From Bacteriovoracaceae bacterium (GTDB lineage: Bacteria > Bdellovibrionota > UBA1018): DNA of 64,000 bases. The DNA is taken from contig CANFJX010000006.1 in the NCBI GenBank assembly GCA_947447665.1, positions 62,001-126,000 on the forward strand, written 5' to 3'. This document shows positions 1-64,000 of this stretch, in pieces; within the stretch, counting starts at the first letter, position 1; each line of letters begins with the position of its first letter. The position numbers and the translations under genes were made by a program. The notes beneath the pieces are model-generated. The model searched no databases, had not been told where the DNA came from, and saw only the letters and a list, made by a program, of their open reading frames with translations.

Positions 1-157
1 ACTCAGTGACTACCGGAGAGATAAAAAAGAGCACCGGAACCTTTAGAAGCCCAAAGGCCCTCAGGTAGAACGTATCCCGATACTTGGGTGGCACTTTTTT
101 GGCTAAAGGCCCAGCCACCCATTTGGTCAAGGACTCCGCAGCCTGATTCAAGCGCAT
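1..157 (-). CDS. 5' part of a DUF4442/hotdog thioesterase-like protein (truncated by window edge)
   Basis: Reverse strand translates MRLNQAAESLTKWVAGPLAKKVPPKYRDTFYLRAFGLLKVPVLFFISPVVTE..., open to the window edge; resembles the DUF4442 N-terminus. Confidence 0.55.
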   Translation of the reverse strand, partial: MRLNQAAESLTKWVAGPLAKKVPPKYRDTFYLRAFGLLKVPVLFFISPVVTE

Positions 158-160
158 GAA

Positions 161-373
161 TTACTTCTTTTTAGCTTTCTTTTTACGGAAAGCAGCCTTC
201 TTTTCAGTAGACCGCTTAGACTTTGTATCAAAGTAGGACTTCGCAACTGCGCGATCGGAATTCAACTTTAGAACGCGCTTTTTGCGTCCTTCAGCCTTCT
301 TCTTGCGTCGAGCATTCAGAAGAACACCTTTTTCTTGCTGTTTTGCGGCCGGGGTTTGTGTTTCTGTTGTCAT
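161..373 (-). CDS. small Lys/Arg-rich basic protein, hypothetical
   Basis: 70 aa ORF, very basic with KKKAKKK C-terminus, stop 3 nt before the downstream ATG. Confidence 0.55.
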   Translation of the reverse strand: MTTETQTPAAKQQEKGVLLNARRKKKAEGRKKRVLKLNSDRAVAKSYFDTKSKRSTEKKAAFRKKKAKKK

Positions 374-520
374 AACTCAAAATCCTTGTTTCAAAATTTT
401 CTCGGCTTTGGACGAATGATCCCACTCCTGGTGGAACTGAACGCCTAGCCTATCGAAGTAAACTCACGTCTACCCCAAACTGATTGAGATTTCCAGCTTA
501 GATTTGCTTAAACCGTAAGC

Positions 521-2050
521 TTAGTGCTGCCGAGGGCCCCGTTCAAACGTTCGTCGGCTCTTACCGAACTTTCCTGGGCGTGAATCACCACCGCTGCGGA
601 AGTCCCCGCCGCGTCGATCCTGATCTCTGCGCGGCGATGGATAAGGTCGTGAGCCGCCATCAGAATCTGAGTTTTTTCGAATCGACGTGCGCACGATAGA
701 TAAGGTCCGTTGACCACCCTCTTCTGCTGCTGCAGCAGCAGGAGCTCGCTCCGCCGCAAAAATCTCAGGGAACAAAAGACAGAGAAATCGTCCTGCGATT
801 TCATCGACGGGCTTGCCTGTTAATTCTTGTTTCCAACTTGGATCGAGAAGTTCAATCGCTCTTGCAAAATTCACCTGAGTGCGGAAAGGCTCAAGAAGAT
901 TCCCAATCTTCTTAGTTCCAACCTCTTTACGGGTCGGAATTTTTCCTTCCTTCATTTTTCTCTGCGTAAATTTCTCAATCCTGTGAATCAGGCCGCGCTG
1001 ACTCGGAGTCACCAAGCTGACTGCAAAGCCAGACTGACCGCTTCGTGCAGTTCGACCAATTCGGTGAACGTAGGAGTCCATTTCACGCGGGATGGAGTAA
1101 TTCAAAACATGGGTAATACCCTGAACATCGAGTCCTCTCGAAGCCACATCGGTACAGACCAAGATTTTTACTTTTTTGTCTCGAAAAGATTGCATGACGC
1201 GCTCACGAGCTGACTGATCGAGATCCCCATGAAGGCAATCGACTGGATAACTCTTTCCTCGAAGGAATTGAGTCAGATCGACGACCATACTCTTGGTCTG
1301 GCAAAAAATAATTCCGTAAAAACGATCGGCTGATTCAATCAACTTACAAAGGACTTCAGGCTTATTTGACTCCTGCGTGCTGTAGTAAATTTGTTCCAGG
1401 GTCGCGGGAAGCATTTCCGTGCGATTGACCTGAACTTGCTTTGGATTTCTCAGATACTCGTCCGCTACACGTCGAACACCGGGACTCATGGTCGCTGAGA
1501 AAAGCCAAGTATTGCACATGCCTGGAGGGATCTTGCCCAAAATGAATTCTAAATCTTCTTTAAAGCCCATCGAGATCATTTCGTCCGCTTCATCCAAAAC
1601 GACCAACTCTACTTGATCTAATTTAAGGGAGCCCTTTTCGAGATGATCCACAACACGACCCGGGGTTCCGACTACGACCGCAGGACCTCTCTTAAGACCC
1701 TTTAGTTGGTCTCCGTAGCCAGTGCCTCCGTAAATCGGAAGCGCCTGAACGCCTTTAAATTTTCCAATGAGGTCAATCTGCTTAGAGACCTGGAGTGCCA
1801 ACTCACGGGTTGGACAAAGAATGATGGACTGAACTGCACGAATCGTTGGATCCAGTCGCTCAATTAAAGGAATTGCGAAAGCCGCTGTTTTCCCTGTACC
1901 GGTCGCTGCGAGCCCCAAAAAGTCGGTAGGAGCAGCAGCAAGAAGAATCGGCAAAGCTTGCGCCTGGATCGGGCTCGGAGTCGTATAACCGAGCTCCTGA
2001 ATGGCCTTAAGTAATTCTGGACTGACATTAAGTTCTTGGAAGGATTTCAA
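521..2050 (-). CDS. DEAD-box ATP-dependent RNA helicase with basic RG-rich tail
   Basis: Q motif, ATGTGKT, PTRELALQ, VVLDEADEM, SAT, HRIGRTAR motifs all present. Confidence 0.96.
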   Translation of the reverse strand: MKSFQELNVSPELLKAIQELGYTTPSPIQAQALPILLAAAPTDFLGLAATGTGKTAAFAIPLIERLDPTIRAVQSIILCPTRELALQVSKQIDLIGKFKGVQALPIYGGTGYGDQLKGLKRGPAVVVGTPGRVVDHLEKGSLKLDQVELVVLDEADEMISMGFKEDLEFILGKIPPGMCNTWLFSATMSPGVRRVADEYLRNPKQVQVNRTEMLPATLEQIYYSTQESNKPEVLCKLIESADRFYGIIFCQTKSMVVDLTQFLRGKSYPVDCLHGDLDQSARERVMQSFRDKKVKILVCTDVASRGLDVQGITHVLNYSIPREMDSYVHRIGRTARSGQSGFAVSLVTPSQRGLIHRIEKFTQRKMKEGKIPTRKEVGTKKIGNLLEPFRTQVNFARAIELLDPSWKQELTGKPVDEIAGRFLCLLFPEIFAAERAPAAAAAEEGGQRTLSIVRTSIRKNSDSDGGSRPYPSPRRDQDRRGGDFRSGGDSRPGKFGKSRRTFERGPRQH

Positions 2051-2305
2051 AAAATTCTCTTTTCTCTTAGCCAGCCATCATGACTAGCGGGTTATCCACG
2101 GGATTGACGGTATCGTCTTATCTTTGGCTGAGAATTTGAGTTTTTTGAGACTGGCTCGCAACAGGTCGGTCGAGTCATACTTAGGTCCGAAACTTTCGAT
2201 CTCAGCGATCAATTTCGAGGCAACCTAACATACATTTTATATAAATGTTAGGTATTTTACGAACTCCGAGCCATTTTTCATAAAAACTATGATAAGAAGC
2301 TGCCC

Positions 2306-3517
2306 ATGGATTACGGTAAGGATTATTTTGATGTGATCATCTTAGGCGGCGGCGGTGCCGGCATGATGTGTGGAATGCAAGCCGGCCAAAGAGGCCGTAA
2401 GGTACTCATTATCGATCACTCGAAAAAGATCGGTGGAAAAATTCTAATATCAGGCGGAGGACGCTGCAATTTCACTAATCTGGGCGCATCTGCAGCACAG
2501 TATGTCTCTCAGAATCCCCATTTTTGTAAGTCAGCTCTCTCTCGTTATAAACCCGAGGACTTTGTTTCTCTCGTTCGTAAACATAAGATTCCGTTTCATG
2601 AAAAAAAGTTGGGCCAACTTTTTTGCGATCGAACCGCGCAAGATATCGTCAACTTATTAAAAAAAGAATGTGAAGAAGCGGGCGTACAATTCCTTTCGGA
2701 CTGCGAGATTTCAACAGTTTCACAAAAACAGCAAAACACGCCCTCTCAAACTTTTTTTGAAGTCAAAACAATCCGTGGCACCTTCGTAAGCCCTCACTTA
2801 GTGGTGGCCACAGGAGGCTTATCCATCCCCAAAATTGGAGCTACAGGACTCGGTTATCAAATAGCTCGTCAATTTGGCCTTGCTTGCGTCGGCACAGCAC
2901 CCGCCCTGGACGGATTTACCCTTCCAGAACAAGGTCCACACTCATTTCAAGGATTATCGGGTCTGGCCGTGGACTGTACGATCTCCTCGCGTAAGATTAA
3001 ATTCAGAGAAAACATTCTCTTCACTCATGCTGGCCTGAGCGGCCCAGCTGCTCTGCAGGCTTCTCTCCACTGGGAGAAAGGTGATTCGCTTTGGGTCGAC
3101 TTTCTACCAGAAAAAGATAGCTATGCTTGGCTAGAATCTAGAAAGAGAGAAGGGAATCGAGCCCTAGCTAAAAATCTCCTCTCTGAACTCATTCCATCCC
3201 GGTTAGCCCAAAAACTTTGCGAACTTGCCTTACCCGCTGAAGAACCTCTGATACGAATCAGCGATCAGGAACTCCGAACTTTCTGCGAAAAACTCCACCA
3301 TTGGGAAATCATTCCCACCGGCACCGTAGGCTACAACAAAGCCGAGGTCACGAGGGGAGGAGTCAACACCGACGAACTCTCCTCTAAAACAATGGAGTCC
3401 AAAAAAATACCAGGACTCTACTTTGTAGGTGAGGTGATCGATGTCACAGGATGGCTAGGCGGATATAATTTTCAATGGGCCTGGGCTTCAGGATGGGCTG
3501 CCGGCCAGGTAGTTTGA
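2306..3517 (+). CDS. BaiN/HI0933-like flavoprotein (NAD(P)/FAD-dependent oxidoreductase)
   Basis: GGGGAGMMCG FAD motif, GGGRCNFTN, C-terminal GLYFVGEVIDVTGWLGGYNFQWAWASG. Confidence 0.93.
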   Translation: MDYGKDYFDVIILGGGGAGMMCGMQAGQRGRKVLIIDHSKKIGGKILISGGGRCNFTNLGASAAQYVSQNPHFCKSALSRYKPEDFVSLVRKHKIPFHEKKLGQLFCDRTAQDIVNLLKKECEEAGVQFLSDCEISTVSQKQQNTPSQTFFEVKTIRGTFVSPHLVVATGGLSIPKIGATGLGYQIARQFGLACVGTAPALDGFTLPEQGPHSFQGLSGLAVDCTISSRKIKFRENILFTHAGLSGPAALQASLHWEKGDSLWVDFLPEKDSYAWLESRKREGNRALAKNLLSELIPSRLAQKLCELALPAEEPLIRISDQELRTFCEKLHHWEIIPTGTVGYNKAEVTRGGVNTDELSSKTMESKKIPGLYFVGEVIDVTGWLGGYNFQWAWASGWAAGQVV

Positions 3518-3577
3518 CGTCCTCCCCACTCTCCAAGCAATTCCGTGGTCTATCCGTAAGACTCCTGAGTCCACTCG

Positions 3578-3600
3578 GATCTGTCTGATTTTGACAGATC
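3578..3600. promoter_or_regulatory. perfect 8-bp stem hairpin downstream of the flavoprotein gene
   Basis: GATCTGTC-TGATTTT-GACAGATC. Confidence 0.4.
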
Positions 3601-3763
3601 GATTAATTGACGGGGTTAGATGTCACCAAACAATACATCAAATAACACAAGACGCCGCACTAAAAGGAGTAGGCTTAACACCCCACCCCTGAATGAGCGA
3701 TTTTGTGGTGCATTTGATCAAGCTACAGAAACCTTAAGAGGAAAATTGCACAGAGGAGCGCTC

Positions 3764-3799
3764 AACATCAACTCTCAGGTTAACATCAACTCTCAGGTT
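3764..3799 (+). repeat. 18-bp unit tandem duplicated
   Basis: AACATCAACTCTCAGGTT x2, immediately adjacent. Confidence 0.9.
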
Positions 3800-3834
3800 A
3801 AATGAGGCCAATCTCAAGTAGATTGAACGACCGA

Positions 3835-4050
3835 CTAGGCCTGAGGAGCTTGTTTCTGGCGCTTCTGGTAGCTAGCAGTGGATTCTAAGTATCGCCCACT
3901 TGCCAAAAGAGCTCGGGTAATCCGATGAGGGCGGGTTAACTCTTGATTGATTGGGCTGGTCACGACAGCAGTCACTTCCAACTTATTGCCGCTCGCAAAA
4001 CGACGCATGTTTCTTCGACTACGAGATACTTTCTTTTTCGGAGTTGCCAT
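3835..4050 (-). CDS. rpmF: 50S ribosomal protein L32, cysteine-free form
   Basis: MATPKKKVSRSRRNMRR matches the L32 N-terminal signature; 71 aa; no cysteines. Confidence 0.75.
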   Translation of the reverse strand: MATPKKKVSRSRRNMRRFASGNKLEVTAVVTSPINQELTRPHRITRALLASGRYLESTASYQKRQKQAPQA

Positions 4051-4112
4051 AGGTCGTATGGGATAGTTGAAATCACTAAACTTTGCAAGAAAATAAACGA
4101 AATACAGCGCCG

Positions 4113-5651
4113 TCAGTGCCTCAACAGACGATTTCGTTCGGCTAAAGCAGTGAGAAAACTCGCATAACTCCAGGCGAGATCACGGGCACCCTGCATATAA
4201 CCGCTCACCCGATTAAACTGCTCAGCAAGTGAACCATCCGCCGGGGTATGAAACTTCACCCGAGCAAAGAAGGAGTCGCCATTTTCCCGAATCCGATCGA
4301 GCAAAAGATCAAATTCAGCGCTCCCCCTCTCCAGACGAGTCCCCACCTTAAGCCATCGGTGCCCAGCAGCAGCACTCCCCAGAACAGATCGAACGTAAGG
4401 GAGATTCAACGCTGTCAACTCCACCCTGCCCTGCGCCCCCCACTCTTGAGCGATTCGGTAGTTCAGCTCGGCGTAGGCCAACGTGGACAAAACCCAGGGA
4501 TTGCCAGGTCGGTCCCCCACCGTTAAGCCATCATAAGAATCTTCTGGATACCGACCCACGGCAGTCCCCAAAACTGGATTTCGGTTCAAGAGATACTGCT
4601 CCTTGAAGGTCTCTCGCAGCTTCTCTGCAGTAGCAATAACTCGATCACTTCCAGGCGAGAGAAAAAAATCGCCTATGCTGCCGTGCAGAACCCCCAAAAT
4701 AATAGCAACATCCAGCCCACTCGACTTGTTCGAGTTACCGCCACTCCAATTTAATGTTTCGACCCAATAGCCACGGGACGCGTCCCAATGCTTTAAGATT
4801 TCAGTCTCCAACGCCTTAGCTTGCGAGCGATACCAAACCGAGGCCTTAAAGTCCCCCAGAAGGTCTGCGAGCTCAGCTCCATCCAGAAGAGATCTCCGCT
4901 GGACCATTCGCGCGTAAAAGTGCTGACCTTTAGTATCCTCCCAAAGGTCAAAACAACTGTCTTGCCAATGATGAGATACAAATTCTAAATCCGTTTTAAT
5001 CAACGAACGCCCCGGGATCAGACCATCATAAAGCCTTGATCGCACGTAGCCTTCTTGACCGCCTTCAGCCAAGAGCAATCGAGCTAGTCGAGTTAACGTA
5101 ATGGCTCGGAGTGCAGGCCCGTCGTTCTGCGGTCGCCCCCACTCACCCATAAATGCACTACCGTCGATGTTAAATTTAGGCTCGCCTTCTCCCCCAGAGA
5201 GATTGGGCGTCATTTGATTTGCTCGTGAAAACTCGACAAATTGGTCGAGAACCTTAAAGAGAAAATTTCGATCTTTAGAGTTCGATGCGCGCGCATACAA
5301 GTCGATCACCTCACTCATGACTATTGATGAGTCCCTGACCCAATGGAAAAAATAATCAGGATCCTGACGCGAGGGAGAAGCTGAAACAGCTCCGAGCGCA
5401 GCCCCCGGAGGTGAGATATTCAAGAACAATCCGTGAATCGACCTTAACGCCTGAGTCTCAAGCCAAGCCTCGAGGTCTCGGGTCGCCTCAGCGGACCTTA
5501 AATGCACCCCATGGATTTGCTCTGAAAAACCTGGGAACCGATTCACCTCTTGCGCGGTTCGCGAATCCACTCCGCCTTGCCCACAAGCAAAAACAAACCA
5601 ACTCAATGAAATAATAGATAAAGATTTTTTGAAGGATGTGGCTCCCGTCAT
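4113..5651 (-). CDS. GH15 glucoamylase-like lipoprotein (glucan 1,4-alpha-glucosidase)
   Basis: WGRPQNDGPALRA, SCFDLWEDTKGQHFYARMVQRRSL, DPDYFFHWVRDSS motifs; N-terminal hydrophobic segment ending in FACGQGG lipobox-like site. Confidence 0.9.
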   Translation of the reverse strand: MTGATSFKKSLSIISLSWFVFACGQGGVDSRTAQEVNRFPGFSEQIHGVHLRSAEATRDLEAWLETQALRSIHGLFLNISPPGAALGAVSASPSRQDPDYFFHWVRDSSIVMSEVIDLYARASNSKDRNFLFKVLDQFVEFSRANQMTPNLSGGEGEPKFNIDGSAFMGEWGRPQNDGPALRAITLTRLARLLLAEGGQEGYVRSRLYDGLIPGRSLIKTDLEFVSHHWQDSCFDLWEDTKGQHFYARMVQRRSLLDGAELADLLGDFKASVWYRSQAKALETEILKHWDASRGYWVETLNWSGGNSNKSSGLDVAIILGVLHGSIGDFFLSPGSDRVIATAEKLRETFKEQYLLNRNPVLGTAVGRYPEDSYDGLTVGDRPGNPWVLSTLAYAELNYRIAQEWGAQGRVELTALNLPYVRSVLGSAAAGHRWLKVGTRLERGSAEFDLLLDRIRENGDSFFARVKFHTPADGSLAEQFNRVSGYMQGARDLAWSYASFLTALAERNRLLRH

Positions 5652-6078
5652 GAATTCCCCCTAGTCGATGCGAATAACAAACCACACTGCTTCTCTATTT
5701 TATAAGATCGAACGACTGATTTTCCAATGGAAATAAAGATCTTAGGAATGTTTTTTTAACAAAGGATTTTAACACAATGCAAATTAGGCTAAAATCCGTT
5801 AAAAATATGAGAGCGCCTGTAGTTGAACGCTGCAATAAAAGCCAGGACCCAACATCCCCCAAACCTGTGCCAAGCGCTCTCTCCCCACCCAAAAAGAAAA
5901 AAACAGAAAGAAATATTCTAAAAATACTAACTTCTTAATTCCTTAGATCACGGACAAAACAAATCCACAACACAATAAGACATTCATTGAATTAATTGAG
6001 GGTATCACTAATTTAGTTTACAAACAAGAAAATGACAGCAACCCAAGACAGGAAGTCATTTCGCAATGGGAACTCGTG

Positions 6079-6801
6079 TTACTTGATTGCAGTATAGACG
6101 CGATGGACGTCGTCGTGGTCATCAATGGCAACGAGAAAGTCTGAGACTTCCTTTTTCTGCTCGGGAGCCACGTCGAGTAAGTTTTTGGCGATGTAGTTCA
6201 TTTCAGAAAGGGTAACCACCCAACCCGCCTTGGCCAGATACTTACTCACTGAATCCAAATCACTGAGGTCGCAAAGAAAACGCCCCCCCACTTGGCCAGC
6301 AGGAACTTCAAAGGCTTCCAGGGGCTCAAAATTCTGTGCTCCTGCCTCGATCGCAACAGTTTCTAGATCCTGATTTTTATCTGAATGCGTGGCTTCGACC
6401 ACACCCAGGCGGTCAAACATCCAAGCAACACTCCCGATCGAGCCTAATTGGCCTTTTCGAAAAAGCACTCGAAGGTCCGCAGCGGTACGATTTTTGTTAT
6501 CGGTGAGGCATTCCACCACGACAGGAACTTGATGCGGGGCAAACCCCTCATAGGTCACCAGTTCGTACTGAACTTGACCGTCCAATAGGCCGGCGCCCTT
6601 TTTAATAGCTCGTTCAATTGTATCTCTCGGGACGGACGCCCTGCGAGCCACTTCGACAGCAGCTCTCAGCCTAGCATTGTTTTCGGGATTAGGGTCCCCA
6701 ACCTTGGCAGCGACGGTGATTTCCTTCACCAGCTTACCGATCAATGCCCCTCGTTTCGACGAGTTTTCGATCCTACCTGCGTGTTTCCATTGAGCGCCCA
6801 T
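6079..6801 (-). CDS. YebC/PmpR family regulatory/translation factor
   Basis: MGAQWKHAGRIENSSKRGALIGKLVKEITVAAK, NKNRTAADLRVLFRKGQLGSIGSVAWMFDR. Confidence 0.95.
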   Translation of the reverse strand: MGAQWKHAGRIENSSKRGALIGKLVKEITVAAKVGDPNPENNARLRAAVEVARRASVPRDTIERAIKKGAGLLDGQVQYELVTYEGFAPHQVPVVVECLTDNKNRTAADLRVLFRKGQLGSIGSVAWMFDRLGVVEATHSDKNQDLETVAIEAGAQNFEPLEAFEVPAGQVGGRFLCDLSDLDSVSKYLAKAGWVVTLSEMNYIAKNLLDVAPEQKKEVSDFLVAIDDHDDVHRVYTAIK

Positions 6802-6849
6802 AGAGCTCTTTATCGCACATCTAGAGCTCTAGCTCAACCGCTTTGGGCT

Positions 6850-9306
6850 CTAAAACGCCTTAGCCACCCGTAGGAAGATCTGCCTTCCTGCCGCATAATG
6901 GGATCCATTGAAACTATTCGCAATTGTGATCGGATATCGATTATTGAGGACATTCAGCAAATCCATGGAAACTCTCCATTTACCAAAACCAGTCTGCTGC
7001 TCTGTAAATTCATATCCCACGGTCGTATCAAAGGTGAGATGAGAGGGAAGCTGAGAGCTGTTATTCTCACCTGTCCACAATCCGCTCCCAAAAAGAGCCT
7101 GAGTCGTCCACCAGAAGCCCTTTTTAGCATAAGTCAGGCCTGCGTTAGCCGTATGCATTTGAGAGTGGTCCATATTCTGGTAGTCGTCGCTGCTTCCATG
7201 ATCAGACGCCCAGATCCCACCACTGATCCCCTTGGCTCGAGCGATGAGGTAAGAATAATTGAGGTAGTTGGACCAATCGCCATTGATCTGACCTTTAAGT
7301 CCAAGTTCAGCACCATAGACGTAGCCTTGGGCAAAATTAAAGGGCTGAGCAATCGGGGTCCTCAACAACTGAGCATCGTCGAGAAAGTTAATCCCGTTCT
7401 TGTAAAAAACATTCATGCTTGCGACCTGCAGACCAAAGACCTGGCGTGAGACACCTAACTCATAGAAATCAGCCTTTTCTGCTTTAATATCGTAGGGTAC
7501 ATTAACCCCAGTTTCCCCTTTAAAAGATGCTCTCAGGTTTTCGATCGGAGCGGGTTGAAATAATCGACCATAAAAAACATGAAAACGAGTTGATTCATCG
7601 AGCATGTAATTGAGTCCAACCCGGGGCTGAAACTGATAATCCGTTGGATTAATCCCAGAATAGGCGAATTGAGTAGCGTCAAACCTAATACCTGCATTCA
7701 GGACAAGGTGATTCGCGATTTTTCCGGGCTCGCGGAAAAGAGTGAAGTCGTCTTGTAAGTAAAGACTCTCATAAGTGCCCGACATCGGATCGCTATTAGT
7801 CTTGGGGTCAGCCGCAGGGTTTGTTTGAATCGAATAAAACCCGGCCACTTCGGTCCTCAGAAGCTGAAATCCAGTTTTAATCAAATGATCATCTCTTAGG
7901 CGATAGGAATAATCCCCTTTCAATCCGAGGCTATTAGCGTGGCGATTTTGAGCAAAAGAGACCGGATTAGCTCCACTAATCGCAGGAGAAATCAACTCAT
8001 ACAAATCATTCGAAGGATCAGCTGTATTCACGATCGAAGAATATTTGTAATAAGGAGCAAACTGGAAATAAGAACGGCTATCAATCGTATGCTTCCACAC
8101 GACTTGAGCATAGGCATTCCGCTCTGTCTGAGTATCATTAGCTGGAGCATAAATGTAGATCGGATGGGAATGCCCATGATGGGCTTCTGGCGAATTTCCA
8201 AAACCATCAGTGAAAGAAGTGTTCGAACTGAAAAAGTCTACGTAAGGCGAATTGGGCGCTTTTGGATCAAACGATGTCGGGTAATTAGGGATTTGGTAGA
8301 AACTGTAGGCATGAAACAAGATCAACGATAGCCGATCCGCATTGTTCATCTGCCAATCTAACTTCGCAAACTCGCCGTTTCCTTCCGAGCGATTATGAAC
8401 TGAGTCGGTCCCACCTTGCTTTTGATTGTCAAGGGACTCTGGATTAGGGGTATCAATTCCGCGATCGGTCCGATTAAAATTGAGACCAACATAATAATGG
8501 AGATCGCCCTTCTCATTCGAACCGCCGTAAAGGAGATGTGGCGAAAAGGTATTATAAGATCCGTAATTCAATTCAACTTCACCCTCAGGCTTCTCTGGCC
8601 CAGCCTTGGTCACGACATTTACCACGGCGCTCAGGCGCTGCCCGTACTCAGCAGGAATCCCTCCAGTAATGACTTCCATCCGATCAATGTTTCGAGGGCT
8701 GAAGGATTGACCGAACGAACTCGAAGGAGACTCAGGCATCTGGATCCCGTCCAGCTGATACTGGATCGAAGCATGATTTCCACGAAAAAAGAGCTGACCA
8801 AATGCACCCGGAACCACACCTGCTGTTGTTGAGGAAATCAGTTTAGGCAATCCCGCTTCACTGCCCTGGGGAAGTTGGCGAACCTCTGATTGATTGAGCT
8901 CAAACTGAGTGCCTGTGGAGATGTTTTGCACTAATTTTTTCTTGGCTTTGACTTGGACCACGAGGTCTTTGGATGCAGAGGGAGGCTCAAGCGCTAGATT
9001 CTCATGAATATCACTCCCTGATGCCACGTGAACCGATTGCGGTGTAGAGCAAACGTCGCCGGCGCAAACCGTGAGTTCATAATCTCCCAATTTAACTGGA
9101 AAAAATTCGTATTCTTGACCCGCTTGAACCCGGTTTTCAATGACTTCAGCACCGCTTAAATTCTTCAACCGAACCGTTAACTCTACGTTCCCTCTCCCCG
9201 AAGCCGTAGCCAAACCGGAGACCGTACCTTCTACGCTTGCCAAAGCGGAAGAGGCTAAAAGAAAACTAGAAACGACAAAACTAAGAACTAAGGATCTGAG
9301 CGCCAT
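6850..9306 (-). CDS. TonB-dependent outer-membrane receptor with N-terminal carboxypeptidase-regulatory-like domain
   Basis: Signal peptide, plug region (LPKLISSTTAGVVPGAFGQLFFRGNHASIQYQLDGIQMPE), long beta-barrel ending in aromatic residue F. Confidence 0.92.
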   Translation of the reverse strand: MALRSLVLSFVVSSFLLASSALASVEGTVSGLATASGRGNVELTVRLKNLSGAEVIENRVQAGQEYEFFPVKLGDYELTVCAGDVCSTPQSVHVASGSDIHENLALEPPSASKDLVVQVKAKKKLVQNISTGTQFELNQSEVRQLPQGSEAGLPKLISSTTAGVVPGAFGQLFFRGNHASIQYQLDGIQMPESPSSSFGQSFSPRNIDRMEVITGGIPAEYGQRLSAVVNVVTKAGPEKPEGEVELNYGSYNTFSPHLLYGGSNEKGDLHYYVGLNFNRTDRGIDTPNPESLDNQKQGGTDSVHNRSEGNGEFAKLDWQMNNADRLSLILFHAYSFYQIPNYPTSFDPKAPNSPYVDFFSSNTSFTDGFGNSPEAHHGHSHPIYIYAPANDTQTERNAYAQVVWKHTIDSRSYFQFAPYYKYSSIVNTADPSNDLYELISPAISGANPVSFAQNRHANSLGLKGDYSYRLRDDHLIKTGFQLLRTEVAGFYSIQTNPAADPKTNSDPMSGTYESLYLQDDFTLFREPGKIANHLVLNAGIRFDATQFAYSGINPTDYQFQPRVGLNYMLDESTRFHVFYGRLFQPAPIENLRASFKGETGVNVPYDIKAEKADFYELGVSRQVFGLQVASMNVFYKNGINFLDDAQLLRTPIAQPFNFAQGYVYGAELGLKGQINGDWSNYLNYSYLIARAKGISGGIWASDHGSSDDYQNMDHSQMHTANAGLTYAKKGFWWTTQALFGSGLWTGENNSSQLPSHLTFDTTVGYEFTEQQTGFGKWRVSMDLLNVLNNRYPITIANSFNGSHYAAGRQIFLRVAKAF

Positions 9307-9397
9307 GAGTGACTTCCTTTAAGCAAAGATGCAAACGAATTGCAGAAGCTTATTGCAAACCTTTCGCATTAAGTCAAGCCACTCCAGGAATGCGCGT

Positions 9398-10354
9398 CTA
9401 ACTCGGCAATGGGGACGGAGTCGTTATTACTAACGGTGACGGTGAGGGCGACGCTGGCCGTGAGGGTGAAGGTGACGAAGTGGGCCCGGCACCTCGGACG
9501 CTTTTAAGCAAAACGGTGGGCTGGAAATCCTTCAACGCAGGAACCAATTCGCCCAGCGCAAAAACTTTCCGGTGATCGTAGACTTCGTCCACAAAGTGAT
9601 CATGGAGAAACTTGGGCCGTTCAGATTGAATTTTTTGAGGCGTCCAGTCGGGGTGCTCTGCCCTGAGCTTAAAAGAGAGATCAGAAAGAACGGCGCCCTC
9701 GATACTGTCCTTCCAAATGATCCCTGATCCCAAAATCCTCACTGGGCCCCAATCTGCCTCGAAAAAACTAAATGAACTAAACTGGGTCAACGCAGGCCCC
9801 TTTTTTTCGATCACCACTAAATCGTCACTCACCCAGACACGGTTACTTCGCCTGAGCTGAATGCGATAGACTTTGCGGTCCGGCCTGGATCGATCCACCT
9901 GATAGGCCGTCTCATAGAGGACATCTGGAACAAAAGGAAACGCAATCGGCCTCTGCCACCGGGTGAGAATTTCAGTCGAATTCTGCTTGATGACTTTAAT
10001 TTCCTTAAACTCTGGAAATAAATCCACATAATGCCCAAAATCACTCATGATTTGATCTAAAGTCTCGATGGGCGCAGAAACCATCATCTTTTTTTGAAGC
10101 CCAATATAATCCTCATCACCGGGAGTCTCCCAAGCCTTGGCTAAAATTGGAGATTCCCTGTGTTTCAAGTCGGACTGCGGCGGTTCGGAGAATTGCGGTG
10201 GCCAATGAGCCAAAACTTGATCCAGGATCGTACGGTAGTACTGGGAACCCTTTAATTCTTCAGAATCCCCCGAAACGGCTATCCACTCGACTCCAAAAGT
10301 AATTAAAAAAACAAAGAGACTATATAGCGCAAATTTTTTAACCATCCCACTCAT
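9398..10354 (-). CDS. SRPBCC/START-like (polyketide cyclase/lipid-transfer fold) protein with N-terminal membrane anchor and Ser/Pro-rich C-terminus
   Basis: VSAPIETLDQIMSDFGHYVDLFPEFKEIKVIKQ resembles SRPBCC; tail GPTSSPSPSRPASPSPSPLVITTPSPLPS. Confidence 0.6.
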   Translation of the reverse strand: MSGMVKKFALYSLFVFLITFGVEWIAVSGDSEELKGSQYYRTILDQVLAHWPPQFSEPPQSDLKHRESPILAKAWETPGDEDYIGLQKKMMVSAPIETLDQIMSDFGHYVDLFPEFKEIKVIKQNSTEILTRWQRPIAFPFVPDVLYETAYQVDRSRPDRKVYRIQLRRSNRVWVSDDLVVIEKKGPALTQFSSFSFFEADWGPVRILGSGIIWKDSIEGAVLSDLSFKLRAEHPDWTPQKIQSERPKFLHDHFVDEVYDHRKVFALGELVPALKDFQPTVLLKSVRGAGPTSSPSPSRPASPSPSPLVITTPSPLPS

Positions 10355-10419
10355 GATGTCCAGATTATGATCTCATCCGTTAAATTTGTATAGCATTCAG
10401 GATCAGGTTTTATAAACGA

Positions 10420-11769
10420 CTATTCGCTCAAGAATGACGCTAACTTAACCAAATCTTCAGCCCCACCCCCAAAACTCTTATGCTTCTCGATGATCTCCTG
10501 ATAGACGCGGGCAGAATGCGTCTCAGTCCGTTCAAAAGTATTATAATCGACTCTAAATAATCCAAACCGGGGGTCAAAACCCTTCACCCACTCAAAGTTA
10601 TCCAAGAGCGACCAGTAGTAGTATCCCCGGACATCGATTCCGTTTTGCCTTGCCATGGCCACTTCGCGGAGATGCTCCCGAATATAACGGGGACGCAGAT
10701 CATCATCTCGATCTGCGATTCCATTTTCGGTGATATACACCGGAAGCTCATAACTTCCTGCAATTTTCAGAACTTTTTGGAGCCCCTGAGGATGTATTGG
10801 CCAATCAACATCAGATGCAGCCTCTCCTTTTCTAGCAAAAGCAACATTGATCGGCGGGCCGTTTAATTTGGGCGTAAACTGAACCCGAGCACGAGTGTAA
10901 TAATTAATTCCTAAATAATCAACGCTCACTCGTTCATTAGCCTCAGGCACTATCGGCGCTTGCGCCATCAGCATGGGAAAACCGAATCGCTGCCCCCTTC
11001 CGGTGATCGCATCCAGCCAAGAGATATTATAAAATTGATGGAGTTGCTCGGCTAACCACCGCTCAATTACGCTCCAAGTCCGGTCGGGTACAAAATCAAT
11101 CATATTATGGGCGATACCCACTTGGGGGGTAATTTCCTTCCATCGACTTTCACTTTTTGGAATTTCTCGATGGATCAAATCATAGGCGATCACATGAGAC
11201 TTGAGGAGATGGTGACAGGCCATCCGGGCCTTCTCTGGCGAATAAATAGCAGGCGGCATGAACTGACCCAAGTAGCAGCCCGCCGTTAAGACCATCGGCT
11301 CATTAATAGTGCACCAGAGAGCTACCTTTGCACCCAGCCGCTCCACTACTTTGCGTGTGAAACGACCAAAAAGCTCGGGCGCCCGCTCCCACGAAAATCC
11401 CCCTTGCTCCGCCATCCAGAGAGGCAAGGTAAAATGATGGAGCGTCAACATCGGAACTAAGCCGAGACGCTCGCACTCCTGAATCAACTCGAAATACCAA
11501 TCAAAAGCCTCTGAATCCCACTGTCCCTCCTGGGGCTCCAATCTGGACCATTCTACCGAAAAACGATAAGAATTCATCCCCAGGTCAGCAGCTCGCTTTA
11601 AATCTTCTCGAAATCGATGCCAGTGATCAGTGCAAGATCCAGAGCGCTCTCCGCGCTCAATTTTTCCCAATGCTTCCCAAGCCCACCAGTCATTTTTGTC
11701 ATTGTAGCCCTCTATTTGATGACTACTGGTGGCTGCCCCCCAAAGAAAGGTTGGATTCGAATGATTCAC
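10420..11769 (-). CDS. GH1 beta-glucosidase
   Basis: FLWGAATSSHQIEG, TINEPMV (acid/base), YITENGIAD (nucleophile), YYYWSLLDNFEWVKGFDPRFGL; no signal peptide. Confidence 0.96.
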   Translation of the reverse strand: MNHSNPTFLWGAATSSHQIEGYNDKNDWWAWEALGKIERGERSGSCTDHWHRFREDLKRAADLGMNSYRFSVEWSRLEPQEGQWDSEAFDWYFELIQECERLGLVPMLTLHHFTLPLWMAEQGGFSWERAPELFGRFTRKVVERLGAKVALWCTINEPMVLTAGCYLGQFMPPAIYSPEKARMACHHLLKSHVIAYDLIHREIPKSESRWKEITPQVGIAHNMIDFVPDRTWSVIERWLAEQLHQFYNISWLDAITGRGQRFGFPMLMAQAPIVPEANERVSVDYLGINYYTRARVQFTPKLNGPPINVAFARKGEAASDVDWPIHPQGLQKVLKIAGSYELPVYITENGIADRDDDLRPRYIREHLREVAMARQNGIDVRGYYYWSLLDNFEWVKGFDPRFGLFRVDYNTFERTETHSARVYQEIIEKHKSFGGGAEDLVKLASFLSE

Positions 11770-12940
11770 TCAGATCTCCGTCTTCTATTAGCTCGAGTTG
11801 AGTCTGGGTTCCGACCCTGAGTTTTTGACCTCGCCAATAAACCGTATTGCCAAAACCAATCACTCCCCAAAGTGGGATCGCCGAGACCTCGCGAACAAAC
11901 CAAAGACCCGGATCGGCCCACGACAACCTGCCCTCGACCGCTTGAATAAGAAGCAAATCGCAGACCAACCAAGCACTCAAGTGAAGAAAAAGAAAAGGCA
12001 AAATCGGTGTACCAAACCCATGATTGAGTGCCCATCCTCCCAGTAAACCAGAAACCACCGAGTTGATCAATATTTCTAGTGTAAATCCAAAACCCGATAT
12101 CGACTTTCTAATTCTTCCCCAACGGATATGACGACCCCAAAAAGAACTTAAGGACTGTTGTCCTATGTGTTGCTGCACCAACTCGGAAGTTAAAACGACC
12201 TTCAAACCTAATTCTCTTATCTTCAATCCAAAGATAAAATCTTCCGCCAAGTAGTTTGCGATACCTTTTAAACCGCCAAATCGAGCGGCTACGGATTTTT
12301 GGAATAACATGACTTTTCCAGAAACTGCCGGATACCCAAAAACATCCATGATCGCTCCCCAGCGCGTCAAATGGGTGTTCAAAATTAGACTTTCGAGCCT
12401 ACCCCCCAGACCAAAAGAATCTAAGCCAGCAATGCTGGAGGTAATCAATCCTACTCCCGGACTTATGTACTCAACTAACTCTTTTAAGTACGTTGGCGTC
12501 GCTCGAACATTGCTATCGCTAATCAAAACCCAATCATTTTTCGCCTGTTGGTAGCCCTTGATCAAATTGTCGACCTTTGGGTTAAATCCTATCTTTGCCT
12601 CGCCTACGAGAACTTGAGCAATAACGGAAGGATATTTCTGAACCAAATCCCGAACCACAGAACAAGCAGGATCGGCCTCGCTTGCGACGCAAAAAATAAG
12701 CTCAAAGTTTGGGTATTCGAGGCGAAAAAAACTTTCCACACATTCCCGAATTCCAGGATCCAAGTTTTTCAATGGTTTAAGAATTGACACAGGTGGCTGA
12801 TAAATCAGGCATCTCTTCGATCGTTCTGAGCTCTGAGTTCGTCCTCTTTGAATCAGCCTCAAAGCTAAAACCGTACCGGCAACTGCGAATCCCGCGACTA
12901 GGACCCAAATCAAAAAACAAAAGTAGACCATGAGAGTCAT
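11723..12940 (-). CDS. GT21 ceramide glucosyltransferase-like (UGCG/HpnI-type) membrane glycosyltransferase
   Basis: VSILKPLKNLDPGIRECVESFFRLEYPNFELIFCVASEADPA, GFNPKVDNLIKGYQQAKNDWVLISDSNVRA, NYLAEDF, HIRWGRIR ((Q/R)xxRW-like), C-terminal TM helices. Confidence 0.9.
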   Translation of the reverse strand: MTLMVYFCFLIWVLVAGFAVAGTVLALRLIQRGRTQSSERSKRCLIYQPPVSILKPLKNLDPGIRECVESFFRLEYPNFELIFCVASEADPACSVVRDLVQKYPSVIAQVLVGEAKIGFNPKVDNLIKGYQQAKNDWVLISDSNVRATPTYLKELVEYISPGVGLITSSIAGLDSFGLGGRLESLILNTHLTRWGAIMDVFGYPAVSGKVMLFQKSVAARFGGLKGIANYLAEDFIFGLKIRELGLKVVLTSELVQQHIGQQSLSSFWGRHIRWGRIRKSISGFGFTLEILINSVVSGLLGGWALNHGFGTPILPFLFLHLSAWLVCDLLLIQAVEGRLSWADPGLWFVREVSAIPLWGVIGFGNTVYWRGQKLRVGTQTQLELIEDGDLSESFESNLSLGGSHQ

Positions 12941-13033
12941 ACTTACCTCACTCTTTTTCTGTATCTTCTCCTAAAAGATTTTCACGATAAACAGAAAAAA
13001 TGTTTTAATTGGGTTTTGAAGCCGAGTAAAAGC

Positions 13034-14959
13034 TCAAACGCCGCGTTCAAGCTCAAGACTGAGCTCTTCCCAACGAACAAGCTTTTCGGTCAAGCTTTGC
13101 TCGAGCTTTTTCTGCTCCTCAATCAACTGAAGGGATTTATTTTTATCTTCATAGGTGCCTACGTCGCCCAAGATGCGATGAAGTGCATCCTGCCGGAGCT
13201 CTAACGCGGCAATTTCAGCTTCTATTTTAATCTTTTCCCGTTCCCAGCTTTTTTTCTGGTTATTCGAAGGACTCTTCGTTTCTTTTGGAGCAAAAGTGGA
13301 TTCCTGTTTTCCCGACTGAACAGGTCGAGATTCAGCAGCCAGAATTTCAACCTGCTTTTTCTTGAGGTAATCCTCGTACTGCCCCAAAAGTTGCAAAACC
13401 TGGGAGCCCTGACCCAAATTTGAACTAGGCACGATCTCAAGGACAGAATCCACGAGAGGGGAAATAAATTCTCGATCATGAGAAACGACGCACAGAGTAC
13501 CCGAATAGTTCCTTAGCGCTTCTAAAAGAATCTCTTTTGACTCGATATCCAGGTGATTCGTGGGTTCATCCAAAATCAGGAAATTAGAGGGTGACAGCAG
13601 GAGTTTGGCGAGAGCCACCCGAGCTTTCTCCCCACCGGACAGCACTCCGCACTTCTTTTCGACCTGATCTCCAGAAAATAAGAAGGCTCCGGCGATTCCC
13701 CGAACCTGACTGAGAGGCATTTCAGGAGCTACCTCTTCCAACTCCTGAAGAATGGTCCGATCGAGCTTCAAACTCTCCGCCTGAAGCTGGGCATAATACC
13801 CCACCACCGCCCCGTGCCCTAGTTTGACGTACCCCTGACTCGGAGTCGCCTTACCGGTCAAAAGCTTCAGTAAGGTTGTTTTTCCTGCTCCGTTCACTCC
13901 AACAATCGCAACTCGAGAACCCCTCTGAAGGGTCCAGTTGACTCCCTTAAAAATCAAACGCTCCCCGTAGCGCATCCCTAGGTCCTGAAGACTCACCACC
14001 TCTTTTCCACTGGGAGGAGCGGGTGGAAAACGAAACCGAATCGATGCTCGGGCTTCAGGCAACTCAATTCGCTCCATTTTATCTAACAGCTTGAGCCGAC
14101 TCTGCGCCTGACGAGCCTTGGTCGCCTTAGCCCCGAATCGATCCACGAAACGTTCAATTTCAGCTATTTTTGCCTGTTGTCCTTGATACTGAGCTTCTAG
14201 CACGGCCAGCCGCTCCGCTTTTTGAAGGCGATAGGCATCTAAATTTCCCCGATACGAGACGAGACGGCGCTGATCAATATCCCAGACCTCATCCACTAAT
14301 CGATTGAGGAAGGCCCGATCATGGCTAATCATGAGGAGCGCCCCGCGGAAGCGTCTCAAAAACTCCTCCAGCCAGAGCAGAGATTCCAAATCGAGATGAT
14401 TGGTCGGCTCGTCTAATAGCAAAAGATCTGGATCCATCAGCAGAATACGTGCAAGAGCTACTCGCATCAGCCAACCCCCGCTGAATTCCGGGAGACTCCG
14501 ATGGAAGTCACTTTCTTTAAATCCGATACCGCTCAGGATCTGCTTAGCTCTCGCCTCGAGGCGGTCTTCGTCCATGAGATCGACCTCTTCAAGAATTCGT
14601 CCATAGCGCTCGAGCGAGGCAGAATCGGAGGGATCTTCGGATAAGCTCTGTTCAAGCTCTTCTTTAGTTTTCAGCAACTCCTCGCGACGACCGTCGAGCC
14701 GCATGACTTCTGAGAGGACGGTTTTTCCGCTAAGCCGTGGGAGGTCTTGGGCTAAATACCCAATGGAGAGATGGGAAGCTCGGGTGACTTTTCCAGAGTC
14801 GGCCTCCTCTTGATGGAGAAGAATCCGAATCAAGGTGCTCTTGCCTGCTCCATTCGGACCGATGAGGGCCACGCGGGATCGGTGCCCGAGTTGGGCGCTA
14901 GCGCCTTCAAATAGCACTTTGGCGCCATACTGCTTGCTAATATTTTGGATGTGAATCAC
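13034..14959 (-). CDS. ABC-F family ATPase (Uup/YheS-like)
   Basis: Two Walker A (GPNGAGKST, GVNGAGKTT), two signature motifs (EFSGGWLMRVALA, LSGGEKARVALA), interdomain linker, coiled-coil C-terminus. Confidence 0.95.
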   Translation of the reverse strand: MIHIQNISKQYGAKVLFEGASAQLGHRSRVALIGPNGAGKSTLIRILLHQEEADSGKVTRASHLSIGYLAQDLPRLSGKTVLSEVMRLDGRREELLKTKEELEQSLSEDPSDSASLERYGRILEEVDLMDEDRLEARAKQILSGIGFKESDFHRSLPEFSGGWLMRVALARILLMDPDLLLLDEPTNHLDLESLLWLEEFLRRFRGALLMISHDRAFLNRLVDEVWDIDQRRLVSYRGNLDAYRLQKAERLAVLEAQYQGQQAKIAEIERFVDRFGAKATKARQAQSRLKLLDKMERIELPEARASIRFRFPPAPPSGKEVVSLQDLGMRYGERLIFKGVNWTLQRGSRVAIVGVNGAGKTTLLKLLTGKATPSQGYVKLGHGAVVGYYAQLQAESLKLDRTILQELEEVAPEMPLSQVRGIAGAFLFSGDQVEKKCGVLSGGEKARVALAKLLLSPSNFLILDEPTNHLDIESKEILLEALRNYSGTLCVVSHDREFISPLVDSVLEIVPSSNLGQGSQVLQLLGQYEDYLKKKQVEILAAESRPVQSGKQESTFAPKETKSPSNNQKKSWEREKIKIEAEIAALELRQDALHRILGDVGTYEDKNKSLQLIEEQKKLEQSLTEKLVRWEELSLELERGV

Positions 14960-15074
14960 AGCAGAGCAATACCAGATTGCGAAGCGGCGTTCTAGTGTTC
15001 TGGAGAATGTTTTCGGGCGTGGGATCCAAACTGCTCACACCGTTAAATATTCCCCAGAACACTCGAGCGAGAAA

Positions 15075-16100
15075 TTAGACTTGCGCTGCCTGAACTGGCT
15101 CCGGTGGGCGAGCCATTTTCGGACTCTTGACTTCTTTCAACCGAGAGAGTGGGAGACGAGAGACTCGACTAAAAAGCCCCAATTTTGGGTCTGTCAAAAA
15201 GCGGAACAAAAGCTTGGTCCACGACATATGGTAAAATAGGTTGTTATACATCTCTGGAGCGATCGCCCGTACCTGAGGGAGCCGGGACCACGAAACACGC
15301 ATCAAATCATGATGCTCGTTGTGATAGCCAACGTTGAAAGCGACTTTATTCAGAGGGCCGTAATAGGAGTAGGTTTCTTGCTTTTCGTGGAGAACGTAGT
15401 GCTCCTGAATCCAACGAGCCCCGACAGGATGTAAGCCGATCGAGAAAATACTCGACCCAACTAGATAGGCCAAGGCCCCCCATCCAAAAAAGTAGGTCAT
15501 TGCAGCCAAGAAAGAAAGCTCGACCGCATAGTTAAGAATCACCCAACGGTTCACTAACTCAATTCCCTTCAAATAAGGAACTCGGAGGAGTTGCGAAAAA
15601 AAGTAGCAAAGATACCAGAGGGATTTACGAAAGGTCGAATTACCGACCCACTGCACCTCAAAAGGTCTCGGCAGATCTGCATCTCGATCGAGCTCCCCCT
15701 GATAGAGGTGGTGCTTGATATGAAAAATCCGAAACGAAATCGCAGAGGGAAAAATAATAGGCAAATTTGCGAAAATCTGGAGCAAACTATTGCTGACATC
15801 GCCCTTAAAAACAAGATTATGGGTACACTCGTGAATTAAAACCCAGAGAGCATGATTGGCCACGGCCCCCACGGTATAGGTCCCAATGAAAATGACCCAC
15901 CATGGCTGGTTTGAAAACACGATCGTGCAAACAATCTGGAGAGCGACAATACCCAAAACATACCAGGCTGTGAAAGGCGTATTTCCAAAAAGCTTCTTCA
16001 CTTCAGGATGCGCCTTTAAAATTTGCTGGGTTCGCCCAAGATGTGGCTCCGGATAAGTAACCTGAATCATTTCAAATGATTGAGCAGTTGATGTACGCAT
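15075..16100 (-). CDS. sphingolipid delta-4 (dihydroceramide) desaturase-like membrane desaturase
   Basis: HECTH, HIKHH, HNEHH histidine boxes; N-terminal PHLGRTQQILKAHPEVKKLFG; ETYSYYGPLNKVAFNVGYHNEHHD matches the DEGS family. Confidence 0.88.
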   Translation of the reverse strand: MRTSTAQSFEMIQVTYPEPHLGRTQQILKAHPEVKKLFGNTPFTAWYVLGIVALQIVCTIVFSNQPWWVIFIGTYTVGAVANHALWVLIHECTHNLVFKGDVSNSLLQIFANLPIIFPSAISFRIFHIKHHLYQGELDRDADLPRPFEVQWVGNSTFRKSLWYLCYFFSQLLRVPYLKGIELVNRWVILNYAVELSFLAAMTYFFGWGALAYLVGSSIFSIGLHPVGARWIQEHYVLHEKQETYSYYGPLNKVAFNVGYHNEHHDLMRVSWSRLPQVRAIAPEMYNNLFYHMSWTKLLFRFLTDPKLGLFSRVSRLPLSRLKEVKSPKMARPPEPVQAAQV

Positions 16101-16198
16101 AGTTGGGAAATCCTCACAATCTAAGTAGAAAATCTATTTTTACTCATTTTCCAGAACGTCATGCTATAACTAACCTTTAAAAAACGAAAGAGCCAAAC

Positions 16199-17065
16199 GT
16201 GACTTCTAACTTTAACTCCTCCCCTTATTTTAAAGGCTGGGCGAAACCCGGCCCCTCCATCGAACCTCCGTCTGATCCACTTCTTCAGCCCGCATCTGAT
16301 GAAAGTCTCGATGCGCTCTCAGGGCACTACCGAATTTTTCAGTTAAAAAAAGGACATCGTTTTTCGACCGACGACCTTCTCGCAGCCTGGTACGGCACCA
16401 CCTGGTGCCCCAGTGCAAGTCGGGTACTTGACCTCGGGAGCGGAATTGGATCCGTCGGAATGACTGCTGCATGGAGACTTCAAGGTGCCCAATTTGTCAC
16501 CATCGAAGCTCAGGAGATCAGTGTCCAGCTAGCTAGAAAATCTGCAAAATTCAATGGGATTGAGCACCGATATGAGATTCGCCAGGGCGACCTTAGAGAC
16601 GAATCAATACTCGGCGAAGATGAAAAGTTTGATCTAATTCTAGGGAGCCCCCCCTACTTTCCACTCAATGCAGGCATCCTCGGCGACCACCCTCAAAAGG
16701 TAGCCTGTCGATTTGAAGTCCGCGGAACCGTGGCTGACTATTGCCAGACCGCAGCTCGACACCTCAATTGGGGCGGCGTGTTTGCTTGTGTATTTCCAGT
16801 GCTTCCTGACGAACAAAACCAACGCGTTTTGACCGCAGCGAAAGAGGCTGGACTCTCAATCATCCGACGTCGGGACGTCATTTTTAAAGAAGGGGATCAG
16901 CCCCTCATCGGCTTGTTTGCGATGGTGCGATCAGATCACCTCCCTGAGCACTTCAGGGAGCAGACCTGGGCCGAGCCACCCCTCACCATCCGCACTCGAA
17001 CCGGCTCGGCGCATCCCGAGTACGCGGCGATTAAGCTCGCAGTGGGTCTACCTCCGAGCTATTGA
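16199..17065 (+). CDS. TrmN6-like SAM-dependent methyltransferase
   Basis: VLDLGSGIGSVGMTAAWRL, FDLILGSPPYF (NPPY-like motif). Confidence 0.8.
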   Translation: MTSNFNSSPYFKGWAKPGPSIEPPSDPLLQPASDESLDALSGHYRIFQLKKGHRFSTDDLLAAWYGTTWCPSASRVLDLGSGIGSVGMTAAWRLQGAQFVTIEAQEISVQLARKSAKFNGIEHRYEIRQGDLRDESILGEDEKFDLILGSPPYFPLNAGILGDHPQKVACRFEVRGTVADYCQTAARHLNWGGVFACVFPVLPDEQNQRVLTAAKEAGLSIIRRRDVIFKEGDQPLIGLFAMVRSDHLPEHFREQTWAEPPLTIRTRTGSAHPEYAAIKLAVGLPPSY

Positions 17066-17175
17066 TCGGAGCGCGGTTCGACCGAGGGCGGATTTCTGAC
17101 TAGTCTCTGGTCAGCCCAAGAAGAGCTTTTCCGAAAAGAAACTGAGCCCGAAATCCCGCCCACGATCTATCCAAT

Positions 17176-17448
17176 TTATCGCCTGTATTTTTTTTGTGCG
17201 ATTCGCTTCATTGGTCCTTCGAGACGCGACTTCTCTCCGAAGGATGGGAGTTTCTCCTTAAACCGACTTTCCTCCAAGCTCAGCTCCCGGATGCTGGCAT
17301 CGAAATCAACTTTTCCTGCTTTCGGAACCCGAATTTCAGAAAGTCTCTGATCGATCGCAGCGCCAGGCGGGGGCACTGAGGCCTTAGAAATTGATAAGAT
17401 CGTTAGGCCGATCAACAGCCCGCCACAAAACCACAACATTTTCTGCAT
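17176..17448 (-). CDS. hypothetical secreted/membrane small protein
   Basis: 90 aa, N-terminal hydrophobic segment MQKMLWFCGGLLIGLTILSISKAS. Confidence 0.5.
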   Translation of the reverse strand: MQKMLWFCGGLLIGLTILSISKASVPPPGAAIDQRLSEIRVPKAGKVDFDASIRELSLEESRFKEKLPSFGEKSRLEGPMKRIAQKKYRR

Positions 17449-17688
17449 GGCCTATTTTCCTCGCATTAGCTACACTTCAAAGAGCTTGATAGACATCGAG
17501 TCTCGCTCGCTCCTGTCTGAGTAAAATCACTCGAGACCCGGCTCCATGAGCAAGGTTAGTGCCAATCCAAGTGAACCACTCAACTATTGAATATGATGAT
17601 GTTTTTAAATTTGAATTTAACTCTGCTCTGTAAAAATTGATTTGAGACTTGTTTAACTTTTAGACATCTGTCAAATCTTCAATCAACC

Positions 17689-20586
17689 ATGCAACGCTCT
17701 ATCCGCCTCAATCGAGTTCGACAGAACAATTTAAAAACAATCACGGTTGAATTTCCGTTTCGAAAGCTCTCCGTCATAACGGGCCTCTCGGGCAGCGGCA
17801 AAAGCTCGCTTGCTTTCGACACCCTCTATGCCGAAGGACAACGACGCTACGTCGAAAGTCTGTCCACATATACTCGTCAGTTCCTCGAGAAGATGCCTAA
17901 GCCTGACTTGGATTCTATTGAAAATATTCCGCCTTCCATAGCCTTGGAACAAAAAAACTCAGTCCTGAACTCGCGCAGCACTGTAGGAACCCAAACTGAG
18001 CTCGTCGATTACCTTCGGGTTCTTTTTGCTAAAATTGGCCAAACTGCCTGTATCGACTGCGGCGAATCAGTCAAGCCGGTCAACGCTCAGACCATTCTCG
18101 AATGGGCCAAAACCTGGATTCCTAACCGAAAAGCCTATGTCTTAGCTCCCTTCTTGGGCCTCCAGACTGACGATCAGCCTAAGAAATCAAAAGCCAAATC
18201 CAAGGTCAAAAAAACCAAGACAAAACCCGAGAAGAACTCCGCAATTACCGGGGCACTGATACAGACCCTTAAAGAACAAGGTTACCAGCGCCTCCTGGTC
18301 CAGCGCCCCAAAAGCGAGCCAGAGCTGATCGACTTAGAAGAAATTGCCCCAGAGCAACTCTCCTTACTAACTGGGTCTGCCGAGATTTTTCTAGTCATCG
18401 ACCGGCTCAAAATCACCCAGGAGGCTCTAGACGAAGACGCGAGGGGCCGACTTTTAGACTCTATTCAACAGGCCCTCAGCATCGGCCATGGCCGGATCCA
18501 ATTTCTCGACCTAACTCCAGGCGCTCAACACCCTCAGCAGAGCTTCCAAGCCGGTTACGCCTGCTCTCAGTGCGGTAAGGAGCATCGCGTCCCTGAGCCT
18601 CATCTGTTTTCTTTTAATAGTCCCGTAGGAGCATGCTCAAAATGCAGTGGATTTGGCTTTACCTTAGATCTCGACGAGGCACTGGTTGTGCCCGACCCAG
18701 CCAAGCCCCTCAACAAAGGCTCCATTGATCCGTTTTCAAAACCTTCTCTCGCCGACTGGCAGCGCGACTTGTTTCGATTCGCAGAGCGCCATGGGATTTC
18801 GATCGCAAAACGGTATCGAGACCTCTCTAGCTCAGAGAAAAAAATCATTTGGCAGGGCGATCCGCAGGACTCTACTTTTCCTGGTATCATTGCCTGCTTT
18901 GAAGAGCTAAAAAAGTGGAAATACAAACTTCATATTCGAGTTTTCATTCGTCGCTATCAAAGCCAAACACTCTGTAGCGAATGCCACGGAGCGCGTCTCA
19001 AGCCCGAAGCGCTGGCCGTCAAAGTCGGCGGCAAATCGATTGCCGACGTCCTCAGCTCTTCGGTAGACGAAGCCATCGAGTGGATCAAACACCTCCATCT
19101 CACTCCACAGGAACTCAAAATTGCCGCTGAGATTTTTAACCAAGTCGAGCGAAGGCTTCATTTTCTCCACGAAGTAGGCGTGGGCTACCTCACTCTCGGA
19201 CGCCAAACCAAAACCCTTTCTGGGGGCGAGTTCCAACGAATTAACTTAGCCACTCAACTCGGCAACGGACTTTGCGGAACGCTCTATGTACTGGACGAGC
19301 CCTCGATTGGACTCCATGCGGCAGATACAGCCCGACTCATTCAAGTGCTTCACCGACTCAGGGACCAGGGTAATTCTGTCGTCGTCGTGGAGCATGACTT
19401 AGAAATGATGAAAGCAGCCGACTGGCTGGTCGAACTTGGACCAGGGGCCGGTCGGAATGGTGGTCACCTCGTAGCTCAAGGCACGGCGGTCGATCTAGCT
19501 AAAAACCCAAAGTCACTTACCGGGAAATACTTACAGGGTACGAACCAAGTGCTCCGCCCCTGTGGGGCTCGCCTAACTCCCAAGCGTTGGCTCAAGCTAC
19601 TCGGATGCCAAGAAAACAATTTGAAAAATATTGAGGTTCAAATCCCCCTCGATCGACTCGTCGTCGTCACTGGGGTATCCGGATCAGGAAAAAGCACCCT
19701 AGTTCACAAAATCTTATTCCAATCTTTATCTAAGCTATTTTATCAAACGACCGATCCTGTGGGCCGGTACGATCGAATCTATGGAGCAGAACAGCTGGGT
19801 GGAGTGGTTTTGTTAGATCAAACCCCCATCGGGCGAAGCTCGCGATCCAACGCAGCCACTTATCTCAAAGCTTGGGACGACATTAGAAAACTTTTTGCCA
19901 ACCAAACTCTGGCATTGAGGCGCGGGTATACCCCACAGTATTTCTCATTTAATGTTGACGGAGGCAGATGCCCCGTATGTAAAGGAGAGGGTGAAATCAC
20001 TCTGGACATGCACTTCATGGCCGAAGTCAAACTCCCCTGTGAAGAGTGTGAGGGCAAACGTTTTAAGAAAAATGTTTTGGAAGTCAATTTTCGCGGAAAA
20101 AACGTAGATCAAGTCCTCCAAACGACGGTCGACGAGGCACTCGAACTTTTTCATGATCAACCCAATCTCATGAGAAAGTTCAGAATCCTCAAAGACGTAG
20201 GACTCGGGTACCTGCATCTCGGGCAATCGGGAGCTACCCTCTCAGGCGGAGAGTCTCAACGATTAAAAATCGCAGCAACTCTCGATGATAAAACCACTCA
20301 AAATCTACTCTATATTTTTGACGAGCCCACCACCGGGCTTCATCTCGAGGACGTAAAAAGACTCATGAGAGTTTTCCACGATTTGGTCGAATCCAAACAC
20401 AGCGTAGTGATGATCGAGCACCACCTGGACGTCATTGCTCAAGCAGACTGGGTGATTGACCTCGGCCCAGGAGGCGGCACACTCGGCGGCGACCTCATGG
20501 CTGAAGGATCTCCGGAGCGACTCATGAGTCACCCCCGTTCGATCACGGGGAAAATGCTCCGCGACCATTTGGGAATTCTAGTATGA
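17689..20586 (+). CDS. uvrA: UvrA-like excinuclease ABC subunit A, with Lys-rich insertion
   Basis: GLSGSGKSSLAFDTLYAEGQRRYVESLSTYTRQFL, two Walker A motifs, LSGGE signatures, CxxC zinc motifs. Confidence 0.93.
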   Translation: MQRSIRLNRVRQNNLKTITVEFPFRKLSVITGLSGSGKSSLAFDTLYAEGQRRYVESLSTYTRQFLEKMPKPDLDSIENIPPSIALEQKNSVLNSRSTVGTQTELVDYLRVLFAKIGQTACIDCGESVKPVNAQTILEWAKTWIPNRKAYVLAPFLGLQTDDQPKKSKAKSKVKKTKTKPEKNSAITGALIQTLKEQGYQRLLVQRPKSEPELIDLEEIAPEQLSLLTGSAEIFLVIDRLKITQEALDEDARGRLLDSIQQALSIGHGRIQFLDLTPGAQHPQQSFQAGYACSQCGKEHRVPEPHLFSFNSPVGACSKCSGFGFTLDLDEALVVPDPAKPLNKGSIDPFSKPSLADWQRDLFRFAERHGISIAKRYRDLSSSEKKIIWQGDPQDSTFPGIIACFEELKKWKYKLHIRVFIRRYQSQTLCSECHGARLKPEALAVKVGGKSIADVLSSSVDEAIEWIKHLHLTPQELKIAAEIFNQVERRLHFLHEVGVGYLTLGRQTKTLSGGEFQRINLATQLGNGLCGTLYVLDEPSIGLHAADTARLIQVLHRLRDQGNSVVVVEHDLEMMKAADWLVELGPGAGRNGGHLVAQGTAVDLAKNPKSLTGKYLQGTNQVLRPCGARLTPKRWLKLLGCQENNLKNIEVQIPLDRLVVVTGVSGSGKSTLVHKILFQSLSKLFYQTTDPVGRYDRIYGAEQLGGVVLLDQTPIGRSSRSNAATYLKAWDDIRKLFANQTLALRRGYTPQYFSFNVDGGRCPVCKGEGEITLDMHFMAEVKLPCEECEGKRFKKNVLEVNFRGKNVDQVLQTTVDEALELFHDQPNLMRKFRILKDVGLGYLHLGQSGATLSGGESQRLKIAATLDDKTTQNLLYIFDEPTTGLHLEDVKRLMRVFHDLVESKHSVVMIEHHLDVIAQADWVIDLGPGGGTLGGDLMAEGSPERLMSHPRSITGKMLRDHLGILV

Positions 20587-21434
20587 AGCTTAATTATCAA
20601 GTTTGGTACCGCCCGCAACCCACTGATGAAATCCGGACCAAATCGCACCCTCGAATTGTATTTCTCCACGGAATGGGAGGCACGGGAGCACTTTGGAGAC
20701 CCATCGCTGCTAGTCTAGAAGAAACCGCTGAGCTCCTCGCACTCGACCAGCGAGGCCATGGCAAGAGCCAAATTCCCCATACGCCGGGGGGACGAGTCGC
20801 TCCTAGTTACACACCACTCGATTATGGCAACGACGTGATCGAGACTCTAGGCAACCTACACTTCCATCCGACCTGGATTGTGGGACACTCCATGGGGGTT
20901 CGTACTGCGGTTGCTGCGGCTCACCTGTGCCCCAAGTGGGTTCAGGGGCTTGTATTGATTGACCTAGGTTTTTCAGGAGTCGCAGGGGGAGGGCTGGGCG
21001 AAGATTTGGCGACCTTCATTAAAGTATTGCCTGAGAGCTTTGAAAATAGAGAATCTGCCCGTAATTTTATGGCCGAGAACTGCCCCGATCCATCGATTGC
21101 CCAATACCTCATGGCGGTTTCAGTCCGGGAGGATTCGGGCAGAATTACTTTTCCATTTGAACACTCGGCATTGATTCAAACCATTCATGCAGCTCGGGAT
21201 GCCTCCGTTCGAGAATGGGTCCGAGAACTGGGAAGCAAACAGATACCGATTCACATTCTCCGAGGCCAAAACAGTCGCGTCTGGACGCACGAGGAATTTG
21301 AACTAGAACGCCAGGAATTTTCTCGCTTCCCATCGATCCATTGGATTGAATTCCCAGGAGCTGGACACGGACTGCCTTTCGAGCAGCGTCCGGCATTTGT
21401 GGATTATCTCAGGAAAACCTGTACTTCAGCCTAA
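20583..21434 (+). CDS. alpha/beta hydrolase
   Basis: FLHGMGGTGALWRP, DQRGHGKS, GHSMG nucleophile elbow; ATGA overlap with uvrA-like gene. Confidence 0.88.
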   Translation: MKLNYQVWYRPQPTDEIRTKSHPRIVFLHGMGGTGALWRPIAASLEETAELLALDQRGHGKSQIPHTPGGRVAPSYTPLDYGNDVIETLGNLHFHPTWIVGHSMGVRTAVAAAHLCPKWVQGLVLIDLGFSGVAGGGLGEDLATFIKVLPESFENRESARNFMAENCPDPSIAQYLMAVSVREDSGRITFPFEHSALIQTIHAARDASVREWVRELGSKQIPIHILRGQNSRVWTHEEFELERQEFSRFPSIHWIEFPGAGHGLPFEQRPAFVDYLRKTCTSA

Positions 21435-22684
21435 TTTTCGCTCAAAACGGCGAGATTGGTCTCGATACTGGCTCGATCGGCCATACCTTTCATCCACGAG
21501 TCGAAAACACGGGAGAACTTACGATTCGACAACTCTCCCATAAAGGTTTCTCGCTGAGAATCAAACTCAACCCAGTTGGGCTTTTTACTTTCCACGACCA
21601 GAGCGACCATGACTCTTCCATTTAAATTATACTTCTTAGGCTTGCCACCTGAGGTCGGATCAATAGGCGACGGTGCCTTGAACGCATCCAGGAGAAGCTC
21701 CTGAGCCGGTCCCACACCAGGCAATAAATCGCTCTGGTGAGTTACCCAGCCGGTCGTCTTTACTTGGGCGGAAGAAGGTTTTAAAATCCGATTGACCTCT
21801 CCATCCGAGGCTGCTTGAACCGTTAGTTTGCTGAGAACTAAGTCTGCTAACTGATCATTGTTCTTTTGAATTTCGACCAGCTTCTCTCCTAAAAGAATAT
21901 CCCTGACAATACCATCTTGCACAGCCTCAAACTTCTGTCCCTTGTAGATCGAGCTCGCGCCCTGGCTGAATTTAGCCTTGGCAAGGTTGAGTCGGGCGGG
22001 ATCAGCAGCGAACTTTTTTAGCTCCGCATCTCCGATCTCGAGCCCCTTCTTGCCTGTTTCCTGGTCGAGAACCACATACTTAATCTTTCTTTGGTCCTGT
22101 CGAGTCTCGAACTCCTGACGAAGTTCTTGGTCAGAAATTCGAATTCGCTTTTTGAAAAAATCAGACCATTTCTGCGCAGCTAGATCCTCTCCAACCATTC
22201 GCTCAAAAACAGCGGGAGTATAATGATTTGATTCTAGAACCTCTTTATAAGCAACGAGATCGAATTTCCCATTTTTTTGGAATGCTGAAATTTCTTTAAT
22301 TTTTTCCTTCACCTGCTCGTCAGCCGCAACAAGCCCTAGCCGCTTCGACTCTTGGGAAAGCAGCTTCCGATTAACTAGCTCTCTAAAAACACCCTCTTTG
22401 ATCTTGAAAGACTTAATCTGGTCATCGCTGAGCTTTCCGCCCGCCATGTTCTTGTAGAACTCAACCCGTCGATTATACTCACGAGTAAAGTCAGCAATCG
22501 AGATCGAATCTCCATTTACAACGCCGGCCACTGAGCCTTCATGGAGTCCCCGAGTCGCCTTGGGGCTGAACACGCCGTAAAAACCAAAAACAAAGGCGAT
22601 GAGACCAATAATTCCGCCGATCATCGCTTTTCCGAACTTTTGTCTGATCCATGCCAACATGAGTAAACTTCCTGGCCCAATCAC
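21431..22684 (-). CDS. SurA N-terminal domain / PpiD-like periplasmic folding factor
   Basis: Single N-terminal TM followed by VNGDSISIADFTREYNRRV...VFRELVNRKLLSQESKRLGL. Confidence 0.82.
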   Translation of the reverse strand: MIGPGSLLMLAWIRQKFGKAMIGGIIGLIAFVFGFYGVFSPKATRGLHEGSVAGVVNGDSISIADFTREYNRRVEFYKNMAGGKLSDDQIKSFKIKEGVFRELVNRKLLSQESKRLGLVAADEQVKEKIKEISAFQKNGKFDLVAYKEVLESNHYTPAVFERMVGEDLAAQKWSDFFKKRIRISDQELRQEFETRQDQRKIKYVVLDQETGKKGLEIGDAELKKFAADPARLNLAKAKFSQGASSIYKGQKFEAVQDGIVRDILLGEKLVEIQKNNDQLADLVLSKLTVQAASDGEVNRILKPSSAQVKTTGWVTHQSDLLPGVGPAQELLLDAFKAPSPIDPTSGGKPKKYNLNGRVMVALVVESKKPNWVEFDSQRETFMGELSNRKFSRVFDSWMKGMADRASIETNLAVLSEN

Positions 22685-22793
22685 GGCCCTGTTGTAGATT
22701 TCTTTTTATTACTCTAAAATCTCGCATCATCAAAGCATTGATTTAATGAATTGAGCTAGTTACGATGGTACCACCGAGGTAAAAGATTCAAAC

Positions 22794-23618
22794 ATGATCA
22801 AGTACCTGAAACAATACCAATTCTATATCACTCTTTTTCTTTTCGTGCTCATTCCAGTGATTGCGATCGATACGTCGACCCGCTCTCCCCGGGACTATCG
22901 GTTTTACGACCGAGCTATGGTCACGCTCACCTCCCCCGTTCAGGCCTCCATTACATGGGGTCTGGAAAAAATCGCCTCGGGTTTTGAGAACTATATCTAT
23001 CTCTGGCATACGCACCGGGATAACCTGGCACTTTTGGATGAAAATCGGAAACTTCTCAACTCGATTGCCAATCTGAGAGAAATCCAGCAGGAAAACATCC
23101 GGCTCAAAAAACTGCTCCGTTTCGAGGAAACCTTCAAACTGGAAACAGTCGTTGCGCGAGTCATTGCGAAGGATATTTCGACAGAATTTAGATCCATTCG
23201 GATTAACCGAGGCGAGGACTCCGGCATTAAAAGAAATATGGCCGTCGTTACCGAAGAAGGCATTGTCGGTCGCGTCTTAAGAACGACTCCAACCACGAGC
23301 GACGTTGTGACGGTTTTAGATCTTTATTCCGCTGTCGACGCGATTGCCGAACGATCGCGAGCCAGGGGCGTGGTCGAAGGACTCACCGATGATGTTTGCC
23401 AGCTCAAATACGCCCTCCGAACTGACGACATTCAACCCGGTGACTTTTTGATCTCAAGCGGACTGGGAGGCATTTTTCCCAAGGGGGTTGCCGTCGGCAC
23501 CGTCTCTAAAGTCAACCGCCAGCAATACGGAATTACCCAAGAAGTTGAAGTTAAACCCAGCGTTGATTTTTCCAAGTTAGAAGAGGTCCTCGTTGTCAAA
23601 AACGGGGGAGCGGAATGA
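22794..23618 (+). CDS. mreC: rod shape-determining protein MreC
   Basis: N-terminal TM, coiled coil, MreC core VVARVIAKDISTEFRSIRINRGEDSGI..NMAVVTEEGIVGRV; gene order mreC-mreD-PBP2-rodA. Confidence 0.94.
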   Translation: MIKYLKQYQFYITLFLFVLIPVIAIDTSTRSPRDYRFYDRAMVTLTSPVQASITWGLEKIASGFENYIYLWHTHRDNLALLDENRKLLNSIANLREIQQENIRLKKLLRFEETFKLETVVARVIAKDISTEFRSIRINRGEDSGIKRNMAVVTEEGIVGRVLRTTPTTSDVVTVLDLYSAVDAIAERSRARGVVEGLTDDVCQLKYALRTDDIQPGDFLISSGLGGIFPKGVAVGTVSKVNRQQYGITQEVEVKPSVDFSKLEEVLVVKNGGAE

Positions 23619-24181
23619 CCCGAATCATTCTCAGGGCCCTCAATACCCCGCTGCTCATTGTTATCATCAGTCTTTGCATTGCCCTCCAAAGCTCCCTCTT
23701 CTCCTCGTGGCCTTTCCTTTATTTTCAGCCAGACATCGTCCTACTAGTGGTTGTCTGGTGTTCTTTAAGGCGAAGCTTCTTAGAGGGCGGAGTCCTCACA
23801 CTGATTTTCGCAAACATCAGCGAGATTCATAGCGCTGCGCCCCAAGGATTGTTTTTGATCACCTATATGTCGATCTACCTAATTGTCCGGGGTGGCTCGC
23901 GATTTTTGGTCATTCCAACCCTCATGCACTACACTCTCCTCGCTATGGCCAGCTCCATGATCTGCAAGATACTTGCGCTTCTAGTGCTCTATCTCCTCGC
24001 TGGCGGCTCCAACGGGTGGAAGCACACGTTGGCTTTTTTACCTCTCGGAGCGGCCATTGAAGGTTTTTTTTCGATTTGGGTCTTCAATTGGCTCGAAAAA
24101 TTTGATTGGATCACATCTAAGCATTTCAAGGCAGACAGAGTGATGGACGAGGAACTAAACCTCGATCATGAAGGGTTCTAA
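23615..24181 (+). CDS. mreD: rod shape-determining protein MreD
   Basis: Multi-TM 188 aa protein between mreC and PBP2, ATGA overlap with mreC. Confidence 0.85.
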   Translation: MTRIILRALNTPLLIVIISLCIALQSSLFSSWPFLYFQPDIVLLVVVWCSLRRSFLEGGVLTLIFANISEIHSAAPQGLFLITYMSIYLIVRGGSRFLVIPTLMHYTLLAMASSMICKILALLVLYLLAGGSNGWKHTLAFLPLGAAIEGFFSIWVFNWLEKFDWITSKHFKADRVMDEELNLDHEGF

Positions 24182-26307
24182 TGGCATTCCTCGGACAAGA
24201 AGAACAAGTAAGAGAATTCCAAGATCGATTTAAATATCTTTACGGTGTCCTCTTTATTGGGCTTGGACTCTTGGTTTCACGTTTAGTGTATCTACAAATT
24301 CTCAGGGGAGACCAGATGCGGTTATTCTCCGAAGAAAACCGTATCAAAAGAGTCAAAATCGCATCTCCTCGCGGAATGATCTTCGACCGAAACCACACTC
24401 TACTCATCGACAACCGTCCCGACTTCGATTTGGAGATCATTCCCCAATACCTCCGAAGCTCGGGAGAGGAGAAAAAAGTCATCGGACTCCTCTCCAAGAT
24501 TCTCAAGATTCAAGAAAAGGATATCCGAGACGTTCTTGAGAAAGCCAAATCGCAGCCTTCCTTTATGTCAGTGAAAATCAAAACCGACCTCACCCGAGAC
24601 GAGGTCGCGCAGATCGAACTTCGCAAAATTGACATGCCCGGAGTTGAAGTTAAGCAAGAAATCAAGAGAACGAATATTTACGGAGACGTAGCAGCCCATC
24701 TCTTGGGCTATATTGGCGAAGTCAACTCGACTGAACTCCCCATTCTCAACCGAAAAGCGCAAAAGTATCGCTTGAGCGACAGCATTGGGCGGTTCGGCTT
24801 AGAGCAAAGGATGGAGGAATACGTCCGAGGCGTCGATGGGGAGGAAATTCGAGAGGTAGACGCATTAGGTCGCGTCAAGCTCGATCGCAAAAAAACCCGA
24901 GTGATTCAGGGGAACCTTGGCAAATCAGCAACTCCAGGGAAAAACCTCATTCTCACAATCGATCAAGACCTTCAAATGGTGGCTACTCAGGCTTTTGGTG
25001 ACAAGATTGGCTCCCTCGTTGCGATCGATCCTCGCAGCGGAGAAGTCCTCGCCATGCTCTCGCGACCCTCGTTTGACCCGACCTCGTTTTCCCGAGGTAT
25101 TCCAGCTGCGATTTGGAATAAACTCCTCGCCAACGAAAACCACCCACTCCGGGATAAATCCATTCAAGATCACTACTCCCCCGGTTCGGTCTTTAAAATC
25201 GTCACCGCCATCGCAGGCCTCGAAGAAGGCGTCATCGACGAAAACACCAAGTTTCATTGCCCGGGCGTGATCAAAATTGGTAACCGCCTTTACCATTGCC
25301 ACTCGAAGCACGGGGAAATCAATGTAACCCGCGCCATTACTCAGTCCTGCGACGTCTTCTTTTACCGCGTAGCTCTGAAACTCAAGTCAGTGGATGACAT
25401 TGCCAAATGGGCCACAATCCTCGGACTGGGCAAAAAATCAGGCATCAACATGAAGGGCGAAGTACCCGGCCTGATTCCGACAGAAGCATGGAAAAAAGTC
25501 AAAATGGGACAACCCTGGAATGCAGGGGAAACGGCGACCGTAGCCATTGGGCAAAGTTTTGTTCTGACAACCGTCCTCCAACTTGCAAACCTTTTTGGAG
25601 CTCTAGGCAACGGAGGCATGCGCTACCGACCCTTTGTGGTTAAAGCCATTGAATCCTTTGACGGTAAAATCATGAAAGAGTTTCAACCAGAGCCCCTCAG
25701 TCAAATTAAACTTAAGTCAAAAACTGTGGAGCTAGTGAAACAAGGACTCTGGGGAGTGATCAACTCCCCAAGCGGAACGGCCTACTCGCAGAGATTGCCC
25801 GGTATGGACTTTGTGGGCAAAACAGGGACCGTCCAAGTGATCCGACTGGCAGCAGATAAAATTTATACCCGCTGCGAGTCGATGCGCTTTAGAGATCGGC
25901 ATAATGCTGTGTTTGTTGGTTTCGCCCCAGCAAACGATCCTAAAATTGCTGTAGCAGTACTCGGAGAACACGCTTGTCATGGGGGCTCCGGAGCCGCTCC
26001 CATTGCCCGAGCAGTCATTAAAAAATACCTTGAAAAGCATTTCCCCGAACAATACAGCGAAAAAGTTATCGCAAATCGGCTGAGATCCATGGGTCAAAGC
26101 AACCAGATCCCCAAATCAGCCAGACCTGAGACGGTCGAGGACGAAGGTTATGCCGACGGGGGCCAGGAGCTCGCTCCAGAGATACGAATCCCGATGGCAC
26201 CGCCCGCTCCGCCTATGCCTATGACTCCCGCAGAGGCCCCTACGGGTCCAGACATGAGTCCCGAGGAACCGGGTGAGGCGAACGACTCAAATGACTCAGA
26301 AGATTAA
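24181..26307 (+). CDS. mrdA: penicillin-binding protein 2
   Basis: PBP dimerisation domain, YSPGSVFKIV (SxxK), SCD (SxN-like), GKTGTVQV (KTG). Confidence 0.95.
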   Translation: MAFLGQEEQVREFQDRFKYLYGVLFIGLGLLVSRLVYLQILRGDQMRLFSEENRIKRVKIASPRGMIFDRNHTLLIDNRPDFDLEIIPQYLRSSGEEKKVIGLLSKILKIQEKDIRDVLEKAKSQPSFMSVKIKTDLTRDEVAQIELRKIDMPGVEVKQEIKRTNIYGDVAAHLLGYIGEVNSTELPILNRKAQKYRLSDSIGRFGLEQRMEEYVRGVDGEEIREVDALGRVKLDRKKTRVIQGNLGKSATPGKNLILTIDQDLQMVATQAFGDKIGSLVAIDPRSGEVLAMLSRPSFDPTSFSRGIPAAIWNKLLANENHPLRDKSIQDHYSPGSVFKIVTAIAGLEEGVIDENTKFHCPGVIKIGNRLYHCHSKHGEINVTRAITQSCDVFFYRVALKLKSVDDIAKWATILGLGKKSGINMKGEVPGLIPTEAWKKVKMGQPWNAGETATVAIGQSFVLTTVLQLANLFGALGNGGMRYRPFVVKAIESFDGKIMKEFQPEPLSQIKLKSKTVELVKQGLWGVINSPSGTAYSQRLPGMDFVGKTGTVQVIRLAADKIYTRCESMRFRDRHNAVFVGFAPANDPKIAVAVLGEHACHGGSGAAPIARAVIKKYLEKHFPEQYSEKVIANRLRSMGQSNQIPKSARPETVEDEGYADGGQELAPEIRIPMAPPAPPMPMTPAEAPTGPDMSPEEPGEANDSNDSED

Positions 26308-26342
26308 CCTCCAGCACCAGCTTATGAAGGAAAGGGAATGAA

Positions 26343-27497
26343 ATGAATCATTCATCCATTGAAAGCCCCATGACCGATGACCGCAGCGATGTCCGAATGG
26401 GGGACTACGAGGAGGACCTCAAAAAATTTAATTGGAGTCTCCTTCTTTTAGAGGTCATCCTTTTTGGGATTGGAATTTGGAACTTAGTCAGCGCAACGGG
26501 AGTTCAGGATAAGTCATTGGGCCTCTATAAAAGCCAGGCGCTTTGGTTTGGGGTTGGCACCTGTTTGACGGCACTTATTTTGGCACTCCATTATTCGATT
26601 TTTTCTCGGCTCGCCTACTTTATCTACTTCGCCAACCTCATCCTTCTGGGCGCCGTACTACTCGTCGGAAAATCGAGTCTCGGAGCCAAGCGCTGGATCG
26701 GAGTGGGTGGCTTTCATATTCAACCCTCAGAATTTATGAAGCTCTCGATGGTGATTTGCCTAGCGAAATATTTTGAATCCGATCAAACCTTCGGCGGATA
26801 TGGAATCAAAGACCTCGTTCTACCTGCCCTCCTAGTTGGACTCCCTGCTGGACTTATCATGCTGCAGCCTGACCTCGGCACAGCCCTCATCATCTTACTC
26901 ACCTTTGTAACCATGATGCTCTTCATGAAAATTCAGCCCACAACCCTCATTGCGATCGCCGTTTGCTCGGTCATTGCACTCCCGACTGTGTACAAGTTTG
27001 GATTGAAACCCTATCAACGACAAAGAATTGTCTCCTTTATCGATCCAACCTCAGACCCAAAGGGCTCTGGCTACAACTCCATTCAATCGATGATTGCTGT
27101 AGGGAGTGGCCAACTTCTCGGGAAAGGTTACCGAAAAGGAACGCAAAGCCAACTTAACTTTCTCCCTGAACATCACACAGACTTTATTTTTTCAGTCTTT
27201 AGCGAAGAGCATGGATTTGTAGGTTGCGTAATTCTCATCACACTCTACATGATTTTCATGCTAAACGGCCTCTCCGTTGCCTACCAATCACATGACAAGT
27301 TTGGAATCTTGCTTGCCCTGGGGATTATGACGATTTTCTTTTGGCATATTTTTGTGAACATGGGAATGGTCATGGGCCTACTACCCATCGTAGGAGTCCC
27401 TCTCCCCTTTCTGAGCTATGGAGGCTCGTCACTCGTTACATCAATTCTTGGAGTAGCGATTTTGACTAATATATCAAACAAGAAATTCATGTTCTGA
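26343..27497 (+). CDS. rodA: peptidoglycan polymerase RodA (SEDS family)
   Basis: SEDS motifs [56 protein letters not shown]. Confidence 0.96.
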
Positions 27498-27577
27498 TAT
27501 TAAAATTGGATTTATTATAAGTTATAGATATAATTTTTATTATAACTTTAAAACAGCGTCCAAAAACAGGAGCGACT

Positions 27578-27889
27578 ATGACTCAGGGTAAATTGAACTG
27601 GATGGTATTAGGAATGGCAGTAATCGGTCTGGGCTTTGCGATGCCAAGTTGCCCGGGTCAAGACGCAATGCAACAACAGGTCAACACTCTACAAACCGCC
27701 AATCAAGAGCTCACAAAAAAAGTTCAGACCATGACCACTCAATTCACCGCACTTACCGGTGAAGTCAATCAGATGAAACAGTTCATGGTTCAGTCTGCTA
27801 ATGTCTTCGCAGCTCAAGAGACGCTTAATAAACAGCTAAATAAATCCATTGACGAGCTAAAGTCTAAAAAAGGCGGAAAGCGCCGTTAA
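27578..27889 (+). CDS. small coiled-coil lipoprotein, hypothetical
   Basis: Signal peptide with lipobox-like AMPSC, then Gln/Thr-rich heptad-like region, basic C-terminus. Confidence 0.7.
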   Translation: MTQGKLNWMVLGMAVIGLGFAMPSCPGQDAMQQQVNTLQTANQELTKKVQTMTTQFTALTGEVNQMKQFMVQSANVFAAQETLNKQLNKSIDELKSKKGGKRR

Positions 27890-27900
27890 ATTGTTTGATC

Positions 27901-27943
27901 GAGCGATGGGGATCCATCTATAATGTCTGGATCTCCATCGCTC
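27901..27943 (+). terminator. 16-bp stem hairpin downstream of the lipoprotein gene
   Basis: GAGCGATGGGGATCCA-N11-TGGATCTCCATCGCTC (one G-T wobble); no clear following T-run. Confidence 0.6.
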
Positions 27944-28065
27944 CACCCCTCCCCTAAAAAATTAACGCTCAGAGTTAAATCCAGCCTCACAAGTTTATTA
28001 ATTTAAGAATTGTACCCTAAAATTTACATGCTAAGCTGCTCGTTGTCCTATAGGGGGGACATCAA

Positions 28066-29355
28066 ATGAACAGTGATGCCATCAAAAGTCAGCTCCGAAG
28101 CTTTTCTGTTTTCTCCATCTTTGCTCTCATTCTTCTGCTTCCTACAAAGGCCCATGCTATTCCTGCAAGATTTGCCGTCGGTCCCGACAGCAATCAACAA
28201 ATGCTGGTATCCGCTCTTAACTCAGCGCAGCAAGAACTCCTCATCAACATTTATCAAATCGACACGCCTGCGATCGTCGCTCCTATCTTAGATAAAATTA
28301 ATCAAGGCCTCTCAGTCACGCTCCTAGTCGAGTCATCTCCCGTCGGAGGACGAGGCGCTACTGAAGCAAAGGCGCTCAACCAAATCAAAAACGCAATGCT
28401 ATCAAACGGCTCCCCGAACCAACATCTCTATCTGATGGGTGCTCGGTCCCGGGACGAAAAGCGTCGATTCCGATTTGACCACGCCAAGTACTTAGTCATC
28501 GACTCACAACGTGTTTATGTTTCATCGGAAAACTTTACTTCGACAGGTCACGCGGACGCTGGAAAGGTAGGCAATCGCGGATGGGACACCGTTTTAGATG
28601 ACTCCAAGCTCGCCGGTCAACTCATGGATATTTTTCAGTCAGACATTGATCCTCAATACGGAGACATCCTTGAGTACGAAGTATCGAGCGAAGTCGTCGT
28701 ACAATCGCGAGAGCGCTCTGCAAAAGCAAGAACGATTCAAGCCTACCCAGCTCAAGCAGGTCATGTTGATGAAATCACCTTAGTGACATCGCCTAATTCT
28801 CTCGAAGGAGTACTTAACATCATCCGATCTGCCCGACAGAGTCTCAAGGTTGAGGAGATGTCGATCCCCTTGAACTGGAGAGAATCGGGCACGATCCAAG
28901 ATCCCCTCGTCACCGAAATCATCAACGCCGCAGAACGTGGCGTCAGAGTTCAGGTTCTTCTCAATGACGACCAGGTTTTTAATCATTCTAGTCATCGAAA
29001 TGATATCACCAGCCTCAAAGGGAACGAGGAAACCGTCCAATACCTAGGATCCTATGCAAAAAGCCATCGACTCCCGCTCGAGGCCAGAATCATCAACATT
29101 TCCGCTGTCCAGATCACCTACATCCACAACAAGGGGATTATCGCCGACGACCAGACTGTCTTTGTCAGCTCGATCAACGGCACCCACAACTCAATTACGA
29201 ATAATCGAGAAGTTGGAGTAGTACTCGGGAGTCGGGATGCTGCGGCATACTTCACCCCTGTATTCGATTTTGACTGGAGCCAATCAGGGGCGAGTAATGA
29301 TACCATCCCTCAACTCCTCAGGGGAATTAACTGGATCAGCAGCTTCTTTTTGTGA
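28066..29355 (+). CDS. secreted phospholipase D-like (HKD) protein
   Basis: Signal peptide; two HKD-type motifs: HAKYLVIDSQRVYVSSENFT and HNKGIIADDQTVFVSSINGT. Confidence 0.88.
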   Translation: MNSDAIKSQLRSFSVFSIFALILLLPTKAHAIPARFAVGPDSNQQMLVSALNSAQQELLINIYQIDTPAIVAPILDKINQGLSVTLLVESSPVGGRGATEAKALNQIKNAMLSNGSPNQHLYLMGARSRDEKRRFRFDHAKYLVIDSQRVYVSSENFTSTGHADAGKVGNRGWDTVLDDSKLAGQLMDIFQSDIDPQYGDILEYEVSSEVVVQSRERSAKARTIQAYPAQAGHVDEITLVTSPNSLEGVLNIIRSARQSLKVEEMSIPLNWRESGTIQDPLVTEIINAAERGVRVQVLLNDDQVFNHSSHRNDITSLKGNEETVQYLGSYAKSHRLPLEARIINISAVQITYIHNKGIIADDQTVFVSSINGTHNSITNNREVGVVLGSRDAAAYFTPVFDFDWSQSGASNDTIPQLLRGINWISSFFL

Positions 29356-29365
29356 CCTAAGGGTT

Positions 29366-29887
29366 CTAGAAATCTAAGTTAGGGTTCATCACCTTAATGT
29401 AAGTATCTTGAATACTCTGCGTTTCGATCGCCTGGGTATAGGTCGGGAGACTCTCAAAAAGATGTCCTTCCGAGTCAAGATATTCCCATGCGACTTGGCC
29501 GCTAGGTAGATCCAGGACCACCTGGTTTTGAAAACGCCGAACCTCGCCGCCATTTCCATCGGACTCGACACTCTCGGTTCTTTGAGTCCCCACAGGCAGA
29601 TTCAAAGCGAGTGCCATTTTAGAGATGAGTCCAATACAAGCGTCCCTCTCAAAATCTGAGCTTCGGCAATTTTTCCTCAGTCTTTGGTTATCCTGATCCA
29701 GGGCGACCATATCCTTTTCAAGAACATCGAGTTGAGCGCTCACTCGACTTGAAAAAGTCTCTACAAACTGAAGTAATCGTTCGACCTCGGCCAGAAGTTG
29801 AGCTCGATCTTCCTTCAAAATCTCTGCAGACTGGGCCTCGCTCGACGCAACTCGACTTTTAATTTCTTGTAGCTGTAACATGAACAA
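29366..29887 (-). CDS. hypothetical coiled-coil protein
   Basis: 173 aa ORF, no antisense competitor, coiled-coil N-terminal half. Confidence 0.6.
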   Translation of the reverse strand: MFMLQLQEIKSRVASSEAQSAEILKEDRAQLLAEVERLLQFVETFSSRVSAQLDVLEKDMVALDQDNQRLRKNCRSSDFERDACIGLISKMALALNLPVGTQRTESVESDGNGGEVRRFQNQVVLDLPSGQVAWEYLDSEGHLFESLPTYTQAIETQSIQDTYIKVMNPNLDF

Positions 29888-29909
29888 TCTCCTCTATCAT
29901 TGGTACCTG

Positions 29910-30656
29910 CTAAATTCCCAAGTAGGCTCGTAGTACAATCAAGACTGCAATGCCCCAATTAAACGGCGCAAGTTTGGTCCGATCAGAGCGCAACGCTGCG
30001 GCAATTTGGGGCCACGGATTTTCATTTTCTGACCACTCAGCCCATTCTTTCGTACTTAAAAATAGACCTTGAACTGGAACGAGATGACGCTCAGAAATAT
30101 ATCTCGCTACATCGCTGGGCACCCGACGACGATCGGGGATCATCGACGAAAGATCAGGAACATGAAACGAAGCCACTCTGCCTTTTTGAACTAAAAGAAA
30201 AATCGACGCGGCGGGATTCTGATCCAAAGAAATATAAATCCCGAAGTGAGATGGAAGCAAAACTCTCCACCAGGTATCTAACGAACGCAGCAAAAAATGC
30301 TTTCTGTGCGTAAGATCCCCAGACTTATTTCGACTCCGATTTCTTCGAAGCGGCTGAGACTGAGCTTGCAAAAACTGAAGTTGATCGTAGAAATGACTTT
30401 TTTCTACGGCCTGATTCATCCACTGATCTACCTGATTCCGGTCAAAAACGAAGAGTTCGCGATGAGCGAACTCTGAGTCGACCTCATCACAAGTCGCACC
30501 GATCCACTCCGAAAGATCCTGCCCTTCTGAGAAAGCCGAAATCACGACCTGACCTTCACAAACTAGGTAAACAGGAGTTTGAAGATCCGATGAATTCAAC
30601 TTTTTTTTCGAATAAAAAAGAGTTTGAAAGCTCTTCCAGTCATACACTAGCTCCAT
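29910..30656 (-). CDS. hypothetical protein with C-terminal hydrophobic segment
   Basis: 248 aa ORF overlapping the upstream 675 aa ORF by 10 bp. Confidence 0.65.
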   Translation of the reverse strand: MELVYDWKSFQTLFYSKKKLNSSDLQTPVYLVCEGQVVISAFSEGQDLSEWIGATCDEVDSEFAHRELFVFDRNQVDQWMNQAVEKSHFYDQLQFLQAQSQPLRRNRSRNKSGDLTHRKHFLLRSLDTWWRVLLPSHFGIYISLDQNPAASIFLLVQKGRVASFHVPDLSSMIPDRRRVPSDVARYISERHLVPVQGLFLSTKEWAEWSENENPWPQIAAALRSDRTKLAPFNWGIAVLIVLRAYLGI

Positions 30657-32674
30657 AACTCGCCCATTCCCTCCCCCTGTAAGTCCAGTCCAGGAAGCTC
30701 GGCCATGGCTGCCTTGGCAGCACTCGCGCGCGTCTCAGATGCCAAGTCCGACGCCAGATGTCGGTCCCTCTGGGCACTCAAATTAAACCCCTCGACCACT
30801 AAAGGCAGAACCCCGAAGGGAGGAACATCCAAGGTAAAGCGATGCCCGGGTGCCACTGCATCCAAATTTGGTTCGGACTGAGAATCATTAACGAGAGCCT
30901 GACCGAGATCTCCGACTTGAACTTCCCTGGAGTAAACCATATCAGCGGTCACTGGGCGGCGGGAACCATTCAAAATGAAAGTCGCTAAGCGATCTCCCTC
31001 AACTTCCAGAGGGATCACTTTCAATCGGGGATCGCTGAGCTGGCAATAGTTTTCGATTTCAGCGATCGAAAGAATCGCATTCAAAAAAACCTGCCACGCA
31101 GACAGCGGCTCTCCCTTCAGACTCGTGGTGTCGAGAGTGTCATAGACAATCAGTTTACCATCGCCCAAACTATGAAGCTGGTAGGTAAACCCAAGATCAA
31201 TCTCCATTCGCCGAGTTTTAGAGACCGCCTGCTCCAGTTCCTGGCGCGCCAATTCTGTATAGAGTTTGGTCCGAGGAAGCACCACGACTCGACCTGACTT
31301 GGTCCAAGCTAGGAGTTTTTGAATCGTTTCACGAGTGAGCACGCAAGAAGGATCGACAATCAATAAATTCGCCGTATCTCCGCTAAAAATTAGCTCAAGT
31401 GAGGAGATCATACGAACTGAAGGCCCCAATCGCCCGCGAAGCTCATCCCACAAAGTTCCATAATCCGACCAAAGATGCGGCACCCAATAGTAAGCCCTCG
31501 GTTTCAGCTGAAACCTTTTTTCAGCTAAACTCCTCGCAATGGATTCCACCCGACCTCTAAATTGAGAGGAGAAAGAAAACCACTCCGCCTCGTCAATGAG
31601 CAAGCCCCCCCCTTGTCCTCCCCCTAGGAGAAGCGACTTGAGGACTAAAAATTGCTTTTCTGCTTCGGCCAGCATCCGAAATCCACCCATGCAAGTCCAG
31701 TGGGTCCAAAACGGAGCAGGCGATGAATTAGAAAATGAAGTCCGAGAGACTGCCTCATCCAAGAGCAATGAGAGCTGGTTGAAATCGATATGCCCCCCAG
31801 CCATACATTGTAAAAAATGACTGTAAATTGAGCTGGTATCAGCCTCGGGAGTAAAAAGTTCAACTTCTGTGACCTTGAGGTGAGTTGATTTCTTTCTCAA
31901 GGCCTGAAGCGATCGATTCCGAAAAATCGTTTCAGACTGTTGGTAGAACCAACGGCGGTTCACCTCCTCTAAGGATCGCGTTTTCCATCGATTGGCAGAA
32001 GACGGCGTAGGATCCATGAACTCACGCTGAGAGTAAAACTGATCCACACCTTGCCGATAAGCGAGGGCAGCATGAGATGAATAGTCGCCGGCAGCTCCTC
32101 CAAACGGAGTGTTCGAAGAGGCCAACGGAGAACGGTAGTACTTCCAAAGGCTCCCCGTCAAAACCGCAGTCACTCGGCTCACCCACTGCGGCTGAGTGCG
32201 AGCCAGATCCGCTAAAACCCCATCCATGCGCGACAAAAAGCTGTAGTAGCGCTTGTTGAAGTCAGGAGCAAAAAGAGAAGGAAGGTGAAATGAGTTAGGC
32301 GGAAAATGAGATGTCACAGGCCCCGCATGGCAATGCTGCGCACGATTCTCAGCTTTCGAAATCAAATCTTTGGGAAAGCCCGAATTCGGATAGTGAACCC
32401 CCACCTCGGGGCTAAGGATCAGGTAAACCCTCATTTCCCGATCTGCCGCGGCCTGTAGGACTCTCGACAGTAAATTGGAGATATCTGACTCCGCCGCCTG
32501 CCACGGTACAAAAGTGGCAAACTGCGTGATGCCACGTTTGAGTAATTCGTCTAGGCGGCCTCCGATCCTCGACGGACGGATTTCCCAGTAGTTCACCAAC
32601 AACAGAATCGGGTATAGATTGACGTCGCCCCCAAGCATGCTATGAATTATTACACGTACCAAGCAAGGAGTCAC
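30647..32674 (-). CDS. hypothetical protein, possible beta-galactosidase/GH42-like TIM-barrel architecture
   Basis: 675 aa; N-terminal YPILLLVNYWEIRP..LDELLKRGITQFATFVPW..; central amidotransferase-like and C-terminal beta-domain-like segments. Start may be internal (MLGGDVNLYP). Confidence 0.55.
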   Translation of the reverse strand: MTPCLVRVIIHSMLGGDVNLYPILLLVNYWEIRPSRIGGRLDELLKRGITQFATFVPWQAAESDISNLLSRVLQAAADREMRVYLILSPEVGVHYPNSGFPKDLISKAENRAQHCHAGPVTSHFPPNSFHLPSLFAPDFNKRYYSFLSRMDGVLADLARTQPQWVSRVTAVLTGSLWKYYRSPLASSNTPFGGAAGDYSSHAALAYRQGVDQFYSQREFMDPTPSSANRWKTRSLEEVNRRWFYQQSETIFRNRSLQALRKKSTHLKVTEVELFTPEADTSSIYSHFLQCMAGGHIDFNQLSLLLDEAVSRTSFSNSSPAPFWTHWTCMGGFRMLAEAEKQFLVLKSLLLGGGQGGGLLIDEAEWFSFSSQFRGRVESIARSLAEKRFQLKPRAYYWVPHLWSDYGTLWDELRGRLGPSVRMISSLELIFSGDTANLLIVDPSCVLTRETIQKLLAWTKSGRVVVLPRTKLYTELARQELEQAVSKTRRMEIDLGFTYQLHSLGDGKLIVYDTLDTTSLKGEPLSAWQVFLNAILSIAEIENYCQLSDPRLKVIPLEVEGDRLATFILNGSRRPVTADMVYSREVQVGDLGQALVNDSQSEPNLDAVAPGHRFTLDVPPFGVLPLVVEGFNLSAQRDRHLASDLASETRASAAKAAMAELPGLDLQGEGMGELWS

Positions 32675-32678
32675 CTAT

Positions 32679-33836
32679 ATGTGGTTTTTTTCTGAAGAAC
32701 ATCGAATGTTACAAAACAGCGTCCGTCAATTCTCGACTCAGGAACTAACACCTTGCATCGAAAAGTTAGATCACGAAGAAGGATTCAACCGAGAAGCATT
32801 CTTCAAAATGGGTGAACTCGGTTTACTTGGAATCACCATCCCCGAGGAAGAAGGAGGAGCCGGTCTAGACGCCGTTTCCGCAACCCTAGTTATGGAAGAA
32901 ATGGGAGCAGTCGATGCCTCAACTACTCTCTCCTACCTCGCTCACTCGATTCTTTGCGTCAATCAAATCGGAAAAAACGGAACATCCGAGCAAAAGAAAA
33001 AATATTTGCCAAAGTTGCTCTCCGGAGAATGGATCGGTGGCATGGGGATGTCTGAACCCGATGCGGGTTCAGATGCTCTCGCCATGAAAACAAAAGCTAT
33101 CCGCCAAGAGGGGCACTACCTCCTCAACGGCTCAAAAACCTGGATCACCAATGGGCCGGTAGGAGACGTATTTTACTGTTATGCGCGGACGGGGGAAAAG
33201 AAGTCGGATATCTCGACTTTTCTTATCGATCGGGACATGCCCGGGTTTTCTACCGGTAAGAAATTTTCAAAAATGGGAATGAGAGCATCACCCACGGGCG
33301 AGCTTGTTTTCGCCAACTGCCGACTGCCGGAGACTCAGCGAGTCGGGCAAGAGGGAAAAAGCATCAAAATGATGATGCAAAACCTAGATCTTGAGCGCAT
33401 CACGATTTCTGGAATTTCTCTTGGAATCGCCCGTGCATCGATCGAGGTAGCAACAAAATATGCCAAAGAACGAATGGCCTTTGGTAAGCCTATTGGAGCT
33501 TTTCAACAAATCCAAGAACGACTTACGGAAGCCTCGGCCTGGTACGAGGCTTGCCGCTCTCTCACCTATCAAGCTGCCAAACTCTGGGATCTGGGCCTGA
33601 TGAACGATAAGGATGCCTCGATGATGGCGGCCAAGGCCAAGCTCCAAAGCGCCCAAATGGGGACCCAAGTCGCACTGGATGCGATCCAAATTTTAGGTGG
33701 CTACGGATACACTCGAGAGTTTCCAGTCGAGCGCTATATGCGCGACGCTAAACTCATTGAAATCGGAGCAGGAACCAATGAAATTCTCCGAATTATTATT
33801 GCAAGGCAGATGTTAGGCGCCGATGTCGTAGGCTGA
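32679..33836 (+). CDS. acyl-CoA dehydrogenase
   Basis: GGMGMSEPDAGSDA, GSKTWITNGP, QILGGYGYTREFPVERYMRDAKLIEIGAGTNEI. Confidence 0.96.
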   Translation: MWFFSEEHRMLQNSVRQFSTQELTPCIEKLDHEEGFNREAFFKMGELGLLGITIPEEEGGAGLDAVSATLVMEEMGAVDASTTLSYLAHSILCVNQIGKNGTSEQKKKYLPKLLSGEWIGGMGMSEPDAGSDALAMKTKAIRQEGHYLLNGSKTWITNGPVGDVFYCYARTGEKKSDISTFLIDRDMPGFSTGKKFSKMGMRASPTGELVFANCRLPETQRVGQEGKSIKMMMQNLDLERITISGISLGIARASIEVATKYAKERMAFGKPIGAFQQIQERLTEASAWYEACRSLTYQAAKLWDLGLMNDKDASMMAAKAKLQSAQMGTQVALDAIQILGGYGYTREFPVERYMRDAKLIEIGAGTNEILRIIIARQMLGADVVG

Positions 33837-33893
33837 GATTGATCGCGGGAAGTATTCCTTTTTTTTTAATTTTCCCCACGTTATGCTGGGGTT

Positions 33894-34829
33894 ATGTCGA
33901 AAAAATCTAATCCTCCCGATGAGGGGACCGATAAAACTAACGTTCTCTTAGACAGTCAAAACACCCTTCTTAAGGAACTCGAAAAAGCCAAGGAGCAAGA
34001 AGCTTGCCTGATCATGATCCGAGGTAACCCTCAGGGTCATCGTTTTTTTTTGAATCAAAAGGAAATGCTGATTGGCCGAGAGCCGACTGCTGAAATCTGT
34101 ATCTCCGATCAGGGAATTTCACGAAGGCATGCACAGATCACGAAAGAACACGAGGTTGTTTACCTCACTGACCTAGGTTCATCTAATGGGTCCTTTGTAA
34201 ATAATCGACGACTGGATCCAAATGAAAAGGTGCGTTTAACCAAAGAAGATATGGTCAAACTGGGGGGTACGATTCTCAAGTTCCTACCCAAGGGTGAACT
34301 TGAAATTCTCTTCTACGGTAACCTGGGTTCGGCCGCCCATACGGACCGACTCACGCAAATCTATAACAAAGGGTATCTTTTGGAGGCCCTAGAGGCTGAG
34401 TTCAAAAGAGCGCGCGCACTGCACACTGACTTTAGTGTCATTTTTTTTGATTTAGATCACTTCAAGAAAATCAACGACACCTATGGCCACGACGCAGGGG
34501 ACTTAGTTCTAAAGGAAATATCCCAACTAATCCGCACTAGCCATGTGCGGCCAAAAGATCTCTTTGCCCGTTATGGGGGTGAGGAGTTCGTCATTCTTCT
34601 CTACAACACGCCGGGCAAAGCCGCCCAGGATATTGCTGAACGCATTCGAATTGGGATCGAAACCCACCCCTTTATCTATGAAAACAAAAGACTTCCAGTC
34701 ACCGCTAGTCTGGGTGTAGCAGAAATTCAGGCAGGAATAGAAGCAGCTCAGACTCTACTCAAGAAGGCAGATCAGGCTCTGTACGAGGCAAAAAATGGGG
34801 GACGGAACCAGGTTATCTTCAAGGGCTGA
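33894..34829 (+). CDS. FHA domain-containing diguanylate cyclase (GGDEF)
   Basis: FHA: IGREPTAEICISDQGISRRHAQI...SSNGSFVN; GGDEF: RYGGEEFVIL. Confidence 0.95.
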   Translation: MSKKSNPPDEGTDKTNVLLDSQNTLLKELEKAKEQEACLIMIRGNPQGHRFFLNQKEMLIGREPTAEICISDQGISRRHAQITKEHEVVYLTDLGSSNGSFVNNRRLDPNEKVRLTKEDMVKLGGTILKFLPKGELEILFYGNLGSAAHTDRLTQIYNKGYLLEALEAEFKRARALHTDFSVIFFDLDHFKKINDTYGHDAGDLVLKEISQLIRTSHVRPKDLFARYGGEEFVILLYNTPGKAAQDIAERIRIGIETHPFIYENKRLPVTASLGVAEIQAGIEAAQTLLKKADQALYEAKNGGRNQVIFKG

Positions 34830-34835
34830 ATATCC

Positions 34836-35966
34836 TTACGCAGCTACTTTCCGATCATACCGGACATGAGTCCGAGCATCCAGAGGTAGAGTCAAAGTGA
34901 AGGTTGTGCCAGCCTCCTGAGAGCTCTCGACCGAAACACCACCCCCGTGAGCTTCAGCGATCCCCTTGACGAGAGCAAGTCCCAGGCCCCACCCGGTCGA
35001 GCTCGCCTCTTTGGCTTGAGGCCCGCGCTCAAAAAGATCAAACAACTGAGCTCGGTTGTCGGCAGGGATCGGCTCACCCTCATTATGAACGGCAAGTTGA
35101 ACCTGCCCCCCCGAGGAGCTTAAGGAAATCACCCCGGGTCGAGCCGGATTACCGTACTTCACCGCATTGATCATGAGATTATCCAATGCTCTTTTGATGT
35201 ATCGCTTATCCCAATACCCCAAGATTGGAACGGCACCCGGATCATAGGTAAAACGATCTCCGATCGCCTCGCTGGTCTCATCGAGCCCCTCTTGAACGAA
35301 CTCACGAAAGTCTCCTTGAGTTAAAGACAGCGCGAGAGACCTTCCCGACCGCATGAGATTAGTATCCAAGAGGTCCTCCACCATCAGCTCAGTTCGATTA
35401 ATCGATTGAACGATACGACTGGACAACCGCTGAGCGGCATCAAGCCGCTCCTCTCGTAAAATGAGCTGAGCAGCCGACTTCACAGCAGTCAGCGGTGTTC
35501 TTAAGTCATGAGCCAAGGCTGAGATAAATTGCTCTCGAAGCCGATATTGATTTTCGGCAAATGCGGCAGCAGCCTCTGCAATTCCAAGCTCAATGACATC
35601 AATAATTGCATTCATCTCTCGAGGAGTCATGATCACCGTCTCGGGGACGGAATTAAAAATAGCCCGCCTGAGCAATCGATATTCTAAAATGACTTGGTTG
35701 ATCGAATAATGAGGTAGATCCGCTCGCTAGCTTCCGTGGGCGCGAGCGGCCTCGATTTTAGGCTCCTCGGCTGGCTCGATCCCTAACGCGATCATCTCCA
35801 AAGTGCCACAGAGCGTCTCTAAGAGAAGCGGAATCGAGTCTCTCAATTTTGAAGTGTCTAAATCGCTCGAAACCCTAACCGTAGCGCGAACCTGAGTCTC
35901 CCATTCATTCAAAATCTCAGGAGTCGCCTGGCGCAAAACCCGAGAGAGCGGTAAAACACTATCCAT
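34836..35966 (-). pseudogene. sensor histidine kinase interrupted by an in-frame TAG codon
   Basis: ORFs 35727..35966 (79 aa) and 34836..35675 (279 aa) share a frame; joined read ...EARAHGS*RADLPHYSINQVILEYRLLRRAIFNSV...; HisKA ALAHDLRTPLTAVK, HATPase GWGLGLALVKGIAEAHGG. Confidence 0.8.
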
Positions 35967-36013
35967 AAGTCATCAGATGAGTTCAACAAATATACCGATC
36001 CGAAGGATTCGGC

Positions 36014-37369
36014 TCAAAGTTGAGTTCGGGTGCCCCGCAATCGCTGATAAGCATTGGATTCTTCCTCGGCTGGCGGAGGCTCAACCGAGAGCGATTTACG
36101 GATATATACTTTCGCTTCTTCGACACCGGGCTGATCAAAGGGATTCACCTCCCAAAGCACACCAGCAAGAGCTGTTAAAGAGCAAAAAGCAAAGTACAGC
36201 GCGCCGAGTCCACGCTCATCTAATCGATCCAACTTGACTGAAAGATGAGGGCGTCCCTGCTTGGTCAAAACCAACGATGTGGCCTGATACTCGGTAGCTA
36301 ATAATTCATGAAGGGTATGCCCTTCAAGAATCTTAAAGGCTGGGTACTCTCTGCGATCCTGAGTCAGTGGGGATCGAGGAATTTTGACCTCATCATCAAC
36401 ATGATCTACCGTCATAAAAAACGTCACTTTATCATCAGGTCCATCCCGCAAGAGTTGCAGAATGCTGTGCTGATCCGTCGCACCCACAGCAGCGAGCGGA
36501 GTGAATCCCTTGCCATCTTTACCTAAGCTCTCACCCCAGAGTTGAACAAACCAAGACCCCAGGAGCCTAAGCCGTGTGGAATAAGGCATACATACGTGAA
36601 CGGAGCGCTTCGGGTATTGGCTCAAGAGTTCCTGCGCCAAAATGAATAGGGGATTTTTCTCAACCGGAGTTTTTTCAATATAGTCTCTCACCTGCTTAGC
36701 TCCGGTAAGAATAGAACTAGCCGAGAGCCCCGCCAAGGCGGCAGCAAATAATCCGACCGGACTGAAAATACTAAAGCGCCCCCCGATCGACGGTGCAATC
36801 GAGAGAGACGGAATACCCTCTTGCTGAACAAATTGGCGAAGATCCCCCTTCAATGGATCCGTAATCGCGACAAAATTCGTCTTCCAGCGTTCCTTTCCCA
36901 ACCACTCCAAAGCCAGCAACGCCTGAGCCATGGTTTCGAAGGTAGTTCCTGACTTAGTGACGCAGCAAACTAAAGTCGAAGTTGGCTTGATCTTTTTGAG
37001 GGTCGAGGTCCACTCCAGTGGGTCTGGATTTTCTACAAAATGAAACCGAATGCCCGACTGACATTTTTCCTGAAGACTGGACAACATACTGATGGGACCG
37101 AGAGCACTCCCCCCGATTCCTAGAAAGAGACAGTCGGAGAAGGTGCCCTTTCTCAGAAGCGATTCGGCTAGCTCTTCAGATTCTTTTAGCTGAGACAACT
37201 CAGGATTGATGGGGCAATCAAAGAAGCCCACATCTCCAGCATGAAACCGTGACTTGAGCTTGGACCAAGCCTCTTGCAAAGCCTCGGCATCAGGCTCTCG
37301 CTTCATCGTCATTTGCGACCAATCAATCGTAATCGGTGCACTTCCTAATCGAGATGCGGTGACTGCCAT
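36014..37369 (-). CDS. pgi: glucose-6-phosphate isomerase
   Basis: GIGGSALGP, CCVTKSGTTFET, GGRFSIFSPVGL, QHSILQLLRDGPDDK; start placed at MAVTASRLG. Confidence 0.92.
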   Translation of the reverse strand: MAVTASRLGSAPITIDWSQMTMKREPDAEALQEAWSKLKSRFHAGDVGFFDCPINPELSQLKESEELAESLLRKGTFSDCLFLGIGGSALGPISMLSSLQEKCQSGIRFHFVENPDPLEWTSTLKKIKPTSTLVCCVTKSGTTFETMAQALLALEWLGKERWKTNFVAITDPLKGDLRQFVQQEGIPSLSIAPSIGGRFSIFSPVGLFAAALAGLSASSILTGAKQVRDYIEKTPVEKNPLFILAQELLSQYPKRSVHVCMPYSTRLRLLGSWFVQLWGESLGKDGKGFTPLAAVGATDQHSILQLLRDGPDDKVTFFMTVDHVDDEVKIPRSPLTQDRREYPAFKILEGHTLHELLATEYQATSLVLTKQGRPHLSVKLDRLDERGLGALYFAFCSLTALAGVLWEVNPFDQPGVEEAKVYIRKSLSVEPPPAEEESNAYQRLRGTRTQL

Positions 37370-37391
37370 AGATCCCACTCCTTTTGATTTG

Positions 37392-38534
37392 CTAGCTTTT
37401 TTGCTCCAGCAAGTTCTTACCAATAATCAGTCTTTGAATCTGATTCGTTCCTTCAACAATTTGGAGCACCTTAGCTTCCCGCATGTAGCGCTCCACTGGA
37501 AAGTCCTGGGTATACCCCGAACCGCCCAAAATCTGAACGGCGTCTGTGGTTACTTTCATCGCCATATCCGTTGCAAAGAGTTTAGCCATGGCAGCCTCCT
37601 GAGTAAAAGACCAACCGCGGTCACGGAGCTGGGCTGCTTGATAAACCAACAGACGTGCGGCTTCCCACTGAACCGCCATATCCGCCAACATAAAAGATAC
37701 TCCCTGAAATTCGCCAATCGGCTTCCCAAATTGCTCTCGATGCTTGGCATGTCGAACTGCAATCTCGAGCGACGCGCCCGCAATTCCAAGTGCCGCAGCG
37801 GCAATCGTAATTCTGCCACTATCGAGAGCGGTCATTGCAACTTTAAAACCCTCGCCTTCGGCCCCCACTCGGTTTTTAGCGGGCAACCTCACTTGCTCCA
37901 GGACCAGTTCCATCGTATGGGACACCTGACATCCCATCTTTTTTTCTCGTTTACCCAGACTTAATCCCGGGGTTCCCTTTTCCATGAGAAAAGTCGAAAT
38001 ACCAGATGGACCAGGTCCTCCGGTGCGGGCCATCACCAAAATTACATCAGCCGAGTCGCCTTGAGTCACCCAATGCTTGGTGCCCTGCAAAACATAGAAA
38101 TCCCCGTCTCGTTGAGCCGTAGTTCTCAGACTCCCTGCATCCGAACCCGATCCAGCCTCAGATAAGCTAAATGCTCCGATCGCCCGACCCTCAGCCAGGG
38201 GCCGAATCCACTTTTCCTTCTGCTCCGGAGCTCCGAAACGACTCAAGATGACCTGAGGAAGCCCAGTCACTGCAACGCTAATCGCATACCCGGCACTCAC
38301 TCGCGCCAACTCCTCTAAAACGACAATATAATCTTGATATCCCAGTCCAGCGCCGCCAAACTCCTCGGCCACTGGAACTCCCGTGAGCCCGAGTTCACCC
38401 AAGGCGCGAATCCACTCAGGACGAAATTTTTCATCCATTTCGTCTTGCTCAATGAGGGGAAGCATCTCTTTTGTGGCAAACTTTCGAGTTAGATCTCTGA
38501 GCTGGCCTTGAGTTTCGGTTTCGGAATAGTCCAT
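37392..38534 (-). CDS. acyl-CoA dehydrogenase
   Basis: GAFSLSEAGSGSDAGSL, GTKHWVTQGDSADV, QILGGSGYTQDFPVERYMREAKVLQIVEGTNQIQ; start placed at MDYSETETQGQL because the longer ORF runs into mutL. Confidence 0.95.
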   Translation of the reverse strand: MDYSETETQGQLRDLTRKFATKEMLPLIEQDEMDEKFRPEWIRALGELGLTGVPVAEEFGGAGLGYQDYIVVLEELARVSAGYAISVAVTGLPQVILSRFGAPEQKEKWIRPLAEGRAIGAFSLSEAGSGSDAGSLRTTAQRDGDFYVLQGTKHWVTQGDSADVILVMARTGGPGPSGISTFLMEKGTPGLSLGKREKKMGCQVSHTMELVLEQVRLPAKNRVGAEGEGFKVAMTALDSGRITIAAAALGIAGASLEIAVRHAKHREQFGKPIGEFQGVSFMLADMAVQWEAARLLVYQAAQLRDRGWSFTQEAAMAKLFATDMAMKVTTDAVQILGGSGYTQDFPVERYMREAKVLQIVEGTNQIQRLIIGKNLLEQKS

Positions 38535-38592
38535 AGAGCCAACTCTAGAACAAGGATTGGGGAAAGCATAGACCCATGCCCAAAAAAAGAGT

Positions 38593-40443
38593 ATGAACGG
38601 GGGCGTGAAATCCGAAAATCGAATCAAAAGACTCCCCCCCGCCGTAGCCGAGAGAATCGCTGCCGGTGAGGTGATCGAACGCCCTGCCAGCGTGGTCAAA
38701 GAACTGGTTGAAAACTCGCTTGACGCAGGCGCGACAGAAATCTGCGTCCGTCTCGAGGACGGGGGTAAGAACCTCATTGAAGTGACCGATAATGGTCGCG
38801 GAATGAACCCCTCCGACCTTGCTCTGAGCATCGAACGACATGCCACCAGCAAACTCAATACTCTCGAGGACCTGGATCAAATCGCGACCTTAGGATTTCG
38901 AGGGGAAGCCCTCCCGAGCGTATCGGCCGTCTCCGAGGTCAGCATCATTTCTCGGACGATCGAGGGAGAGGCCGCCTTTGAACTCATCGCTGGTGATGTT
39001 GCCGATCGTGCGCTCAGCCCACCCTCCGCCCAGCGAGTCACCTTTGGACACTTCAACAATTCCCCTCACGGTACCCGAATTCAGGCCCGAGGACTTTTTT
39101 CTCAAGTGCCCGCCCGGCTGAAATTTCTAAAATCTCAAGCAGCAGAGGTTTCACAGGTACGTGAGTGGGTAGAACGCCTGGCCCTGGCCTATCCGCACGT
39201 CGGATTTCAGGTGTTCAGCGGAGAGAGAAAGTTGGTGAACTTACGCCCCCAGTCTGAACTGGAACGCGTACAGGAAGTCCTAGGAGAGGGGGAGGAATTT
39301 CCAGTCGTGGTCGCAGAAAATGATCAAGACGGATTCCGAGATCGAGGACTTAAAATCAAACTCTACTGGCTCCAAGGCTTGAGTTCTCCTCAAAATCGCC
39401 GCCTGGTTCAGATCGTCAACTCCCGATCCCTCCGTGATCGTTTTCTACAGCAAGCCCTCATGGCCCCATTTCGACAAAGCCTCCTGCCGGGACAGTTTCC
39501 CGCTCTAGCGCTCATGATCGAAATCAATCCAGCCGCCATTGACGTCAATGTTCACCCGACCAAATCCGAGGTACGTTTTTTAGAAAAGAGTAAAATTTTT
39601 GTCACGATCGACTCCCTAGTCAAAACGATGATTGCACGACATGGCGCACCTGGGAGAGTCCCATTAATGAATCCTCCCCCCAGTTCGAATTGGTCCGTTT
39701 CTGATTTTACTTTCGAGAGGCCGTTGACTCCAAGGATCGATCTCACGCCTGCGGCGCTGCCTTATGCGCCTCGCGAGGTGCCCCCCAGGCAAGAACCAAC
39801 ACCCCTCACACTGGAGTTTCCAGCGCTTGCCATGCCCCAAGCCTTGGATCGTCCTCCTTCTACGATCTTATTTCACACCTACCTCGTCTATGAAGACGGA
39901 AATGAATTAGTCCTCATCGATCAACATGCTGCTCACGAGCGGGTTAGATACGAGAAGCTCAAGAATCGAATCAAAGACTCCCCACACTCTCCTCCTCGCT
40001 CATCGCAAGCGCTGCTCATACCCGAAACCGCCAAGTTCAAGGAGGGAGAATTACCTCAGGCACAGGCTCGACTTCCACTCTTAGAGCGACTTGGTTTTGA
40101 AGCAGAGATTTTTGGTGAAGATACGGTTTTATTTCGGTCGATTCCGGCAGAATGGGGCCATCGTAACCTGAAAGTCAGACTGAAAAACCTGATAGAAAAA
40201 CTCTTAGAGATTGAGTCTCAAGACCCAAATCTGTGGATGGATGAAGCCCTCTTTGAATCCCTCGCCAGCGAAGCTTGTCACTCTGCAGTCCGAGCAGGAG
40301 ACTCTCTCACGCTCGCAGAGGCCCAACAACTCACTCGAGATTTATTCCTTTGTGAACATCCTTGGAATTGTCCCCATGGTCGTCCGACCGTGGTCCGGGT
40401 TCCCATGAGGAAATTGGAAGAGTGGTTTCAACGGAAATTATGA
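38593..40443 (+). CDS. mutL: DNA mismatch repair protein MutL
   Basis: IAAGEVIERPASVVKELVENSLDAGA, DNGRGM, GFRGEALPS; C-terminal QHAAHERVRYE. Confidence 0.97.
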   Translation: MNGGVKSENRIKRLPPAVAERIAAGEVIERPASVVKELVENSLDAGATEICVRLEDGGKNLIEVTDNGRGMNPSDLALSIERHATSKLNTLEDLDQIATLGFRGEALPSVSAVSEVSIISRTIEGEAAFELIAGDVADRALSPPSAQRVTFGHFNNSPHGTRIQARGLFSQVPARLKFLKSQAAEVSQVREWVERLALAYPHVGFQVFSGERKLVNLRPQSELERVQEVLGEGEEFPVVVAENDQDGFRDRGLKIKLYWLQGLSSPQNRRLVQIVNSRSLRDRFLQQALMAPFRQSLLPGQFPALALMIEINPAAIDVNVHPTKSEVRFLEKSKIFVTIDSLVKTMIARHGAPGRVPLMNPPPSSNWSVSDFTFERPLTPRIDLTPAALPYAPREVPPRQEPTPLTLEFPALAMPQALDRPPSTILFHTYLVYEDGNELVLIDQHAAHERVRYEKLKNRIKDSPHSPPRSSQALLIPETAKFKEGELPQAQARLPLLERLGFEAEIFGEDTVLFRSIPAEWGHRNLKVRLKNLIEKLLEIESQDPNLWMDEALFESLASEACHSAVRAGDSLTLAEAQQLTRDLFLCEHPWNCPHGRPTVVRVPMRKLEEWFQRKL

Positions 40444-41381
40444 AGATAGCTCCCGCATCGATTGGAATTCTGACCGGCCCAACTGCAACAGGGAAATCTT
40501 CGATCGCCTTAGATTGGGCGAGAAAATATCAAGATATTGAAATCATCAATGCAGACAGTCTCCTGGTCTACCGGCAGTTCAATATCGGCACTGCAAAACC
40601 CACCGCCGAAGAACTCCAAGAAGTTCCACACCACTTAATTGACATTCGAGATCCAAACCAAGTTTTTACGGCCGGTGAGTTCGTTCGAGCCGCAGAGGCT
40701 GCAATTTCTGGCTGTTTAGACCGCGGCAAAAAACCCTTAATCGTCGGCGGCACTGGATTCTATCTCCAGGCCCTCTTGTTCGGAATCTGGGATGCACCTG
40801 CAGCAGATCCTGAAACTCGCCGCCGACTCGAGGGACTCGACTTGCCCACGCTTTATGCTCAACTCAATGAGATCGATCCTATTTCTGCGCTGAGAATCGG
40901 AAAATCTGATCAATATCGACTGATTCGAGCGTTAGAACTTATCCATCTCTCGGGGCAAACACCCACTCAGCTCCAGTCACAAACGAGGAAGGACCCTGAC
41001 CCTCGTTTTCATCTCTGGATCTTGGATCGTGAGCAGGGAGACCTAAATCAACGCATTAAGAAAAGAACTGAAATCATGCTCCAAAGCGCTTGGATCGAAG
41101 AAGTCGAAACACTTCTCTCTCGATTTCCCGAATGCCGCCCCCTCCAGTCAGTTGGCTATGCCCAAGTCGTTCAGTACTTAAAGGGAGTTAAACCCCAAGG
41201 CAGAAAAATGCGAGAGGGAATCAGAGGACTCCAGGACGAGATCGAACTCGCCACTCGACAACTCGTAAAAAAGCAGAGAACCTGGTTCAAGAATCAAAGC
41301 AAGAAAGTCTCGCAGTCCCAGTGGTTTCAACTCGAAAAAGATCAGGACTTATTAGTAGAAACATTCAGAAGTAAAACCTGA
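40440..41381 (+). CDS. miaA: tRNA dimethylallyltransferase MiaA
   Basis: GPTATGKSSIALDWA, INADSLLVYRQFNIGTAKP, VGGTGFYLQALL; ATGA overlap with mutL. Confidence 0.96.
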   Translation: MKIAPASIGILTGPTATGKSSIALDWARKYQDIEIINADSLLVYRQFNIGTAKPTAEELQEVPHHLIDIRDPNQVFTAGEFVRAAEAAISGCLDRGKKPLIVGGTGFYLQALLFGIWDAPAADPETRRRLEGLDLPTLYAQLNEIDPISALRIGKSDQYRLIRALELIHLSGQTPTQLQSQTRKDPDPRFHLWILDREQGDLNQRIKKRTEIMLQSAWIEEVETLLSRFPECRPLQSVGYAQVVQYLKGVKPQGRKMREGIRGLQDEIELATRQLVKKQRTWFKNQSKKVSQSQWFQLEKDQDLLVETFRSKT

Positions 41382-41395
41382 GGAAAGGAACTTGA

Positions 41396-42259
41396 ATGGA
41401 ACCGTACACCTATCCAACTCGGCGAGTAATCGTCGTTTCTGATGGCACCGGAGAAACTGCCGCCCAAATGGCGAAAGCCGCCATGATCCAATTTGGTGAC
41501 CGGAACATCTACTACACTCGCTACAAAAATGTTCGAAATGAAGCTCAGATCGAAGCCATCTGCGAGGATGCGGCAGCCCACCGAGACTTATTAATCTACA
41601 CCATTGTGTCTCCCAGTCTCCGCGCCTATTTATCTAACCGTGCCCGCGAAAAAGCGATACCCTGCGTCGACCTACTCGGTCCCCTCCTCGTGGGACTAGC
41701 CAATTATTTTGGCTATGAACCCAAATCCATCGCAGGTCTCCTCCATGACGTTAATGACAGCTACTTTGAGCGCATCGCCGCCATGGAATACACGATCGCT
41801 CACGACGACGGCAAGGACCTCACCGGCCTAGAAAAAGCCGACGTAATTATTTTAGGAATCTCCAGAACATCGAAAACACCCCTCTCGATGTACCTCTCTC
41901 ACCAAGGATGGAAAGTAGCTAATATTCCTCTTATTCGTGGGTTTGAGCTGCCTCCAGAACTCCTCGTCATCGACCAAAAGAGGATCGTCGCACTTACGAT
42001 CGACGCTCAAAATCTCGCTGCTATTCGAAGGGCCCGACTTCAGAGACTCGGACACCATGAAGGCGGCGAGTACGCTGATCCAGAGAAGGTAAATGAGGAA
42101 ATCGAGTATGCCAATCAGATTTTCAAGAAGAACCGGCGCTGGCCAGTTTTCAACGTCACGGGTAAAGCACTAGAAGAAACCGCCTCTGAAATTATCAAGC
42201 TCATGGCCTCTCGGCGACTGACCCCGCCCCACTCATTTGAGGGCATGGCCCCAAGATGA
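41396..42259 (+). CDS. pyruvate, phosphate/water dikinase regulatory protein (DUF299 kinase/pyrophosphorylase)
   Basis: VVSDGTGETAAQMAKAAMIQF, EYTIAHDDGKDL, ILGISRTSKTPLSMYLSHQGWKVANIPL. Confidence 0.94.
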   Translation: MEPYTYPTRRVIVVSDGTGETAAQMAKAAMIQFGDRNIYYTRYKNVRNEAQIEAICEDAAAHRDLLIYTIVSPSLRAYLSNRAREKAIPCVDLLGPLLVGLANYFGYEPKSIAGLLHDVNDSYFERIAAMEYTIAHDDGKDLTGLEKADVIILGISRTSKTPLSMYLSHQGWKVANIPLIRGFELPPELLVIDQKRIVALTIDAQNLAAIRRARLQRLGHHEGGEYADPEKVNEEIEYANQIFKKNRRWPVFNVTGKALEETASEIIKLMASRRLTPPHSFEGMAPR

Positions 42260-42296
42260 CATCATTCTGAAAAGGTGATAGCTTGGCAGAGGTCGA

Positions 42297-43250
42297 TTGA
42301 CAGCAAGGAGGTCGGGGATGGCTCGTGGATCAAAAGTATGGTGGAATGGCAAAGTACTTCCAGTCGAAGAGGCTAAAATTAGCCTTTTCACGCATGCACT
42401 GCATTACGGCGTCGGGGCATTTGAGGGAATCCGTGCGTACCGCCAAGCCTCGGGAAAGGGCGCTGTTTTTCGGCTCCAGGAACACATCGAGCGACTTTAC
42501 GAAAGTTGTAAAATTATCGACATTCAAATTCCCTTCTCACCCGAGGAGCTGGTCGAGGCCAGCCTTGAAACCTGTCGGGCCAATCAATTTGAAGAATGCT
42601 ACATTCGCCCCATCGTCTATATTGCAGACGGTCCACTCGGGGTCAATCCCGGCACTCATCCCCCGATCGATGTCGCAATTTTGAACTGGGAATGGGGAAG
42701 TTATCTCGGCGACCAAGGCAAGAACGAAGGGACTCGATTGAAGATCTCTAGTTTCGTTCGCCCACACGTCAATTCATCGATGACCAAAGGCAAGATTACT
42801 GGGCAGTACGTCAATGGGGTTCTCGCCAAAAAAGAAGCGATTGCTGCAGGGTTTGATGAGGCGCTATTACTTGATCCTGAGGGTTACCTCACGGAAGGCA
42901 GTGGAGAAAACATTTTCGTAGTCAAAGACGGGCGAGTTAAAACGACCGCTCTTACCTCAATTCTCAGCGGAATCACCCGAAAAACCGTGATCGAGTACCT
43001 CCAGTCTAAAAAGTACCCGATTGAGGAGGCTCGTTTTACCCGAGATGAGGTTTGGTGCGCAGATGAGGTTTTCCTTACCGGAACAGCGGCTGAAATCACG
43101 CCTGTAAAAGAAATCGACTACCGTCTCATCGGCAAGGGTAACTACCTCGGCAAACCCGGACCCATCACCCAAGATGTTCAAAAGGCTTATCAGGCCATTG
43201 TCCGAGGAGAACTGCCTGAGTTTTCGAAGCGCTGGCTCACCCCGATCTAG
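42297..43250 (+). CDS. ilvE: branched-chain amino acid aminotransferase
   Basis: HALHYGVGAFEGIRAY, YIRPIVYIADG, EALLLDPEGYLTEGSGENIFVVKDG. Confidence 0.96.
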   Translation: MTARRSGMARGSKVWWNGKVLPVEEAKISLFTHALHYGVGAFEGIRAYRQASGKGAVFRLQEHIERLYESCKIIDIQIPFSPEELVEASLETCRANQFEECYIRPIVYIADGPLGVNPGTHPPIDVAILNWEWGSYLGDQGKNEGTRLKISSFVRPHVNSSMTKGKITGQYVNGVLAKKEAIAAGFDEALLLDPEGYLTEGSGENIFVVKDGRVKTTALTSILSGITRKTVIEYLQSKKYPIEEARFTRDEVWCADEVFLTGTAAEITPVKEIDYRLIGKGNYLGKPGPITQDVQKAYQAIVRGELPEFSKRWLTPI

Positions 43251-43281
43251 GTAGAGCTCGCCTCATATTTTTTGAGACCTC

Positions 43282-44499
43282 CTACCCAGACTTAGGTCCA
43301 CTTTTTGAGGGATGCGGCGCGTTCTGTTGCAACTGAAGTCGAACTTGCTCAATTGCCTGATTCACGGTCAAACTCTTCATACAGGGGTAGTAATGGCACG
43401 CTGACCCAAGGCACTTGAAATCCTGACCACAATAAACTTCTGGAACCAGAACACTGGCCCGAGACTCATCTAATAAATAAGGTCCCCATCGAATCGCACT
43501 TTGAACGCGAATGGGCGGAAAAAAAGTAAGCACAGGAATTCCAAGCGCCACCGCCAAATGAAGCGGGCCCGTACTTGGTACAACCACAAGGTGCGCATGC
43601 TTAAACAGCCCAGCCAGGAAATCAATCGGGCGGCCTTCGGTATTTCGGAAAAAGATCAGCTTTCCCGGGGCTTTCTCCAAGCGGGGGACCGTCTCTTTTT
43701 CCATCTCATCTAAAAGTCCGACCTCATGGGAGCCGCCCGTGACGAGGACCTGAAACCCCTCTTGCACCAGGGATCTAGCAAGATCGTGATAAGAGGTATC
43801 CGGCCAGTTCAAGGCTGATCCACCCATTCCTGGGTGAATAATAATAGTCGGACGCCCCTCGGGCCGCCAACCTTGCTCTTGGAGCCACTGTTGAGCCCGC
43901 CCCAACTCGGTCTCTGAGACATGGACTTGGGTGGGAATCGATCTGGAACGCGGCAGAATACCAATTCTTTTCAAAAGCTGGAGGTTGTAGTCAGCTTCGT
44001 GCATTTCGACCTGGGAACGTCGTTGCCGAATGCCGAGATTATAAAAAAGATAAGAATGCATCTTACTCAAAGGCCCCACTCGGCGCGAAACTCCGGCGAA
44101 ATAAGTTGCGGCAGCAATTTTCCAATTCGATTGAAGGGCAATCGAAAAACGAAAATCCCTCACCTTGAGATCTGAAACCAATTGCCAAAATCCGTGGAAG
44201 CCAGCGTGCCGTCCCTCAGGAGCAAAAATCAAAACGTCATCAACCGGAGCCAATCCCCTTAAAATAGGAGCAACGCCTTCTTTAACTAAAATCGTGAGCT
44301 TGATCTTTGGGTATTTTTGTTTAATGACCTCAAGTACTGGCGTGGACAGAATCACATCCCCGAGTCGATCCGGACGAATCACTAGAAGATGAACTTCCTC
44401 GGTCCTGAGCATTTTTCTTAAACGATGAAATGCACTTGAATGCGTTTTCGGGGATTGAAACCGGAAAAACCTCCAGCCTCTCAGAAATCTTGGCAGCAT
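43282..44499 (-). CDS. GT9 ADP-heptose:LPS heptosyltransferase-like glycosyltransferase
   Basis: VIRPDRLGDVILSTPVL, IIIHPGMGGSALNWP, VVPSTGPLHLAVALGIPVLTFF. Confidence 0.92.
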   Translation of the reverse strand: MLPRFLRGWRFFRFQSPKTHSSAFHRLRKMLRTEEVHLLVIRPDRLGDVILSTPVLEVIKQKYPKIKLTILVKEGVAPILRGLAPVDDVLIFAPEGRHAGFHGFWQLVSDLKVRDFRFSIALQSNWKIAAATYFAGVSRRVGPLSKMHSYLFYNLGIRQRRSQVEMHEADYNLQLLKRIGILPRSRSIPTQVHVSETELGRAQQWLQEQGWRPEGRPTIIIHPGMGGSALNWPDTSYHDLARSLVQEGFQVLVTGGSHEVGLLDEMEKETVPRLEKAPGKLIFFRNTEGRPIDFLAGLFKHAHLVVVPSTGPLHLAVALGIPVLTFFPPIRVQSAIRWGPYLLDESRASVLVPEVYCGQDFKCLGSACHYYPCMKSLTVNQAIEQVRLQLQQNAPHPSKSGPKSG

Positions 44500-44521
44500 C
44501 GCATCCAGTCTCCCAAATCGT

Positions 44522-45241
44522 TCAACTTAATCGCTCCATGACCCATTTCTCCATCGTATCGACTACCTGATCCAAAGTCATCTGACTCGTGTCCAACTCA
44601 ATGGCATCCTGCGCCTTTTTGAGTGGGGCAACAGCCCGGGTCGAGTCCACGCGGTCTCGCTCCATAATCTGGGCCTTGACCTCCTCAAACGAAGGTGCGT
44701 CTGATCCGACCGCCTCAAGCTCAATGAGACGACGCTTGGCCCGCTCATCGACACTGGCATTGAGAAAAAATTTCACATCCGCATCGGGGAAAATCACTGT
44801 GCCGATATCTCGCCCCTCTAAAATGGAACGACCATGGCACCCCAGTCTCCGCTGCAATCCCACCAGCGCAGCCCGCACTTCGGGTATCGAAGAAACGCGA
44901 GATGAGGTCATGGTCACCTCGGGCGTCCGAATATGATCCGTCAAATCCTCGCCATTGGCAAAGATCCGATTAGCCGGATTTTTGTCTGGATTGCGCCGAA
45001 ACTCTAAATGAACCGAACTCGCCAACTGAATGGCGAGAGATCTCTCATCGCCCATCGACGAATCCTTCAACTGCTCCAAGACCAAATATGCAACCGCACG
45101 ATAAAGTGCCCCTGTATCCACGTGAATAAAGCCCAGACGGTCAGCCAGACGGCGAGTTGCCGTACTCTTGCCGGTACCTGCTGGACCATCAATCGCGATC
45201 ACCGGACCCAATTTTGGAACTCCCACGATCGACCCCTCCAT
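44522..45241 (-). CDS. cmk: cytidylate kinase
   Basis: IDGPAGTGKSTATRRLADRLGFIHVDTGALYRAVAY, GRDIGTVIFPDADVKFFL. Confidence 0.96.
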   Translation of the reverse strand: MEGSIVGVPKLGPVIAIDGPAGTGKSTATRRLADRLGFIHVDTGALYRAVAYLVLEQLKDSSMGDERSLAIQLASSVHLEFRRNPDKNPANRIFANGEDLTDHIRTPEVTMTSSRVSSIPEVRAALVGLQRRLGCHGRSILEGRDIGTVIFPDADVKFFLNASVDERAKRRLIELEAVGSDAPSFEEVKAQIMERDRVDSTRAVAPLKKAQDAIELDTSQMTLDQVVDTMEKWVMERLS

Positions 45242-45244
45242 TCA

Positions 45245-46369
45245 TCACCTCTTTAACAATTTCTCTAAAACCTTGAGCGCCCTCTGATTCTCTGCAGGCG
45301 TACCGATCGAAATCCGTAACGCTTGAGCGAGGCCATAGTTAGCTACTGGGCGCAAAATCACTCCCTGAGTGAGGCATTTTTGAAAAAGATCCACACCCGA
45401 GAGCCCAAAGCCCGCTTGAGCGTCAATCAGAATAAAGTTACCCTGGCTCTTCCAGAACGGAACTCCCATGGCCAGAAGCTTCGCCTCCCAAAGCTTCATT
45501 CCGACTTGATTCATTTTCAGCGACTCCTCGACAAACTCCCGATCCTGAAGTGCTGCAATCGCACCAATCAAGGCAAGCGAACTGAGATTAAAAGGTTGCC
45601 TCACCTTCTCCAAGAGGGCGACAATTTCTGCGGACGCAATGCCGTATCCGACCCGAAGTCCAGCCAAACCATAAACCTTAGAAAACGTCCTTAAAATCAC
45701 CAGATGCGGATAATCTTTAAGAAACTCCTTCGGATTCGGGCAATCCGGGGCTGTAATGTACTCGCCATAGGCGTCGTCCAAAACTACCAAGACTGACCCA
45801 CCTCGAATGAGCATCATTTCTCGAAAAAATCGGTCCAACTCACTACGGGAGAGATAAACTCCGGTAGGATTATTAGGGTTGGCTAAAAAAACCAACTTAA
45901 CACTTTCAGTGCTCTTCACCAAGTGGATCAAAGCATCTAGGTTGCACTTGAGTCCGTCATCAATCGGTGCAACGAGCGTGGAAACACCATGAATTTGGGC
46001 ACATATCTGATAAGCAACAAAAGCAGCACGATGAATTACGATCGACTCCCCGGCGACGCAGAACGTTCGTATCAAAAGATCGATAATCTCGTTGGACCCA
46101 TTTCCTAGAACCAAATTCTGAGAAAACACACCCTCGCTTGCGCTCAGGGCCTGCTTAAGACCAAAACCACTTGCATCTGGGTATCGATGGAGCTGACTCA
46201 GGTACTTACGAATTGCCGCCACAGCCTTGGGACTAGGCCCGAGGGGATTTTCATTGGATGCGAGCTTGACGACTTTCTTAATCTTGTACTCGCGCTGGGT
46301 CTCCTCAATGGGCTTACCCGGCACGTAGGGCACCAAAGAACGAATATAATCAGGAACTTGAAGGGTCAT
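45245..46369 (-). CDS. hisC: histidinol-phosphate aminotransferase
   Basis: KLASNENPLGPSPKAVAAI, NPNNPTGVYLS, RTFSKVYGLAGLRVGYGIA. Confidence 0.94.
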   Translation of the reverse strand: MTLQVPDYIRSLVPYVPGKPIEETQREYKIKKVVKLASNENPLGPSPKAVAAIRKYLSQLHRYPDASGFGLKQALSASEGVFSQNLVLGNGSNEIIDLLIRTFCVAGESIVIHRAAFVAYQICAQIHGVSTLVAPIDDGLKCNLDALIHLVKSTESVKLVFLANPNNPTGVYLSRSELDRFFREMMLIRGGSVLVVLDDAYGEYITAPDCPNPKEFLKDYPHLVILRTFSKVYGLAGLRVGYGIASAEIVALLEKVRQPFNLSSLALIGAIAALQDREFVEESLKMNQVGMKLWEAKLLAMGVPFWKSQGNFILIDAQAGFGLSGVDLFQKCLTQGVILRPVANYGLAQALRISIGTPAENQRALKVLEKLLKR

Positions 46370-46487
46370 TCTTCATTTACATCATGTTAAACAGGAGGAC
46401 GCAACCCCGTAAAGAGGCTAAGCATCCGATCTACCCGGACAGCAAATGCAGGGTAACTTCATTCATCTGAACTCAGGGAGTGTGGTT

Positions 46488-47957
46488 TTACCCACTCTTA
46501 TGAAGGCCCCTTGAAAATCCGCCCAGAATTTCAATCATCTCTTCGGGCGATGTTTGAACACTGAGCGCCCCCAGTTCGGCAGCAGCTCGTGGCATTCCGT
46601 AAACAGTGCAACTCTCCTCAGACTGACCCAAGGTAAAACTACCCCGCTCTTTGAGCCGCAGCATTTCCCGCGCTCCATCTTGACCCATCCCAGTGAGCAT
46701 GATTGCAATACTTCGACTTGCAATCATGAGTTCACTCATGGATCCAAAAAGGCGACTCACGGAAGGTTTAAATCGGTTCACGGGTGGCTCATCCGTGGGA
46801 ATCGCAAAAAACTGGATGCCTTTTTTCTCAACGGTGAGATGAGTTCCACCTGCAGCCAAATAGGCATGCCCACTGCGCAGCTCAACAGGCTCTCTCACCT
46901 CTTGGGTCGGACGACCCGTTTGCAGCTCGAGGCGACTCGCAAAGGCCTCAGTAAAGTTTCCAGGCATGTGCTGAACCACGACGATAGGTGGAGAATCGTG
47001 AGGAATTCCAGCTAAGAGGAACTTCACCACTTCAGTACCTCCCGTGGAGGATCCAATCGCAATCAAATCAAAATCCTTCAGATCGACTCTTCGATGCGCC
47101 CGCACCCTCGGCTTTGAATTTTTCTGAGGCGTCGGAGCTGGAGCCTCGGGAACTGGAACTGGAGCTGAAGCCTCGCCGCCGTTCAGTCGATAAACCGAAT
47201 TCCCAATAGGGACTAACTCGGGGATCATCTGGTTCAGCGACTCAGATAAACCCAAGACCAAATGCCCCCCTGGTGCAAGTCGCTCAGTCAATCGTTGACA
47301 CACCATTTCCATTCGCTCTCGCGTAAAATAGATCATCACGTTTCTTAAAAAAATGACGTCAAACTCTAGACTTTCAGGAAGGCGATCCGACACTAAGTTA
47401 AACTGACGAAACTTAATCGACTCCTGAAGGGCTCGTGTCACCAGCAAGTCTAGATTCCGACTGGATGGACATTGAGCTTTCAAACGCTCGCAATGATGCG
47501 CGAAATGCTCTCCCGATGGGATCGCCATCGCTTCTTCGATTGCCCTATGGCTTAGATCAGTGCCTAAAATCCGGATATTCTCTGGATCAATTCCAACCTT
47601 CAAGCACAAGAGAAGTAAACTATAGACTTCAGGCCCCGTGGAGCAGGCAGCCGACCAGATGCGGATTTTTTCTTGACGCTGAAGCTTCTGCTCAAGGATT
47701 GCCTTGAGCCATTGAAAGTGAACGATCTCTCGAAACCATTCGGTCTTATGAGTCGTAAGAGATTCAATACAAATTTTTACTTCACTGGGGTCGCTCTTCA
47801 ATATCTGTAGATAGGCTCTCAGATCTTGTACGCCCCACTTTTGGAGACGGCTCCCGATGCGAGTCTGAACCAACGCCCACTTCTCACTGCTGAGATAGAT
47901 CCCAAAGTGGCTTTCAGTCCACTCCGAAAACTCTTGAAAACCTAAATTAAGCTGCAA
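46488..47957 (-). CDS. CheR-CheB fusion: chemotaxis methyltransferase plus methylesterase
   Basis: CheR: TTHKTEWFRE, IWSAACSTGPEVYS, FDVIFLRNVMIYF; Pro-rich linker; CheB: AIGSSTGGTEVV, VVQHMPGNFTEAFASRL, IMLTGMGQDGA. Confidence 0.95.
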   Translation of the reverse strand: MQLNLGFQEFSEWTESHFGIYLSSEKWALVQTRIGSRLQKWGVQDLRAYLQILKSDPSEVKICIESLTTHKTEWFREIVHFQWLKAILEQKLQRQEKIRIWSAACSTGPEVYSLLLLCLKVGIDPENIRILGTDLSHRAIEEAMAIPSGEHFAHHCERLKAQCPSSRNLDLLVTRALQESIKFRQFNLVSDRLPESLEFDVIFLRNVMIYFTRERMEMVCQRLTERLAPGGHLVLGLSESLNQMIPELVPIGNSVYRLNGGEASAPVPVPEAPAPTPQKNSKPRVRAHRRVDLKDFDLIAIGSSTGGTEVVKFLLAGIPHDSPPIVVVQHMPGNFTEAFASRLELQTGRPTQEVREPVELRSGHAYLAAGGTHLTVEKKGIQFFAIPTDEPPVNRFKPSVSRLFGSMSELMIASRSIAIMLTGMGQDGAREMLRLKERGSFTLGQSEESCTVYGMPRAAAELGALSVQTSPEEMIEILGGFSRGLHKSG

Positions 47958-49662
47958 TTGAACTCCGGATCTGCTGTGATGCTGAGCGATTTTCTAAAGG
48001 GGTATAGCTGGACGCCAGATCTTCCAGATTGAGCACAATCCCCGGGGATCCATCACCGAGAATGGTTCCGGCTACGTAACCAGGCCGATTTTTCACCTCA
48101 CTACTCAGAGGCTTTTGAACAATTTTCTGAACCCCTTGAATTTCATCAATCAAAAAGGCCCGATTGCGATGTTTACGAGTCAGGAGTACTGGCACATCTT
48201 TGATCTCGTAAGTTCTTTGACCAGCATCCCGAGTGAGACAACGGCGCAAATCAATCACTTCAAATAGTTCATCCCGAATTCTCATCATAAACTGACCCGG
48301 GCCCGTACTCACCCAACTCGACGCATCGATCGACCGAATGCGACTTACCTCGTCAATTTCAGAACTAGGAACAATAAATCGAGACTGATCGATCCGAACG
48401 ACTGCACCGTTAAAAATAGCTAAGGTCAGAGGGAGCTTTATTCTGATCAACATCCCTTGTCCGAGCTGACTCTCTAATTCGACCCGACCCTTCAGCCGCT
48501 GAATACTCTCCTCGACGACATTCATCCCGACACCTCGGCCCGAAACTTCACTTACAGTTTCCTTGGTAGAAAATCCGCTGGCAAAGATGAGCCGATAGGC
48601 CTCTCCATCCGTGAGTCTTTGCGCCTTCTCCTCCGACAAAAGTCCTTTCTGGACGGCCTTACGTTTGAGCAGAGCAGGATCCAATCCTCGCCCATCGTCT
48701 CGGACCTCCAGCCAAAATTGACCTCCGACCCGCCGCGCCTCGACGTGCACGCGCCCGGTCCGGGGCTTACCAATACCCGCTCGCTGATCTGAATCTTCTA
48801 GACCGTGATCGACTGCATTTCTCACCATATGAATCAGTGGGTCGGCTAAGGCGTCCATCATGGTCTTATCAATTTCAGTCGCCTCGCCCGAAAAGCTAAA
48901 AGTAACGTCCTTATGGCAGTGCTGAGCGGCGTCTCGAACAGCACGCTCCAACTTCGTGAACGTCGCCCGTAAATTGACCATAGTCAGCGAAAGCGCATGA
49001 CTTTGAAGCTCCAGAGTGAGCTTACTCATCTGTGCGATCGTTTTAAGCAAAAGGTCCCGATGCTCTTCCCAATTCTCTTTGCATTGGTCTAAAGTCGACT
49101 GAAGGATTACCTGCTCACCAAATGCTTCTAGAAGGTAGTCTAATTTCGCCTTCGACACTCGAAACGAGGCACCCTCCAAAGTAGAAGTTTTCGCCGGGAC
49201 CGCTGTAGCAGTCGGTGCCGCTGCAACAGTCGGTGCTGCCCCTATTTCAACGACTTCTGAAATCTGATTCGGCTGACTGCGACGCTTGAGATCAGAAACA
49301 AGTTCATCGTGATTGACCTTGGCTTGGGGATCGGCAGCTAAGACCTCAACTGAACGTTTGAGGGTATCTAGACAGCCGAAGAGAAAGCTCATGTTCTCGG
49401 GAGTGTTTGGAATTACTTGATTCTTAATCGCGAGAAGATAATCTTCGACTCCGTGAGCGAGCGTAGAAATCTCAATGAAGCCCAACGCCTTGCCCGATCC
49501 TTTAAGATTATGAGCTAGACGAGCAAGCTCCTCATAGATCTCGGTGGGATTAGCACTCTTTTCAAGCTTGAGTGAGAGCCCCTCGACCCGCATCAGGAGG
49601 TCCAATGCCTCCTGAAGGAACCCTTCTTTCAACTCCTTGAAAAATTCATCATCATCAGTCAC
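47947..49662 (-). CDS. cheA: chemotaxis histidine kinase CheA
   Basis: HPt LAHNLKGSGKALGF; DPLIHMVRNAVDHGLED; GRGVGMNVVEESI; C-terminal CheW-like domain. Confidence 0.96.
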   Translation of the reverse strand: MTDDDEFFKELKEGFLQEALDLLMRVEGLSLKLEKSANPTEIYEELARLAHNLKGSGKALGFIEISTLAHGVEDYLLAIKNQVIPNTPENMSFLFGCLDTLKRSVEVLAADPQAKVNHDELVSDLKRRSQPNQISEVVEIGAAPTVAAAPTATAVPAKTSTLEGASFRVSKAKLDYLLEAFGEQVILQSTLDQCKENWEEHRDLLLKTIAQMSKLTLELQSHALSLTMVNLRATFTKLERAVRDAAQHCHKDVTFSFSGEATEIDKTMMDALADPLIHMVRNAVDHGLEDSDQRAGIGKPRTGRVHVEARRVGGQFWLEVRDDGRGLDPALLKRKAVQKGLLSEEKAQRLTDGEAYRLIFASGFSTKETVSEVSGRGVGMNVVEESIQRLKGRVELESQLGQGMLIRIKLPLTLAIFNGAVVRIDQSRFIVPSSEIDEVSRIRSIDASSWVSTGPGQFMMRIRDELFEVIDLRRCLTRDAGQRTYEIKDVPVLLTRKHRNRAFLIDEIQGVQKIVQKPLSSEVKNRPGYVAGTILGDGSPGIVLNLEDLASSYTPLENRSASQQIRSSIAA

Positions 49663-49686
49663 TGAAGCTCTCCCGCTGAAAAAAAA

Positions 49687-51330
49687 CTAGAGTTGGTCCC
49701 AAGCATCTTCTTTTTTGGCGGTCGCCGTCCGACCCTGCAAAGGACGAACTCCCGTAGGCAAAGCTGCACCGCGAGTACGAGAGGCCTGACCCTTGCCAGC
49801 ATCACCGCGTAACTGCACCACGTTAGACTCTCCCGAAGAGGGACCTCTCTGAGTGGCTGACTCACCTGCCGAACCTTCTTGTTTTCCGGTGACCATCGCT
49901 CTCAAATCTCCCACTGAAGAAGAAAGACTGCCGACTTGATCCATCAAAGTTCTACTATTTTCAAAGCAGAACTCTGCTGATGAGGCGTTTTCCTGAGTTG
50001 ACTTACTAATCAGCTGAATACTTTGATTGATCTGCTGAATACCAGCATTCTGTTCTTTCGATGCTCTCAGAATCTCGTGCGTCGCTTTCTGAATCGAATC
50101 AAACTTTTTAGCCGTTTCCTTACAAAAGGAAGCCCCTGCCTCGACTTTGGAGCGATTCACCTGAGCTACCTCTTGCGCTGTCTTGATACTATTTTTGACA
50201 ATCTGCGAAATCTCAGCGGCACTAGTACCGCTCATTTTAGCTAGACTACCCACTTCTTGAGCAACGACTGCAAACCCTCGTCCGTGCTCGCCTGCCCGCT
50301 CAGCCTCAACCGAAGCATTAAAAGACAGCAAACGCGTCTGAAATACGATCTCATCGATCAGTTCGGTTTTCTCACCAATCTCTTCGATGAGTTTTGCCAG
50401 TTGCTCCACCCTCGAATTACTTTCAGAAATTTGCTGCACTGCTTCTTGAAGTTGACTCATGGACTCGCTGCCCGAAGTCACCAACCCCAAAACACTCTCT
50501 GATCCCTGAACCGTAGCGGAGACCATGCCTGAGATTTCCTCCAGGCTGGATGAAACTTCCTCAACCGAACTTGCTTGCTCTTGCGACGACGCGGCTAGTT
50601 GCTGAGAAATCGAGGCTAAACTATCCGAAGCCGAGTTCACTTCCTGGCCCGAGGCCCCTAATTTTTCGGTCACACCCAAGAGGCCTTGAGAGATGGAACG
50701 GGCCAAATAAATCCCCAAACCTAGGCTAAACAGGAGCCCCAGGGCCAACACCAGGAACGTAAGTTGAGCTGCGGCTGAGGCGAACGACTGCGCATCAGAA
50801 GATCGCAACTCAGCTACTTCATTTTGAAAATTGATCAAATTAAATGACGCTTCTTTATATTTAGCGGCAGCCTCAGGGCAATCAAACAAAATAACTTGAA
50901 GGAGAGTTTCGTTATCTTGATCACGATAGAGCTTAACAATCTTTTGACCGACACGCTTAAAATCAAGCCAACTCGTCTCCACTGCTTTCAATAACTTTTC
51001 TTCACCCGGAAGCAATGACGTACTCGAAAGCTCCTTCGCTACCTTCTCATAACTCTCAAATTCCTCGTTCACTCGCTGAATCGCAACCTCACCTTGCTTG
51101 CTTGGCAACCCTTGCAAACCTAATGTCCGAGCCTGAACTCGTGCGGAGCGAAAGTGAAGCAAAAGCTCGAGGGCCATTTTTTGCTTCGGAATGTTTTCAT
51201 GAAGAATAGTCGAGTATTCTCGTGTCACTCGCTTGAGATTTAGATAACTCAGAACGCCCACGCCGAGAGTAATTACAAATAAAGCAATACAAAGCCCACT
51301 CAGTTTTCTAGAAATGGTCATAGCTCTCAT
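49687..51330 (-). CDS. methyl-accepting chemotaxis protein
   Basis: Two TMs, 4-helix sensor region, hairpin [37 protein letters not shown]. Confidence 0.95.
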
Positions 51331-51338
51331 CTTTTATA

Positions 51339-51362
51339 TCCCCAATTAAATCCCCAATTAAA
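51339..51362 (+). repeat. 12-bp tandem duplication between cheW and the MCP gene
   Basis: TCCCCAATTAAA x2. Confidence 0.85.
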
Positions 51363-51388
51363 TCCTCTGATTTTATAGCAAAACAATC

Positions 51389-51970
51389 TCATGCGGCACC
51401 TCGCTTGGCGCTCAACTCAAGTAGCTCGTCCAATCTTAATGCTTTTTCCAGATTCAGAATCGGAGTGAGCGGCATCTGATCGACGCGAATAATCCCTGAA
51501 AATACAGTTGCACCCTGAAGCGTCTGAGCCGATCGATCAATCTGAGCCTCAGGCACCGACACCACCTCCACAATCGAGTCCACTAAGGCCCCGTAGAGTC
51601 CACCAACTAGCTCTGTGATGACGACACAAGGACGCTTATTTGGAGTGGATTCACCTTGAAAATCGTGAGAAATTAAGCTTTTTTTGAGGTCAATCGCCGA
51701 GATGATCTTGCCCCTCAAATTAATTAGACCTGCATAATAGGGAGGCATATTCGGGAGAAATGATAGTTGAGTCAGTCCCATGACCTCTCGGACATTGACC
51801 AGAGAAATTCCAAAAGTACTTTTATCTAGCTTTATTAATAAAAATTTTTTCTTTTTTTCCTGTAACATCCGATGCGGAGCTCCCGCTAGACTCGCATCCA
51901 CCTGATGCGAAAGCTCCTCAAAAAGATCTTCGGGCTTCTTATTCTCTGGATGATCTTCGAATTGATCCAA
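51389..51970 (-). CDS. cheW: chemotaxis coupling protein CheW
   Basis: KLDKSTFGISLVNVREVMGLTQLSFLPNMPPYYAGLINLRGKIISAIDLKK. Confidence 0.93.
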   Translation of the reverse strand: MDQFEDHPENKKPEDLFEELSHQVDASLAGAPHRMLQEKKKKFLLIKLDKSTFGISLVNVREVMGLTQLSFLPNMPPYYAGLINLRGKIISAIDLKKSLISHDFQGESTPNKRPCVVITELVGGLYGALVDSIVEVVSVPEAQIDRSAQTLQGATVFSGIIRVDQMPLTPILNLEKALRLDELLELSAKRGAA

Positions 51971-52060
51971 ACACTACCCCCCGGGGAAAAAACAACGAAG
52001 GACGCCCTGTCCTCCATAAGCTCTTTCGGTGGGCTGGGAGATTTGCGTTAATAAAAGAAG

Positions 52061-52567
52061 CTAAAGATCAGGGAGAATCTCCCCTTCCAAGTTAAGCGTC
52101 ATCTGATAGGCATCCTCACCATTCGAGTAAAAGCCTTTTCGAATATGGGTAATACTAAATTTAACCCGCTGATAAAGCTGAATAGCCGGCGAGTTTGACT
52201 TACGAACATCTAATACGACTTTTTTGATTCCCTTTTTGAGGGCAATCGAAACCACCTTCTGAATCATCTGCTTAGCCAACCCTAAGCCGCGGTAATTGAG
52301 AGACGTAGCCAAGTTCAAAATCTGACACTCATCAAACATCACCCAAAACACGAGGTAACCCGCAATGATCGAATCACTTTCATCGTCTGTAAAAACTAAA
52401 AATTGACTATAAGGCTTGGTCAATTCGGCCCGAAAGTGCTCCTCTGTCCAGGGAGCAGCATGAACTTGGTTCTCAATTTTGACCACTGCATCTAGGTCCT
52501 CAAGAGTGGCAGGCCGGAGGCTAAAACTTTCAGGTTTCATTTCAATCATTTTCCATGGTTCATGCAA
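52061..52567 (-). CDS. GNAT N-acetyltransferase, RimI-like
   Basis: LRPATLEDLDAVVKIENQVHAAPWTEEHF, LNYRGLGLAKQMIQKV, LDVRKSNSPAIQLYQRVKF. Confidence 0.88.
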   Translation of the reverse strand: MHEPWKMIEMKPESFSLRPATLEDLDAVVKIENQVHAAPWTEEHFRAELTKPYSQFLVFTDDESDSIIAGYLVFWVMFDECQILNLATSLNYRGLGLAKQMIQKVVSIALKKGIKKVVLDVRKSNSPAIQLYQRVKFSITHIRKGFYSNGEDAYQMTLNLEGEILPDL

Positions 52568-52644
52568 TCGCTTGGTAGGTGATTTAATTTAAACTAATAA
52601 ACTTGACCAAGGTGCATCTCAATTTTAATATTATTTTCTAAACC

Positions 52645-52667
52645 TTATTTTTGAAACTTAAAAATAA
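52645..52667. promoter_or_regulatory. A/T hairpin in the 5' leader of the 187-aa exported protein gene
   Basis: TTATTTTT-GAAACTT-AAAAATAA directly before a purine-rich SD-like region. Confidence 0.35.
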
Positions 52668-52685
52668 AATAGGAAAGAGAAAAGA

Positions 52686-53249
52686 ATGAGAAAAGTTATT
52701 ATAGCCGCATCCATGATACTTTGTCTTTTTGGATCGCAATCATTTGCTAGCTCTAACAGCAGTGCCGCTGAAGATATGGCGAGTCTATCGAAAGGTCATC
52801 TGGGGGTCGAACTGGATATGATGCCAGGGGGTCCTGAGCAGGGATCAATGTTGCCCTTTATTACCTATGAAACTGACAAAGTGATTTTTTCGCTTGGCGG
52901 TAATAACTATGGATTTAACGATAGTTTTGGTGGAAAAACAAACTTCTGGCAAGGCGAAGCTCGAGCAAGCTACCGATTCAACATCGCCGAGCATTCCTTC
53001 TTAGATCTAGGAGTTGATTTTTCTTGGCAATGGGGCACACAAGGCGGCTCACCAATGGGGACCAACTATAGCACGGGGCCGATGATAGGGTTCTCTCGTC
53101 AATTCCCAGGTACTCCAGTATTTTTCACTGCTTTTGTGGTAGTTGCGCAATACTTGCGTGTGAACGCACCCGAAGCCGCATCGCCGAGTCAAGGCTCTGG
53201 CGTCGCCTACTTTAACAATGGCGGTATCGGTATTCGCTACATGTTTTAG
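52686..53249 (+). CDS. hypothetical exported, probably outer-membrane, beta-rich protein
   Basis: Signal peptide MRKVIIAASMILCLFGSQSFAS; beta-rich, terminal F. Confidence 0.75.
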   Translation: MRKVIIAASMILCLFGSQSFASSNSSAAEDMASLSKGHLGVELDMMPGGPEQGSMLPFITYETDKVIFSLGGNNYGFNDSFGGKTNFWQGEARASYRFNIAEHSFLDLGVDFSWQWGTQGGSPMGTNYSTGPMIGFSRQFPGTPVFFTAFVVVAQYLRVNAPEAASPSQGSGVAYFNNGGIGIRYMF

Positions 53250-53280
53250 TTAATTCATCTAATTAATTCGAGATGAATTG

Positions 53281-53317
53281 AAATCGGGAGCGGGGCGTTA
53301 GCCTAGCTCCCGATTTT
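53281..53317 (+). terminator. Rho-independent terminator
   Basis: AAATCGGGAGC-N14-GCTCCCGATTTT, perfect 11-bp stem with T tail. Confidence 0.8.
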
Positions 53318-53475
53318 CATTTAAGCTATCCTGACAGGCAAATATTTAACCGAATATTTATCATTAGTTAAAAAAATAATTTTAAAATCAACTGACGTGA
53401 TTCAGACGCGAAAGGTGTGTTGGCTCGTTCTCTCTTGACTCGAGGCACGATTCAAGTTATGCTGCGACGCGCAAT

Positions 53476-54210
53476 ATGCACCCTATTTTTTCAAAAACCG
53501 TCTGGATAATTTTATTCCTGATAGCATTAACACTCCCCGCTTCGAGCCTCATCGAAGCTGATTTTGTAGCGGACCTTCGAGATGACCGCTCCCATCATGA
53601 TCGAATCTCGAACCACAAGCTCGAAATGCTTTTTTCGAGACGCCTTCACCCCTTTTCTCGATCAAAAATCTCTGCATTTTCGAAGCATTTCTTAAAACTT
53701 TGCAGCTACCATCGATTCGATCCCGTGTTCATTCTCTCGGTGATCGACGTCGAGAGCCGGTTTCTTGTCAAAGCCCGCTCAGAAGTTGGAGCCCTCGGAT
53801 TAATGCAAATGATGCCGGATACCGCTCAGTTTGTGGCCGATGAGCTGGACTTTCACCTTTCTGGACTCGAAAAACTCCCGAGAGAAGAGATCGAGGAACG
53901 TCTACAAATCAAAGATGAGAAAACCCTATCGGACCCCTTCATCAACACTGCACTGGGCATCTCTTATTTGGCCTGGCTCAGAGATCACTACCAAGGATCT
54001 CCGTTTCGCATGCTAGCTGCTTATTTTGTAGGACCCGCCCGAATGGACGAGCTTCTCACTCGGAAGTCCTTCAAACCAGTCCAAACTCAGGAATACTTTA
54101 ACGCTGTCCGTCAGAGAGTACCTCGATTCAGCAAGGTCCTCCGCCGGGCCCGCATGCCGATGGAATGCCTAGTGGATCTTCAAAAAGAGGGATGTTACCT
54201 AGAGCTATGA
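53476..54210 (+). CDS. lytic murein transglycosylase (SLT domain)
   Basis: ILSVIDVESRFLVKARSEVGALGLMQMMPDTAQFVADEL; ES...GLMQ motifs. Confidence 0.92.
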   Translation: MHPIFSKTVWIILFLIALTLPASSLIEADFVADLRDDRSHHDRISNHKLEMLFSRRLHPFSRSKISAFSKHFLKLCSYHRFDPVFILSVIDVESRFLVKARSEVGALGLMQMMPDTAQFVADELDFHLSGLEKLPREEIEERLQIKDEKTLSDPFINTALGISYLAWLRDHYQGSPFRMLAAYFVGPARMDELLTRKSFKPVQTQEYFNAVRQRVPRFSKVLRRARMPMECLVDLQKEGCYLEL

Positions 54211-54887
54211 CTCAAAAGGCCATTATACTTCTCTCCGGAGGACTCGACTCGGCTGCTAACCTAGCCTTTGCCGCTGAATACGAAACCCCCGTCCTTGCCA
54301 TTACTTTAGACTACGGCCAGAGAGCGGTAGCCCAGGAACTCCGTGCGGCCCGTCAATTTTGTGAGTATTACGGGGTCACCCATCGGATCATTGAAATCCC
54401 TTGGCTTGGTGCGCTAGGCGGAAGCAGCCTCACTGATCTTAGCCAAAAGATTCCCGGAATTCAAAGCCACCAACTCGAAGACTCACCGATCACTGAACAT
54501 ACGGCTCGCGCTGTTTGGGTACCTAATCGGAACGGAATTTTTATCCACGTTGCCGCAGCCTTCGCAGAAAGACAGGATGCGAATCGAGTGATCGTAGGAT
54601 TCAATGCCGAAGAGGCAGCTACATTTCCTGATAACTCGCTCAATTATCTCGAGAGCGTGAATCAGGCCCTCTTCTATTCAACCTCTAACCACGTGAAAGC
54701 CTTCTCATACACGGCTGAATGGAACAAAAACCGGATTGTTACCGAACTCAGGCGCCTAAAAACTCCGTTTCCGTTTCAAATGATTTGGAGCTGTTACGAG
54801 GGTCGCGAGCAAGCCTGCGAGACCTGTGAGTCCTGCCAAAGACTAGCCCGCGCTCTCTACACTACGGAAAAAAACCCTGGCAGTTGA
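54207..54887 (+). CDS. queC: 7-cyano-7-deazaguanine synthase QueC
   Basis: ILLSGGLDSAANLAFA, VWVPNRNGIFIHVAAAFAE, C-terminal CYEGREQACETCESCQ zinc motif; ATGA overlap with transglycosylase gene. Confidence 0.95.
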   Translation: MTQKAIILLSGGLDSAANLAFAAEYETPVLAITLDYGQRAVAQELRAARQFCEYYGVTHRIIEIPWLGALGGSSLTDLSQKIPGIQSHQLEDSPITEHTARAVWVPNRNGIFIHVAAAFAERQDANRVIVGFNAEEAATFPDNSLNYLESVNQALFYSTSNHVKAFSYTAEWNKNRIVTELRRLKTPFPFQMIWSCYEGREQACETCESCQRLARALYTTEKNPGS

Positions 54888-56301
54888 ACAGATTTTCAGG
54901 TCGCCTACCGTCTGATTCAAAGGAACTCGAGAGAGTATAGCTCTGCTCTTCAGAATGAACTACCCGATGATTCTGAAAAGAATTCATTGGCAGGATCGAA
55001 TCCAACACTGCATCCCCCATTGCTTGCTCTCTCAACACAAATGGGTGAGACAGCCGGATCTCTCGGTACCACTTACCCTCCAACTCGGCAGCCTCTAAGG
55101 TCCATTCAATCTCGATCTCTCGATGATAGGGAATCCGAGGGATGGGATTTCTAAATGCTGAATAAAGGGTGACAATGACCGGATTTTGATCTTCAGCAAT
55201 CCAATCAAAGGACTGCCTAGTTCGCTCTGGAATAAAGCATGAGTCTGAATCGAGAACTCTCCTTGCCATCCAAGTGAGCTCGATTCGTTCACGAGGCCCC
55301 AAGTCCACCCACCCAAACCCTAAAGCATCGAGGTGCACGCTCTCCAGGTTTCCGCTTGCACGTCGGACCTCCACGACTTTCACCTGCATCAGACCGAGAG
55401 AACCCCGTGGAATATTCCTCACTCGTTCTGGACCTTGCTCTGGAACAAGCTGATAGACCGGCTCTCGAACGATCTGCCAGAGAGAAAGTGTCGTCACTGA
55501 TGCCTTGAGCCAAACTCTCACCGGGCGATCGATTGGATTCTCGACGCTCTCTCGCGTCAGTGCCAACCCACCACCAGCAGCCTCCACTGCCTTTGCCCTA
55601 GCTCCGAGCTCGGGCAAAGGCAGTGGGGAAACGGCCGGATGAGGGAGCGGCCCTATGGCCTGAAACTGAATCGTCACCTGTGCCAACTCCCCTCCTTGAA
55701 GAGTGAGCTCCAGCTCGAGTAAATGATCGTGTTCCCCGTTAGCACTGGACTCGGGATAGTTGGGAAGATTTTCGAAGACCTCCGAAACGGGGAGAAGCAT
55801 ACGATGGGCGCCCCGATCAGGTCTGACATTGAGGGTATTTCCGCCCACGAGAGTCCCCCTCAAAGCACCGCGGACACGATGGGTGTAACGTGCGGATAGA
55901 ATCTTTTTTCCGTGAAACTGATCAGGCCAGGTGAAGAAAAGATTTCGCCCTAAATGAAGATCAGTCGAAAGAGGATCTCTTAGATGCAACTTAGTGTGAA
56001 TTTGAATCTCGGCCTCGCTCGATGTAACCTCGAGAGGGAGGGCGCGATCTGTAGCGGCTCCAGATCCGATCTCCGCCTCAGGGACTACCTGGAGATCTAA
56101 GACACGCTCTCTGGCAACCTGGGGCTCTGCCGCTTCGGGTTCTGATCGATCCTCTTCACTGGGCTGAACTACCAGCCGATTGGGCACCTGGGCTGGCTGG
56201 ATCACCTCATGGCCTCTCTCACAGCCAACGGAGCTCAAGATCACCACAAGAAAGAGCATCTCTTTTATTGGATACGGCCACAGATTAAGAACTTTACTCA
56301 C
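54862..56301 (-). CDS. hypothetical lipoprotein
   Basis: 479 aa; N-terminal hydrophobic segment ending LSSVGCERG (lipobox-like). Confidence 0.65.
   Translation of the reverse strand: MSKVLNLWPYPIKEMLFLVVILSSVGCERGHEVIQPAQVPNRLVVQPSEEDRSEPEAAEPQVARERVLDLQVVPEAEIGSGAATDRALPLEVTSSEAEIQIHTKLHLRDPLSTDLHLGRNLFFTWPDQFHGKKILSARYTHRVRGALRGTLVGGNTLNVRPDRGAHRMLLPVSEVFENLPNYPESSANGEHDHLLELELTLQGGELAQVTIQFQAIGPLPHPAVSPLPLPELGARAKAVEAAGGGLALTRESVENPIDRPVRVWLKASVTTLSLWQIVREPVYQLVPEQGPERVRNIPRGSLGLMQVKVVEVRRASGNLESVHLDALGFGWVDLGPRERIELTWMARRVLDSDSCFIPERTRQSFDWIAEDQNPVIVTLYSAFRNPIPRIPYHREIEIEWTLEAAELEGKWYREIRLSHPFVLREQAMGDAVLDSILPMNSFQNHRVVHSEEQSYTLSSSFESDGRRPENLFNCQGFFP
55584..55626. repeat. 43-nt near-perfect palindrome inside a CDS
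   Basis: CCACTGCCTTTGCCC-t-AGCTC-c-GAGCT-c-GGGCAAAGGCAGTGG. Confidence 0.9.
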
Positions 56302-56332
56302 GTATTTTCTCCTTCATTTCGTAAAACTCGAT

Positions 56333-57007
56333 TCAATTTCTTTTCAATCGAAAATTGACTCGAACATTCCAACTCTTTTGATCTTTTGAAAGAACTGCCA
56401 GATCCAACGATTGTGTAGCGCCCCCGTCGAGCTGTGGCTCATCCCCTGGCGAAAACATCGCGGAAAAGGGGATAAACCAGAATTGATTCGACTTATGAAG
56501 ACCAGCCGCCTGGGGCCCGGAGATCGATTCCCTCCGATTAGAACAGGTCAAAACGGAGTGCCTATAGGAGACCTGATTGACCTCAACGCCCTCAAGTGAA
56601 CGGGAGCCAATCAGGAAGCACTCGGTTCCTGGACGAAAGTCAATCATCTCGCCAAATGAGACTTGATCACCTGAACTAAAGGAGCGATAGGTTTTGACAC
56701 CCAGCCCTTCGCGACGACGTTGAGCACGCCCCTCCTGCCTAGTAGGACCAGACCAAGCCCCCTCTAAAGCGCGCAGACCCACAGTCTGCATGCGCTCGCA
56801 AACGATCCTAAGATCTAACTCATCCAAATCATCGAAATCACCCAAATCATCGAGCAAATCAGCCTGTCCCTCGGATGACAGCGGAGATGCTGGGCTCTGT
56901 GCAACTAAAAAGGCAGGGCCGCAGCCCGGAGCACTTCCTAAAATAAAGAACAAACTACAAATGGTCCAATTCATTGACTTCATAAGGTGAGGAATCACCT
57001 TCAGCAA
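56333..57007 (-). CDS. hypothetical lipoprotein with acidic Asp/Leu repeat segment
   Basis: 224 aa; lipobox-like LGSAPGCGP; DLLDDLGDFDDLDELDL. Confidence 0.6.
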   Translation of the reverse strand: MLKVIPHLMKSMNWTICSLFFILGSAPGCGPAFLVAQSPASPLSSEGQADLLDDLGDFDDLDELDLRIVCERMQTVGLRALEGAWSGPTRQEGRAQRRREGLGVKTYRSFSSGDQVSFGEMIDFRPGTECFLIGSRSLEGVEVNQVSYRHSVLTCSNRRESISGPQAAGLHKSNQFWFIPFSAMFSPGDEPQLDGGATQSLDLAVLSKDQKSWNVRVNFRLKRN

Positions 57008-57124
57008 AAGTCAGGCCAGAATTTCCGAGCTCAATTCTAAACAATCCTACGGAAGAGGATTTCAAAATTGGAATAGGAATGATAGTTTTGAACCAGTAAG
57101 TCGACTCAACCCTCTTCGGAAGGA

Positions 57125-58579
57125 ATGACCTTGCCAGCACCAACAAAACGACCCCAGAAAGCCCTCCGATCGATTTTTGATGTTCTTTATGGATTTATTC
57201 CAATCACGGAGTGGGAAGAGCAAATCATCAATTCTCCATACTTTCAACGATTGAGATGGATCAAGCAACTCGGGTTTGCCAACTACATTTTTCCAGGGGC
57301 CGAGCATAATCGCTTTGCCCATGTCATCGGAGTCATGCACTCCATGGACCAAATGATCCGAGCTCTAGGATTATCTGTTTCAGATGCAGAGCTCTTCGAT
57401 CCCCGAGCTAAAAGTCCAGCAGCACTCTTTCATAAAAGCATGAGAATCGCCGCGCTCCTGCATGACATCGGCACATTTCCATTTAGTCACGCGATTGAAT
57501 ACGCCTACATCCGTCACGGCAACAATCAGCGCCGCACTCAAAGTAAGGGAAAAAATCTACCCAACTCCCACGAACACTTAGGTTCTTTCATTATTAAGAA
57601 CACGGACTATGAGGGCGGAATCACCCGAATTCTCAACCACTATGGATTTGATGTTCAGGCGATTTCAAAAATTATCAAAGGGGACTCCGATCTCCTCATA
57701 GCCAACCAACTCATGCACTCTGATCTGGACGCGGATCGGATGGATTACCTCATGAGAGATGCCTATTACACAGGAATTAAGTATGGGCAATTTGACCGCG
57801 ACTATATTCTGGCTAACCTCGTAACTTTCGACGTGGGTGACGGGCAACTGGGATTTGGAGTCCGAGAAAACGCAGTTCACGCGGTGGAGGATTTTCTCAT
57901 CGCTCGATTTAGTTGGTACAGTCAGATTATTAAAAACCCTGGCTCTGCAAAATTTGACATCATGTCTTCGCACATTGCTCAGGCTTTTCTAGAGCACGAC
58001 CAACTCCATCAGTTTCACGATCTCCTCACTATGATCGAAGAGCGTGACGAACGCTTTTTTTGGTGGAACGACATTTACTTTATGACTCAATGTCAGGAAG
58101 TGCGATTCAAAAATCTAATCAAAAACCCCCAGATTTCTGAACTCACGGAAATGCTCCTCTACCGTCACCCACCTAAGACCGTTCACCATCCTCTCTTCAG
58201 TCATCGGATTTTAGCGAGCAATGGAAACGAGCACGAAAAAGAAAAACTCATCACCCAGATCAACCGCTTTGTCGGAGAACTCCAGAGCGTCCTCGACAAG
58301 CGAGGGACCGGAAAAGAATGGCTTTTAGCAGATATCCCTGAAAAAGATGTCGTTTTCACTCGTGGAATAGGACATATCGTCAAGAAACGATCCACGGACA
58401 ATCTCTACAAAGAGCGCGACCCCGTCAAAGTGGTCTCGAAGCGAGGAACCCCTGCTCTTCTCGTAGAGCTCGAAAACACACTCATGAAACACCTTTCTGG
58501 GTTTATTAACTTTGTTCCAAGCGTGTATGCGAACGAGTCTGCGATCAAACTGCTTCGCTCCAAGCGGCTCATCGAGTAA
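57125..58579 (+). CDS. HD-domain phosphohydrolase (SAMHD1/dNTPase-like)
   Basis: NRFAHVIGVMHSM, LLHDIGTFPFSHAIE, LDADRMDYLMRDAYYTGIKYGQFD. Confidence 0.93.
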   Translation: MTLPAPTKRPQKALRSIFDVLYGFIPITEWEEQIINSPYFQRLRWIKQLGFANYIFPGAEHNRFAHVIGVMHSMDQMIRALGLSVSDAELFDPRAKSPAALFHKSMRIAALLHDIGTFPFSHAIEYAYIRHGNNQRRTQSKGKNLPNSHEHLGSFIIKNTDYEGGITRILNHYGFDVQAISKIIKGDSDLLIANQLMHSDLDADRMDYLMRDAYYTGIKYGQFDRDYILANLVTFDVGDGQLGFGVRENAVHAVEDFLIARFSWYSQIIKNPGSAKFDIMSSHIAQAFLEHDQLHQFHDLLTMIEERDERFFWWNDIYFMTQCQEVRFKNLIKNPQISELTEMLLYRHPPKTVHHPLFSHRILASNGNEHEKEKLITQINRFVGELQSVLDKRGTGKEWLLADIPEKDVVFTRGIGHIVKKRSTDNLYKERDPVKVVSKRGTPALLVELENTLMKHLSGFINFVPSVYANESAIKLLRSKRLIE

Positions 58580-58608
58580 GCACCTAGGTGAGTAGGACCT
58601 GCATTGAC

Positions 58609-60270
58609 TCAGCCCATAGACGCCTGAAAGGCCTTTTCAGGTCGATAAAAAGCGGCTTCCATCCAATGAGCCCAACTTGGCTCCGAGGCACCATCCCACG
58701 CACAGAGAGACAAGGCAACACGAGCGATTTTATGGCGTGCGCGCAGGGAGACCTCAGACGTAGACATCGAAGCTGACTTGAGAAAAAGATCCCAGGTCTT
58801 AGAGTATCTCTGAGTTAAAATTTCCTCGACCTGAGCGCCCGTCATTCGACCAGGATGACCTCCCCAAGTTTCCGTAGCAAATTTCTGAGCCTGCTCGACG
58901 CGCACTCGGAGGACCTCGAGCCGCACCCGCGTCTCGCCCATCTCGTAAGCACACTCAGAGGGCCCTCGCCCCTTCCAAACGAGGACGCAGTCCATCCGAT
59001 CCAAGACGGGCCCAGAGAGTCGAGAGAGATAGGCGCTGGATGCGGTCAATTGGCAACGACACCGCGTCACACTTGCAGACCCACCGACGGGAGCAGCAGC
59101 GCCTCCATCGAGTGAGGCCGGTAGCCCCAAAGAGGCAGGCCAACCTCCGCAAGGGCAGAGATTTCCGGTACCGATGAACTGAAACTCGCTGGGCAACTCG
59201 AACGATCCGTGAGCGCGGGTGACACTGACCTTCCCCCGCTCCAAAGGTTCTCGCAGCGACTCACGACTGTCGCGACTCCACTCTGGAAATTCGTCCGCGA
59301 TCAATAATCCTCCATTCGCAAGTGAATATTCACCAGGTCGTATCAATCCGGCAACGCAGCCACCCACCAGAGCTGCTGGCCGTACCTGAGGACCTACCCA
59401 ACGCGTAGGTACTGAGTGCGACTCTTGAGCTGCAGACCAGCTTTGCGATGACATCTGAGCAAGCTCTGAGAGCAAACGCTGCCTCAAACGATCCTGAGGG
59501 GAAAGCTCAGGCTGAAGATTTACGATCCACTCTACTAGCTGACTCTTTCCAACGCCACGAGGCCCCAGGATTAAGAAATGATGTTTACCAGAAACTACCA
59601 TTCCCACGAGGCGCTCCAAAGCAGGCGTGAGCGGAAGCAGATGAATGGGCGCGTCTGACGGCACCGAGCAAGGGGACTCCGAAACCTCAACCCTCTCGGG
59701 CTCAACCGATGAATAATGAGGGAGCTCGGGCCTTCCCGATTTCCAAGCGGAGAGTTTGTCCCAAGCCTCCCTCAAACTCAGGACAGGAATCAAAACGGGG
59801 GCATCTCCGGACATTTCTCCGCTCTGCTCCAAACACTTCAACGCCTTCTGGGCAGCCCCCCACTCAGATCGACAGATCATCATAGCCTCCATGCCACCCT
59901 TCCAAGCTGCATAGAGAGACCGAGTTAACTGACCTGCGGATTTTATCGATCCATCCAAACCCAGCTCACCCCAAGCACCGATCCGCGACTTGAGCGTTTC
60001 CGTCGCTGACAAAACAGCCAATGCTACCGCGAGATCCAGGCCAGTCCCACGCTTCTTGATATTGGCTGGAGAAAGATTCACCACGACCCTCCCCTTGGGA
60101 AATTGTAGCTGACTGGAGTCAATCGCGGCTCGAACGCGTTCTTTGGATTCTGAAACCTCAGGCCCCGGCAATCCAACGAGATGAAAGCTGGGAAGTTGAA
60201 AAAAGATGGCGACCTCCACGCGCTGGAGAATGGGCCTGGGCTCAGTATTCAAAGGTGCGTAAATTGACAT
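58609..60270 (-). CDS. YifB/ComM family Mg-chelatase-like AAA ATPase
   Basis: FHLVGLPGPEVSESKERVRAAI, NLSPANIKKRGTGLDLAVALAVL, LGPRGVGKS, ADEFPEW. Confidence 0.92.
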   Translation of the reverse strand: MSIYAPLNTEPRPILQRVEVAIFFQLPSFHLVGLPGPEVSESKERVRAAIDSSQLQFPKGRVVVNLSPANIKKRGTGLDLAVALAVLSATETLKSRIGAWGELGLDGSIKSAGQLTRSLYAAWKGGMEAMMICRSEWGAAQKALKCLEQSGEMSGDAPVLIPVLSLREAWDKLSAWKSGRPELPHYSSVEPERVEVSESPCSVPSDAPIHLLPLTPALERLVGMVVSGKHHFLILGPRGVGKSQLVEWIVNLQPELSPQDRLRQRLLSELAQMSSQSWSAAQESHSVPTRWVGPQVRPAALVGGCVAGLIRPGEYSLANGGLLIADEFPEWSRDSRESLREPLERGKVSVTRAHGSFELPSEFQFIGTGNLCPCGGWPASLGLPASLDGGAAAPVGGSASVTRCRCQLTASSAYLSRLSGPVLDRMDCVLVWKGRGPSECAYEMGETRVRLEVLRVRVEQAQKFATETWGGHPGRMTGAQVEEILTQRYSKTWDLFLKSASMSTSEVSLRARHKIARVALSLCAWDGASEPSWAHWMEAAFYRPEKAFQASMG

Positions 60271-60455
60271 GACTCGTAACCTAAGCAAGACCAGTGCCCG
60301 AGACTCCTCAAAAAAATGTGCATAAACGCTTGATTTTTAGACTAAGAGTCTGATTTTCATCGTTCTTGACAGGTCTCGTGGTTACGATAAACTTTTATCT
60401 GCACATCAGAAAGAGAGAGAGAACAAGAGTGGAGAAGGCCGATACGACGTCAAAA

Positions 60456-62792
60456 ATGGGTTTGCAACAAAAAGCCTGGAAGCTCGATTTCGGTTGGAAG
60501 AGCCTGCGCTCCGAATGGCGAGCCATTTTTTCTAGACAGGACCTCAAGGAAGACTTCACGGCCGGCGGACTTGTTGCCTCAGTGAGCATCCCTCTCTCCC
60601 TAGCACTCGCCCTAGCCAGCGGCATGGATCCGTTCACCGGACTGATTACCGCGATCATTGCCGGACTGGTTTGTGCACTTTGGGGTGGGACGCCCTTGTC
60701 GATCAGCGGGCCTTCGAACGCGATGCCAGTGATTCTCGCCGCTGCCACTCACCAATTCGGACCGCAGGGAATTTTTCTCATTGGACTTGGATGTGGTTTG
60801 CTTCAGTTACTCACCGGAATTTTTCGATTCGGAAATTTAATCCGGTTTGTTCCTTTTCCAATTGTAGCAGGCCTTTCAGCTGGTTTTGGGATGATCCTCT
60901 TGATGAGTCAAATTCCGAGAGCTCTGGGCCTCAATGTTTTGGATGATTCACAGTTTTCAGAATTATTAGCTCATATTCCAAATTTTATATCATCAGTACA
61001 ACTCCCTGTCCTTATTCTCACCCTAAGTACTCTTGGACTGAATCTGATTCTTCCTCTTTTTTTTCCAAGACTACCAGCACCTCTCATCGCAGTTCTCATC
61101 CCGACCACCTTGGTTTATTTTTTTAATATTGATGTCCAAAGAATCGGAACAATCTCTCACTCGCTGCCGATCCCTCAGATCCCGAACTTAAGTAAACTCG
61201 ACCTCGAAGACCTAATGACCACGACCCTCACCGTCTACGTCATTGCCTCGCTCGAGACCTTGTTCGCATCTAGCAGCGCCGATCGATTTTCCAAGACGAG
61301 AAGATCCGATCCTGACCAGGAGATGATAGGACAAGGACTCGGCAATTTCTTCACCGCAATTTTTGGTGGATTTCCAGCTACGGGGGTGATTGCTCGCACT
61401 TCCCTGAATATCCAGGCTGGAGCAAAAACACGAAGGGCTGCAATTTTTCAAGCTTTACTAGTCCTCGCCGTGGCGGTTTTCCTTACCCCTTGGATTAGCA
61501 ACATTCCCATCGCTGTGCTAACTGGGATTGCCTTGTCTATTGCTCTACGCATGCTCCATCCGAGAGAGTTTATTAGCCTTTGGAAAATAGCTCCCAAAGA
61601 GGCGCTGGTCTACTTACTGACTTTTTTGATCATTGTTATAGTCGATTTTTTTGCAGGTATACGGATCGGAATCCTCATGACTCTGCTCTTAGCTATGATC
61701 CGAAATAGCCAAGCACAAACCCAGTGGAATCTATTCAGCCCGAACCGAATGCGATCCCAAGCATTTCAGGAACTGAAGATCGAGGGTGCACTCACTTTTC
61801 AATCTACCGGCAAAATTGAAATGATTCGGGATCAGCTTGCCCAGATTCAATCCGACCAAAGCCTAGTCGTCGATCTATCTCAAGTCGATACCATCGACCC
61901 AGCTGGAGCTACCCAGCTCATTGAAGTCCTCGATCCGATGCTCCAAAAAAGGCAAAAAGTTGTACTACTTGGACTCAAACCTGAGTGCAGAAAGACCCTC
62001 CTGGCACTAGACAGTCAGCACACCATAGCCAAATGCCTCGCCTCCAGCGAATCAGAAATGACGGACCTCCTCTACGATCGATCCCTACGGGGCCCCCTGG
62101 ATCGCCTCATCTACGGCGTCGAAAAATTTAAGAACGACATGCATGCCAGTTACGGTTCTCTCTTTAAAAAACTCGCTGACAGCCAGAGTCCACATACCTT
62201 ATTTATTACCTGTTCAGACAGCCGCATCGACCCAAACCTGATTACTAGCACGCACCCAGGAGAACTCTTCATCGTAAGGAACGTGGGCAACCTGATTCCC
62301 CCTTATGGCGAAGACAAAACACCCGCCGAAGGAGCGGCTGTTGAATTCGCAGTGGGCGTCCTCAAAGTCAAAGAAGTGATTGTTTGCGGACATTCAGGCT
62401 GTGGCGCCATCAAGGAGATTTTACAGGGTAATCTCATCCGGTCTGAAAAAAGCGAACAATACCCCAGCCTCAAAGCTTGGCTCCAACAAGCCCAAGGCAT
62501 CCGCGACCAGCTACCTGAACATGCGTCAATTAAGCAAGCTGCAGAACTGAACGCTGTGCTACAGATGGCCAATCTCAAGACTTACCCTCTCATTCAGGAG
62601 CGGATCAAATCAGGCCAACTCCGAGTCCACTCTTGGTATTATAATATTGGTGACTCGGAGCTCGAAGAATGGGACGAAGGGCGACAACTCTTTGTTACCA
62701 TCGGCAGTAAGCAATCCAAATCCCAGGCCAAACGAATCGAAGCTGGGGTCCAGTACCAGGTGCCGCTGCTCCCAGACGACGAAATGGAGTGA
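60456..62792 (+). CDS. SulP anion transporter - STAS - beta-carbonic anhydrase fusion
   Basis: SulP core GGLVASVSIPLSLALALASGMDP...WGGTPLSISGPSNAM; STAS LVVDLSQVDTIDPAGATQLIEVL; carbonic anhydrase CSDSRIDPNL and CGHSGCGAI. Start moved from ORF start 60366. Confidence 0.93.
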   Translation: MGLQQKAWKLDFGWKSLRSEWRAIFSRQDLKEDFTAGGLVASVSIPLSLALALASGMDPFTGLITAIIAGLVCALWGGTPLSISGPSNAMPVILAAATHQFGPQGIFLIGLGCGLLQLLTGIFRFGNLIRFVPFPIVAGLSAGFGMILLMSQIPRALGLNVLDDSQFSELLAHIPNFISSVQLPVLILTLSTLGLNLILPLFFPRLPAPLIAVLIPTTLVYFFNIDVQRIGTISHSLPIPQIPNLSKLDLEDLMTTTLTVYVIASLETLFASSSADRFSKTRRSDPDQEMIGQGLGNFFTAIFGGFPATGVIARTSLNIQAGAKTRRAAIFQALLVLAVAVFLTPWISNIPIAVLTGIALSIALRMLHPREFISLWKIAPKEALVYLLTFLIIVIVDFFAGIRIGILMTLLLAMIRNSQAQTQWNLFSPNRMRSQAFQELKIEGALTFQSTGKIEMIRDQLAQIQSDQSLVVDLSQVDTIDPAGATQLIEVLDPMLQKRQKVVLLGLKPECRKTLLALDSQHTIAKCLASSESEMTDLLYDRSLRGPLDRLIYGVEKFKNDMHASYGSLFKKLADSQSPHTLFITCSDSRIDPNLITSTHPGELFIVRNVGNLIPPYGEDKTPAEGAAVEFAVGVLKVKEVIVCGHSGCGAIKEILQGNLIRSEKSEQYPSLKAWLQQAQGIRDQLPEHASIKQAAELNAVLQMANLKTYPLIQERIKSGQLRVHSWYYNIGDSELEEWDEGRQLFVTIGSKQSKSQAKRIEAGVQYQVPLLPDDEME

Positions 62793-62844
62793 GGCAGTAC
62801 GCTCTCGTGCCAAGATCCAAGAATCGTGGTAGGGTGATTTCATC

Positions 62845-63294
62845 ATGACTAATAACGATATCCTTCGGGGCGTTCGCTATATCCTCAACGTGAGCGAAAC
62901 CAAACTCATTGAAATCATCGCCCTCACTGGCTTCAAAGTCAGCACTGAAGATCTGAGCGCTTTTCTCAAACAAGAGCACGAAGAAGGCTATAAGAACTGC
63001 GGAGACAAGGTCTTGTCTCAATTTTTAGACGGATTGGTAATTTATAAACGGGGCAAAAAAGTTAATGCGCCCGATCAACCCTTTGAGATCTCACTTACCA
63101 ACAATATGATTCTGAAAAAGCTTCGTGTCGCTTTTGAACTCAAAGACGACGACATTGTCCAGTTAATTGGAAAGGCCGGCCTAAAGGTTTCAAAATCGGA
63201 GTTAGGTGCATTTTTTCGTAAACCCGACCATAGAAACTACCGTGACTGCGGCAACCAATTCCTGAGAAACCTTTTAAAAGGCATGGCTAAATAG
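62845..63294 (+). CDS. DUF1456 (YehS-like) protein
   Basis: MTNNDILRGVRYILNVSETKLIEII...YKNCGDKVLSQFLDGLV duplicated domain architecture. Confidence 0.88.
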   Translation: MTNNDILRGVRYILNVSETKLIEIIALTGFKVSTEDLSAFLKQEHEEGYKNCGDKVLSQFLDGLVIYKRGKKVNAPDQPFEISLTNNMILKKLRVAFELKDDDIVQLIGKAGLKVSKSELGAFFRKPDHRNYRDCGNQFLRNLLKGMAK

Positions 63295-63334
63295 TTAACT
63301 GAAAAACAGAGAGCCATTAGGACCTCACTTTGAT

Positions 63335-64000
63335 TTACCAAATCGAACAGCGATTCAAGGGTGCAAGTGGTGCGCCGGGGGAACAATGAAAAGCCCTCTC
63401 AAACTCAGGCATATTAGCCACAACACCATTGACCCGATACTTGGGAGCTGAGTGAAGATCGATTGCTGCCCGATATTTTTTGGTTTCGGACGTGTTCTGA
63501 GTACACCAGAGTTGTGCAAAGGAAATAAAAAACTGCTGATCGCCCGTCGATAATCGGGAGAGCTCTCTCGAAACTACGCCCTGGGAAACGATGATTCTGA
63601 TGCGATCGAGTAAAAAATTAAACCAGTTAATTTGCCATGCACGAGCTCGAGCATCCGGAGCCTCCAAAGTGGCCACCTCACGGTAGGCGGCATAGGCAAG
63701 TTTTAATCCTTCGAGGTCAGCCATGTTCTCTCCCAATGTAAGTCTTCCGTTGATATGAACGTCATCGAAAACCAAATAGGACGAATATTGATCAACGAGA
63801 CATTCACCTTTTTCTTCGAAAATCTGTCTCACCTCTTGAGTCCACCAGTTTTTAAAATTACCACTCGCATCATACTGCCGCCCTTCATCGTCAAAGGCAT
63901 GAGTGAGCTCATGACCAATCACCGCGCCAATTGCACCGTAGTTTAAGGCCAAGCTAGCGCCGGGAAGAAAGAAAGGGGACTGGAAAATACCTGCTGGAAA
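63335..64000 (-). CDS. M13 family metallopeptidase, C-terminal part (truncated by window edge)
   Basis: FPAGIFQSPFFLPGASLALNYGAIGAVIGHELTHAFDDEGRQYDASGNFKNWW; HELTH zinc site; frame open to 64000. Confidence 0.94.
   Translation of the reverse strand, partial: FPAGIFQSPFFLPGASLALNYGAIGAVIGHELTHAFDDEGRQYDASGNFKNWWTQEVRQIFEEKGECLVDQYSSYLVFDDVHINGRLTLGENMADLEGLKLAYAAYREVATLEAPDARARAWQINWFNFLLDRIRIIVSQGVVSRELSRLSTGDQQFFISFAQLWCTQNTSETKKYRAAIDLHSAPKYRVNGVVANMPEFERAFHCSPGAPLAPLNRCSIW

Follow-up and report, generated by a model that had tools for sequence, protein, structure and literature searches.

The window, by which we mean the whole 64,000-nt stretch of DNA that was analysed, belongs to a Bdellovibrionota MAG (2.53 Mb in 21 contigs, estimated to be 95.5% complete). 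An open reading frame coding for a desaturase-like protein, here called DES, lies exactly where the preliminary description had placed it, at positions 15075-16100; the strand, which that description did not give, is minus. The gene, its conserved elements and the neighbouring genes discussed below are as follows.

15075..16100, minus strand: DES, Lipid_DES/DEGS-family protein, 341 aa from ATG, integral membrane, with His boxes of the di-iron type (ORF, Pfam, relatives and model)
15975..16055, minus strand: Lipid_DES (PF08557) N-terminal domain, residues 16-42 (Pfam)
15816..15833, minus strand: His box 1, HECTHN, residues 90-95; both His invariant in both alignments
15708..15722, minus strand: His box 2, HIKHH, residues 127-131; three His invariant in both alignments
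15306..15323, minus strand: His box 3, HNEHHD, residues 260-265, inside ETYSYYG...NVGYHNEHHD; His and Asp invariant in both alignments
13034..14959, minus strand: ABC-F family ATPase, directly downstream of DES after a 115-bp gap
11723..12940, minus strand: GT21 glycosyltransferase, ceramide-glucosyltransferase-like, with D1, D2, D3 and RxxRW motifs; Glyco_transf_21 at 144.5 bits (Pfam)
10420..11769, minus strand: GH1 beta-glycosidase, overlapping the GT21 gene by 47 bp

Both Pfam domains of DES score far above the level of chance. The Lipid_DES domain reaches 37.1 bits over residues 16-42 (gathering cut-off 23) and FA_desaturase reaches 92.9 bits over residues 67-290 (cut-off 29.7); the assignment to the DEGS family, made earlier by eye, is upheld by these two matches. 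The strings on which that assignment had been built, EPHLGRTQQILKAHPEVKKLFG, HECTHN, HIKHH and ETYSYYGPLNKVAFNVGYHNEHHD (the last with HNEHHD), are all present in DES. The three His boxes have the forms HxxxH, HxxHH and HxxHH, with the histidines kept in the alignments of 19 and 34 relatives. Translation could start at M1 or at M11, and the conserved core of the relatives begins at about residue 11. The gene is single-copy in the host genome. No NCBIfam equivalog scored above its cut-off, the PDB sequence search matched no solved structure, no relatives were found in viral contigs, and a scan of the locus for promoters and terminators gave hits at chance level only.

A model of DES was made with AlphaFold2 from the 34-sequence alignment (pLDDT 89.4, pTM 0.86). 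When the model was compared with PDB structures, the top two matches were chains of chloroplast motor complexes (TM ~0.6); the next was FtAlkB (8sbb, E 0.003), and the stearoyl-CoA desaturase SCD1 appeared, with a weaker match, in the top five. The predicted fold is thus a confident membrane-desaturase-like one, in agreement with a membrane di-iron desaturase.

Eukaryotic contamination was considered as the source of the gene and rejected, because the contig carrying it (156 kb) has even base composition and the order of genes (DES, ABC-F, GT21, GH1) is repeated in a sister MAG.

The Lipid_DES domain was searched for in 98 genomes that range from the genus of the window to the whole phylum; 22 scored above the cut-off, as did none of the 14 control genomes, Caulobacter and Bacteroides among them. 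At least 594 stretches encoding relatives of DES came out of a scan that covered 85,488 species genomes. The best 80 of these at least 594 stretches come from Bdellovibrionota, Myxococcota (Archangium, Vitiosangium), Ignavibacteriota, Nitrospinota, Gemmatimonadota, Verrucomicrobiota and others, as well as from the Bacteroidota genera Mucilaginibacter, Chitinophaga, Sediminibacterium and Ferruginibacter. Among the matches listed, the closest relatives with a name are MAGs that bear the labels Bacteriovoracaceae, Bdellovibrionales or Oligoflexia, all of them Bdellovibrionota. Two other MAGs of the genus have sister genes 81-82% identical to DES; identity is 50-56% to the Myxococcota members and ~46-55% to the Bacteroidota members. 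Every box histidine is kept in the alignment of 19 DES proteins of the phylum, and all 34 members of the cross-phylum alignment score for both Lipid_DES and FA_desaturase. The DES of the window is therefore one among hundreds in a bacterial family and not a one-off loan from a eukaryote.

Neighbours that recur beside DES genes in Bacteroidota are lineage-specific only, and none is plainly related to lipids. In a Nitrospinaceae MAG (L054:7362-9382), the gene immediately preceding DES, in the same orientation, codes for a second FA_desaturase protein.

The comparison with eukaryotes employed three provisional sequences (human DEGS1, fly ifc and Arabidopsis DES), which are plausible given their mutual identity of 52-62%. 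To these provisional sequences DES is 38-42% identical over ~300-318 residues, and a 24-residue string of DES has 21 of 24 residues in common with what we take to be the human DEGS1 sequence. Animal DEGS proteins presumably start with a MGxxVSRxDFEW stretch, which the DES of the window does not have. In the tree, DES falls within well-supported clades of five and eight Bdellovibrionota rows, and the provisional eukaryotic rows form a branch of their own, apart from the clade of DES. Two bacterial copies of a second type (L006:670-1677 in genome G034 and L018:1381-2448 in genome G028) group with the provisional eukaryotic rows with 99/99 support; G028 carries both DES types, the second lying apart from the bacterial clade of the window. 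Rooting of the tree with other desaturases was tried and abandoned, the outgroup branches being saturated and too distant for the root to have meaning. The grouping of DES with DEGS as opposed to acyl desaturases was examined in this tree of provisional eukaryotic rows and outgroups too distant to root; membership in the family is clear by score.

The preliminary description had presented the gene as eukaryote-like, implying either delta-4-unsaturated ceramides or horizontal transfer. The framing as a eukaryote-like oddity or as a transfer is not supported, given the count of at least 594 bacterial stretches and the position of DES inside a well-supported Bdellovibrionota clade. While the motif strings close to animal DEGS1 and the level of identity to the provisional DEGS sequences would agree with recent transfer from a eukaryote, the close sister genes within the genus, the graded identities to Myxococcota and Bacteroidota, the hundreds of bacterial members and the separate position of the provisional eukaryotic rows make such a transfer extremely improbable.

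Genes for synthesis of sphingoid bases were looked for in the host genome, as had been proposed for serine palmitoyltransferase (SPT), bCerS and CerR. This turned up two SPT-superfamily proteins: BioF, encoded in a biotin operon, and an SPT-like protein. The top NCBIfam family of the latter is SerpalmtaseCFB (481 bits, below its cut-off of 640) and its top PDB matches are the Sphingobacterium-type SPT structures 8guh and 3a2b (375 bits). Directly downstream of the SPT gene lies a gene for a GNAT protein that aligns end to end with YghO of E. coli BL21 (33% identity over 379 aa, E 1e-68). From its cluster position, YghO corresponds to the gene named as the ceramide N-acyltransferase of the rhodobacterial ceramide cluster (PMC9386255). 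Homologues of SPT and bCerS (of YghO type and adjoining SPT) are thus present, but a search with E. coli CerR as query gave no CerR homologue. The preliminary description had named two outcomes as fatal to its proposal: a missing Lipid_DES match together with a tree nesting DES among ordinary acyl-lipid desaturases, or a genome devoid of sphingoid-base synthesis genes. Neither applies, as both the domain and such genes exist in this genome. Judged from this gene content, the host most likely makes ceramides. The DES and SPT genes are located on different contigs, and clustering of the two genes was not found in the loci of named relatives, save for one weak partial match.

The host genome codes for three further FA_desaturase proteins, which we named from their sequences as AlkB-like, acyl-CoA delta-9-like and CrtW-like. 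Given the separate acyl desaturase-like gene (L125), DES would not be needed for bulk unsaturation of fatty acids. The CrtW-like protein (L126:1243-2896, G000:C8) is encoded beside a CruF-type carotenoid hydratase-like membrane protein; these are probable carotenoid genes.

We asked how often DES occurs together with base-forming genes. In the phylum set, SPT at 420 bits or more was found in 73 of the 98 genomes and in 20 of the 22 DES-positive ones. The two DES-positive genomes without a strong SPT are both fragmented: one (G034) carries, close to the start of a contig, a gene of YghO type, and the other (G002) has only a 20-residue YghO-type piece at a contig edge. If these two, as well as one DES-negative genome that carries a gene of YghO type, are counted, all or part of the sphingolipid pathway is present in 22/22 DES-positive versus 54/76 DES-negative genomes (Fisher p 0.0016, kinship ignored); with the strict SPT criterion applied to the same 98 genomes, p is 0.036, again with kinship ignored. 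Since kinship is ignored and SPT is nearly universal within the window's own family, the association should be read as a test of consistency and not as proof. Most SPT-bearing genomes of the phylum are without DES, so DES is not required for them.

Outside the phylum, SPT at 470 bits or more was found in 22 of 28 DES-positive genomes. The six SPT-less genomes are three Chitinophagaceae and three MAGs (two Verrucomicrobia and one Gemmatimonadetes). Sediminibacterium roseum (G106, L107:1467-2603) has DES, no SPT and a homologue of cysteate-C-fatty acyltransferase (558 bits to PDB 28eh); an SPT-less Chitinophagaceae MAG codes for a protein that looks like this homologue, and in S. soli, DES-positive and SPT-less, a match known by score alone scores similarly. 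The presence of these cysteate-C-fatty acyltransferase-like proteins points to sulfonolipid bases as the DES substrate in the SPT-less Chitinophagaceae, and in some of the Bacteroidota relatives the probable substrates of the family are capnoid (sulfonolipid) bases. The Verrucomicrobia MAG G117 (L109, L110), G120 and G114 are DES-positive and show only Kbl/BioF-type or partial SPT relatives, with no cysteate acyltransferase match.

Next to DES, the ABC-F gene is not clearly tied to lipid metabolism. A gap of 93 bp separates it from the GT21 gene, which is located ~2 kb downstream of DES. The GT21 protein matches a solved ceramide glucosyltransferase (PDB 26qf) with 209 bits over 335 residues, the catalytic motifs D1, D2, D3 and RxxRW being aligned. 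A role of this protein as HpnI in hopanoid synthesis was considered and rejected, its NCBIfam score being 204.8 bits (cut-off 310) and no squalene-hopene cyclase having been found in the genome. The GT21-GH1 pair is conserved in four genera of Bdellovibrionota (window 10420-12940, L128:14362-16861, L129:3866-6444 and L130:5117-7602). In another genus (L128) DES is again followed by ABC-F, with the GT21-GH1 pair ~12 kb away; in one further genus, the gene after the pair codes for the methyltransferase also found flanking DES in the window. Across the phylum, association of DES with GT21 is not significant (7 of 22 DES-positive genomes, p 0.18), and the link with glucosylation is therefore drawn from two genera, that of the window and one other. 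The gene that follows GH1 (window 9398-10354) codes for a 318-aa protein without a Pfam family, kept in the sister MAG and having, by eye, the look of a START/SRPBCC-type lipid-binding protein.

The family of DES, the homologues of SPT and bCerS, the GT21 neighbour and the co-occurrence of DES with base-forming genes are computed results. We infer that DES is probably a dihydroceramide delta-4 desaturase, acting on the long-chain base of N-acylated sphinganine. In the proposed route, SPT would condense serine with an acyl thioester, and the YghO/bCerS-type acyltransferase encoded next to SPT would N-acylate the base either before or after 3-keto reduction by a reductase. DES, with O2 and two electrons, would then remove hydrogens at C4 and C5 to produce the delta-4 double bond; the GT21 protein may subsequently glucosylate the ceramide. 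The substrate, the position of the double bond, the electron donor, the order of steps and the glucosylation are all put forward here as predictions.

The main rival to this proposal is that DES works as a sphingoid-base C4-hydroxylase, or as a bifunctional desaturase/hydroxylase like DEGS2, giving phytosphingosine-type bases. Trihydroxy bases, whose formation calls for a C4-hydroxylase, are present in the sphingophosphonolipids of Bacteriovorax stolpii. In one complete genome (G069) a weakly Mpo1-like protein (L120:4594-5103; 17.8 bits, below the cut-off of 24) is encoded convergently, its gene ending beside DES; Mpo1 takes part in the breakdown of phytosphingosine. Enzymes of the DEGS2 type, which is bifunctional and belongs to the same family (PMC13161914; PMC11765627), hydroxylate C4, either in place of desaturation or alongside it. 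The one FA_hydroxylase (PF04116) of this genome could, however, also be a C4-hydroxylase, and we consider a hydroxylating DES rather unlikely. Action on another lipid, such as the acyl chain of a ceramide or of a phospholipid, would suit a versatile superfamily in which the DesA-type enzyme CC_0202 of Caulobacter adds a hydroxyl group to the amide-linked acyl chain of sphingolipids (PMC11324152), as well as the few DES-positive MAGs having neither SPT nor cysteate acyltransferase matches. Such a role seems quite unlikely in view of the Lipid_DES domain kept in all 34 members scanned, the co-occurrence with base-forming genes and the separate acyl desaturase-like gene of the host. As to a capnoid base of a sulfonolipid, rather than a sphingolipid, as the substrate in the host, the Bacteroidota relatives with DES and no SPT, one of them having the cysteate-C-fatty acyltransferase homologue, provide a precedent; the search of the host gave no SPT-superfamily genes beyond the SPT-like gene and BioF, neither of the cysteate acyltransferase type, and a sulfonolipid substrate is very improbable here.

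Known bacterial sphingolipid pathways have been described with saturated bases; in eukaryotes, introduction of the 4,5 double bond is regarded as a defining step, with effects on signalling and on how membranes pack. If the bacterial family does make delta-4-unsaturated bases, these would be no eukaryotic speciality. The occurrence of the family in hundreds of genomes means that unsaturated bacterial ceramides or sulfonolipids could be sought in culturable Chitinophaga, Mucilaginibacter and Archangium; it also offers bacterial forms of a membrane enzyme whose structure was not found when the PDB was searched, and makes the origin of the eukaryotic enzyme a question. One tentative, and on balance doubtful, scenario has a phylum-spanning bacterial DES family making delta-4-unsaturated sphingoid (and capnoid) bases, in this lineage on a route from ceramide to glucosylceramide, with the eukaryotic DEGS enzymes sharing ancestry with, or deriving from, the bacterial branch of the L006/L018 type. 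No description of a bacterial Lipid_DES enzyme was found in the literature searched, where most subscription papers lay outside reach, so this absence is weak evidence. With the same reservation, the bacterial family seems almost undescribed, and what may be new is how broad it is and that it is tied to SPT or sulfonolipid genes.

Among known systems, the ceramide pathway of Caulobacter and E. coli BL21 (Spt, CerR and bCerS/YghO) has in common with the host genome SPT and a YghO-type acyltransferase, adjacent to each other in the host. The host SPT is closest to the Bacteroidetes-type enzyme and not to the ACP-linked rhodobacterial type, CerR was not found in the host with the E. coli query, and Caulobacter is without Lipid_DES. 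Compared with the solved ceramide glucosyltransferase, the GT21 protein of the window is bacterial and paired with GH1, its substrate being a prediction. The bacterial Lipid_DES homologues of Mucilaginibacter, Chitinophaga, Archangium, Ignavibacteriota and others belong to the same family as DES (~45-56% identity), but their gene neighbourhoods are unlike that of the window and the likely substrate of some is a sulfonolipid base. The eukaryotic delta-4 desaturases (DEGS1/DES1, Drosophila ifc and plant DES) occupy a tree branch separate from DES, as judged from the provisional sequences; they share with it the architecture of Lipid_DES followed by FA_desaturase, the three His boxes in the same order and the block ETYSYYGPLN...NVGYHNEHHD.
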